Origin: Bacteroidota bacterium
GTDB lineage: Bacteria > Bacteroidota > Bacteroidia > Palsa-965
Direction of reading: 5' to 3'
DNA length: 41,396 nucleotides
Assembly: GCA_013298545.1 (NCBI GenBank)
Contig: JAAFIA010000041.1
Coordinates: forward strand, 1-41,396
Shown here: positions 1 through 41,396 of the stretch, one piece after another
Position numbering within the stretch: the first letter of the stretch is position 1
How the letters are laid out: every line of letters starts with the position of its first letter
Made by a program: the position numbers and the translations under genes
Notes under the pieces: model-generated
What the model was told of the DNA's origin: nothing
The model's input: only the letters and a program-made list of their open reading frames with translations
Databases searched by the model: none

Positions 1-848
1 AAGGATTATACCTTGCGCCCTACCTCGCCCTCATACGCCAATACAGCAAAGCACCCGTTATTCTCCGCGCACACAATGTTGAGTACATGCTCTGGAAACG
101 ACGCACACAAGAACGTACCGGCTTGAAAAAATGGTGGTTTGCATCGCTCACAAAAAAACTACACGCATTCGAGATACATTTTCTGAAACAGGTTGACGGC
201 ATTGCAGCTATTACCGCAGACGATGCCGCATACTTTAAAACACAAACACACGTCCCCGTAGCAGTAATTACTTTCGCGATGCCTATTCCTGAAGTTAAGG
301 CTGTAATTCCTGAAGTTGGAAGTATTTTTCACCTTGGTGCAATGGATTGGCAACCCAATCGCGATGGTGTGCGCTGGCTCGTGCGCGAGGTATGGCCAAT
401 CGTATTAAAAGAAAAACCTGCGGCTAAACTCCATCTCGCTGGACGCTATTTGCAAGTTGATGATCCCGAGTTTAAAGGCAAAAATATTATCCTAGATGGT
501 GAAGTTGACGATGCACATGCCTACATGCAGCAAAAATCCATTCAACTCATTCCCTTACATGCTGGTGGCGGCATGCGTGTCAAACTCATCGAAGGCATGG
601 CCTTACAAAAAGCAATTGTCGCGACAAGCATTGGCGCAGAAGGCGTTTCTGGAAAACACAACCACGAATTTTTAATTGCCGACGATGCCACAACTTTTGC
701 TCAAGCCATTGTTCTACTCCTCAATAATCCCGAACACGCAACGGCTCTCGGAAACAATGCGCGTAAATATGTTCAAGAACAATTTGAACGAAAAAAAATA
801 ACCGAATTTTTACTGCAATTTTATACCCGAATTATCAATCCTTCGTGA
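1..848 (+). CDS. Glycosyltransferase family 4/1-like (GT-B), 5' truncated by window edge
   Basis: The reading frame is open from base 3 to the stop at 846-848, so the gene begins upstream of the window. The ATG at 87 is internal: the codons before it read RAHNVEYM, a typical segment in the N-terminal half of GT-B glycosyltransferases. About 281 residues are visible. The C-terminal half has the donor-sugar domain layout: 'GAMDWQPNRDGVRWLV', then 'MRVKLIEGMALQKAIVAT' and 'GAEGV', the region where GT4 enzymes bind the nucleotide-sugar. The likely role is transfer of a sugar to a growing surface polysaccharide or lipid-linked glycan in the cytoplasm. The next glycosyltransferase begins at GTG 845 and overlaps this stop by 4 bases, so the two are translationally coupled. 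Family assignment is firm; the substrate cannot be read from sequence. Confidence 0.85.
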   Translation, partial: GLYLAPYLALIRQYSKAPVILRAHNVEYMLWKRRTQERTGLKKWWFASLTKKLHAFEIHFLKQVDGIAAITADDAAYFKTQTHVPVAVITFAMPIPEVKAVIPEVGSIFHLGAMDWQPNRDGVRWLVREVWPIVLKEKPAAKLHLAGRYLQVDDPEFKGKNIILDGEVDDAHAYMQQKSIQLIPLHAGGGMRVKLIEGMALQKAIVATSIGAEGVSGKHNHEFLIADDATTFAQAIVLLLNNPEHATALGNNARKYVQEQFERKKITEFLLQFYTRIINPS

Positions 849-2020
849 AACTGCTCGTCATCACCTCTCGTGTTCCTTGGCCGCTCGAAAAAGGCGATAA
901 GCTCCGCATATACCATCAATTGCGCGAGTTGGCAAAAGCGCACGAAATTATTTTGGTTGCCATAAACGACCAAAAATTACACCCCGATGCCGACAAGGAA
1001 TTGCGCAAATTTTGTAGCCAAATTCACTACCTGCATTTTTCTAAAACAACCATTCTCAAAAATTTAATCGGCGCTATTTTCAATCGCCTCCCGTTTCAAG
1101 TGGCTTATTTTTGGAATCCCAAAGCACAAATGATTATCGACGAAATCGTCGAGATGCATAAGCCCGATCGCATCTATTGCCAATTGATTCGTACCACCGA
1201 ATACGTGAAACGGCAACGAGCCATTCCGAAAATTTTAGATTATATGGATACGTTTTCCAAAGGTGTTGAACGACGTATTCCGAAAGTTGCTTTTTGGAAA
1301 CGCCCACTTTTTCGCATCGAATGGAAACGACTTTTGCATTACGAATCCACCATATTCAATCGGTTCGAATCAACGACCATCATCTCCGAGCAAGACCGCA
1401 AACTGCTTCCTGTTTTTGATACCGATGCTGTAACGGTTATTCCAAACGGAGTTGATACCGATTTTTTCTTTCCACAAACCGGTTCAAAAACGCATGACGT
1501 TTTGTTTAACGGCAACATGCAATACCCACCAAACATTGAAAGTGCACAATTTCTTGTGCGCGAAATCATGCCCTTGGTCTGGAAACAAAAACCGCAAGTA
1601 CGCGTTCTACTTTCCGGCGCAGATCCAGCCGCCGAAGTACTCGCTTTAAAATCAGAACGCGTTACCGTTACCGGATGGGTAGAAGATGTACGCACCAGTT
1701 TTGCGGCATCACAGCTTCTTGTTGCGCCCATGCAATCCAGTATTGGTTTGCAAAACAAACTCCTCGAAGCTATGGCTATGGGTATTCCTTGCATTACCTC
1801 AACCATGTCGAACAACGCGCTACAAGCCATTCCCAACGAACAAATTCTGGTAGCCGAAACCGCGCAAGCTTATGCCCATGCCATTTGCCAACTCCTCGAC
1901 GATAAAGCCTTGCAACAAAAACTCATCACCAATGCGCTCGTTTTCGTACGCGAAAAATACAGTTGGTCTGGCGTCTGCGAACAATTAAATCAACTCATTA
2001 TTCATGCACAAACTAAATAA
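845..2020 (+). CDS. Glycosyltransferase, GT-B fold (exopolysaccharide type)
   Basis: A 391 aa GT-B glycosyltransferase starting at GTG 845, inside the stop of the preceding gene (overlap GTGA). The N-terminus 'VPWPLEKGDKLRIYHQL' resembles exopolysaccharide sugar transferases of the PslH/TIGR03087 type, where the enzyme opens with R-x-P-W-P and a GDK-R motif. The central 'VIPNGVDTDFF' is the classic GT4 linker. The C-terminal donor domain contains 'GLQNKLLEAMAMGIPCITS'. It probably adds a sugar to a surface polysaccharide together with the upstream enzyme. The downstream lipoprotein gene overlaps its 3' end by 17 bases, so all three form one operon. The specific donor and acceptor are unknown. 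Confidence 0.87.
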   Translation: MKLLVITSRVPWPLEKGDKLRIYHQLRELAKAHEIILVAINDQKLHPDADKELRKFCSQIHYLHFSKTTILKNLIGAIFNRLPFQVAYFWNPKAQMIIDEIVEMHKPDRIYCQLIRTTEYVKRQRAIPKILDYMDTFSKGVERRIPKVAFWKRPLFRIEWKRLLHYESTIFNRFESTTIISEQDRKLLPVFDTDAVTVIPNGVDTDFFFPQTGSKTHDVLFNGNMQYPPNIESAQFLVREIMPLVWKQKPQVRVLLSGADPAAEVLALKSERVTVTGWVEDVRTSFAASQLLVAPMQSSIGLQNKLLEAMAMGIPCITSTMSNNALQAIPNEQILVAETAQAYAHAICQLLDDKALQQKLITNALVFVREKYSWSGVCEQLNQLIIHAQTK

Positions 2021-2789
2021 TAACCGCGCGTATTGTTTATTCCTTTTGCTTTTTGTTGCCTGTAATTCGCCGCAACCGTCGTTGAATATCAAGCAATTCA
2101 ACAACGTTGTGCAAGTTGCTTCGCAATCCTTGGTAAAAACAGATACCAGCCGAGTGAACGGAAATACATACACACGTTTTTCCTTATCATCATTCAAACC
2201 CGAACTTCGCAGCACACGACCTTCGCCCTCAGACACCAACCTTGTTTTTTCAATTGCCTGTGCGTTTACGCGATTAGATAACAATGCCATTGATGGAATT
2301 TTTATGCAACGCGGAAAACTTGTTCAGGCGCAACTCAATACAACTCTTGGCGGGTTGCTCATGCTTTATCCTCAAACCAAAACAACAGCAGCACACATCG
2401 AAATCAGGAAACGCGAAGACCATGAATTTGATACCAAGGAGTCTGTCAAGCATTTTATAGCGGATTCTGTTTCCTGCTGCCAACAAATCCAACTGATTCG
2501 CGATGGTTTACCATTGCGTTTTGGTAAAGACAAAGCCCTGTTTCAACGGCGGGCATTGGTCATTTTTGCTAATGGTAAAACAGAAGTCATTGAATCGCAA
2601 AATGCAATCTTACTACAAACATTTGCCGATGATTTAGCTACACTTGGCGTAAAAAATGCGCTTTACACCGATATGGGCGGCTGGGATGAGGGTTGGTATA
2701 AGCCAAACAAGAGCACCGATATTGCGATCATTGGACAGATGCGAAGCCACACCAACCGACAAAGCAACTGGCTTGTTTTTACCCAATAA
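2004..2789 (+). CDS. Phosphodiester glycosidase (NAGPA)-like lipoprotein
   Basis: A 261 aa protein with a lipoprotein signal: a hydrophobic stretch ending LLLLFVAC, with the lipobox Cys at about residue 20. The C-terminal half matches the pattern of NAGPA/DUF2233 phosphodiester glycosidases: 'RRALVIFANGKTEVIE', then 'FADDLATLGVKNALYTDMGG', where the family normally has an 'A-x-x-L-D-G-G' ending. The middle 'IDGIFMQRGKLV' resembles the 'P-x-G-L-x-I-x-x-G' segment. These enzymes cleave sugar-phosphodiester bonds, and here it would sit in the outer membrane or periplasm. It overlaps the upstream glycosyltransferase by 17 bases, which suggests a role in glycan trimming or recycling. The TDMGG in place of LDGG is a divergence, so activity is uncertain. 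Confidence 0.6.
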   Translation: MHKLNNNRAYCLFLLLFVACNSPQPSLNIKQFNNVVQVASQSLVKTDTSRVNGNTYTRFSLSSFKPELRSTRPSPSDTNLVFSIACAFTRLDNNAIDGIFMQRGKLVQAQLNTTLGGLLMLYPQTKTTAAHIEIRKREDHEFDTKESVKHFIADSVSCCQQIQLIRDGLPLRFGKDKALFQRRALVIFANGKTEVIESQNAILLQTFADDLATLGVKNALYTDMGGWDEGWYKPNKSTDIAIIGQMRSHTNRQSNWLVFTQ

Positions 2790-2882
2790 ACGCTTCTGTT
2801 CATCTGAGAATCGGTGAACATGAGCTAAAAAAATCAACTTCCTTAGTTTGTATCTTCGACGCATACCAGACCAAAAAAACTG

Positions 2883-3239
2883 ATGCGTTTACTGCTACTC
2901 TTGCTTGCCGTATGTGCCCTCCCGCTTACCGCAATGCAAAACGTAAAATCTTACGTTATTCTTAATCCAGATGTTGTTGCTGATGTGCGACCATACGAAG
3001 CTGCACTCGACGCAGCGAACATGGATAAATACCGCTATTTCGATAAACGCAACACCATCCGCTTCGAAAACGGATTGCTCGTTGAATTGTTCTCCGCTCA
3101 CGAAATGGGTATTCTTGGACTTCCTGTAAAAACAGAACGCGTTCGTACCACCGAACCGGAGTTTGATACAGGTTCCATTTTTCACCTTACTCCTGATGGT
3201 GTTTTAGTAGAAGTGATGACCAAAACAAAAATCAAATAA
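2883..3239 (+). CDS. Small secreted protein of unknown function
   Basis: A 118 aa protein with a clear signal peptide: MR followed by a Leu-rich core and a likely cleavage site after about residue 17 (LPLTA). The mature part is about 100 residues, polar, and shows no family I recognise. It contains 'YRYFDKRNTIRFENGLLVELFSA', which is cut here into short motifs: YFDKRNTI and ENGLLVELF. The gene starts 93 bases after the lipoprotein gene and stops 8 bases before the giant adhesin gene, so it may be co-transcribed with the adhesin and act as an accessory periplasmic factor. That role is inferred from position only. Confidence 0.6.
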   Translation: MRLLLLLLAVCALPLTAMQNVKSYVILNPDVVADVRPYEAALDAANMDKYRYFDKRNTIRFENGLLVELFSAHEMGILGLPVKTERVRTTEPEFDTGSIFHLTPDGVLVEVMTKTKIK

Positions 3240-3247
3240 AGCAGCTC

Positions 3248-6200
3248 ATGAATACAAAATTCTCCCAAATTTTGCTCGCTGCCTTTATGCTGATTGGAAT
3301 AGGTAGCTACGCTCAAGTCGCCAACGACGATTGTTTTGGCGCACAACCACTCGGAACACTTGGAACGCCTGCGCCCTGCCCTAGCGGATTAGGAGCAGTT
3401 ATGACGGTAAACAACTTGACCAATGTCAATTCCGTTACCGAAATGCCCTACACAACACTCATCAATTGCCAGCCATCAAACAACACACCGATGGCTTCTC
3501 CGGCAACAGATGTTTGGTACTCAGTCGTAGTAACGGGAAACGAACTTGTCATAAACATCAATGGCAATATCGCACAACCCAACATCGCTGTTTATCAAGG
3601 CAATTGCAATGGGCTTGTTGGCCGAGGGTGCGCCATTGGCGCTGCCGGAAGTCTTTCTGCCTCCTTTGACCAAATGGTTCCTGGCAACACTTATTACATT
3701 CAAGTGAGTGGCGGAAGCCCTGCCGATCAAGGAACGTTCAACATGACCTTGCAAAACAACAACAGTTGCAACGATTGTTTACTTGCTTCAAATCTTACCG
3801 TCAACCCACTTCCGTTAAATGGAACCTATCAAGGCGGAACAACGGTAACGTTTTGCTACACCATTACACAATGGGATCAGCAAAACACAAATTGGTTGCA
3901 TGCAGTTATTCCAACTTTTGGAAATGGCTGGGACATGACCACACTCACCAACCTTGTGCCCGCCAATACCTGCGATGCTGGCCCTGGCGTATGGCAATGG
4001 TTTAATAACGTCAACACACCCAATGGAAATGGAATCATGTCTGGTTTCTTCTTTGATGGCGATATGGTGCAAGGTGGTCCAAATGGAAATCCGGTTGATA
4101 ATTTTGGCGACAATTGCAACGGCAATGTAAACTGGACCTTCTGCTGGACAATCACGGCGAAGAATTGCCCTCCGGGACAAAACGGCGACGATCTTGGCGT
4201 TACGGTTGACACGTATGGCGATGGCGAAACTGGAAACTGGACCAATGTTGCTTGTGTGGGTGATCCTGTTTTTCAATTCAATTCACAACTCGCTTGTTGT
4301 GCACCACCTCAAATCGTTACGCAGAACGTTTTATGCAATGGCGCAAATACAGGTTCTGCAACAGCAACTGCCGTTGGCACAGGTCCATTTGATTATGTTT
4401 GGACAAATGCTAATAATGTCGTTATTCAAACAAGCAACAATGTTGCAGGAGCAAACACCATCAACAACCTTACTGCGGGTTCTTATACCGTATCTATTAC
4501 CGATCAAAACAACGGATGTGTAACCAATACCGCCGTTGTCATTACAGAACCAACTGCCTTGCAAACACTCATTGGTTCAACACCAGAAAGTTGCAACCAA
4601 GCCAATGGAACAGCTACAGTTACACCGCAAGGCGGTGTTGGTCCGTATGATTTTATTTGGACAGATGCGAACAATGTTGTCATTCAAACAGCCAACAATG
4701 TCAATGGCGCCAATACTGCTAGTGGTCTTGTCGCTGGAACATACAACATTGCGATTACTGATGCGAATGGATGCAGCACAACGGTCTCTATTGTGGTGCA
4801 AGGTGCCAATGGCAATATTCAAGCCGCTTCTGTTTCGGTTGATGCCAGTTGCTTTGGCTTGTGCGATGGTTCTGCAACTGTTACTCCTGCCGGCGGAACT
4901 GGTCCATACGACTTCTCGTGGGTTGATGCAGCCAATGTTGTTGTTGCCACCGCAACTAATGTGAATACACATACCGCAAATTCCTTGTGTGCGGGTTCTT
5001 ATACCGTAACCATCACGGATGCGAATAATTGTACGGCAACAATAAATGTGATTGTTAACGAGCCTCCTGCTGTTACGGCTCAAGCAAGCGCTGCTCCTGC
5101 AACGATTTGCATTGGTCAATCGACAACCATTACCGCAACACCCGGCGGTGGAATTGGAAGTGGTTATACCTACAACTGGACACCTGCGGGTACGGGCACT
5201 AACCAATCCGAAACGGTTAGTCCTACTACGACAACAGTTTACACGGTTGTTGTGCGCGATGGCAATGGATGCCAATCGGCTCCTGCATCTGTTACGGTTA
5301 CTGTTTATCCACCACTCAATATCGCCTTAGCGGCAAATCCTACAACAATCTGTGCCGGACAAAACGTAACCCTTACCGCAAATGGTGGTGGTGGAAATGG
5401 CGGTCCTTACACGTATTCGTGGCAACCAAACGCCAATGCTGGAAACGTATCGCAAACGGTTGTTACACCTACTGTAACCACAACTTATACTGTAACGGTT
5501 GACGATGGTTGTACCATTCCAACTGCAACTGCAGTAATTACGGTAACTGTAAATCCAATACCAACGGTTTCTTTCACCGGAAATCCGCTGACGGGTTGCG
5601 CGCCTCTTGATGTTGCATTTGTCAATACTTCTTCTGCTGCAAACAACCCAACCTGTTTATGGGATTTTGGCGATGGCAACCAATCCAACAACTGCAATCC
5701 GAATCATGTTTATACAACTGCCGGATGCTATGATGTGTTACTGACTTATACCGATGATAATGGGTGTACCAATTCGGCCTTGCAGCAAAATTACATTTGC
5801 GTCAATCCCAATGCTGTTGCCGATTTCAGTGCTGTTCCACAACCTACGAGCATTTTCAATCCAATTGTGTTCTTCACCGATTTATCGACTGGCGGACCAA
5901 CGAGCTGGAGCTGGACGTTCCAACAGTTAGGCTCATCAACCGATCAAAATCCAACGTATGAATTTCCGGATGAAGTGGCCGGATGTTATGACGTTACACT
6001 CTTGGTCAACAACCAATACAATTGTCCTGATGACACCACCAAAGAAGTGTGTATTGATCCTGAATTTGTGGTTTACTTTCCCAATGCCATTACGCCCAAT
6101 GGCGATGGTAACAACGAAACATTTTTTGGAACGGGCATTGGTATTGCCCAATACGAGATTTGGATTTTCGATCGTTGGGGCAATATGATTTTTTATAGCG

Positions 6201-6343
6201 ATGACATCACCAAAGGTTGGGACGGAACGGTGCAAGGCACAAACCGACTTTGCCAAGAAGATGTCTATATCTGGAAAGCCAAAATCACCGATGTCTTTGA
6301 TAAAAAACATGATTACATTGGTCATGTAAGCGTTGTCCGATAA
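3248..6343 (+). CDS. Giant secreted adhesin with SprB-like, Ig-like and PKD repeats and a type B T9SS sorting domain
   Basis: A 1031 aa protein. Signal peptide at residues 1-22, ending GSYAQ. Residues about 25-170 form a pre-peptidase-like beta domain (ATDVWYSV, GNTYYIQVSGG). From about 350 to 610 there are three SprB-type repeats, recognisable by GPFDYVWTNANN, GPYDFIWTDANN and GPYDFSWVDAAN, each followed by AGSYTVSITD-like endings. Two Ig-like repeats with TTTVYTV follow, then two PKD-like domains (CLWDFGDGNQ; SWSWTFQQ). The last 94 residues, from PEFVVYFPNAITPNGDGNNE, are the 'gliding motility-associated C-terminal domain' used as a type B T9SS signal. It is likely exported across the outer membrane by T9SS and displayed or shed as an adhesin. 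A strong terminator follows. Confidence 0.92.
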   Translation: MNTKFSQILLAAFMLIGIGSYAQVANDDCFGAQPLGTLGTPAPCPSGLGAVMTVNNLTNVNSVTEMPYTTLINCQPSNNTPMASPATDVWYSVVVTGNELVININGNIAQPNIAVYQGNCNGLVGRGCAIGAAGSLSASFDQMVPGNTYYIQVSGGSPADQGTFNMTLQNNNSCNDCLLASNLTVNPLPLNGTYQGGTTVTFCYTITQWDQQNTNWLHAVIPTFGNGWDMTTLTNLVPANTCDAGPGVWQWFNNVNTPNGNGIMSGFFFDGDMVQGGPNGNPVDNFGDNCNGNVNWTFCWTITAKNCPPGQNGDDLGVTVDTYGDGETGNWTNVACVGDPVFQFNSQLACCAPPQIVTQNVLCNGANTGSATATAVGTGPFDYVWTNANNVVIQTSNNVAGANTINNLTAGSYTVSITDQNNGCVTNTAVVITEPTALQTLIGSTPESCNQANGTATVTPQGGVGPYDFIWTDANNVVIQTANNVNGANTASGLVAGTYNIAITDANGCSTTVSIVVQGANGNIQAASVSVDASCFGLCDGSATVTPAGGTGPYDFSWVDAANVVVATATNVNTHTANSLCAGSYTVTITDANNCTATINVIVNEPPAVTAQASAAPATICIGQSTTITATPGGGIGSGYTYNWTPAGTGTNQSETVSPTTTTVYTVVVRDGNGCQSAPASVTVTVYPPLNIALAANPTTICAGQNVTLTANGGGGNGGPYTYSWQPNANAGNVSQTVVTPTVTTTYTVTVDDGCTIPTATAVITVTVNPIPTVSFTGNPLTGCAPLDVAFVNTSSAANNPTCLWDFGDGNQSNNCNPNHVYTTAGCYDVLLTYTDDNGCTNSALQQNYICVNPNAVADFSAVPQPTSIFNPIVFFTDLSTGGPTSWSWTFQQLGSSTDQNPTYEFPDEVAGCYDVTLLVNNQYNCPDDTTKEVCIDPEFVVYFPNAITPNGDGNNETFFGTGIGIAQYEIWIFDRWGNMIFYSDDITKGWDGTVQGTNRLCQEDVYIWKAKITDVFDKKHDYIGHVSVVR

Positions 6344-6361
6344 GTCTTTTTGTAGAATTTT

Positions 6362-6401
6362 AAAAAACAGGCCGTCGCTTTTCCCGACGGCCTGTTTTTT
6401 T
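6362..6401. terminator. Rho-independent terminator after the adhesin gene
   Basis: A perfect hairpin with stem ACAGGCCGTCG / CGACGGCCTGT around a short loop. It is flanked by A-run and T-run tails, so it can terminate on either strand. It ends the adhesin transcript 18 bases after its stop. Confidence 0.93.
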
Positions 6402-6434
6402 CACCAATTTTGTAGTTCAAGAAGCATCAACTTT

Positions 6435-6941
6435 ATGGAGAATCAAACCTTAGTGCTGAACGCCAAACAAATTGAGCAACGATTGCATCGGTTGGCTTGG
6501 CAAGTATATGAAGCGTGTAATGATGAACAAGAAATTATTCTCGCAGGAATTGCTCAAAACGGTATGTTTCTCGCGCGTCGTATTCAGCAATTGGTGGAAT
6601 CCATTTCTCCGTTAACGATTAAACTTGTGGAATTGAAATTCGACAAAGACAATCCTTTGCAGACATCGCCAGTATTGCATTTAACAGCAGAAGAATTGAA
6701 CGACAAAACGGTGATTGTGATTGACGATGTTTCCAATTCAGGCCGCACATTGATGTATGGCGTAAAACCTTTTTTAGAATTTCCAATCCGCAGTATTCTC
6801 ACATTGGTATTGGTCGATCGCGACCACAACCGCTATCCTGTGAAGACAAATTTTGTTGGCCTATCACTTGCAACAACAATGCTCGAACATATTCGCGTGG
6901 AATTTTCGGAGCAAGGCGAACACGCGGTTTATTTGGATTGA
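6435..6941 (+). CDS. PyrR-like phosphoribosyltransferase family protein
   Basis: A 168 aa type I phosphoribosyltransferase. The start chosen is ATG 6435 (MENQTLVLN); the open frame extends upstream to 6333, but that part would overlap the adhesin stop and the terminator. The PRPP-binding loop is clear at residues 93-108 (VIVIDDVSNSGRTLMYG), with two acidic residues before the P-loop. An early 'IILAGIAQNGMFLARRI' matches the PyrR-type fold. The family includes uracil phosphoribosyltransferase/pyrimidine regulators and purine salvage enzymes; this one lacks a clear RNA-binding signature I can read, so a regulatory role is not claimed. It stands alone. Its promoter must lie in the 33 bases between terminator and start, or transcription reads through. 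Confidence 0.8.
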   Translation: MENQTLVLNAKQIEQRLHRLAWQVYEACNDEQEIILAGIAQNGMFLARRIQQLVESISPLTIKLVELKFDKDNPLQTSPVLHLTAEELNDKTVIVIDDVSNSGRTLMYGVKPFLEFPIRSILTLVLVDRDHNRYPVKTNFVGLSLATTMLEHIRVEFSEQGEHAVYLD

Positions 6942-7067
6942 TAAAGTAAGCAAATTAGAACTAGTTTATTTTTTTTGTATCATTGCAGCGATTTTAGATC
7001 GTTTTTTTTAGTGTTTTTAGGCTTATAGAGATAGCGTTTATTAAGAATTTATTTTTTAAAGTATTTT

Positions 7068-7412
7068 ATGCGTTACGAAGATTTAGACAATTGCATCGTT
7101 GCAGATGAAGATTGTATTGATATTGAATTTGTTCGTCAATACATGCAGCAAACAGATTTTAATTTAGTCCCGACACAAGAAAAGTTATCTTTTCCAATGT
7201 TGAAAAGGTATTATTTACTGTTGCGAAACGGACATTTACCAAAAGCGATCCATGTTGCAGAATCAGCTATTGTTGATGGTCATCATCGATATATTTCTGG
7301 ACATCTGTTTGGAAAATGTCCAGAAAAAGTTCCTTCCATCCGCCCAAAGGCAAACCGTATTAGAGTATGGGCCAATGTGGTTATAGACGAGGAAGATTAT
7401 GGGGAAAAATGA
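7068..7412 (+). CDS. Small ParB-like domain protein
   Basis: A 114 aa protein. The motif AIVDGHHRYISGHLFG (about residues 66-81) matches the ParB/sulfiredoxin-fold signature 'V-x-D-G-x-H-R-x-x-A', the active or nucleotide-binding loop of this superfamily. The preceding 'FPMLKRYYLLLRNGHLPKAI' fits the usual helix before that loop. There is no DNA-binding C-terminal domain as in chromosomal ParB, so this is a stand-alone catalytic-type domain, as found in toxins, nucleases and accessory elements. The gene is AT-rich relative to its neighbours and lies 42 bases before a HAD-family gene, with which it probably forms an operon. The precise activity is unknown. Confidence 0.6.
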   Translation: MRYEDLDNCIVADEDCIDIEFVRQYMQQTDFNLVPTQEKLSFPMLKRYYLLLRNGHLPKAIHVAESAIVDGHHRYISGHLFGKCPEKVPSIRPKANRIRVWANVVIDEEDYGEK

Positions 7413-7454
7413 GAAAGGCTTGGAAAACCAAGAGGAAAGACATAAATTTGTGGT

Positions 7455-7913
7455 ATGTTGATTTTATTGGATATAGATGGTGTTATGGTAACCACTCCTC
7501 CGTGGAAGAACATTGAAAATCTCGACGACGAATTTTCGATGTTCAATAACCGTGCGTCTTCAAATCTTCAACACATTCTTTCAGAAACATCAGCATCTAT
7601 TGTTCTCACCACATCGCACAAATCAAGATTTAATAGCGATGAATGGATGCGTATCTTCCATCGTAGAGGAATTAGCCCCAAAGCAATCCGAACGCTCACC
7701 GAAAACAAGCAACATTTGAGCCGTAAAGAAGAGATTCTGAAATGGCGAGCAAGTTCATCAGAAACAGATTTTGTCATCATAGACGATGATAAATCCTTAA
7801 ACGATCTTCCACCAGAAATCAAGAAAAGATGTGTCATTACATCCAACCTGATTGGGCTAAACGAAGAAGCTACTAATGCCGCATTAGCCATTCTCCAAAA
7901 CAAAAAAACCTGA
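7455..7913 (+). CDS. HAD-superfamily phosphatase-like protein (HAD of the 'Swiss Army Knife RNA repair' type)
   Basis: A 152 aa compact HAD protein. The catalytic loop LLDIDGVM (residues 4-11) supplies the nucleophile Asp6 and acid/base Asp8. Motif II is the TTS at about 52-54, a conserved Lys falls in the NKQHLSRKEEIL segment, and the acidic motif VIIDDD lies at 108-112. The short, capless form and the DIDGV...TTSHK spacing resemble the HAD domains associated with RNA-repair and conflict systems, though a general phosphatase is possible. It is paired with the upstream ParB-like gene and closed by a terminator, so the two form a small cassette. Its substrate is not known. Confidence 0.7.
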   Translation: MLILLDIDGVMVTTPPWKNIENLDDEFSMFNNRASSNLQHILSETSASIVLTTSHKSRFNSDEWMRIFHRRGISPKAIRTLTENKQHLSRKEEILKWRASSSETDFVIIDDDKSLNDLPPEIKKRCVITSNLIGLNEEATNAALAILQNKKT

Positions 7914-7936
7914 ACAAAACGTTCAGGTTTTTTTGT
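7903..7936. terminator. Terminator shared by the HAD gene and the converging aroK
   Basis: Hairpin CCTGAAC aaaa GTTCAGG with A/T tails on both sides, immediately at the HAD stop and 17 bases beyond the stop of the convergent shikimate kinase gene. It can serve both strands. Confidence 0.85.
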
Positions 7937-7952
7937 TTGATGTGTAAGCACC

Positions 7953-8501
7953 TTATGCTTCCGAAGCGGTTTCTGTTTCGGTGCGTGTTTCCTTCATTTC
8001 GTAAAGACGGATAAATTCTGCGAGATCTTTTGCACGCAAATCTTTTCCTTTTACTTTATAGTGCGCGCGCAGGTAATCAGGCTCGCGTGTTTGAAGCAAT
8101 TCGTGAATCCATGTCCACAACTCGGTACCTGTTTTTCCTTTTAAAAGAGGGCGGTTTCCGGCATCGGCTGTTAGGCGCTCGTAAATACCATCGGTGCTAA
8201 GTTTAAGATACACCGTAACACCAACTTCATTCATTTTGTCCATGTTGTCGGAGAAGCACGCAGTGCCGCCGCCGCAAGCCATGACGTAATTGTCTTGTTC
8301 GAGCGATTCGTTGAGCACTTGCTTTTCGAGATCGCGAAAATGAGCTTCGCCATCGGTTGCAAAAATTGCAGCAACATCCTTTCCAAATCGCGATTCAATC
8401 TCGCGATCCAAGTCAATAAAATCTAGCCCCAAGTCTGCGGCGAGTTGTTTGCCGAGCATGCTTTTTCCGCTGCCCATAAATCCGATGAGAAAAATTCGCA
8501 T
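7953..8501 (-). CDS. aroK: Shikimate kinase
   Basis: A 182 aa shikimate kinase, which phosphorylates shikimate at the 3-hydroxyl with ATP in the pathway to chorismate and aromatic amino acids; cytoplasmic. The P-loop is GFMGSGKS at residues 7-14. Shikimate contacts are visible: the Asp of DLDRE (32), Arg56 in HFRDLE, and the glycine triplet ACGGGTA at 77-79. The lid arginine is in NRPLL (117), and the later arginine in TREPDY (139). Length is slightly above the usual 165-175 because of a Glu/Thr-rich tail (ETRTETETASEA). It lies 9 bases downstream of an unknown gene in the same direction, so they form an operon. Confidence 0.95.
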   Translation of the reverse strand: MRIFLIGFMGSGKSMLGKQLAADLGLDFIDLDREIESRFGKDVAAIFATDGEAHFRDLEKQVLNESLEQDNYVMACGGGTACFSDNMDKMNEVGVTVYLKLSTDGIYERLTADAGNRPLLKGKTGTELWTWIHELLQTREPDYLRAHYKVKGKDLRAKDLAEFIRLYEMKETRTETETASEA

Positions 8502-8510
8502 ATGTTTAGT

Positions 8511-8972
8511 TTAGTTGGGTAAAATTAACGGAACTGTTTCAACCTGCAAGTGAACACCCGAATTAATTGATACAAGTTTTCCACGTTCAAAATAACAATC
8601 GGTGTGCGCATCGTCGAAACTAATGCGTTTTTCGCCCCAATCTTGATTTTCTTCGTCTAGTTCTTTAAATCCTTGTTGGCGAAAAAGTTGTTTGAGTTCG
8701 GCTTCTTTCATACCAAACACAGGCACATCAAAGAGTGTCGTTTCTTCGCGTACTTCAAATTCAACACACGAAAAACGTTCACCCGATTCGCGGTCGAAAA
8801 ACAGCGAAAAGCCTTGATTCCAGTAGTGCCAGACGAGTGTTGGTAATTCAGCAATACCTTCTACGTCTTCAATTTCTTCGGGTGCGCCAAAAATTTTTTC
8901 GGCATCTACAGGACTAGCACCAAAACGGAGCGAACCATAAGCCCGGCCTTGTTGTAGGGAGAATGTGGCCAT
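8511..8972 (-). CDS. Conserved-looking cytoplasmic protein of unknown function upstream of aroK
   Basis: A 153 aa protein from the ATG at 8972 (MATFSLQQG); an in-frame TTG at 8990 would add six residues but is less likely. No signal peptide or membrane segment. The N-terminal GSLRFGASPVDAEKIFG and following 'EEIEDVE' resemble the 'G-x-s-x-x-e-v-x-x-i-l-G-x-P' turn repeats seen in SmpA-like and immunity-like proteins, and a second copy may be present at 'VFGMKEAELKQLF'. That internal duplication suggests two similar alpha/beta modules. It is probably co-transcribed with aroK, but nothing links it to aromatic synthesis beyond position. I do not recognise the family. Confidence 0.65.
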   Translation of the reverse strand: MATFSLQQGRAYGSLRFGASPVDAEKIFGAPEEIEDVEGIAELPTLVWHYWNQGFSLFFDRESGERFSCVEFEVREETTLFDVPVFGMKEAELKQLFRQQGFKELDEENQDWGEKRISFDDAHTDCYFERGKLVSINSGVHLQVETVPLILPN

Positions 8973-9073
8973 TTGAATATTTTTTTTCAACCACCAAAAT
9001 ACTACAAAACCCCGTAAATAAAGGGGTCAACGAAGAAATAAACAATCTCTCCGAAAAAATGTGAATAAAGTAT

Positions 9074-9103
9074 TTGTCAACTTTCAAAAACTCTCTATAT
9101 TTG
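9074..9103 (+). promoter_or_regulatory. Bacteroidetes-type promoter of the tRNA-Lys gene
   Basis: TTG at 9074-9076, a 19 nt spacer, then TATATTTG at 9096-9103. This matches the Bacteroidetes primary sigma consensus (TTG at -33, TAnnTTTG at -7) in every defined position. It lies 36 bases before the tRNA. Confidence 0.85.
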
Positions 9104-9139
9104 CACCCGCGTTTGAATAAACACGCAGAATTAAAGTAC

Positions 9140-9212
9140 GATTCCGTAGCTCAGTTGGTAGAGCACAACACTTTTAATGTTGGGGTCCTGGGTTCGAGCC
9201 CCAGCGGGATCA
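9140..9212 (+). tRNA. tRNA-Lys (anticodon TTT)
   Basis: A 73-base cloverleaf. Acceptor stem GATTCCG pairs with CGGGATC (one G-T pair). D arm GCTC/GAGC with loop AGTTGGTA. Anticodon stem CAACA/TGTTG around CTTTTAA, giving anticodon TTT. T arm CTGGG/CCCAG around TTCGAGC, discriminator A. CCA is not encoded. Confidence 0.97.
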
Positions 9213-9214
9213 CA

Positions 9215-9246
9215 AAAAATCCTCAGTTTTTGCTGAGGATTTTTTT
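9215..9246 (+). terminator. Terminator of the tRNA-Lys transcript
   Basis: Hairpin AATCCTCAG / CTGAGGATT with a 5-base T loop followed by a T-run, starting three bases after the tRNA. Together with the promoter it makes a self-contained single-tRNA unit. Confidence 0.92.
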
Positions 9247-9398
9247 ATGCGCTTTAGGTTGGTTTGTTACAATAATATTTTGCATATTCGTCATATAGCA
9301 AGTCCACGTTTGATTTAAACGCATTATGCAATAGGTGATCTAACAATAGACTCAACCGAATTGATCATATAGTTAACCTCCACCTAAAGATTTAACCA

Positions 9399-10985
9399 TT
9401 GCTTCGTTTAGACTCCGACTCCACAAAACGTTATACGCAAATTGCTCCTCCCTTGCTATTCCTTTTTGGAATATGGTATTTCTGCTTACGCATTTTAGGT
9501 ACGCAACTCGATTACATTCCTGGCGATCTCGGCGATTCTCGCTTCATTAATTACTTGCTCGAACATGGGTATTGCTTTGTCAGTGGCAAAGTCAATTCAT
9601 TCTGGAGTGCTGATTTTATGATTCCGTTCCAACATACAATAGCGCTTTCGGACTCAATGCTTGGAACACAATTTTTTTATACACCTTGGCGCTGGCTTGG
9701 TTTTACACCAGAAACGTCCTATCAACTCTGGTGGATTACAATTTGTACACTAAACTTCTGGTTTTCTTATTGGGCTTTTCATAAAACATTTAAGAATCCA
9801 CTACTCGCTTGCATATTGGCTTGGATATTTACCTTCTCCATATTTAATCTCGGACAGTTGAATTACATGCAAATGATCATTCGCTTTCCGATTCCAGTTG
9901 CTTTCTATGCTGCTTACCGGATTGCTCAATCTGTATCCATTAAATACCTAGTAGTTTATTGCCTCATGCTTATTTGGCAATTTTATGCGGTTCCTTACAC
10001 CGGATTCTATTTGTTTTATTTCTCAATATTATTTCTAGTACTCTATTTTTATTTTTCAAAAAGTTTCAAAACTACCTTATTGGCATACTTCAATAAATCA
10101 AACCGAATTCAAGTTGCTTCAATTGTTTTGGTTACGGGTTTAATCCTTGCCGCATTATTTGTTCCTTACTTCGCGATGTCAAAAATCGTCGGCTTACGTT
10201 TATACAGCGAAATCTTGCCCAATGTCCCAAAACTCCAAACATACATTTTGCCGCATGAAGCTTCGCAGCCTTGGAATTTTTTATTTGAACATGCCAAAAC
10301 ACATCACGAAAAATGGTGGGAAATGTACCTCTTTCCCTGAATTATCGTTCTTGGAACACTAATCTTTTCAGCGATCTATCTTAGCTATACCTTTTTTCGA
10401 AAAATTGAAATTTCACCATTACTCAAAACCTTGATTGTTGTTGTCCTTATTATAACTGCATTACATATTCGTATTGGAGATCGGGGAACACTATACGCTT
10501 TAATTTTCAAATTGCCTGGAATCAACAGCATGCGTGTGCTCAACCGATTTATGCACGTTGAGTTATTTTTATTACTGTTTATTCTTGGCTTCTTCATGCA
10601 ACGATTCAAGAGTTCTTTAATGCTCATATTTTTCCTTCTTGTATTTATCGACAATAGTTTCGACGCTCAAAAAATTCCTCGTGAGTCAAAACATGAATTG
10701 ATCAAAAGAAAGGACAAATTGATTTCCGAAATTAAGTTAGCAAAGCCAACACCTGAAATGTATATTGCACTTGTTGACACCAATAGACCTGCATATATTT
10801 CCCACCTTGATATGATGCTTGCAACACAAGTTCTTCAACTAAAAACACTAAACGGATATTCCAGTTATTGTCCTGATGCTTACGGCGCCTATTTTTTGAC
10901 TTGCTCAGAAACAGGATTGATGAAATGGATTGAAAATCAACAAATCGACCGACAAAAAGTTCTCATTCTTCACCGAACAAAATAA
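9399..10985 (+). pseudogene. Multi-pass membrane protein (GT-C/YfhO-like) interrupted by an in-frame TGA
   Basis: One reading frame runs from TTG 9399 to TAA 10985 (about 528 codons) and is broken by a single TGA at 10338-10340. The translation continues in the same frame on both sides (YLFP, stop, IIVLGTLIFSAIYLSYTF). Many hydrophobic helices follow an early 'PGDLGDSRF' loop, a layout like the membrane GT-C/YfhO-type proteins that transfer sugars from lipid carriers. Homologous families often have LFPG at the break, so the lost codon was perhaps GGA; this is from memory. The 5' start is uncertain because a TAA lies two codons upstream of TTG 9399. The gene is either a recent pseudogene or carries a sequencing error. 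It is followed three bases later by another broken membrane gene. Confidence 0.75.
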
Positions 10986-10988
10986 AAA

Positions 10989-11746
10989 ATGCATTTTTCG
11001 ATTTTTTGGCAAAAATATCAATACCAAATCTACATACTCCTGATGTGGATAATTGGCTTTTTTGTAGTATTCCCTATTGGCGAATTTCCGGTGAACGATG
11101 ACTGGGCATATTCTAAAAACGTTTACAACTTAGTTGTAAACAAGCAATTTGTAGTTGACGAATGGCCTGCCATGAATTTGATTTCGCAAACCATGTATGG
11201 TAGCCTTTTTGTTGCAGTATATCGCAAAATAAATTATCGGTCATCATTTTTATCGGAACAAGTTTAATATACTATGTTTTCATAACAATTAGCGATGCCT
11301 ATTTTGATCGCTATACATTGCCATTATTCCTTTTATTGCTGTTGTTTTTAATCCCAGAAAAAATCAGCTTAACCAAATTTCAGAAAACGGTTGGTGTTTG
11401 TATCATCCTAATGATCTACTTTTTTAGTGTGGTCGAAACTCATGATTTTTTCAATTTTCAAAAGTGCAGGTGGAAAGCTATTGCCTATTTAAAAAACAAA
11501 GGCATTCCAAACAATGAAATTGATGGTGGCTTTGAATTTAACGGTTGGTATAAAACCAATCCATTATACCCCAATGACGGTATCAGAAGTTGGTGGTGGG
11601 TGGATAAAGACAACTACATCATTAGCGAAAAAGAAATTACTGGAATTGCAACGGATACCATTTTCTTATATCAACGTTATTTACCATATCAGCTTGATAC
11701 TGTTTTTTCACTTGCTCGAAAAGATAGTGTAGAAAACCGCAAGTAG
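10989..11746 (+). pseudogene. GT39/ArnT-like membrane glycosyltransferase with internal deletion and frameshift
   Basis: The first 92 codons start at ATG 10989 and contain the typical N-terminus of GT-C family 39 enzymes: a helix, then PIGEFPVNDDWAYSKNVYNL, the luminal catalytic loop with two acidic residues. The frame is lost at about 11220-11240 and stops at 11267. A second frame, readable from about 11230, carries SVIIFIGTSLIYYVFITISD, AYFDRYTLPLF and a C-terminal soluble tail ending at 11746. That FDRY-type segment normally lies roughly two thirds along such proteins (450-550 aa), so several hundred residues of the centre are missing. This is a gene remnant from an internal deletion plus frameshift, not two functional genes. 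Confidence 0.75.
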
Positions 11747-11766
11747 TTGATTGTTTTATGCTCCAA

Positions 11767-12924
11767 TTACTCCTTTGCCGTAATCACCTCCTCGATAAAA
11801 TTCATAATCGGCATGACACACCGATCGTAGTTAGCCAAAACGATTACGGTGTAACCTAAATCTGGATAAATATCCATTTGTGCATCCACGCCAGGCGCAC
11901 CACCATTGTGTCCGATGATGCGTACCTCATTTTTATACAATTCCCCAAAGCCAAAACCATATTTTATTGGGGGCAATGGTTTTGCATTCGCTGGCATGGG
12001 CGGCATGGGTAAATTGACGCGCCCTTTAGTAATCGTATCAACACTTTGTTTTGACACTAGTTTTCCTGAAAGCAATGCCAATGCGTATTGGTGCAAATCA
12101 ATTGCTGTTGAATAGCCACCACCAGCAGAATTTCCTTTCACTTCAATCAATTTTGTGTTAGGTTCTCTTGTTATGTTTCCACTCATCGGCTTTGGTCCTT
12201 GATTTGGCATAGGTGGCGGAGCTGCATAACCAATAGCTAGATTTTCATTCACCTGATCCCTTTCGTAACTCGCGGTATGTTTCATGTTTGCTACAGAAAA
12301 AATAAATTCTTCTACATACTGAAAATAAGTCATTTTAGATATACTCTCAATTACAGCACCCAATAAAACGTAACCATAATTACTATACTGAAACTTAGTT
12401 CCAGGCTCAAACGACAAGGGTTCATTCAAGCCTAAATTCACATACGTGGCAATGGTTTTAGCCGTATCTTTTATCTCCATAAATTTTGGATTATCAAAAA
12501 AATCGCCTGTGCCTGATGTGTGTGTGAGCAGTTGCTCAATCGTAATTTTACCAAATATCTTTTCTGGAAGATTCGGTAAATAGGCCATTACTTTATCTGA
12601 ATATTTCAATTTATTCTTCTCGACCAGTTGAGCAATGGCAATACTCGTAAACATCTTGTTCATGGAGCCAAGATTAAACTTCGTATCTATTGTATTCTTG
12701 CGTTGTTGATCTTGATCCGAAAATCCAACTGCTTTTTGATACAAAATTTTATCGCCTTGCGCAATCAGTACCGTCCCTGAAAATCTATCTTTTGCGGCGA
12801 GGTCTTCGACCAATTCGTTGATCGATGCAATTTGTTTTGCGCTAATTTGATGGCTTCGTTCCTTGCCATTAATTCCTGTGAATAAGGCAATTGATACAAT
12901 ACCGATTGTAATGTATGTTCTCAT
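11767..12924 (-). CDS. Secreted serine hydrolase, beta-lactamase class C / penicillin-binding-like
   Basis: A 385 aa protein from ATG 12924, where a signal peptide begins (MRTYITIGIVSIALFTG); the open frame extends upstream to 12987 but that adds a non-signal-like leader. The serine hydrolase motifs are complete: S-M-N-K at residues 87-90 (catalytic Ser87 and Lys90), Y-S-N at 180-182, and a late G-H-N-G-G. This family contains class C beta-lactamases, esterases and D-Ala-D-Ala peptidases/amidases; sequence alone does not separate these. It acts in the periplasm or on the cell surface. It converges on the pseudogene pair, with about 20 bases between stops, and shows no operon partner. Confidence 0.88.
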   Translation of the reverse strand: MRTYITIGIVSIALFTGINGKERSHQISAKQIASINELVEDLAAKDRFSGTVLIAQGDKILYQKAVGFSDQDQQRKNTIDTKFNLGSMNKMFTSIAIAQLVEKNKLKYSDKVMAYLPNLPEKIFGKITIEQLLTHTSGTGDFFDNPKFMEIKDTAKTIATYVNLGLNEPLSFEPGTKFQYSNYGYVLLGAVIESISKMTYFQYVEEFIFSVANMKHTASYERDQVNENLAIGYAAPPPMPNQGPKPMSGNITREPNTKLIEVKGNSAGGGYSTAIDLHQYALALLSGKLVSKQSVDTITKGRVNLPMPPMPANAKPLPPIKYGFGFGELYKNEVRIIGHNGGAPGVDAQMDIYPDLGYTVIVLANYDRCVMPIMNFIEEVITAKE

Positions 12925-13122
12925 GTATCGACTTTCGGTTAGGTGATTCATTTGCAGCAGTATGCGTATCTTACTTGCGACAAACATAATAGAATGCGCA
13001 AAGCCAATACAAGGATTAACTTTTTTTGGATTTTAAAGCCACGTTTTTTAACATTTTGGAAAATGAAAATTTATGTATCGCGTTGCGTACACGATCTCCA
13101 ACCAGCTCTGTAAAATGGATCG

Positions 13123-14118
13123 CTAGCCCATCAACTTCCGCTCCAGCCTCAACCAAAAGCGTTTCATAGCAGGCGTATCGGCATGGCCAATCAGGTAATC
13201 GCGCCAATGCTTGGCCAATTTAATTTGATGCATTTGTGCGCGGCTCGCATTAAAATCGATCCATTTTTGTTGTACCGATTGCTCAATCTGTTTTGCAACA
13301 AAACGCATCTGCGCGCGATCGGGTTGTTTCGGCAACAAAGCGAAAGCACCGTGATACAACAAACAAAATTCACGAATGTGTTGGCGCAATTCTGGTGTTA
13401 ATTTTTCGCCCGAATTGCCCAAGAGCCAACCGATATTTTCTTCTGCTTGCTTCGCTACCACTTCGCCATAATTGCGTGTAGTCTGTGACATACCACTCGT
13501 TACTTCGCGATATAAAACTAAATTTTCTTCCAGATTCGCGATACGAAACTTACGGGCAAAACGTGTCCACAATTCATAATCCTGAATGAGCGAAGCTTTT
13601 GTCAAATCATAAGGCCCAATTTTATCCAACATGCTTTTCCGCATCATAACGGCACTGTGCACAAACGGATTATCAAAAAGTAAATCGTAAGCCAAATCCG
13701 TGTGTAGAAGCGGATGCGCATGAAAACGCCCCGTTGGTTTCAAATTTTCGTCAACAATAGCGGCGTGCGCACCAACCAATCCATACCCTTCTTCCGCTTT
13801 CAGAAAAGCTACTTGCAATGCAAACCGATCTGGCAAACTCACATCGTCGGCATCTTGCCGCGCAATAAATTCACCTTGTGCAAGAGCAATCGCACGGTTG
13901 AGTGTTGCGCCCATGCCCGCATTCTCCTGCTCATAATAACGAATCCGCGAATCCTCAAAGCCACGAATCACATCGCCCGATTTATCTTTTGAACCATCGT
14001 TGATGATGATCAATTCGAAATTTTTATACGTCTGCGCCAACATAGAGCGAATCGAATCCGCAATATACTTTTCGGCATTATAAACAGGCAACAAAACACT
14101 TACTAGAGGATCAGCCAT
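13123..14118 (-). CDS. Glycosyltransferase family 2
   Basis: A 331 aa GT-A glycosyltransferase starting at ATG 14118 (MADPLVSVLLPVYN); nine further upstream codons are open but not GT2-like. The nucleotide-sugar site has the classic VSVLLPVYN start, NDGS at 40-43 and the DXD-type metal site QDADD at 88-92. A C-terminal helical region of about 100 residues may bind the acceptor. Cytoplasmic, probably adding one sugar to a surface glycan repeat. It belongs to the minus-strand glycan group with the FkbM, GT2 and TylF genes, but is separated from FkbM by 176 non-coding bases containing a possible repeat remnant. Confidence 0.9.
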   Translation of the reverse strand: MADPLVSVLLPVYNAEKYIADSIRSMLAQTYKNFELIIINDGSKDKSGDVIRGFEDSRIRYYEQENAGMGATLNRAIALAQGEFIARQDADDVSLPDRFALQVAFLKAEEGYGLVGAHAAIVDENLKPTGRFHAHPLLHTDLAYDLLFDNPFVHSAVMMRKSMLDKIGPYDLTKASLIQDYELWTRFARKFRIANLEENLVLYREVTSGMSQTTRNYGEVVAKQAEENIGWLLGNSGEKLTPELRQHIREFCLLYHGAFALLPKQPDRAQMRFVAKQIEQSVQQKWIDFNASRAQMHQIKLAKHWRDYLIGHADTPAMKRFWLRLERKLMG

Positions 14119-14294
14119 AACACTAATTTCAGATAAGACGAACACCGATGAAAACGTTGCTCAAATTAAGAGCCTGTTTAAAATTTGTTTTTGAGAATTG
14201 TTATGCTGCATTTTTGTGCCAGACGAGGCGCGTTTTGAAGGCCATAGCAGTGAACCAGCAGCGCATTGATTCGCTCGGTAATAGGGAACGCCAT

Positions 14295-15017
14295 TTATTT
14301 TCGTTGAAAATGATTTTCCCATGTATCATTATGCACAAATATCGTATTGATATAGGTATCGGCATAGACACGATAGCCTTTATCTTTTAAGAAATTTAAA
14401 ATGGCCATATTCTTCACGCCTTCGCCTTTGGTAGAAAACGAAATCGTTTCTACACAAATTACTTTGGGCGCAGTAACATCATAGTCTATGGAGCGAAGAA
14501 TCACCTCATCCAAACCTTCAACATCAAGACTCAATAGGTCAGGAAATACCCCCTTATTATGTTCTTTAATCACCTCGGCAAGCGGAACAAGTTGAATCTT
14601 GAGCACTTCTTTGATGAAATAGCCTGGGTGCTCTTGGTGAATACGATCGGCCTCTTCTTTGACAAATGTATTTAATGTAGGCTCGTTCATCACATAAAAA
14701 TCAGCCATGCCACGATCATCAGCAATACCAATATTGAGATTTTTATCGTCGGCACGCTGCTTTTTAAACGCATCAATCAAAGCAGGATCAGGCTCAATAT
14801 TGATGCCGCGAGAACCATTTTTATAAAAAAAATAAGTGTTATTTAAATACTTTGGATGATGCGCACCAATGTCGATAAATGATGGTTGAGGCATACGCAA
14901 TTCATGAAAAAGATGACTCATAATTACATCTTCACCGCATTGCGAATATGTTTTTTTTAACAACTTGCGCTTTTGTCCAAACACAGATTGATAAAGCATT
15001 TTAAGACGATAGGACAT
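14295..15017 (-). CDS. FkbM-family methyltransferase
   Basis: A 240 aa SAM-dependent O-methyltransferase of the FkbM type. The SAM site is SFIDIGAHHPKYLNN (residues 46-60), followed by GINIEPDPALIDAF, where the acidic residue usually binds the SAM ribose. The late DLLSLDVEGLDEVIL is the characteristic FkbM segment. These enzymes methylate hydroxyls of sugars or lipids in surface glycans. It starts 26 bases after the upstream GT2 stop, so they are co-transcribed. The sugar substrate is not identifiable. Confidence 0.9.
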   Translation of the reverse strand: MSYRLKMLYQSVFGQKRKLLKKTYSQCGEDVIMSHLFHELRMPQPSFIDIGAHHPKYLNNTYFFYKNGSRGINIEPDPALIDAFKKQRADDKNLNIGIADDRGMADFYVMNEPTLNTFVKEEADRIHQEHPGYFIKEVLKIQLVPLAEVIKEHNKGVFPDLLSLDVEGLDEVILRSIDYDVTAPKVICVETISFSTKGEGVKNMAILNFLKDKGYRVYADTYINTIFVHNDTWENHFQRK

Positions 15018-15043
15018 GCTAAAATTTATTTAAGATGGTCGTT

Positions 15044-15946
15044 TTATCGTGTACGTTTAAACAAATGCACAAGCCTCAATCGCAGCAACAAAAAGCGGAA
15101 TAGCCAAGTTGGTCTAGGGCAATCGGCTGCAATCAGTTGCACATGAGCAAATGAATATACATGATATTTTAAAAATAGGTTTTGAAAAAATTGAATGGCC
15201 ATCTTTTTAGGCCAAGCCCCTTTCCATATTTTATTGTACAAGTAAACATATTCTTTTACCTGTGTTTCTTCATCTTGCGATTCAAATGTAACTTGATGCT
15301 TCGAATTACTCACACTTACGGTCAACGGCTCCGACGTAAACGCCAACACGCGCATCTCCTGCCCTTCAATCATGCGGATGTACTGATCAATATCCACAAC
15401 ATATTTTACACGTTCGTCAAACCGCTGAAATTTTTTCCGTCGGAAAATAGTAACACTTGGCGGCCCAATAAAATTGCCGTAAAACAAAATTTTCGGATCC
15501 AATTCCAATTGTTTCAACTGCTCTTTCGTGGCGCAATGTACGTGCGTAGAATGATCATCGGCACGAAAAACACTTGTTGCACTAAATGCAAAATCAGCAT
15601 CCGTTTCCTCATCCAACAACCAGATAAATTCACGTAAACTTTGTTCGTGCGCAAACCAATCATCGTGATGCATGATTTTAATGTATTCGCCTTTTGCCAA
15701 TGCAATGGCCGCATTCCAATTGGCGGGCGATCCTAATGCAGGCGTATTATGTTGATAAATTAATTTCCCTTCAAAATCAAATTCACGTACCAGCCTTTCA
15801 ACCACATCGTCTGGCGAATCGTCAGTAACAATCACTTCATAATCTGGGAAATTTTGTGCTTGAACAGACTCCAACAAACGGCGCAAAAACGCTACTTGCT
15901 TGTATGCCGGAATGCAAATCGAAACTTTAATCGGGCGCTCTGGCAT
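15044..15946 (-). CDS. Glycosyltransferase family 2
   Basis: A 300 aa GT-A enzyme. Its start MPERPIKVSICIPAYKQ has the standard GT2 beta-strand, VTDDSPDD (residues 41-47) is the nucleotide-binding loop, and IMHHDDWF (91-98) is the DXD-type metal site. GSPANWNAAIALAKGEYIK matches GT2 sugar-binding helices. The C-terminus has basic and aromatic residues that may contact the membrane. It lies 4 bases after the stop of the TylF-type methyltransferase gene and 26 bases before the FkbM gene, so it is part of one operon. Confidence 0.9.
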   Translation of the reverse strand: MPERPIKVSICIPAYKQVAFLRRLLESVQAQNFPDYEVIVTDDSPDDVVERLVREFDFEGKLIYQHNTPALGSPANWNAAIALAKGEYIKIMHHDDWFAHEQSLREFIWLLDEETDADFAFSATSVFRADDHSTHVHCATKEQLKQLELDPKILFYGNFIGPPSVTIFRRKKFQRFDERVKYVVDIDQYIRMIEGQEMRVLAFTSEPLTVSVSNSKHQVTFESQDEETQVKEYVYLYNKIWKGAWPKKMAIQFFQNLFLKYHVYSFAHVQLIAADCPRPTWLFRFLLLRLRLVHLFKRTR

Positions 15947-15950
15947 TTAC

Positions 15951-16742
15951 TTAGGGTTTAATAATCAATCCTTGACAAGTCGGTAACGACAGCACTTCAA
16001 CACCTTTTGAGCGTGCAAACGCATCGTGAGCCTGTTTTTGTTCGATACAACCGGGATAGCCGTAATCATCCAAAACAATCATGCCACCCGAAACTAATTT
16101 CTCCCAAAAAAATTCCAAGGCCGCAATTTCCGGTTGCACACTATTCATATCAACCGACAAGAAACTAATTTTAGGCATGCTTGCTTCTGCCAATGTATCT
16201 GGAATTGGACCTTTAATCAGTTTTGCATGGAATGGTGCAAATGTTTGTTTTACTTGCTCGTATAAATCGCCCGATTCTTTATACCCCAATTTTTTATCGC
16301 GCGACATTTCATACTCCGTACTGTAACGCGCATCCATGCCACCAAACGTATCAAACAACCAATACGTTTTTCCCAGTTTTTCAAAATCGGTATAATGAAT
16401 GATTGCGCGCGTACAGAATCCAGTATAAACACCACAATCTACAAAATCGCCTTCTAGTTTAGAAGCGTGTTTGGCTGCCCAACACAAGACGTGCACACGC
16501 CATTGAATGTCGTAATTGTTCAACAACTTTCCACCCAATTCTTTGGCCAAGGCATAAGCCTCAGCAAATTTCGGTTCTTGTTGAAAATCGGAATTGTGGT
16601 AGGTATAAAGTAAATCTTGGTGATAGGTAATTTCTTTGCGTGGCAACAAATAATAATCCGTCAATTCGAGATGACGATTTTGCCACATGCGCACAAACAC
16701 ACGCGGAACAAGGACTTTTAAAATACTTCGGAAAACAGACAT
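15951..16742 (-). CDS. TylF/MycF-like O-methyltransferase
   Basis: A 263 aa protein with start ATG 16742 (MSVFRSILKVL); the TTG three codons upstream would place the -7 promoter box inside the gene. The fold is the macrocin-O-methyltransferase (TylF) type: GDFVDCGVYTGFCTRAI forms the SAM loop, YWLFDTFGGMD follows, then LSVDMNSVQPEIAALEFFW, and MIVLDDYGYPG carries the two Asp residues that bind the catalytic metal. The family methylates sugar hydroxyls; here it probably decorates the surface glycan made by neighbouring enzymes. It is the first gene of its operon and its promoter lies directly against the start codon, so the mRNA may be nearly leaderless. Confidence 0.85.
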   Translation of the reverse strand: MSVFRSILKVLVPRVFVRMWQNRHLELTDYYLLPRKEITYHQDLLYTYHNSDFQQEPKFAEAYALAKELGGKLLNNYDIQWRVHVLCWAAKHASKLEGDFVDCGVYTGFCTRAIIHYTDFEKLGKTYWLFDTFGGMDARYSTEYEMSRDKKLGYKESGDLYEQVKQTFAPFHAKLIKGPIPDTLAEASMPKISFLSVDMNSVQPEIAALEFFWEKLVSGGMIVLDDYGYPGCIEQKQAHDAFARSKGVEVLSLPTCQGLIIKP

Positions 16743-16748
16743 AAGCCA

Positions 16749-16779
16749 CAAATGTACGTCAATCGACGTGAATTTGAAA
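16749..16779 (-). promoter_or_regulatory. Promoter of the TylF-GT2-FkbM operon with an inverted repeat in the spacer
   Basis: On the minus strand TACATTTG (plus 16749-16756) matches the -7 consensus TAnnTTTG, with a partial -33 box (TTT, plus 16777-16779) 20 nt upstream. The spacer holds the palindrome ACGTC-AATC-GACGT (16756-16769). Its downstream edge lies only 6 bases before the chosen ATG at 16742, so a near-leaderless transcript is expected. Confidence 0.5.
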
Positions 16780-16944
16780 TTACCGTTTTAAACGCATTTA
16801 TGGCCATGCCCAACTTGCTCAAACAAGTACCTTGCACAAATAATTAAACTTCTTACCCATTATTTTACAGTAATTATTTTTTTCTAAAGCCAAACAACCT
16901 TAAATTTCATTGAGAATAAAAGTCAACCATTAATACTAAACGCT

Positions 16945-18282
16945 ATGAAAAACAAAATCGTAGTTACGCTAGTGTTGCTCTTAGGCATGACAACGTTGTC
17001 TTATGCCTACCGCATGGAAACTGTTGTTTATGGAAACAACAATTCGATGGATTGCTACATTCCTTCATCGTTTGCAGGTTGTCGAATGCCCGCAGACACA
17101 AATCCATTTTTTTATCAATGTGGCCCGTCTAATGTTACCATTATGATACTCATGCACGGTGGTTATTTTCAATTTGGTTCACGCAGTTCGATGACACCTT
17201 TAGCCGAACGTTTTGCTCAGGAAGAAAATATGATTGTCTTAAACATTGATTACCGCAAAGGTTGGGGATATGGCCCAAGTAATCCCTGTGGCAATGGCAA
17301 TTTGGCCTTGCAACAAGCCGCCTATCGTGTGGTGCAAGATGCTTATGCCGCCATTAATTATTTTATCTTCAATGCGGGCAATGCGCCATTCGACATCAGC
17401 AATCCTGACCGATACCGATGGAATGTTTTTGCTGGCGGATATAGCGCAGGCGCAATTACAGCATTAAATATGCACGCAACACAAGCCGAGTTTGATATTG
17501 AAGCGCCCATTCTTCATCAATTGGAAGGAGCGATTACCAAATCGCCAGGTACATTTAAATTTATGGGCAGCCTTTCTATTGGCGGCGGTGTAACCAATAT
17601 GACGTATGTTAAACCGGGTACCTACAATGTGCTTTATCATGGTATAGGCGACCCTGTTGTTCCATTTATTTATGGTACCCCCATTTCGTCAAATTGCAGC
17701 AGTATTCTTTCGCCTATGTACGGAGCAAGTTCTATCTACGATTACGTTTCTACAAACAATATTGCTCAGGTAAAACTTTACACCAAACCGGGCGGACATG
17801 CTTCTTTTGCCGCTTCACTCGCAGACGCTGATTTTGTGGTAACGCATTTCATATCGAGTGTTGATGCCGCTTGTTATGAACAAGGCTGTGGCATGATCCC
17901 AGGCCCACCTTTTTTTACAGGAATAAATTGCCCAACACTGAATCCTGCAAATGCAGATGTTACCGTTGGACCACTTCCCAATGGTGTTAGCGAGTATGTC
18001 AGTCTAAACTTTATATGTCCCATGTATGCACGCATGGCCAATCCCAATGCAGCAGAACAACCTTACACCATTTCCGATTTTCGCGATTCGTTCAAAACGC
18101 AAATGCCCTCTCATGTTTCTATTTACAGCATAGACGGACGTTTGCTTGAACGCTTGCAGGTCAATGATTTTGAAACGTTTCAGCAATTGGTACACACCAA
18201 TTACCGCAATCAAGTATTGGTGATTGAAGTTGAACAAGCAGAACAAAAACTTGCGCATTTTAAGTACATCAGTATTGAATAG
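16945..18282 (+). CDS. Secreted alpha/beta hydrolase (esterase/lipase-like) with putative T9SS-type tail
   Basis: A 445 aa protein with a signal peptide (residues 1-21, ending SYAY). The alpha/beta hydrolase parts are in order: the oxyanion HGG at 71-73, a Y-R-K segment, the nucleophile elbow G-Y-S-A-G with Ser167, Asp236 in GIGDPVVP, and His285 in KPGGHASF. This supports a carboxylesterase of the hormone-sensitive-lipase-like type. About 150 residues follow, ending in HVSIYSIDGRLLERLQV and a KYISIE terminus, which resembles the second half of a type A T9SS sorting domain but lacks the usual FPNP start. It is likely exported and may be surface bound. A strong bidirectional terminator follows. 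Confidence 0.8.
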   Translation: MKNKIVVTLVLLLGMTTLSYAYRMETVVYGNNNSMDCYIPSSFAGCRMPADTNPFFYQCGPSNVTIMILMHGGYFQFGSRSSMTPLAERFAQEENMIVLNIDYRKGWGYGPSNPCGNGNLALQQAAYRVVQDAYAAINYFIFNAGNAPFDISNPDRYRWNVFAGGYSAGAITALNMHATQAEFDIEAPILHQLEGAITKSPGTFKFMGSLSIGGGVTNMTYVKPGTYNVLYHGIGDPVVPFIYGTPISSNCSSILSPMYGASSIYDYVSTNNIAQVKLYTKPGGHASFAASLADADFVVTHFISSVDAACYEQGCGMIPGPPFFTGINCPTLNPANADVTVGPLPNGVSEYVSLNFICPMYARMANPNAAEQPYTISDFRDSFKTQMPSHVSIYSIDGRLLERLQVNDFETFQQLVHTNYRNQVLVIEVEQAEQKLAHFKYISIE

Positions 18283-18295
18283 TTTTTCGCCCCAT

Positions 18296-18338
18296 AAAAA
18301 ACGCGGCTCTGAAAAATTTCAGAGCCGCGTTTTTTTTA
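18296..18338. terminator. Bidirectional terminator between hydrolase and ABC exporter operon
   Basis: Hairpin ACGCGGCTCTGA / TCAGAGCCGCGT with A- and T-runs on both sides. It ends both the plus-strand hydrolase and the minus-strand exporter operon, whose stop is at 18350. Confidence 0.94.
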
Positions 18339-18349
18339 TCTACTAGCAT

Positions 18350-19618
18350 TTACTTCCGTTTCGTTTCCCATTGGCAAAGCGGACGCACCGCACCACCAAA
18401 CCCAAGCGTATAATCGCCCCGCGCACTATCGCCGCGCAAATGATCAATCACATTAAAACTTACCGCATCGCGCTCGTGAAAATAAATTTTGAATGGCTCA
18501 ATTTTTATTGCTGCAACACCCACAACCACCGCACCTTCATTCAACAAATTCGGTTCTACCCACATGGTTGCTGTATAAATGCCTTTTTTACGCGGCTCAC
18601 GACGCAATTCAGAAACCGTATCGTGTGTATTAAAAATATTTACTCCTTGATCGTTGAAAAAATTATAACTGTGTGTAAACACATCGCCATCTTGCAACAC
18701 TTCGTAATCCATGCTGATGCCAAGGGGTTTCGTTACATCAAAATTTTCCATCACCTCGAAATTGGCATCATGCACACGCACTTCCAACAACCGACAAATT
18801 TCATTGCCCGGTTGCTCGCGCTCTTCCGTCCAACTGCGTTGTGCCGTTGTTCCAAAACCCGAACGCATGTAAGTACTAATCACTTGATCGGTGGGGCCGC
18901 TCGTTACCAATTGGCCATCTTTCAATAAAATTGCGCGATTACACAAACGGGTAACTGTATCCATTTGATGGCTCACAAATAAAATAGTTCGTCCGCCATT
19001 GCTCACCTCCTCCATCTTTCCCAAGCATTTTTTCTGGAAAGCCGAATCGCCCACAGCAAGCACTTCATCGACAATTAAAATTTCGGGATCGAGGTGAGCT
19101 GCCACCGCAAAGGCCAACCGCACATACATCCCACTTGAATAACGTTTGACCGGCGTATCGAGAAATTTTTCAATCTCCGCAAACGCCACAATCTCATCAA
19201 ACTTCGATTTGATTTCTGCGCGCGACATACCCAAAATCGAACCATTCAAATAAATATTTTCGCGGCCACTCAGTTCTGGATGAAAACCCGTTCCAACTTC
19301 GAGCAACGATGCGACACGACCATCAATCGTAATGCGTCCAGTAGTGGGCGAAACAATGCGGCTCAGGACTTTCAACAGGGTTGATTTTCCTGCACCATTT
19401 CGACCAATGATTCCAACACGGTCGCCTTGTTTCACTTCAAAATTCAAATCTTTCAGTGCCCAAAACTCTTCGCTTGAGGCAAAGGTGTTGTTGCGTTTGC
19501 CAAATGGATTTTTAAACGCATTGGCCAGCACATCGCGAAATACCACGTACCGATCGCCTTGCTTGTGTTTCAGCAGGTAACTCTTGCTCAGATTTTCGAC
19601 CGTGATGATGGCGCTCAT
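18350..19618 (-). CDS. Polysaccharide ABC exporter ATP-binding subunit (Wzt/TagH-like)
   Basis: A 422 aa ABC ATPase. Walker A GRNGAGKST at 72-80, Q-loop region LEVGTGFHPELSGRENIYLN (107-126), signature SSGM at 161-164, Walker B LIVDE at 181-185 and the switch His217 in VSHQM are all intact. The 'ELSGRENIYLNG' segment and the long C-terminal domain (about residues 255-422) identify the Wzt/TagH group that exports O-antigen or teichoic-type glycans. The C-terminal domain in Wzt homologues binds the glycan terminus. It begins directly after the permease stop (adjacent bases 19618/19619), so the two are a transporter pair. Confidence 0.93.
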   Translation of the reverse strand: MSAIITVENLSKSYLLKHKQGDRYVVFRDVLANAFKNPFGKRNNTFASSEEFWALKDLNFEVKQGDRVGIIGRNGAGKSTLLKVLSRIVSPTTGRITIDGRVASLLEVGTGFHPELSGRENIYLNGSILGMSRAEIKSKFDEIVAFAEIEKFLDTPVKRYSSGMYVRLAFAVAAHLDPEILIVDEVLAVGDSAFQKKCLGKMEEVSNGGRTILFVSHQMDTVTRLCNRAILLKDGQLVTSGPTDQVISTYMRSGFGTTAQRSWTEEREQPGNEICRLLEVRVHDANFEVMENFDVTKPLGISMDYEVLQDGDVFTHSYNFFNDQGVNIFNTHDTVSELRREPRKKGIYTATMWVEPNLLNEGAVVVGVAAIKIEPFKIYFHERDAVSFNVIDHLRGDSARGDYTLGFGGAVRPLCQWETKRK

Positions 19619-20467
19619 TTAAATAACGTCTGCAATATTTTTTTCCATTTTTCGGAAATAGAAAAATCCCGTAATCAATAAAAGTATGCCAACACTACAA
19701 CTCAATGCAAAGCCCGGCCACCAAATTGTTGATTGTCCGCGCAGCAAACACCAACGAAATCCATCAATCACACTCACCATTGGATTTGCGGCATATAAAT
19801 ATTTCACCCAAACAGGTAAATTCGGATTTCCGAAAATGGTACTGCTTGGAATACCAACAGGCGAAAGAAATAATCCAAATTGGATAATGAATGGAATGAT
19901 GAAACGAAAATCGCGGTACTTGACATATAAGGCCGAGACCAATAATCCAGCGCCAAGCGAAGTGATGATGGCAAGCAACAAGAAAGCGGGCAAAGCCACA
20001 ATCCGCCAATCTGGATAGTAGCCGTACCAAATACACAGAATGGCAAAAATGAGCAGCGAACACGCAAAGTCAACCAAACTCACCACAATGCTACTTGCAG
20101 GAACAAGAATGCGCGGAAAATACACTTTGGTGAGCATACCCGCATTGGAAACGAGTGAACCGGAAGCATCGCTAAACATGTTGGCGAAAAATTGCCAAGC
20201 CAATGTTCCAGCACACACCAATAAGCCATAATGCTCCACACCACCCGTTTCAAATTTTCCGAGTTTTCCGAAAAGCACCGTAAAGATGACGATGGTGATG
20301 AACGGACGAATGACGCTCCACGCCACACCGACCACAGCTTGTTTGTACCGCACAATCAAATCGCGCCAAGCCAGAAACCAGAAAAGCCCCCGGTATTCGC
20401 GGAGGTCTTTCCAGTAGCGCCCACCTTGACGGTCGGGTTCAATGACAATTCTGTGGCGTGAGGCCAT
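19619..20467 (-). CDS. Polysaccharide ABC exporter permease (Wzm-like, ABC-2 type)
   Basis: A 282 aa inner-membrane protein with an N-terminal amphipathic region followed by about six hydrophobic segments. The early 'LFWFLAWRDLIVRYKQAVVG' is the typical ABC-2 glycan transporter start (L-x-x-R-D-L-x-x-R-Y-x-x-x-x-L-G). The partner ATPase gene begins immediately after it. It likely exports a lipid-linked polysaccharide made by the nearby glycosyltransferases. It starts 8 bases after rny, with no terminator in between, so it is probably co-transcribed with rny, an unusual coupling. Confidence 0.9.
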   Translation of the reverse strand: MASRHRIVIEPDRQGGRYWKDLREYRGLFWFLAWRDLIVRYKQAVVGVAWSVIRPFITIVIFTVLFGKLGKFETGGVEHYGLLVCAGTLAWQFFANMFSDASGSLVSNAGMLTKVYFPRILVPASSIVVSLVDFACSLLIFAILCIWYGYYPDWRIVALPAFLLLAIITSLGAGLLVSALYVKYRDFRFIIPFIIQFGLFLSPVGIPSSTIFGNPNLPVWVKYLYAANPMVSVIDGFRWCLLRGQSTIWWPGFALSCSVGILLLITGFFYFRKMEKNIADVI

Positions 20468-20475
20468 GAAAAAAA

Positions 20476-22020
20476 TTATTTAGCAATGCCCACCGCACGT
20501 GTTTCGCGGATGACGGTTACTTTGACTTGACCGGGATAGGTCATTTCGTTTTGAATTTTCTGTGAAATATCGAGCGCTAATTTCTCGGCATCTTTATCCG
20601 AAACTTTTTCGCTTGCAACAATCACACGCAATTCGCGGCCAGCTTGAATCGCATACGTTTTGTCAACACCCGGATAAGAAGCACCGAGGTTTTCGAGTTC
20701 TTTCAATCGCTTGATGTATTGCTCGACAATCTCGCGACGTGCGCCTGGCCGTGCGCCAGAAATAGCATCGCAAACTTGAATGATTGGCGCAATCATCGTC
20801 GTCATTTCTACTTCGTCGTGGTGCGCGCCAATAGCGTTGCAGATGTCTGGCTTTTCTTTGAATTTTTCGGCCAGTTTCATGCCCAAAATAGCGTGTGGCA
20901 ATTCGGGTTCATCATCAGGCACTTTTCCAATATCGTGAAGCAATCCGGCGCGTTTTGCAGCCTTTGCATTCAATCCCAATTCCGAAGCCATAATGCCGCA
21001 AAGGTTTGCCACTTCGCGCGAGTGTTGCAATAAATTTTGTCCGTAAGAAGAACGGTATTTCATGCGGCCAACCATGCGCATCAATTCAGGATGCAAGCCA
21101 TGAATGCCCAAATCAATACAGGTACGTTTGCCCGTTTCGATGATTTCGTCTTCTACTTGTTTTTTCACTTTCTCCACCACTTCTTCGATGCGGGCCGGAT
21201 GAATACGGCCATCGCCCACCAATTGGTGTAAGGCCAAACGTGCAATTTCGCGACGCACCGGATCAAATCCAGAAAGGATGATGGCTTCTGGTGTATCGTC
21301 AACAATAATTTCAATACCAGTAGCCGATTCGAGCGCACGGATGTTGCGGCCTTCGCGCCCAATGATGCGGCCTTTCATTTCGTCGCCTTCGATGTGGAAT
21401 ACAGAAACCGAATTTTCGACGGCATGTTCTGTGGCAACACGCTGAATGGTTTGAATCACGATGCGTTTGGCCTCTTTATTCGCATTCATGCGCGCTTCGT
21501 CCATGATTTCTTTTTCAAAACTCATGGCTGCTGTTTTGGCTTCGGCTTTCAACGATTCAACCAATTGTGTTTTGGCATCTTCAACCGAAATTCCAGCCAC
21601 AGCTTGTAATTGTTCTAATTTTTTGCGATGCGCCGCTTCAACTTCTTCGTTGCGTTTTTCCCAAAGTTCTTTTTGATGTTCGAGGTCGTTGCGCAGTTTT
21701 TCTACTTCTTTGTCTTTGCGCTCATACTCGTTGACTTTTTGGTTGACTTGTTGTTCTTTTTGTTTGATGCGGTTTTCGGCTTGCCCAACTTGGTTGTTGC
21801 GTTCGTTCACCGCTTTTTCGTGTTCGCTTTTGAGTTGCAGGAATTTTTCTTTCGCTTGCAGGAGTTTTTCTTTTTTCAGGGCCTCACCTTCGATTTCGGC
21901 TTGCTTGAGGCTGTCTTGTGCTTTTTTCTCAACTGCTTTTCGCAAAGCAGTTGCAGCAATAGCAACACCAACGAGCAAACCTACTAATGTAAAGATGATC
22001 GCCAATACGATCGGATTCAT
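20476..22020 (-). CDS. rny: Ribonuclease Y
   Basis: A 514 aa protein, close to the family's usual length. One N-terminal membrane helix (residues 4-26) anchors it to the inner membrane. Residues about 28-145 are a long charged coiled coil. The KH domain is shown by [15 protein letters not shown] (GxxG motif REGR). The HD domain carries [10 protein letters not shown] and [11 protein letters not shown], providing the metal-binding His-Asp pair. The enzyme is a membrane-anchored endoribonuclease that starts mRNA decay. It is transcribed after zapA and separated from it by a 147-base region with a structured RNA candidate, and followed by exporter genes. Confidence 0.96.
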
Positions 22021-22068
22021 ACTTTTTGGGTTATTAGATTTTGGTTCAACATTTCAAGGATGTGGCAC

Positions 22069-22125
22069 AAAAAATCCCGTACGGTTACCACGCTCCGAAT
22101 GGGAGAGTTTGCCTACGGGAATTGT
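22069..22125 (-). ncRNA. Structured RNA candidate between zapA and rny (possibly 6S-like RNA or attenuator)
   Basis: On the minus strand the RNA forms a 7-bp stem UCCCGUA / UACGGGA, followed by a U-run, with an internal loop containing a second short stem CUCC/GGAG. The closing stem and U-run can work as a terminator. From memory, Bacteroidetes genomes often carry a 6S-type RNA at this zapA-rny position; I cannot check this, so an alternative is an intercistronic attenuator. Confidence 0.45.
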
Positions 22126-22167
22126 ATTTGTTTAAAACCGATTCAAGCCAAAGGCTCAAAACAGGAT

Positions 22168-22551
22168 TTAAACGGAAGTGTTGCTCGCTGCGAGGTGAAC
22201 ATCTAACATTTGCTCCAGTTTATCGAGTTCGGCCAGCAGTATTTCGTGGTCATCAACCACTTTCGACTGGGATTCGAGGTATTGTGAGGCAAATTGAAGG
22301 GCGGTCATAGCCAGCAAATCTTGCTTGTCTTTGACGGCATAGGTCGATTCGAGTTGCTGCACACGCTCATTGATGAGGGTTGCGGCACGTACAACGCGCG
22401 GCTCTTCCTTCGCATCCACGGTGAGTGGATAGGTTCTTCCGGCAATGGTACTTCGTATCGATCGTTCGCCCATCTGATTGGTCGATGTTTTTGTTTTATG
22501 TTTCCGATAGGCTGCGTTGTTATTGCGCGGCGTTTCGGATTCCTCGGTCAT
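22168..22551 (-). CDS. zapA: Cell division protein ZapA
   Basis: A 127 aa protein from ATG 22551; the alternative ATG at 22473 gives the usual 101 aa, starting MGERSIRSTIAGRTYPLTV. The conserved ZapA core is IAGRTYPLTVDAKEEPRVV, followed by RVQQLESTYAVKDKQDLLA and a C-terminal coiled coil (LESQSKVV...LDKLEQML). ZapA binds FtsZ and helps bundle protofilaments at midcell. The longer start is favoured only by its 24-base distance to the upstream gene stop. The extra Asn/Lys/Thr-rich leader is not seen in typical family members. Confidence 0.88.
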   Translation of the reverse strand: MTEESETPRNNNAAYRKHKTKTSTNQMGERSIRSTIAGRTYPLTVDAKEEPRVVRAATLINERVQQLESTYAVKDKQDLLAMTALQFASQYLESQSKVVDDHEILLAELDKLEQMLDVHLAASNTSV

Positions 22552-22575
22552 TCAGTATGCACCAAAAGCACATAC

Positions 22576-22866
22576 TTACTTATTCAGCTGAGCGATGCAC
22601 TTGTCAATTTCCCGCACCAACTCATTTATTTTCAACTTTACTGCTAAATTCTTTTCGCCGTCGCCAGCCAACGATTTGGCTATTCGAAGCACTTTATATT
22701 TCTCTTCGATCGCTTTTTTATCGTTTTCCAGTTGGGCAACCTTACTTTCAAGCTCGGCATTTTGCTTACGCAAGACACGGTTATCCGATTGCAGGGTTTC
22801 CTGCAAATGTAGGATTTTTTCGGTTTTCGCCCGAAGTGCCGCTACTTGTGAAGTAATACTACGCAT
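22576..22866 (-). CDS. Small coiled-coil protein upstream of zapA
   Basis: A 96 aa protein that is almost wholly coiled coil: ALRAKTEKILHLQETLQSD, then a long region of K/E/L heptads. It resembles ZapB-like or cell-division coiled coils by composition only. The C-terminus KINELVREIDKCIAQLNK is a conserved-looking end. Together with the promoter 35 bases upstream and zapA 24 bases downstream, it is the first gene of the zapA-rny operon and likely works in the same division process. Confidence 0.75.
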   Translation of the reverse strand: MRSITSQVAALRAKTEKILHLQETLQSDNRVLRKQNAELESKVAQLENDKKAIEEKYKVLRIAKSLAGDGEKNLAVKLKINELVREIDKCIAQLNK

Positions 22867-22900
22867 AAATTAAGCCTTTGCCCTGATGTTCAGGATGCTA

Positions 22901-22933
22901 CAAATATAAGTACTGGGCCGATGCAAACACCAA
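22901..22933 (-). promoter_or_regulatory. Promoter of the coiled-coil/zapA/rny operon
   Basis: On the minus strand TATATTTG (plus 22901-22908) fits the -7 consensus exactly, with TTG (plus 22931-22933) 22 nt upstream. The first start codon is about 35 bases downstream. Confidence 0.65.
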
Positions 22934-23228
22934 GCGTTTCGTGATTATTTCTAGCAAGCAAAAACAAGGCTTCTTGCAATGGCTTTTTCTGTAAACTATG
23001 CAACTTAGTAACCGAATGTATGAACCGAAACCTGAAAAAATACCAGTCTGTAAAAAACTAATCGTATGGCTTAAAATCCTAAAAAAACATCTTTCTCAGA
23101 CCATTTTCAAGGAAAATAAATCCTCGATTCTAGATTTATTCGAGAATATTGGACTTACGAAAAAGAAGCGCAACTCAAACAGCAATTCTAAATCCGTAAA
23201 TAATCCAAGCATTTGGCATTTTCTTGCA

Positions 23229-23259
23229 TTGTTCGCCCCGAACAACGCATTTACTTTTG
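23229..23259 (+). promoter_or_regulatory. Promoter of the YCF48-like gene
   Basis: TTG at 23229-23231, 20 nt spacer, TACTTTTG at 23252-23259. Every defined base of the Bacteroidetes consensus is present; the start codon is 25 bases downstream. Confidence 0.75.
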
Positions 23260-23284
23260 TAATTGAATCATAAAACAAGACCTC

Positions 23285-24541
23285 ATGAAATCAATCGCCC
23301 TTTTTTGTTTGTCGCTTTTGACAACTGCCATAACTGCGCAAAACTGGATTCCGCTCAATTCAGGTGTTACGCAAAAATTAAACGATGTATTTTTCACCTC
23401 GCGCGATACAGGCTATGTGGTGGGAAACGACAGTGTTTTGCTGCGTACCACCAATGGCGGAAATACCTGGACACGGCTGAATGATGTAGCCAATTATAAC
23501 CCTGGAAACCTCAACGGAATTTGGATGTTTGGCGATGGAACGGGGTATATTGCTCCGCTTTATCAAAGTGGTATTCCGCAAACAGCAAATTCGGGTATTA
23601 GCTGGACAAGCAACAACAATTCCATAAACCCTTGTTTTCCGGACGGATTATTTTTTGCTTCGCCAACCAATGGTTTTCTTTTTGGACAAGGGTGTTTTGG
23701 TGGTGCATACATTTCGCATTGGGATGGTAACACTTGGAGCGGTGGCGAATTGCTCGATTACACGTTTATCAATAATACCTACATTCAAATACGTGGTGTG
23801 GCGTACAATCCGGCAACCAATACAGCCGTTGCGGTTGGCGATCGCGGAAAAATTTTTCGTTCGACCGATAATTTTCAGACCTGGGACACCATTGTGGTTA
23901 ATGGTACAGATGATTTTACGGCGGTAGATTATGCGGGAAACAATCGTTTTTACATTTCGAGTAAAGCGCAATTTGCAAGTGCGTATGTATCGACAGATGA
24001 TGGACAGTCATTTAGCATTGATCAAACATTCGCGTTTACATTTTTCTATCCTGAGTTTTATGATATTGATATGCTCGACAATGGTTTTGGCGTAATAGGT
24101 GGTTATGCACAAACAGGTGGAACTGGATTTTTACAAATTCGAAATGCGACGGGGTGGGGATCTCAATACGATGGGGTTCCGCAAATTATTCATGCGGTAT
24201 ATGCAGTTGATTCGACGTTGGCGTTTGCGGTGGGTGATAGTGGCGCAATTTACCGCTACGATCATCCGGTAGGAATTGAGGATGTGTATGCTTCAACGCA
24301 GGAATTAAATTTATTTCCGACGGTGGTACAAAGCAATGAAACGGTTACACTTAATTTACCTTTAGGCGAAATTTTTCAAGTAGAGGTTATAGATGCGCGG
24401 GGACGCGTGTGCATGCGCTATGGCAATTGCGCGGGGGCGTATAAACTGGATGTAGAAAAATTTTCACCGCGCGCGGGTGTGTATGTTGTAAAAGCTATGA
24501 GTGAACGTACGCAGGCTTGTGGGAAGTTGGTGGTGCGATAA
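23285..24541 (+). CDS. Secreted YCF48-like beta-propeller protein with type A T9SS sorting domain
   Basis: A 418 aa protein with a signal peptide (MKSIALFCLSLLTTAITAQ). Repeated propeller blades show as LNDVFFTSRDTGYVVGNDSV followed by LRTTNGGNTWTRL, GIWMFGDGTGYIAP, AVAVGDRGKIFRSTDNF and AYVSTDDGQSF, the pattern of YCF48/BNR-type photosynthesis-assembly-like domains. The last 85 residues, from NLFPTVVQSNE, match a type A T9SS sorting domain with the usual V-x-x-x-x-A-R-G-R and a KLVVR end, although the FPNP motif has become FPTV. It is expected to pass the outer membrane. Ligand unknown. It has its own promoter and a bidirectional terminator. Confidence 0.87.
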   Translation: MKSIALFCLSLLTTAITAQNWIPLNSGVTQKLNDVFFTSRDTGYVVGNDSVLLRTTNGGNTWTRLNDVANYNPGNLNGIWMFGDGTGYIAPLYQSGIPQTANSGISWTSNNNSINPCFPDGLFFASPTNGFLFGQGCFGGAYISHWDGNTWSGGELLDYTFINNTYIQIRGVAYNPATNTAVAVGDRGKIFRSTDNFQTWDTIVVNGTDDFTAVDYAGNNRFYISSKAQFASAYVSTDDGQSFSIDQTFAFTFFYPEFYDIDMLDNGFGVIGGYAQTGGTGFLQIRNATGWGSQYDGVPQIIHAVYAVDSTLAFAVGDSGAIYRYDHPVGIEDVYASTQELNLFPTVVQSNETVTLNLPLGEIFQVEVIDARGRVCMRYGNCAGAYKLDVEKFSPRAGVYVVKAMSERTQACGKLVVR

Positions 24542-24546
24542 TCGTT

Positions 24547-24586
24547 AAAAAAAAACGGCTCAGGTGTTTGCTTGAGCCGTTTTTTT
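24547..24586. terminator. Bidirectional terminator closing the YCF48 gene and the TonB-domain array
   Basis: Hairpin CGGCTCA / TGAGCCG with additional G-C pairing toward the loop, flanked by A- and T-runs. It lies 22 bases beyond the stop of the last TonB-domain gene. Confidence 0.92.
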
Positions 24587-24608
24587 ATGATAGTAGTTAT
24601 TCCAATTC

Positions 24609-25076
24609 CTAACGTCGTTTACTCTTTTTCCCTTTATCCAAAACAAATTTTACTGGAATGGTCATCTGCAAACGTACAGGCTTGCCGTTTCTGGTTGCCG
24701 GAGTCCATTTCGGCATCGCTTTGATTACACGCACCGCTTCTCGTCCTAAACCGGGGGCACCGGGAACACCTTTTGCAACTTCTACATTCGATACGCTACC
24801 ATCTTTTTCAATAATGAAAGAAACGTAAACAGTACCTTGCTTGCCCTGCTCTTTTTCGAATTGAGGGTAGTTGGTATTTAAGCTCAAGTATTCGTTTATC
24901 GGATCTGCAACACCTCTTGGATTTGGAAATTCCGGCATTACCTCTACGGCGTTTGGATCATTGGCATCTTGATCTGTTGTATCTGTTTTGGCGTGCAACA
25001 CCTTTGCAGAATCTTGCTGTGCATACATTGCAACGTTTGCCACTAAAAATAAAAGGAGAAGGGTTATTTTTTTCAT
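24609..25076 (-). CDS. Short secreted TonB C-terminal domain protein (array member 7)
   Basis: A 155 aa protein: signal peptide (MKKITLLLLFLVANVAMYAQ), a polar Asp/Ala-rich linker, then the TonB C-terminal fold from PEFPNPRGVAD. Core motifs are VYVSFIIEKDGSVSNVEV, EAVRVIKAMPKWTPA and GKPVRLQMTIPVKFVL. It lacks the uncleaved membrane helix and the Pro-rich spacer of energy-transducing TonB, so it would be soluble in the periplasm. A basic tail DKGKKSKRR ends it. It is the last gene of the seven-gene operon, 13 bases after member 6. Function is not established. Confidence 0.85.
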   Translation of the reverse strand: MKKITLLLLFLVANVAMYAQQDSAKVLHAKTDTTDQDANDPNAVEVMPEFPNPRGVADPINEYLSLNTNYPQFEKEQGKQGTVYVSFIIEKDGSVSNVEVAKGVPGAPGLGREAVRVIKAMPKWTPATRNGKPVRLQMTIPVKFVLDKGKKSKRR

Positions 25077-25089
25077 GTTGGGTTAGAGA

Positions 25090-25518
25090 TTAATGTAAAA
25101 CAAATTTAATTGGAATTGTCATCGATAACCTAACAGGTTTTCCTTTCAATGTTGCGGGACTCCATTTAGGCATAAGTTTAACAACGCGTAATGCTTCGCG
25201 AGCAAATCCTGGCCCATTGGAAACTTCTTTTTCAATTTTAACAGTTGAAACCGTACCATCTTTTTCGACAATAAAACTGATATAAACTGTTCCTTCGATC
25301 CCTTGCTCTTTTTCAAATTGCGGATAGTTGATATTGTCTTTTAAAAATAGTGTTAGACTATCTTGCCCTCCCTGAAAGTAGGGCATTTTCTCGCCATACA
25401 AATTTTCTTCATTTAAGTTCTTCTGCTTATTCATCATCTCTTTCAAAAGCTGAGGCATGTCTGAAGGATGACAAGAAGCAAGAAGCAGTATGAGAAAAAG
25501 TGTAAGGTTTTTTTTCAT
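25090..25518 (-). CDS. Short TonB C-terminal domain lipoprotein (array member 6)
   Basis: A 142 aa protein with a lipoprotein signal (LFLILLLASC; Cys at residue 16), so it is probably tethered to a membrane by lipid. A short linker leads to FQGGQDSLTLFLKDNINYPQ and the TonB C-terminal core: VYISFIVEKDGTVSTVKI, then EALRVVKLMPKWSPA and KPVRLSMTIPIKFVLH. Among the four short array members it is the only one with a lipobox; the others have ordinary signal peptides. No membrane-spanning anchor is present. It lies 12 bases after member 5. Confidence 0.85.
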   Translation of the reverse strand: MKKNLTLFLILLLASCHPSDMPQLLKEMMNKQKNLNEENLYGEKMPYFQGGQDSLTLFLKDNINYPQFEKEQGIEGTVYISFIVEKDGTVSTVKIEKEVSNGPGFAREALRVVKLMPKWSPATLKGKPVRLSMTIPIKFVLH

Positions 25519-25530
25519 CTTTTTTCACTT

Positions 25531-25950
25531 TTATTTGGATTCAATTCGAATAGGCAGAGTCATACTCAAGCGTATAGGCTTGCCATTCATTTCAGCAGGC
25601 TTCCAGTTGGGTGGCATGGTTGAAATAACACGTACAATTTCGGCATTTAGCATGGGAGCATTGAGAATACCTTTCACAATTTTCACATGGCTAACTGAGC
25701 CATCGAGTTCTACAATAAACGAAACATAAACTGTTCCGAATTTTGCCTCAGATGAAGTATCTTGAGGTAAGCGTAGGTTTTTATAAATATAGGTTAAAAC
25801 ACCTCCTGGATATTCTGGTGCTTTCTCTGCAAATTGAATAACCTTGTCATCTTCTGTTTGTAACGTTTCAAGTCTTGCAGCATCTTGCTGACCAATTGCG
25901 TGTATGGATAGCCATACAAAAAGCAGAATGAGGCTTACTCTTTTCACCAT
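25531..25950 (-). CDS. Short secreted TonB C-terminal domain protein (array member 5)
   Basis: A 139 aa protein from ATG 25950 (MVKRVSLILLFVWLSIHAIG), which begins a signal peptide; the longer open frame would overlap the preceding gene. A linker with 'ARLETLQTEDDKVIQFAEKA' (cut before the core) leads to PEYPGGVLTYIYKNLRLPQ and VYVSFIVELDGSVSHVKIVK, then IVRVISTMPPNWKPA and KPIRLSMTLPIRIESK. The insertion of an extra Pro in MPPNWKP deviates from the usual MPKWKP. It is soluble and secreted to the periplasm by its signal. Member of the seven-gene array. Confidence 0.82.
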   Translation of the reverse strand: MVKRVSLILLFVWLSIHAIGQQDAARLETLQTEDDKVIQFAEKAPEYPGGVLTYIYKNLRLPQDTSSEAKFGTVYVSFIVELDGSVSHVKIVKGILNAPMLNAEIVRVISTMPPNWKPAEMNGKPIRLSMTLPIRIESK

Positions 25951-25958
25951 TCCATTTT

Positions 25959-27767
25959 TTAATTCAACTGAAAACGAATCGGAATGGTCAGCACAGTACG
26001 CACCGTGCGTCCATTCATTTGACCCGGATTCCAATTCGGCATGCCCGAAATTAGCCTGATGGCCTCTTTGGTTAGGCCTGGTGCCCCTGGTACTTCTTTT
26101 ACCACCTGAATATCGGTTATACTTCCATTCTTCTCCACCGTGAAACGTAGATAAACCGTTCCTTGCTTATACATCTCTTGTTCTTGTTGCGGATAGTGCA
26201 TGTTTTTTTTCATGTATTCGCGCATGGCCTCCTCTCCACCAACAAAAGACGGCGATACTTCAACAAATGTAAATACTTCATCTTCTTTTCTCTCAACAGG
26301 TGGTGGCGGTGGTTCTGAATCTACTATTTCATAATCAACCGATACCGCTTCTGCATCTGCGATAAACCATTCTGGATTGTATTCAAAACGCCCCTTCGTT
26401 TCTTCGCGCACAATAGCATTGCATGCTGGTGTATTGGATTCCATATCTATCCCTTTTGCATCAAAAACGCTCGGAAGTGTGTGTACTTTTTTACCAGAAA
26501 CCATACAAGTCATTTTTACTTTTCCGTTAGGATAATAGGCCGTAAATACAGCAGGCTGATAGGAATAGTCGCCATACTTCGTAACCGATCTTTTTTTACC
26601 ATTGAGGTAATATCCATTCCAGTCGCCACTATAACCGTAACTCGAAATTGTTCCGGTGAGAATTACTTTTCCTTGTTCGGAATACTCGGTGTACGATTGA
26701 TCCCAATAAGGCAAACGCTTAGGGTCTTGCTTAGCACTAGGGAGTAAGAATTGTCGTGAAAAGATTTTCCCATTGGCATAAAACGTAATAATCGAATCGG
26801 GCACATACTCGAAATGATGTTTATTCTTCACGAAGGTTTGCTTTTCGCTGTTTATTCTGCCTGTGTACATCGTAGCCATGGCCTTCACCGAATCGTTGTA
26901 GTAGTATATTTTCTCCATGGGCATCATGGCATTCGCATAAAAATGATGTTGACCAATGGGTTGTTCTTGCCTGAAAGCTCCTTCACTCGATAATTTCCCA
27001 TCGAAATAATAACGAGCTACACCATCTTTGCGATCGTTCTTGTAATAAATTTCAGAACGCATCACACCTTCATCTGTCCATTCGCGTCGGGGTCCGTCGT
27101 ATTTGTCTTCTGCATAGTAAATCTCTTCTACCAAAATGCCTTTGCGGTAGCGGCGTGTGTAGCCGTGTCGTTTATCGTTTTGATATTGCGTAACCAAACG
27201 CGGAAATGTATCCGACATCGTTCGGCCATATTCAATCCAAGTTCCTGTTTTCTTTTTATCCTGATAATACTCGGTAGCACTAATTTTTCCGTTTGAACTA
27301 TATTTTACACGTTCAGCAACTTGTCCATTTTGAATCAATTCGTAGCGTGCGATTCGTCCTGAAGTGTATGTGTACTGCGGCCCTTCTTGCTCTCCATTTT
27401 TGTATTGATAACACGCAGCAAGAGCATTCGGCTCCATAAAACGAAGAAATTTTCCTTCTAATTTGCCGTGCATAAAAGCACAACTAATCAACGTATCGCC
27501 CGATTCTAAATAACTGATGTATGCGCCATCGAGCGTATCGTTTACATACTGTTCAATGGCTTTAATTTTACCACTTGCATACCAAACCATCCATTCACCT
27601 TCACGCTTCGATTTTTTGTACATCCCCGAAGAGGCTTTGTTTTTGGTGCCTTTGTAGTAATTGGTAACACGACCATTTTTGCGCATTTTGTTTTCCGACT
27701 CTTGCGCGAAAAGCATATTCGCACCAAACAGACCAACAAAACAAAAAAGGAATAAACGATTTTTCAT
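25959..27767 (-). CDS. MORN/YwqK-like repeat protein fused to TonB C-terminal domain (array member 4)
   Basis: A 602 aa protein with a signal peptide (MKNRLFLFCFVGLFGANMLFAQ). About residues 30-430 are MORN/YwqK-type repeats with patterns such as SKREGEWMVWYASGKIKAIE, NDTLDGAYISYLESGD and DWNGYYLNGKKRSVTKYGDY. A non-repeat island SDTFPRLVTQYQND occurs in the middle. A Pro-rich linker (PPPPP near 490) joins this to a TonB C-terminal domain beginning at FVEVSPSFVGGEEAMREYMK, with VYLRFTVEKNGSITDI and NGRTVRTVLTIPIRFQLN at the end. No membrane anchor is seen. MORN repeats may bind protein or glycan; function is unknown. Confidence 0.85.
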   Translation of the reverse strand: MKNRLFLFCFVGLFGANMLFAQESENKMRKNGRVTNYYKGTKNKASSGMYKKSKREGEWMVWYASGKIKAIEQYVNDTLDGAYISYLESGDTLISCAFMHGKLEGKFLRFMEPNALAACYQYKNGEQEGPQYTYTSGRIARYELIQNGQVAERVKYSSNGKISATEYYQDKKKTGTWIEYGRTMSDTFPRLVTQYQNDKRHGYTRRYRKGILVEEIYYAEDKYDGPRREWTDEGVMRSEIYYKNDRKDGVARYYFDGKLSSEGAFRQEQPIGQHHFYANAMMPMEKIYYYNDSVKAMATMYTGRINSEKQTFVKNKHHFEYVPDSIITFYANGKIFSRQFLLPSAKQDPKRLPYWDQSYTEYSEQGKVILTGTISSYGYSGDWNGYYLNGKKRSVTKYGDYSYQPAVFTAYYPNGKVKMTCMVSGKKVHTLPSVFDAKGIDMESNTPACNAIVREETKGRFEYNPEWFIADAEAVSVDYEIVDSEPPPPPVERKEDEVFTFVEVSPSFVGGEEAMREYMKKNMHYPQQEQEMYKQGTVYLRFTVEKNGSITDIQVVKEVPGAPGLTKEAIRLISGMPNWNPGQMNGRTVRTVLTIPIRFQLN

Positions 27768-27776
27768 ACAACCTAT

Positions 27777-29585
27777 TTATTTAATGATAAATTTAACTGG
27801 AATCGTCATTTCTGTACGAACGGGTTTTCCACCCATGGCACCCGGTGTCCATTTCGGCATCGACGAAATAACTCGAATGGCTTCATTGTTCATTACTGGC
27901 GATTCGGAAAATGATTTTGCAAGGGTAACATTGCTTACAGTACCATCTTTCTCCACAACAAACTTAACAAATACGACACCCGATTTTGCGTTTCCTAAAG
28001 CTTTATAATTGATGTTTTGTTGGATGTAATTTTCCCACCCATCCTTAAAGGTAGGCATCACTTCTACATAAGTTAAAATTGGGTCTTCAGTAACCATCAC
28101 CTCAGGAGCAACAGTATCGTTCATTTCGATGTATGGGCCTTTGGGATCTTCCGATTTAGTTGCTTGAACATTTTCTTCCATCGCTTTAAATTCGTACCGA
28201 TTGTAGCTCCACTTACCAGCTAGTGCTTGACCAATGATGTCGTTGTAAAGCGGCGTATCAAAGGCCACAACTTCGCCCGATTCGGTCCAGACAAATGGTT
28301 TTGACGCAACCTCTCCTTTCAAAATATCGCATTGCATTTGTTTTTTCCCACTCGCGTACCAACTTTCAAATTTTCCTTTTCCATCATCACTAGCATAACG
28401 CATAACTGATTTCTTTTTTCCGTTGCTGTAATAGGAAAACCAATCGCCTGATTTTAGCTCGTTTGTGTATGTACCTTTTTCAATCAATTTGCCTTGCTCA
28501 TCAAATTCTTGATAGGTATATATTTTCTTTCCCTTGGCTTTTTGTGCTTCCGTTTCTTTTCGATCGATTTCTTTTGTCGAACTGATTGCGCCCGTCTTGT
28601 AGTAGGTTACAATTCTATCGGCTGGATAGCGAGAGGCTAAACATTCCTCATTTTGGTCATTGAGGTAATAAACTTCGGTATTCTTCTGATACGAAAAAAT
28701 TGCAGGAGGCGTATTGGGATAGGTACGAACTTCTTTTAATTTCCCTTTCCGATCGTAAAAAATACGGCGTTCTTTTATTGGAAAGCCCAATTGGTAATAC
28801 CCTTCAAGCACCATTACCCCAGATTCAAAACGCCTCATAACGCTATCGCGTTTACCATCTTTGTAATACTCTTCACCCATGAGCGTTCCATCCATATAAA
28901 ATGATTTATGAGAACAAATTTTATCATGAACAAAAACAGATTCGCTGGTGCATTTTCCTTGCACATACGTGCGCATAAGACCATGAAGAGAATCATTTTT
29001 ATATTGTTTGATTACCTGCGGAAAAGTGTCTAGTGTTAGTGCATAATCGGAATAATAAATACATGCACCATCTTTTTTCCCTTGCTTGTAATACTCAATT
29101 GCTTTGGGCCGTCCATCGTCGTAAAAATCTTTTTTCAAAACCATGAAACCAGCTTCATAAAATTTATACATCAACAAATTTCCATTCGGATTCCACAAAC
29201 GCCAGTGCCCGTCGTGTCTTCCGTCTTTATAATTCGATTCTAAAATTGGCCTACCATTCATATCAAAACTGGTCCAAATGCCCTCCTCTTTGCCATGCAA
29301 GTAAGTTGCTTTGGTATGTATTTGTCCCGTTGAGTAGTATTCTGTGTACGCACCTTCTAGCGTATCGTGGTGGTAATTGAACACATACCATAAAAAACCT
29401 TCCTTGCTCCAAGCCCTCCATTCTCCTTCTCGTTGGCCGTTTTTGTACATGCCTGATCTCGCTTTTTGTGTTGTGCCAATGTAATTGTCGGTTACAAAAC
29501 CATTTTCAACAACATTCTTTTCGACTTGTGCTATGCTATGCAGACTGAAACTGCATAGCAAGAAAAATAGGGTTAGGAAACGCAT
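27777..29585 (-). CDS. MORN/YwqK-like repeat protein fused to TonB C-terminal domain (array member 3)
   Basis: A 602 aa protein, the same length as its neighbour. The signal peptide is MRFLTLFFLLCSFSLHSIAQ. Repeats include GQREGEWRAWSKEGFLWYVF, HDTLEGAYTEYYSTGQIHT, GKEEGIWTSFDMNGRPILES and DGRHDGHWRLWNPNGNLLMY. The island LDTFPQVIKQYKNDSLHGL parallels the SDTFP islands of members 1 and 4. The TonB C-terminal domain starts near VEVMPTFKDGWENYIQQN and has VVFVKFVVEKDGTVSNVTLA, then EAIRVISSMPKWTPGAMGG and MTIPVKFIIK. It stops 9 bases before member 4 starts. Soluble periplasmic location inferred. Confidence 0.85.
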   Translation of the reverse strand: MRFLTLFFLLCSFSLHSIAQVEKNVVENGFVTDNYIGTTQKARSGMYKNGQREGEWRAWSKEGFLWYVFNYHHDTLEGAYTEYYSTGQIHTKATYLHGKEEGIWTSFDMNGRPILESNYKDGRHDGHWRLWNPNGNLLMYKFYEAGFMVLKKDFYDDGRPKAIEYYKQGKKDGACIYYSDYALTLDTFPQVIKQYKNDSLHGLMRTYVQGKCTSESVFVHDKICSHKSFYMDGTLMGEEYYKDGKRDSVMRRFESGVMVLEGYYQLGFPIKERRIFYDRKGKLKEVRTYPNTPPAIFSYQKNTEVYYLNDQNEECLASRYPADRIVTYYKTGAISSTKEIDRKETEAQKAKGKKIYTYQEFDEQGKLIEKGTYTNELKSGDWFSYYSNGKKKSVMRYASDDGKGKFESWYASGKKQMQCDILKGEVASKPFVWTESGEVVAFDTPLYNDIIGQALAGKWSYNRYEFKAMEENVQATKSEDPKGPYIEMNDTVAPEVMVTEDPILTYVEVMPTFKDGWENYIQQNINYKALGNAKSGVVFVKFVVEKDGTVSNVTLAKSFSESPVMNNEAIRVISSMPKWTPGAMGGKPVRTEMTIPVKFIIK

Positions 29586-29620
29586 ACTTTTTTTGTTTAG
29601 GGTTAGTTTTAATTATTCGT

Positions 29621-30016
29621 TTATCGTTTAAAATGTATTGGGATGGTGTAATTCATACTTATCGCTTTGCCATTCGCACTGGCAGGAATCCATTTGGGCA
29701 TGCACTGAATTACGCGCACAACTTCTGTAGAAAAAGCGGGATGTTGTGCATCTCCTTGCTGGATATTTACACCGGAAATTGTACCATCTTGCTCAACGAC
29801 GAAAGAAACATACACCACAGTTTCGATGCTATCTTGTTTCGCTGCTTCGGGATAATGGATATTGGCTTTCAAAAAATCCTGCAATGAATCGTTCCCCCTA
29901 GGAAATTCAGACAAAGTGGCTCTACTAGGAAATCCACAAAGGGCTATCGAATCGGCTTGTGCATACACCGAGCAGTAACCTATCAACAAGAAAAATAGCA
30001 CAATGCTTTTTCTCAT
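29621..30016 (-). CDS. Short secreted TonB C-terminal domain protein (array member 2)
   Basis: A 131 aa protein from ATG 30016 (MRKSIVLFFLLIGYCSVYAQ), a signal peptide; earlier in-frame codons overlap the previous gene. The core is PRGNDSLQDFLKANIHYPEA, VVYVSFVVEQDGTISGVNIQ, VVRVIQCMPKWIPASANGKA and MNYTIPIHFKR. It lacks any anchor or Pro-rich linker. The usual E-A-L/I-R before V is here TEVVRVIQ, showing divergence from the other array members. It lies 10 bases after member 1 and 35 bases before member 3, so it is embedded between the two large genes. Confidence 0.82.
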   Translation of the reverse strand: MRKSIVLFFLLIGYCSVYAQADSIALCGFPSRATLSEFPRGNDSLQDFLKANIHYPEAAKQDSIETVVYVSFVVEQDGTISGVNIQQGDAQHPAFSTEVVRVIQCMPKWIPASANGKAISMNYTIPIHFKR

Positions 30017-30026
30017 ATCAAAAAAA

Positions 30027-31796
30027 TTATTGCAACACAAAATTGATCGGTAGTGTCATCTGCACATTAACTGGCTTTCCATTGTTTTTCCCAGGAGTCC
30101 AGGTGGGCATAGTTGATACCACACGAATGGCTTCTTTTTCGAGTCCTGGGCCACCAGATACGCCTTTCATCACATTGATGTCGTTGACTGTACCATCTTT
30201 ACGCACCACAAAACGCACATACACACGTCCCTGAATACCAGCTTCTTTTTCTTCCATTGGGTAGCGAATATTTTTGGCAATGAAATCCATCATCGCTCCA
30301 CTTCCACCGGGAAACTCGGGCATGTTTTCTACCACTTGGTAAACCACATCTTCAGATACGGGTTGTAATGCTTCTATAAATGCAGGACCATCATCACCAG
30401 CCTGTGTTTCGTTTGATTCTACGACCATTTCTTCATCCCATATCGCTTCCTGTATGGGAATAATTTCTTCATTTCTTCCCTTCTTATCAAACCGATTGGG
30501 GTCGTAGTACAAATCGCCGGGTAGGCTGCTTTCTACAATTTCTTCGTATTCGCGCGTTTTGGGTTTTAAGACACGTCCTTTTTCGTCCCATACTTTTGGT
30601 GCGGCGGCAGCATAGTTATTTTCGCACGGAAACTCAATCATTTTTTTGCCATTGCTGTACCATTTTTCATACTTGCCTTGAATGACGCCAACCGCGTAAA
30701 CCGTGATTGATTTTTTTGCACCATTTAAATAATACGTTTTCCATTCACCATCCATCGCACCATCTTTATACAATCCTTGCTGCAACAAAATTCCTTCCTC
30801 GCTATATTCTTGATACTGCTCTTTACGAGTAGCCACAATTCCGCTACCGCCAGCACTAGGAACAACCATCCGGCGCGATGCCAATTTTCCGTTCTTGTGA
30901 TACGTTAATGTAGAATCAATCCGCCCAAATTTGTAAAATACTTCGCGTTCAGGATTTCCATTGCGTGCAAAATCGGTGTGTTTGCCTTCTGGTGTTCCTT
31001 TGTTATACTTGCCTTCAAACGTGCGCATACCCGAATTGTAAAACGTACACAAGCCATCTTTCAATCCAGCAGTATAATACATGTCAATGGTTTTCATGCC
31101 GCTATAATCCCATTGTTGAAAATGTCCATTCATACGACCATCCGTATATTCTGCTTCTTCGACCAAGACCCCAGCGCGATAGCGGCGCAGAGGACCGTCG
31201 AGTTTTCCGTCTTTCCAAGTTTCTACTTTCTCTGGAAAGGTATCGCTTACTTGTTGCGGATCGGGATAGGTGCGCCAGACACCATTCGGTTTGTTGTTTT
31301 TATAACTCACGATGCGTTTGGGGCGACCATTGAAATAATTGGTACGCTCATACGTCATGACTGCTGTTTCATACATCGATTGCCGAAATACATTTCCATT
31401 TTCGTACCAAAATGTTTGTTCGCCATGAAACGCATTGGCCAAATAATTCAATTCTGCCTCTTTCTTATTTCCTTGAAAGTACAAGTTTGTTTTGCCTTCG
31501 CGTTGACCGAATTGATAATTCGCCACCGAACGTAAATCACCATTCTCGTAATAGGCAGTGCATGGGCCATGCAGCAGGCCTTTGCTATATGTTTCAATTT
31601 TATCAACGCTTCCGTTTTCGCGCCAGTAAGTCCATACGCCTTCGCGTTTGTATTTTTTATATTTCCCCGAATAGGCTTTTTGTTTTGAGCCGTCGTAATA
31701 AACAGTACCACGTCCACGTTTTTTTGCAGCAGGGTCATTTTGGGCAAAAAGCGACGTAGCGAAACAAACAATTAAAATTGCAAGCGAATAACGCAT
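30027..31796 (-). CDS. MORN/YwqK-like repeat protein fused to TonB C-terminal domain (array member 1)
   Basis: A 589 aa protein from ATG 31796 (MRYSLAILIVCFATSLFAQ), which begins a signal peptide. About 13 MORN/YwqK repeats follow: YKKYKREGVWTYWRENGSVD, GLLHGPCTAYYENGDLRSV, QREGKTNLYFQGNKKEAEL, AFHGEQTFWYENGNVFRQS and others, with the SDTFPEKVETWKDGK island. The TonB C-terminal domain starts at VVENMPEFPGGSGAMMDFI, with VYVRFVVRKDGTVNDINVMK, EAIRVVSTMPTWTPGKNNG and MTLPINFVLQ at the end. It is the first gene of the operon; the promoter is about 26 bases upstream. Confidence 0.86.
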   Translation of the reverse strand: MRYSLAILIVCFATSLFAQNDPAAKKRGRGTVYYDGSKQKAYSGKYKKYKREGVWTYWRENGSVDKIETYSKGLLHGPCTAYYENGDLRSVANYQFGQREGKTNLYFQGNKKEAELNYLANAFHGEQTFWYENGNVFRQSMYETAVMTYERTNYFNGRPKRIVSYKNNKPNGVWRTYPDPQQVSDTFPEKVETWKDGKLDGPLRRYRAGVLVEEAEYTDGRMNGHFQQWDYSGMKTIDMYYTAGLKDGLCTFYNSGMRTFEGKYNKGTPEGKHTDFARNGNPEREVFYKFGRIDSTLTYHKNGKLASRRMVVPSAGGSGIVATRKEQYQEYSEEGILLQQGLYKDGAMDGEWKTYYLNGAKKSITVYAVGVIQGKYEKWYSNGKKMIEFPCENNYAAAAPKVWDEKGRVLKPKTREYEEIVESSLPGDLYYDPNRFDKKGRNEEIIPIQEAIWDEEMVVESNETQAGDDGPAFIEALQPVSEDVVYQVVENMPEFPGGSGAMMDFIAKNIRYPMEEKEAGIQGRVYVRFVVRKDGTVNDINVMKGVSGGPGLEKEAIRVVSTMPTWTPGKNNGKPVNVQMTLPINFVLQ

Positions 31797-31821
31797 TTGA
31801 GTGAGGTTTTTAAAGGAATTA

Positions 31822-31852
31822 CAAAGATACATCAAGCCTGACAAAAGGCTTG
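31822..31852 (-). promoter_or_regulatory. Promoter of the TonB-domain array with an inverted repeat upstream of the -7 box
   Basis: On the minus strand TATCTTTG (plus 31822-31829) is an exact -7 match. The palindrome CAAGCC (31833-31838) / GGCTTG (31847-31852) sits immediately upstream, in the normal -7/-33 spacer, where a repressor could bind. No clear -33 TTG is at the right distance. Confidence 0.5.
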
Positions 31853-31901
31853 AAAAATTGGTTGAAAAGTTTTGGGTTTGGATCAGCCGCAGCTATACTT
31901 T

Positions 31902-31926
31902 AAACACGTCAATCGCAGTATATTTA
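31902..31926. repeat. Left copy of an imperfect direct repeat flanking the RhuM gene
   Basis: AAACAC-GT-CAATCGCAGTA followed by TATTTAT. It matches 32998-33022 (AAACAC then CAATCGCAGTA and CCTTTAT) apart from a 2-base indel and two substitutions. The two copies bracket the RhuM gene. Confidence 0.5.
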
Positions 31927-31953
31927 TAGACTGAAAACAAACTACACTTTATT

Positions 31954-32976
31954 ATGAATGATAATTTAAACCATCAATCAGATATTATTTTCTATAGCAG
32001 TCCAGATGGCCATATAAGAATAGAAGTTGTTTTTAATAACGAAACATTTTGGCTTACTCAAAAAGTAATGGCCGAGTTATTTGGCGTTAAAATACCAGCC
32101 ATAAGTAAACATTTATCCAATATTTTTAGTGCTAATGAGTTGATAGAACATTCAGTTATTTCCATTTTGGAAACAACTGCCGCGGATGGAAAAAGCTACA
32201 AAACAACATACTATAGTTTAGATGCCATTATTGCTGTCGGCTATCGCGTTAACTCCATCCAAGCTACACAATTTCGTATTTGGGCTACCAAAACGCTTCG
32301 GGAGTTTATTATAAAAGGGTTTGTGCTAGATGATGAGCGTCTTAAACAGGGTACGCATTTTGGAAAAGATTATTTTGATGAGTTATTAGAACGCATCAGA
32401 GAGATACGCGCTAGCGAAAGGCGATTTTATCTTAAAATAACTGACATCTATGAGCAATGTAGTATTGATTATCATAAAGAGGCTGAGACTACACGCCATT
32501 TTTTCAAAACGGTACAAAACAAATTGCATTGGGCTATTACAGGAAAAACAGCAGCCGAACTCATTGCTGAAAGAGCAGACCCAAGTAAACCCAATATGGG
32601 TTTAACGTCATGGAAAAACGCGCCAAAAGGTAAAATCCTAAAAGGAGATATCGGGACGGCCAAAAATTACATGCAGGAAAAAGAGATCAAAACATTGGAA
32701 CGAATTGTTACAATGTATTTGGATTACGCCGAACTTCAAGCAGAAAAAAAAATACCCATGAAAATGAAAGATTGGGTAAACCGATTGGATGCCTTCTTAC
32801 AATTCAATGAATATGAAATACTAAAGAATGGAGGAAGAATTAGTCACGAAATAGCTCTAAAAATAGCAGAAGATGCTTATGATAAATTCAGAATCATTCA
32901 AGATCAAAATTTTGTAAGTGATTTTGAAGAAGAAATTAAAAAAATAAGTAAATCTATTAAGCCTAAAAAGAAGTAA
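31954..32976 (+). CDS. RhuM-family virulence-associated protein
   Basis: A 340 aa protein matching RhuM: NETFWLTQKVMAELFGVKIP at residues 29-48, HLSNIFSANELIEHSVISI, and the conserved YYSLDAIIAVGYRVNS followed by FRIWATKTLREFIIKGFVLD. The C-terminal half has FGKDYFDELLERIREIRAS and AITGKTAAELIAERADP. The family is common in mobile and pathogenicity elements, with an N-terminal helix-turn-helix-like DNA-binding region and an uncertain second domain, sometimes tied to Fic/Doc-like toxins. It is unrelated in role to its neighbours, has a lysine-rich tail (KSIKPKKK), and lies between imperfect repeats, which suggests recent acquisition. Confidence 0.85.
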   Translation: MNDNLNHQSDIIFYSSPDGHIRIEVVFNNETFWLTQKVMAELFGVKIPAISKHLSNIFSANELIEHSVISILETTAADGKSYKTTYYSLDAIIAVGYRVNSIQATQFRIWATKTLREFIIKGFVLDDERLKQGTHFGKDYFDELLERIREIRASERRFYLKITDIYEQCSIDYHKEAETTRHFFKTVQNKLHWAITGKTAAELIAERADPSKPNMGLTSWKNAPKGKILKGDIGTAKNYMQEKEIKTLERIVTMYLDYAELQAEKKIPMKMKDWVNRLDAFLQFNEYEILKNGGRISHEIALKIAEDAYDKFRIIQDQNFVSDFEEEIKKISKSIKPKKK

Positions 32977-32997
32977 GCAAGTCAAATCATTTATATT

Positions 32998-33022
32998 AAA
33001 AACACCAATCGCAGTACCTTTA
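32998..33022. repeat. Right copy of the imperfect direct repeat flanking the RhuM gene
   Basis: Same core CAATCGCAGTA (33006-33016) as the copy at 31910-31920. It overlaps the likely -7 region of the peptidase gene (TACCTTTATG), so the left copy may be a duplicated fragment of that promoter. Confidence 0.5.
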
Positions 33023-33032
33023 TGCTACTCCA

Positions 33033-34763
33033 ATGAAACAAATTCTACTATTCTTTTTCACCATACTGCAACCCATTTTTCTGCTTGCACAGCAAAGCTA
33101 TCCACAAAATTATTTCCGCTCACCTGTAGGTATTCCGATTGAACTGGCCGGAAATTTTGGCGAATTGCGTCCCAATCATTTTCATGCGGGTATCGACATT
33201 ACAACCCACGGAAAAGAAGGTTTATCCATTTATGCGGCTGCTGATGGCTATGTATCGCGCATCAAAGTTGGTCCATTTGGTTATGGTCGCGTTTTATACA
33301 TCACACATCCCAATGGCTTTGTAACGGTTTATGGACATTGTTCTTCCTTTGCTGGAAAAATTGCAACGTATGTCAAAACACAACAATATACGAGCGAAAA
33401 TTTTGAAGGCGAATGGTTTCCAAAACCAGAAGAACTTCCGGTAACACAAAGTCAAGTGATTGCGCTTTCGGGCAATACAGGCGGCTCGTCTGGGCCACAC
33501 CTTCATTTTGAAATCCGTGATGCGAAAACAGAAGAAGCATTAAATCCCTTGTTGTTTGGCATGCCTGTCAAAGACAATGTAAAACCTACTGTTGTAGCGC
33601 TTGCCGTTTATCCGTTGCGCAATAGTCAAGTGAATGGTAAAACAGATATTGTTCGTATTCCATTAAAATTAGAAAACGGTGTTTATGTTTTTGCCAATCC
33701 GAAAGATTCGTTGCGGGTGAGCGGGCGCGTGGGATTTGCCATTGATGCGTTCGACAAAGAAAATTTACCGACTGGAAAAAATGGGGTGTATGCCATTTCA
33801 CTTTCGCACAACAACAAAACCATTTATCACCATCACCTCGAACGCATTCCGTTTGATAAAATGCGTTACATCAATTGTGTCATCGATTACAAAGCCAAAG
33901 AAACGACCAACAAATACTGGATGCGTAGTTGGAAATTTCCCAACAATGAATTACCCATATACGATACCATGGCTGGCGATGGTACGGTGATGTTTGTCGG
34001 CGATTCGATGCACCAGTTTCGTTACCGTGTGGCCGATGCCTATGGCAATGTTTCGGTAGTCAAATTCAAAGTGCATGGTGTTGTTTCTAAACCCATTTCG
34101 ATCACGAGTGTTTACAAACCCTTTATTCAAATCATGCGTTGGGATACGACCAATGTATTTGAAGAAGTCAATTTATATCGTTTCGAGATGCCTTCCAAAT
34201 CGGTTTATGACAATGGCGAATTTTCTACCGCTTCTGAAAAAGGCAGCAAGACTATGTTTTCGCCGATATTGCGGATTGGCGATCGCTACGAGCCGATGCA
34301 CAAAGCTTCTGTTTTATGGATCAAGGCCAATGTTCCTCCCGAATGGCAATCCAAAGCATTGATCGTTGAAGTCAATCCCAAAGGTGGTTATTCGTCTGTG
34401 GGTGGCAAGTGGGAAGATGGTGGCGTAAAAACAGAGATCAAAGAATTTGGAAAGTATGCGGTGATGATTGATACCGTTGCGCCCATTTCGCGCCCAGCCA
34501 ATTTCGATTTAAAAGGAAAAGTACAAACCAATTTTACCGCATTGAAATCGGTCCAGTTTACGGTTGGCGATAATCTTTCTGGCTTGGCTTCGTATCGTTG
34601 TACCATTGATGGAAAATGGGTTTTGTTGGAATACGAACCAAAAAAACGCTTGCTTTGGTACACGTTTGACGAGCGCGTGGCGAAAGGAAAACATGCGTTG
34701 CTGCTTGAATTGACGGATAAATGCGGCAATACAACAAGTTATACCAAAGATTTTGTGCGGTAA
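33033..34763 (+). CDS. M23-family metallopeptidase, secreted (LytM-like)
   Basis: A 576 aa protein with a signal peptide ending LLAQQ. The LytM/M23 core lies in the first 170 residues: zinc ligands His51 and Asp55 in HFHAGIDITTHG, the GYVSRIKVGPFGYGRVLYI beta core, VYGHCSSF (102), and HLHFE with His156 and His158. All catalytic residues are intact, so it likely cleaves glycyl or cross-link bonds of peptidoglycan. The remaining 400 residues are beta-rich, with a late LSGLASYRCTIDGKWVLLE; they resemble an Ig-like C-terminal region and have no T9SS domain I can see. The next gene begins 16 bases after its stop. Confidence 0.88.
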   Translation: MKQILLFFFTILQPIFLLAQQSYPQNYFRSPVGIPIELAGNFGELRPNHFHAGIDITTHGKEGLSIYAAADGYVSRIKVGPFGYGRVLYITHPNGFVTVYGHCSSFAGKIATYVKTQQYTSENFEGEWFPKPEELPVTQSQVIALSGNTGGSSGPHLHFEIRDAKTEEALNPLLFGMPVKDNVKPTVVALAVYPLRNSQVNGKTDIVRIPLKLENGVYVFANPKDSLRVSGRVGFAIDAFDKENLPTGKNGVYAISLSHNNKTIYHHHLERIPFDKMRYINCVIDYKAKETTNKYWMRSWKFPNNELPIYDTMAGDGTVMFVGDSMHQFRYRVADAYGNVSVVKFKVHGVVSKPISITSVYKPFIQIMRWDTTNVFEEVNLYRFEMPSKSVYDNGEFSTASEKGSKTMFSPILRIGDRYEPMHKASVLWIKANVPPEWQSKALIVEVNPKGGYSSVGGKWEDGGVKTEIKEFGKYAVMIDTVAPISRPANFDLKGKVQTNFTALKSVQFTVGDNLSGLASYRCTIDGKWVLLEYEPKKRLLWYTFDERVAKGKHALLLELTDKCGNTTSYTKDFVR

Positions 34764-34779
34764 ACTAACCCTTGCAAAA

Positions 34780-35511
34780 ATGATGATGAAACAAAAAGCA
34801 TTTTACCTCGCATGTGTTGTTCTTAGTTTATTGGGACAAAATGCGTTTGGGCAAATCGCTAGCAGTATGCATGCTTTTCTGCACATTAACGAAGAGCAAA
34901 AATACCCTTACGAAGAATTTACAAAAATTGCCCAAAAGCATTATCAATGGACAATTAATGGGCAAGTCCTAAAATACAAGAACGGCGTTTACACCATAAA
35001 TGTAAATCCTGCTAGTCAATTTGATACAATCGTATTTCAACGAACATTTCAACGAACAGGCAAAATTACAACGGATCGTAAACGCATTTTTGACACAACT
35101 AGGATAACAATGCTTTGCAAATTTCGAGCGAATCACAATTACAAATTAGGACAAATATTCCCGGGCGATTTTGAAATCTATTCATTGGACACATTCGAGA
35201 CTAAAAAAAATATCTCTGTTAAATTGATCCATAAAAATAACAGCGACACTTTGTACCTGCAAACATGGTATCCAGAGCAAATCGTGTTTTCTGACACGAG
35301 CATCAATTTATCGGCAGCGAACGAAAAAATGGAACAAAGTTTTGCTCAACATATCGTATTGAACAGAAACAAAACGATATTATTCTGTGACGGCACTCCT
35401 ATTCAAAAAAATGCTGCGTTTGATTTGTATTTCAATTTCATGCATGCAGAAAATCTGGAGATTGTCTATGATTTTGAAACCGCTAAATACGTCGTCAAAA
35501 TACTAAACTAA
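34780..35511 (+). CDS. Secreted protein of unknown function
   Basis: A 243 aa protein from ATG 34780 (MMMKQKAFYLACVVLSLLGQ), which gives a good signal peptide; the open frame from 34753 would overlap the peptidase. The mature part is beta-rich, with KYKNGVYTINVNPASQFDTI, TITTDRKR-like charged strands and 'NLEIVYDFETAKYVVKILN' at the end, and no family I recognise. It may be a periplasmic partner of the M23 peptidase because of the close spacing, but this is only positional. Confidence 0.6.
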   Translation: MMMKQKAFYLACVVLSLLGQNAFGQIASSMHAFLHINEEQKYPYEEFTKIAQKHYQWTINGQVLKYKNGVYTINVNPASQFDTIVFQRTFQRTGKITTDRKRIFDTTRITMLCKFRANHNYKLGQIFPGDFEIYSLDTFETKKNISVKLIHKNNSDTLYLQTWYPEQIVFSDTSINLSAANEKMEQSFAQHIVLNRNKTILFCDGTPIQKNAAFDLYFNFMHAENLEIVYDFETAKYVVKILN

Positions 35512-35558
35512 GTTTTTGGCAAAGTATCTGTACTATTTTCAGTAAAAATTTAAGTGAA

Positions 35559-37700
35559 TCAATATTTAATAATTTTCGCAGTTGTTGCGCCTACATGCAG
35601 CACAAACATACCTGAAGGTAAGCCTTGCAAATTTAGTGTAGTTGACTCGTTTTGGAAAACGCCTTGCATGACTACATTTCCGAGCAAATCAAACAACGCG
35701 TATTCTTTACCCACAATACTGTTTGAGGCTTTAATGGTAACCATTCCTGTTGCAGGATTTGGAAAAACAGACAACTCAACGGTTTGTGCCGATTCTTGTA
35801 TTCCAACGGTTGCTACATTGACCAATTTCCACGCATCGTTTGTATTGATTCCCGCCATGACCCAAAGTGCCGAATCATAAATTGTAGTTGAATGTGCATG
35901 CCTTATCGGGAAAGGCGTATTGCGCAACTCCCGCCACGAAACACCATCTGGCGAGTACCACACATCATTCGCATCTGTTTGATTGACAATGCCAGCCATA
36001 ACCCACATGTTGTGATCATACCAAGCAACAGTGTGCCAGTAGCGCGATCCCCAAGGCGCAGCTTCATTCACTTGTGTCCAGTTGATGCCATCAGGCGTTT
36101 TCCAAACATCGTTGAAACAACGGCGATCATTCAAGCGGCCACCGCCTAACATCCAAAGTTCACCGCTATCATCGATACACGAATTGATGATCATACCGCG
36201 CGGTTTCCAAGGTGCAGGAGGCAATTGTGTCCACGAAATACCATCGGGACTTTGCCATACTTCATTCATATTTTGAGGCACATAATTGGGAAATTCTTGT
36301 CCGCCGAAAAGCATCAAATTTCCGTTTAGCACTGCATAATTGGGTACGGTACGTCGGTCATAACCCAGAATGGTATCCTCGGTTTGAATCCAGTTCAACC
36401 CATCGGCACTTTTCCACACATCGCGCAATGCTCCTGATTGTACGTCGCCACCAATGACCCACATTTCGTTGTTGTGAACCAACCAAGCCGCGCAATGTCG
36501 TCCGTACCAAGGCGCTTGCAGTTCAAATGTCCAGTTGATACCATCGGTAGAACTCCAAATTTCGTTGTGCGTATAATTTGTAGCTTGATGAAAGGGAGGA
36601 TCCCAGCCACCGAGCAACCACATTTTTCCGTTTAAGACCAATAAGCCAGAACCATCGCGCGGAGAGAAAGGTAAACTTGGAGAAACATTTTGCCATTCGT
36701 ATTCACTCACAATAAATGCGCCTGACGATGCGGTTAAACTCGTATCAAAAAAATCTGAAACGCGAACCTCTATGCTTGTACCATAGGGATAATTGAGTGG
36801 GAAATAATGGTAATACACATAAGCTAAATTGCTATGGTTCGTCGCTTGCCAAGCGCCATTGTTTAAACGATATTCAACCACAATGGAATCGCTCACTTGG
36901 GCATCGTCGTATTCCCAATAAGCTAAGAGATTTGTTCCTTGTGCGTATGCATCCGTTGCTCTTGGTTCGACAAAAACAAATGGGCGGTGTTCAAAATAAA
37001 GTGCATCAATTTCGGCTTGCGTCAAGGCACGATTGTACAGGCGCAATTCGTCCATAACACCATCAAATTTATGCGGTGCGGCACTCACCGCAAGATCGAC
37101 GGCATCGCCCAAGGTTCCGTTGTAATAGGTAATTAAAGAAGCGGTATAAAGTGCGTGGTTGTGATACACTTGCAAAGTATCGCCCACACGTTGAATGACC
37201 ATGAGCGACCATTTACCTTTGATGAATGGTCCGCCAGAGCCTTCACCAAACGCATTTTGTGCCCAACCCGAACCATTCCAGTAAATATAGGTTTGATACC
37301 AAACTTCGAGAATGGTTTGCAAACTAGAATGGTTGTTCAACTGAATTTCAAAATTACTTGTTGTATCAAGTGGATTTTGTTTGGAAGAAAACAAATTCAT
37401 CTTTTCGGGCGAACTGGTTTTATACCAAAAAGCAATCGAAAAGTCGCCTTGAATGGGTGAAAATTCGGGAACAGGAAGTATAAGCGAATCGCTTGTTCCG
37501 TTGAATTGTAAGGCTTGTAAGGGATTTCCAAAACGATCGTTTACAAATGTTCCCGATCCAGATACTATGTGGTGCGCATGGCCAGATGAATCGGCCAAAT
37601 TATTGTCAAACGCATAATAGGCTTTTAGACTATCAAGTGGCACTTGCGCGTTACAGATGGATGCTGTAACAAGACAAATAAACAGAACTGCTTTTTTCAT
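35559..37700 (-). CDS. Secreted LamG/Kelch-like protein with type A T9SS sorting domain
   Basis: A 713 aa protein from ATG 37700 (MKKAVLFICLVTASICNAQ), a signal peptide; the longer frame runs into rsmH. Residues about 20-245 form a LamG/concanavalin-type domain (LKAYYAFDNNLADSSGHAHH, FSIAFWYKTSSPEKMNLFS, HKFDGVMDELRLYNRALTQ). Then Kelch-like propeller repeats follow, each with DVWKSADGLNWIQ, EVWQSPDGISWTQ, DVWKTPDGINWTQ or DVWYSPDGVSWRE. The last part, from LSVFPNPATGMVTIKA to AKIIKY, is a type A T9SS sorting domain. It is likely a surface sugar-binding or sensing protein. It lies 22 bases after rsmH in the same direction, so they may be co-transcribed. Confidence 0.85.
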   Translation of the reverse strand: MKKAVLFICLVTASICNAQVPLDSLKAYYAFDNNLADSSGHAHHIVSGSGTFVNDRFGNPLQALQFNGTSDSLILPVPEFSPIQGDFSIAFWYKTSSPEKMNLFSSKQNPLDTTSNFEIQLNNHSSLQTILEVWYQTYIYWNGSGWAQNAFGEGSGGPFIKGKWSLMVIQRVGDTLQVYHNHALYTASLITYYNGTLGDAVDLAVSAAPHKFDGVMDELRLYNRALTQAEIDALYFEHRPFVFVEPRATDAYAQGTNLLAYWEYDDAQVSDSIVVEYRLNNGAWQATNHSNLAYVYYHYFPLNYPYGTSIEVRVSDFFDTSLTASSGAFIVSEYEWQNVSPSLPFSPRDGSGLLVLNGKMWLLGGWDPPFHQATNYTHNEIWSSTDGINWTFELQAPWYGRHCAAWLVHNNEMWVIGGDVQSGALRDVWKSADGLNWIQTEDTILGYDRRTVPNYAVLNGNLMLFGGQEFPNYVPQNMNEVWQSPDGISWTQLPPAPWKPRGMIINSCIDDSGELWMLGGGRLNDRRCFNDVWKTPDGINWTQVNEAAPWGSRYWHTVAWYDHNMWVMAGIVNQTDANDVWYSPDGVSWRELRNTPFPIRHAHSTTIYDSALWVMAGINTNDAWKLVNVATVGIQESAQTVELSVFPNPATGMVTIKASNSIVGKEYALFDLLGNVVMQGVFQNESTTLNLQGLPSGMFVLHVGATTAKIIKY

Positions 37701-37722
37701 GCTTCGGAAATTTACACTTACA

Positions 37723-38772
37723 TTATGATTTAATAGCCCAACGCATTTTTGTAGAGCGGGCGCGCGGGTTGGCAAAACATTCTTCTGCCGATGGGCGAAT
37801 GGGATCGGCAGCAACTTCGCTGTAAATCCCTTCGCGAAAAAAACGTTGAAATGATTTTTTTACGCGTCGGTCTTCGCCCGAATGAAAAGAAAGAATCGCT
37901 ACACGTCCGCCGGAAGCCAATGCGTCTGGAAGTTTTTCGAGAAATTTATCCAAGACTTCAAACTCATTGTTTACGGCAATGCGCAAGGCTTGAAAACAAC
38001 GTTGACACGATTTTTTAATTTCTTCTTTGCGTTCGTTTGCCGGAAGAAAAACTAAAGCTTCGGCAATAACCGTTTGCAAATGCGTCGTTGTTTCGATGGG
38101 TTGTTTTTTCCCAATTTTTACAGCAATCGCATGTGAAATTTGTTCGGCATATACTTCGTCCGAATTTTCAATCAATAAATCTTCTAGTTCGTAGCGCGAA
38201 ATGGTTTTTAAAAATGCGGCTGCCGATTTTCCGCTTTTCGGATTGAGGCGCAAATCCAAAGGCCCATCCACTTTAAACGAAAAGCCACGTTCTGGATTAT
38301 CAATTTGCATAGACGAAACGCCTAAATCGGCCAATACAAAATTCAGTGGGCCAGATTCCAGTACCACTTGATCGATGCTTGAAAAATTCAATTTTCGAAT
38401 GGTCAACACATCGCTACCCAATCCGGCTTTTTCTAAACGTTCTTGTGTGCGCGGCAATTCGATTGGATCGACATCGATGGCAAATAGATGTCCGTTGGGA
38501 AGAATGCCTTTGAGCATTTCTTGCGTATGGCCGCCATAACCAAGTGTAGCGTCTAAACCAATTTGTCCGGGTTGGAGTTGAAGAAATTCTAAAATCTCAT
38601 TGACACAAATAGAACGGTGCATGCCCGCAGGAGTACGGCCTTGCTGCATCACTTTGTTCACATCATCCGCATATTTTTCGGGATTGAGTTCTTTGTACTT
38701 TTCTTTAAACGCTTTCGGGTGTGTACCTTTGTAGCGCACACGACGCGGCTTCTTTGATTCCTGCTCGTCCAT
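37723..38772 (-). CDS. rsmH: 16S rRNA (cytosine-1402 N4)-methyltransferase, RsmH family
   Basis: A 349 aa RsmH-family protein that methylates N4 of C1402 in 16S rRNA. The SAM loop is IGLDATLGYGGHTQEML (residues 71-87), the acidic FAIDVDP at 97-103 follows, and ADLGVSSMQIDNPERGFSFK carries the family signature. RVAILSFHSGEDRRVKKSFQ completes it. Two features are unusual: an extra basic N-terminal leader of about 50 residues, and MHRSICVNEILEFLQ instead of the usual YHxPVLLxE start. It is also not inside a division/cell-wall cluster. It may be a second, divergent paralogue of the classical enzyme. Confidence 0.85.
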   Translation of the reverse strand: MDEQESKKPRRVRYKGTHPKAFKEKYKELNPEKYADDVNKVMQQGRTPAGMHRSICVNEILEFLQLQPGQIGLDATLGYGGHTQEMLKGILPNGHLFAIDVDPIELPRTQERLEKAGLGSDVLTIRKLNFSSIDQVVLESGPLNFVLADLGVSSMQIDNPERGFSFKVDGPLDLRLNPKSGKSAAAFLKTISRYELEDLLIENSDEVYAEQISHAIAVKIGKKQPIETTTHLQTVIAEALVFLPANERKEEIKKSCQRCFQALRIAVNNEFEVLDKFLEKLPDALASGGRVAILSFHSGEDRRVKKSFQRFFREGIYSEVAADPIRPSAEECFANPRARSTKMRWAIKS

Positions 38773-38842
38773 CTGGTAAAGCTACGGATTTATGATTTTA
38801 TAGCCATGTATCAACGTATTCATTTCTTTGCCTAAGAGCCTG

Positions 38843-38873
38843 TTTAAATTTCTGCAAACAAGGTTTACCTTTG
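38843..38873 (+). promoter_or_regulatory. Promoter of the sialidase-like gene
   Basis: TACCTTTG at 38866-38873 is an exact -7 match, with TTT (38843-38845) 20 nt upstream as a partial -33 box. The start codon lies 62 bases downstream. The upstream part overlaps a 16-bp sequence also found at 14167. Confidence 0.5.
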
Positions 38874-38935
38874 CTTCTGATAATTGGAATGGAATGAATT
38901 AAACCATTTGCCCTTTCATTCGTCATATACTCCGC

Positions 38936-40504
38936 ATGAAACATATCTTCCACACACTATCCGCTGTTTGCCTCTTCTCCACCCTGCTTTCGGCACAGAA
39001 CCAAAATATCTCGAACGGTCAGTTTTTTGATGGCGAACCGTTTATTGCTGTTAATCCGGCAAATGACCAAAATGTAGTCATTGCGTGGATGGGTTTTGTG
39101 TTTAACAATGGAACAGCATTGACTATTCGTGCAAAATCGAGCTTTGATGGTGGTCGCTCGTGGTCAACGGCAGTTAATCTTCCACACATTCGATCAACAT
39201 TCAAATCGGCAGATGTGTCGATGTGTTTTGCACAAAACGGTACACTATTTTTAAGTTATATCGATTACCGCGAAAGCCCTGATTCTGGCGGTGTGTATGT
39301 ATGCAAATCGTTGGATGGTGGTTTGTCTTGGACAGCGCCCGTTCAAGCCATTGATGTGTATGCTGATGGTGGCGAGCATCCGATTGATCGTCCGTGGATA
39401 ACCGTTAATCCTGCTGGAACACAGGTGTATGTTTCCTCAATGCCACCTTCTTGGATTGCAGCACCCAATCGTCCTTACCTCGTTTCATCAACCAATGGGG
39501 GTGCTAGTTTTCAACCATGGCGGTATGTCGATTCTACAAATTTTCTTGTGGGAAGTATTATTCCACAGCCCATGCCTTTCCCAACAATTGCTGGACAAAA
39601 TACGTTACATGTGGTTTATCCAAGTTATGTTGTGGCACAAAATATTTACCCGCAATTTATTTTAGCTACCTCAACCAATGCTGCTGCTGGATTTCAATAC
39701 CGTTCAATTTTTGCGGGATTGAATAGCAACACCAATGATACAGCAAAAATTTCCTATCGCATCATCGCTGATCCCTCCGATTCGCTTCACTTGGCTTTTA
39801 TTTATGGTAATGCCAATTCAGGCGATGTAGATATTTTTATGCGTGAAACATACAACGGTGGTGCAAGTTGGAGCAATGCGATCCGCATCAACGATGATGC
39901 TGCTAATAACGGCAAAATGCAAGATATGATTTGGGCCGATTTCGATAGCGATGGCGATTTGGCTATTTCGTGGCGCGATCGGCGTAATGCTGCGGGTATT
40001 GGTTATGCACAAGCTTCTGAGTTTTATTATGCGTATCGTCATCACGATTCAATCAACTTTCAACCCAATCGGGTATTGACGGATTCGCTTGTTTCGTACA
40101 ACACGATCCTTTCGCAAAGTGGGAATGATTTTATGTCGATGGCGATTCAAAACGATACGATATACGCTACATGGTCTGATACGCGCGATGGTTCGCTAGA
40201 TGTTTGGTTTGTACGTGCGTATGCGCCTACAGGTACAATTCTAAGCACTTCGCTTGTTAGTTCGAGCAATGCGTTGATTCAGATTTTCCCCAATCCGGCT
40301 AGCGATGCGTTGGTGGTCAACTTGCCAAATCAACAACAGATCCAACAGATTCGTTTGCTGACCATATCTGGCCAAGTTGTTTTTGAATCGCGTTACGCCA
40401 CAAACGAAGCTGTGATCGATTTGAAAAATTTACCCGTTGGCATTTACGTTGTAGAAGTAACATCGGAAGGAAAACGGATGACGCAGAAATTTATCCGAAA
40501 TTAA
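38936..40504 (+). CDS. Secreted sialidase-fold protein with type A T9SS sorting domain
   Basis: A 522 aa protein with a signal peptide (MKHIFHTLSAVCLFSTLLSA). Asp-box-type repeats of the BNR/sialidase fold are repeated: SSFDGGRSWSTA, SLDGGLSWTAP, STNGGASFQPW and TYNGGASWSNA, giving a beta-propeller of the sialidase superfamily. The typical catalytic arginine triad cannot be assigned by eye, so enzyme activity is uncertain. The last 80 residues, from IQIFPNPASDALVVN to MTQKFIRN, are a type A T9SS sorting domain. It is likely displayed on the cell surface or secreted. Confidence 0.85.
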   Translation: MKHIFHTLSAVCLFSTLLSAQNQNISNGQFFDGEPFIAVNPANDQNVVIAWMGFVFNNGTALTIRAKSSFDGGRSWSTAVNLPHIRSTFKSADVSMCFAQNGTLFLSYIDYRESPDSGGVYVCKSLDGGLSWTAPVQAIDVYADGGEHPIDRPWITVNPAGTQVYVSSMPPSWIAAPNRPYLVSSTNGGASFQPWRYVDSTNFLVGSIIPQPMPFPTIAGQNTLHVVYPSYVVAQNIYPQFILATSTNAAAGFQYRSIFAGLNSNTNDTAKISYRIIADPSDSLHLAFIYGNANSGDVDIFMRETYNGGASWSNAIRINDDAANNGKMQDMIWADFDSDGDLAISWRDRRNAAGIGYAQASEFYYAYRHHDSINFQPNRVLTDSLVSYNTILSQSGNDFMSMAIQNDTIYATWSDTRDGSLDVWFVRAYAPTGTILSTSLVSSSNALIQIFPNPASDALVVNLPNQQQIQQIRLLTISGQVVFESRYATNEAVIDLKNLPVGIYVVEVTSEGKRMTQKFIRN

Positions 40505-40516
40505 AATCAACACGAA

Positions 40517-41086
40517 TCAATTGAACGAAGGGTTTTCTGGAAAGTTGACCATCATTTCATATTCTTTGCCAAGGCTTCGCACGGCGTTTTCCCAAATTTT
40601 ATCGCTGTCGGGATTGAAGATGATTTGTTTTTTGGCCTGCGCCACATACCACGATTTCTCGGCAAGTTCGCGTTCGAGTTGTTTGTATTCCCATCCCGCA
40701 TAACCCACAAAAAAACGCACTTGATCGTGCCCTGCCCGCTCACTCTCAATCAATTCACGGATGCGTTCAAAATCGCCGAGCCAAAACAAACCGTTACCAA
40801 TGGGCAAACTATCTTCGACCAGATTGCCGAGTGTGTGGATGTAAAACAGTTGTTCGCGTTGAACAGGTCCACCAAAAAAGAGTTGTGTATCGGTAATTGA
40901 AAAATCGGGAATGGCTTCGTGCAGTTTGAGGTCGATGGGTTTGTTGAGCATAAAACCAATTGATCCTTGTTCGTTGTGTTCGGCCAATAAAATGACGGCG
41001 CGTTTGAAATGCTCTTCGCCCATAAATGGTTCGGCAATGAGCAAACGACCTTGTTTTGGGTTTAAACGATTATCGGCAGGAAACAT
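40517..41086 (-). CDS. yqgE: YqgE/AlgH family protein
   Basis: A 189 aa member of the YqgE/AlgH family (DUF179). The signature is clear: GRLLIAEPFMGEEHFKRAVI at about residues 13-32, GSIGFMLNKPI (41-51), LFFGGPVQREQLFYIHT, and RFFVGYAGWEYKQLERELAE with NSWYV-like KSWYVA. The family is widespread and has a compact alpha/beta fold; AlgH is linked to alginate regulation in pseudomonads, but the biochemical role is unknown. The gene converges on the sialidase-like gene with 12 bases between stops and no clear terminator. Confidence 0.9.
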   Translation of the reverse strand: MFPADNRLNPKQGRLLIAEPFMGEEHFKRAVILLAEHNEQGSIGFMLNKPIDLKLHEAIPDFSITDTQLFFGGPVQREQLFYIHTLGNLVEDSLPIGNGLFWLGDFERIRELIESERAGHDQVRFFVGYAGWEYKQLERELAEKSWYVAQAKKQIIFNPDSDKIWENAVRSLGKEYEMMVNFPENPSFN

Positions 41087-41200
41087 ATCGGTTCAATATT
41101 ACCAAATACAGTTTGTCTGGCGAAATGAAATTGCTTGTTTCACTTGTTAATTAACAAAATAATCACAAACCAATAATAGATTAGAAAGCGCCGTTCGCTT

Positions 41201-41208
41201 TATCTTTG
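41201..41208 (+). promoter_or_regulatory. -7 element of the pdxH promoter
   Basis: TATCTTTG matches TAnnTTTG exactly. No matching -33 TTG is found, only TTA. The start codon lies 19 bases downstream. Confidence 0.45.
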
Positions 41209-41227
41209 TTATCATAAGGAAAAAATT

Positions 41228-41396
41228 ATGGAAGATTTACGTGCCTACATCAATCAGCTTCGCCACGATTTTTCAATGCAGCATTTAGATGAGGCGATGA
41301 CCAATCCCAATCCCATGCTTCAGTTTGAAACCTGGTTTCGCGAAGCGGTAGATGCCAAAGTAAACGAGCCGAATGCCATGACGGTATCAACGGTAG
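41228..41396 (+). CDS. pdxH: Pyridoxamine 5'-phosphate oxidase, 3' truncated by window edge
   Basis: The gene starts at ATG 41228 and runs off the window after 56 codons. The visible part has the PdxH N-terminus: a short helix (RAYINQLRHDF), then NPNPMLQFETWFREAV, where the family has 'NP-x-x-Q-F-x-x-W-F-x-E-A', and EPNAMTVSTV, the start of the FMN-binding barrel. The enzyme oxidises pyridoxamine or pyridoxine phosphate to pyridoxal phosphate, using FMN. It is transcribed away from yqgE, and its -7 box is directly upstream. Confidence 0.88.
   Translation, partial: MEDLRAYINQLRHDFSMQHLDEAMTNPNPMLQFETWFREAVDAKVNEPNAMTVSTV

Follow-up and report, generated by a model that had tools for sequence, protein, structure and literature searches.

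Bacteroidota rely heavily on TonB-dependent transporters (TBDTs), and how few TonBs are divided among many transporters is an open question. The described systems closest to the locus reported here begin with TonB itself, as part of ExbB/ExbD/TonB (PF03544/TIGR01352). Secreted TonB-C domains are already known from a published FCB operon, in which one is joined to an outer-membrane barrel, and secreted MORN_2 proteins, including the NCBIfam LIC20035 adhesin, carry many MORN_2 repeats after a signal peptide. MORN-TonB fusions and arrays such as the one described below did not appear in a search of open-licence papers.

The window, the whole 41,396-nucleotide stretch of DNA that was analysed, carries seven tandem genes whose products resemble TonB in C-terminal fold and motif (VIA Z 8-11.5 to solved C-terminal domains, CTDs) but have no membrane helix, no ...VFExRNxxYGA... 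N-terminus, no Pro-rich linker and no nearby ExbBD gene. Three of the products are MORN-TonB_C fusions (MT proteins). These share the signal peptide and many repeats of the secreted MORN_2 proteins but have TonB_C fused at the C-terminus, and at 42-50 bits they fall far below the LIC20035 family cut-off of 250 (NF033566) and are not members. The FCB protein likewise has a TonB-C domain without a motor anchor of its own, but it is a single fusion in another operon, with no array and no MORN part. Judged by genome comparison, the array arose by expansion, specific to this lineage, of an MT gene kept head-to-head with an M23 peptidase gene. The preferred reading, offered tentatively, is that its products are un-energised periplasmic binders of TonB's partners.

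Array anatomy and predicted export

All seven ORFs are open and intact, lie on the minus strand and run from 31796 to 24609 in this order:

30027..31796, minus strand: g1, first gene of the array; signal peptide, MORN_2 repeats and TonB_C, 589 aa (TonB_C 74.2 bits, MORN_2 72.6)
29621..30016, minus strand: g2, short secreted TonB_C protein, 131 aa (TonB_C 52.4 bits; single N-terminal hydrophobic stretch)
27777..29585, minus strand: g3, signal peptide, MORN_2 and TonB_C, 602 aa (TonB_C 47.9 bits, MORN_2 57.2)
25959..27767, minus strand: g4, signal peptide, MORN_2 and TonB_C, 602 aa (TonB_C 60.3 bits, MORN_2 47.2)
25531..25950, minus strand: g5, short secreted TonB_C protein with the most divergent CTD, 139 aa (TonB_C 34.0 bits)
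25090..25518, minus strand: g6, short TonB_C protein with lipobox LLASC, likely lipoprotein, 142 aa (TonB_C 64.0 bits)
24609..25076, minus strand: g7, short secreted TonB_C protein, 155 aa (TonB_C 68.7 bits; CTD 70-74% identical to that of the genome's TonB)

The start of g5 was taken as the ATG at 25950; the start of the longest ORF, at 26034, overlaps g4 and was set aside. An earlier note on this DNA had described seven consecutive minus-strand TonB_C genes separated by gaps of 8-35 nt, three of them MORN fusions and four encoding short secreted proteins, and this description holds. In a Pfam profile search TonB_C (PF03544; cut-off 24.6 bits) was passed by all seven proteins, not merely one or two, at 34.0-74.2 bits, and six of the seven also passed the TIGR01352 cut-off. 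MORN_2 (PF07661; cut-off 29.6 bits) was matched in g1, g3 and g4 only (72.6, 57.2 and 47.2 bits), which leaves four short secreted proteins, among them a predicted lipoprotein. From g1 to g7 the gaps are 10, 35, 9, 8, 12 and 13 nt. The core TonB motif is retained throughout the array (14 invariant columns); the YP motif is missing from g3, and conservation is poor in g5. DNA identity between copies does not exceed ~70%, which makes them old paralogues; assembly duplication was rejected on that ground and because related arrays occur in other genomes. A reading of the array as a defence system was also rejected, since none of the seven proteins gave a match in PADLOC-DB at E 0.01. Of eleven TonB_C matches in the whole genome (G000; 97% complete, 4.53 Mb), seven fall within the 7.2 kb of the array, and annotation by the tail alone may count non-transducers as TonB, here at least 7/11.

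All seven products are predicted to reach the periplasm, one as a lipid-anchored protein and the other six in free form. By hydropathy each of the seven has a single N-terminal signal-like stretch (maximum 1.3-1.8 as a 19-residue mean) and lacks a second helix, whereas the strong internal helix of the genome's real TonB peaks at 2.8 (residue 36). By eye, the signal peptides of six proteins end ...AQ or ...GQ, and g6 has the LLASC lipobox. The uncleaved N-terminal membrane helix of a functional TonB is missing from every array protein, as is the motor-facing N-terminal motif of the genuine TonB, VFEQRNKAYGAY; the TonBs of relatives carry the N-terminal motif VFExRNxxYGA, which the array proteins lack. 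The note's claim that no member has TonB's membrane helix or motor-contact region was borne out for all seven. No ExbB or ExbD was found among the neighbouring genes scanned, and the real tonB lies elsewhere in the genome in a complete, intact ExbB-ExbDx3-TonB operon, so the array proteins are not this cell's sole TonB.

Two transcription signals, the second a candidate, flank the genes:

24545..24590: bidirectional intrinsic terminator common to the array and the convergent gene at 23285-24541 (fold -17.8 kcal/mol, z -6.07)
31822..31829, minus strand: candidate Bacteroidota -7 promoter element TATCTTTG, 26 nt 5' of g1 (by eye, weak)

The promoter candidate is graded weak because the strict Bacteroidota two-box pattern had no match upstream of g1. 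With all genes on one strand, tiny gaps and a strong downstream terminator (z -6.1), the array is likely to be a single transcription unit, and the operon proposed by the note is probable.

The divergent M23 gene and the history of the locus

Upstream of the array two genes point in the opposite direction:

31954..32976, plus strand: RhuM-family gene between the array and the M23 gene (Pfam Virulence_RhuM 373.9 bits)
33033..34763, plus strand: M23 (LytM-type) peptidase gene, divergent from the array (Pfam Peptidase_M23 69.3 bits; synteny)

No RhuM-family gene was found in the corresponding intergenic regions read in relatives. Comparison of gene neighbourhoods showed one or more MT genes adjoining M23, head-to-head, in six of the seven genomes of the window's genus and one sister genus (G000, G001, G003, G004, G006 and G007). 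The pairing holds also where the flank behind it (RNase Y/ZapA or PorP/SprF side) has been replaced. At this locus G006 has a single MT copy, G001 the start of one MT gene on a split contig, G004 one copy behind a lipoprotein gene, G003 an MT plus a short TonB_C gene, and G007 four MT-type genes plus one MORN-only gene. The sister genus thus has a five-gene MORN array at the locus orthologous to that of the window, which weakens the note's presentation of the seven-member array as a striking and possibly undescribed system. In a tree of the MORN parts, which has many long branches and moderate support only, the window's three copies cluster (72/93) and the five of G007 cluster apart (89/84), so the arrays of the two genera probably grew independently at one locus.

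The persistence of the pair in these six genomes despite replaced flanks is the chief argument for the main rival to TonB-partner binding, a role in the cell wall, in which MT proteins would be periplasmic binders of peptidoglycan or a hydrolase that position or regulate the divergent M23 endopeptidase, the TonB fold now serving to bind wall or protein. The note had raised peptidoglycan binding without linking the M23 gene to the array, and the conserved head-to-head gene lends that part of its proposal support, as does the predicted lipoprotein among the array members. A precedent is offered by SjdR of Anabaena, a TonB-like protein for which a septal peptidoglycan phenotype, and no part in transport, has been reported (PMC8262864), although it is described by its authors as having no TonB-like periplasmic domain. 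Against a wall role, G002 has the M23 gene and no MT gene, and across the class M23 usually lies directly beside the ZapA-RNase Y operon with no MT, so M23 does not need MT. MT paralogues are also found at other loci without M23 (L052, L054, L056 and L060), and peptidoglycan binding would leave the likeness of the CTDs to the genome's own TonB unexplained. A cell-wall role is considered somewhat unlikely; were the tails to bind the wall or the M23 enzyme, the TonB fold would have been reused for wall biology.

Array tails and the cell's own TonB

The AF2 model of g6 (CTD pLDDT ~95) matches TonB bound to FoxA (6i97_D; VIA Z 11.5, rmsd 1.8 Å over 89 residues) and TonB with BtuB (2gsk_B; VIA Z 9.6). 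As modelled, the array tail has the canonical TonB CTD fold, shown for g6 only, and this fold is compatible with TonB-box binding by strand addition. The MORN part of the full-length g1 model is a long row of confident beta-hairpins that matches MORN1 structures; the TonB_C part of that model is poor because the alignment had three rows, and the fold was taken from g6 instead.

Identity to the CTD of the genome's ExbBD-linked TonB is 70-74% for the CTD of g7 and 65% for that of g6, whereas this TonB CTD shares only 54-62% with those of congeneric TonBs. The g7 and g6 tails group with it in a 73-row tree (99/85), but support for g7 with TonB is only 92/77 in a smaller tree of 35 rows. For ExbBD-type TonB, a linkage read directly in the window's genome and assigned to congeners by N-terminal likeness, four of the five genomes of the genus themselves encode the nearest anchorless CTD, against a shuffled mean of 1.0 (p 0.001); this test was post hoc, the pattern having been seen first, and covers five genomes, ~100 alignment columns and a group in which two rows are TonBs judged cut off or out of frame. 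An AU test rejects one clade for the ExbBD-type TonB CTDs (p 0.003). Meanwhile, the second TonB type of the genus showed no same-genome excess (p 0.26), and same-genome affinity was rejected as a class-wide rule since two other genera did not replicate it. Within the genus, the affinity fits shared binding partners, old exchange or both.

Exchange is central to a further alternative, in which anchorless CTDs would swap sequence with tonB by gene conversion and the array would serve as a reservoir of receptor-binding tails. The MORN parts of the array cluster (72/93) and its CTDs mix with TonB, which points to different histories, and L060 of G004 joins L054 of G003 by its MORN part (92/77) and the G004 TonB by its CTD (93/89). 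However, tonB and g7 are only 66% identical in DNA and their synonymous codon matches are near background, so the same-genome likeness is not fresh copying and recent gene conversion was left unsupported. There is also no long identical tract between them, and the short alignments leave many branches open. This explanation is regarded as highly improbable.

The preferred reading remains that the array proteins bind the partners of TonB, for which the TonB-like fold, the missing anchor, the kept motif and the affinity of g6 and g7 to the local TonB are circumstantial evidence. On the other side, no TBDT or ExbBD gene was recognised beside the array, and the M23 gene conserved next to it speaks for the cell wall. 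The idea, put forward in the earlier note, that the proteins are competitors or adaptors of TBDTs is compatible with the fold and with the closeness of g6 and g7 to the cell's TonB; we infer the ligand, the location, the steps of binding and regulation, the consequence for transport and the role of MORN set out here. A secreted MT gene beside M23 would have duplicated its MORN copies, and MORN-less copies would have arisen or joined. Once exported, the proteins would bind the partners of the real TonB tail without ExbB/ExbD energy, the chief ligand being the TonB-box segments of TBDTs (the genome carries 25 Plug matches), and the MORN sheets would add a second binding surface. Their place of action would be the inner face of the outer membrane, where they may serve as buffers, decoys or adaptors. 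If the tails do bind transporters, they would constitute a new regulatory layer.

Anchorless TonB_C proteins elsewhere in the class

Anchorless TonB_C proteins are common in relatives, where they are single, doubled or fused to other N-termini. In other families of the class, an independent array of five genes holds eight TonB_C domains (L152), another has three genes and four domains (L153), a third is a three-gene anchorless array (L083), and L154 and L155 are smaller sets. Like the window's array, these are tandem short secreted TonB_C proteins, some with two domains, but they have two to five genes, no MORN fusions and no M23 neighbour. The independent arrays at L152, L083 and L153 detract from the distinctiveness claimed for the locus, even though seven is the largest array by gene count among the 66 genomes whose matches were listed. 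On these sequences, array size is lineage-dependent, and the underlying kind is widespread, not unique.

In the stretches read, no TBDT or ExbBD gene was recognised beside the window's array or the related arrays, and arrays elsewhere in the class share no common neighbours. The varied settings would suit a generic secreted protein-interaction domain, with the array as a paralogue expansion whose diverse or redundant partners are unrelated to TonB-dependent transport. In relatives TonB_C indeed has varied fusion partners: a Ser/Thr kinase (L061), M56/BlaR1-like proteins, other secreted N-termini and further tandem copies of the domain. A generic domain would not predict same-genome affinity to the ExbBD-linked TonB, however, and the core motif kept in 14 invariant columns across the array also argues against it, which makes this an unlikely account. 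Extending the preferred reading, some Bacteroidota arrays of soluble or lipid-anchored TonB tails might track the cell's TonB, occasionally exchanging sequence with it, and tune TonB-dependent transport as competitors or adaptors while MORN sheets link them to the wall or outer membrane, a generalisation that is distinctly doubtful. Beyond these relatives, a scan of named genomes with the MT alignment identified one distant MORN-only locus, in Cecembia lonarensis (L021).

The gene between the array and the M23 peptidase gene

A RhuM-family gene (window 31954-32976), which also matches the PADLOC candidate PDC-S05, is flanked by the TonB_C array and the divergent LytM-type (M23) peptidase gene. 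Since no such gene stands at the corresponding position in the intergenic regions read from relatives, it is likely an insertion in the divergent intergenic region.

TonB_C and MORN_2 proteins elsewhere in the genome

The Ton operon of the same genome (L070 5988-8770) consists of ExbB, three successive ExbD genes and then TonB. Several secreted proteins with MORN_2 only are also found away from the array, on contigs C1, C67, C90, C133 and C78 (L072-L076), one of them of about 1117 aa (L076 6135-9488).

TonB_C proteins in other taxa

In another family, five secreted TonB_C genes with eight TonB_C domains in total stand in succession (L152 7024-10189), and this set is an array independent of that in the window. 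A secreted protein with two TonB_C domains is kept in five of five genomes of another genus, one of which carries its gene as tandem copies:

Secreted proteins with two TonB_C domains
L165 973-1770
L166 934-1776 and 1811-2638
L174 976-1773
L172 1459-2250
L176 1459-2253

TonB_C is also joined to other N-terminal parts, for example at the C-terminus of a Ser/Thr protein kinase, as one fusion protein, in a congener (L061 9763-11556). Proteins of 434-478 aa from two genera (L202, L203, L206, L186 and L187) likewise end in TonB_C; by eye their N-terminus resembles zinc-finger anti-sigma factors, and in the single one scanned with Pfam, TonB_C was the sole domain named.
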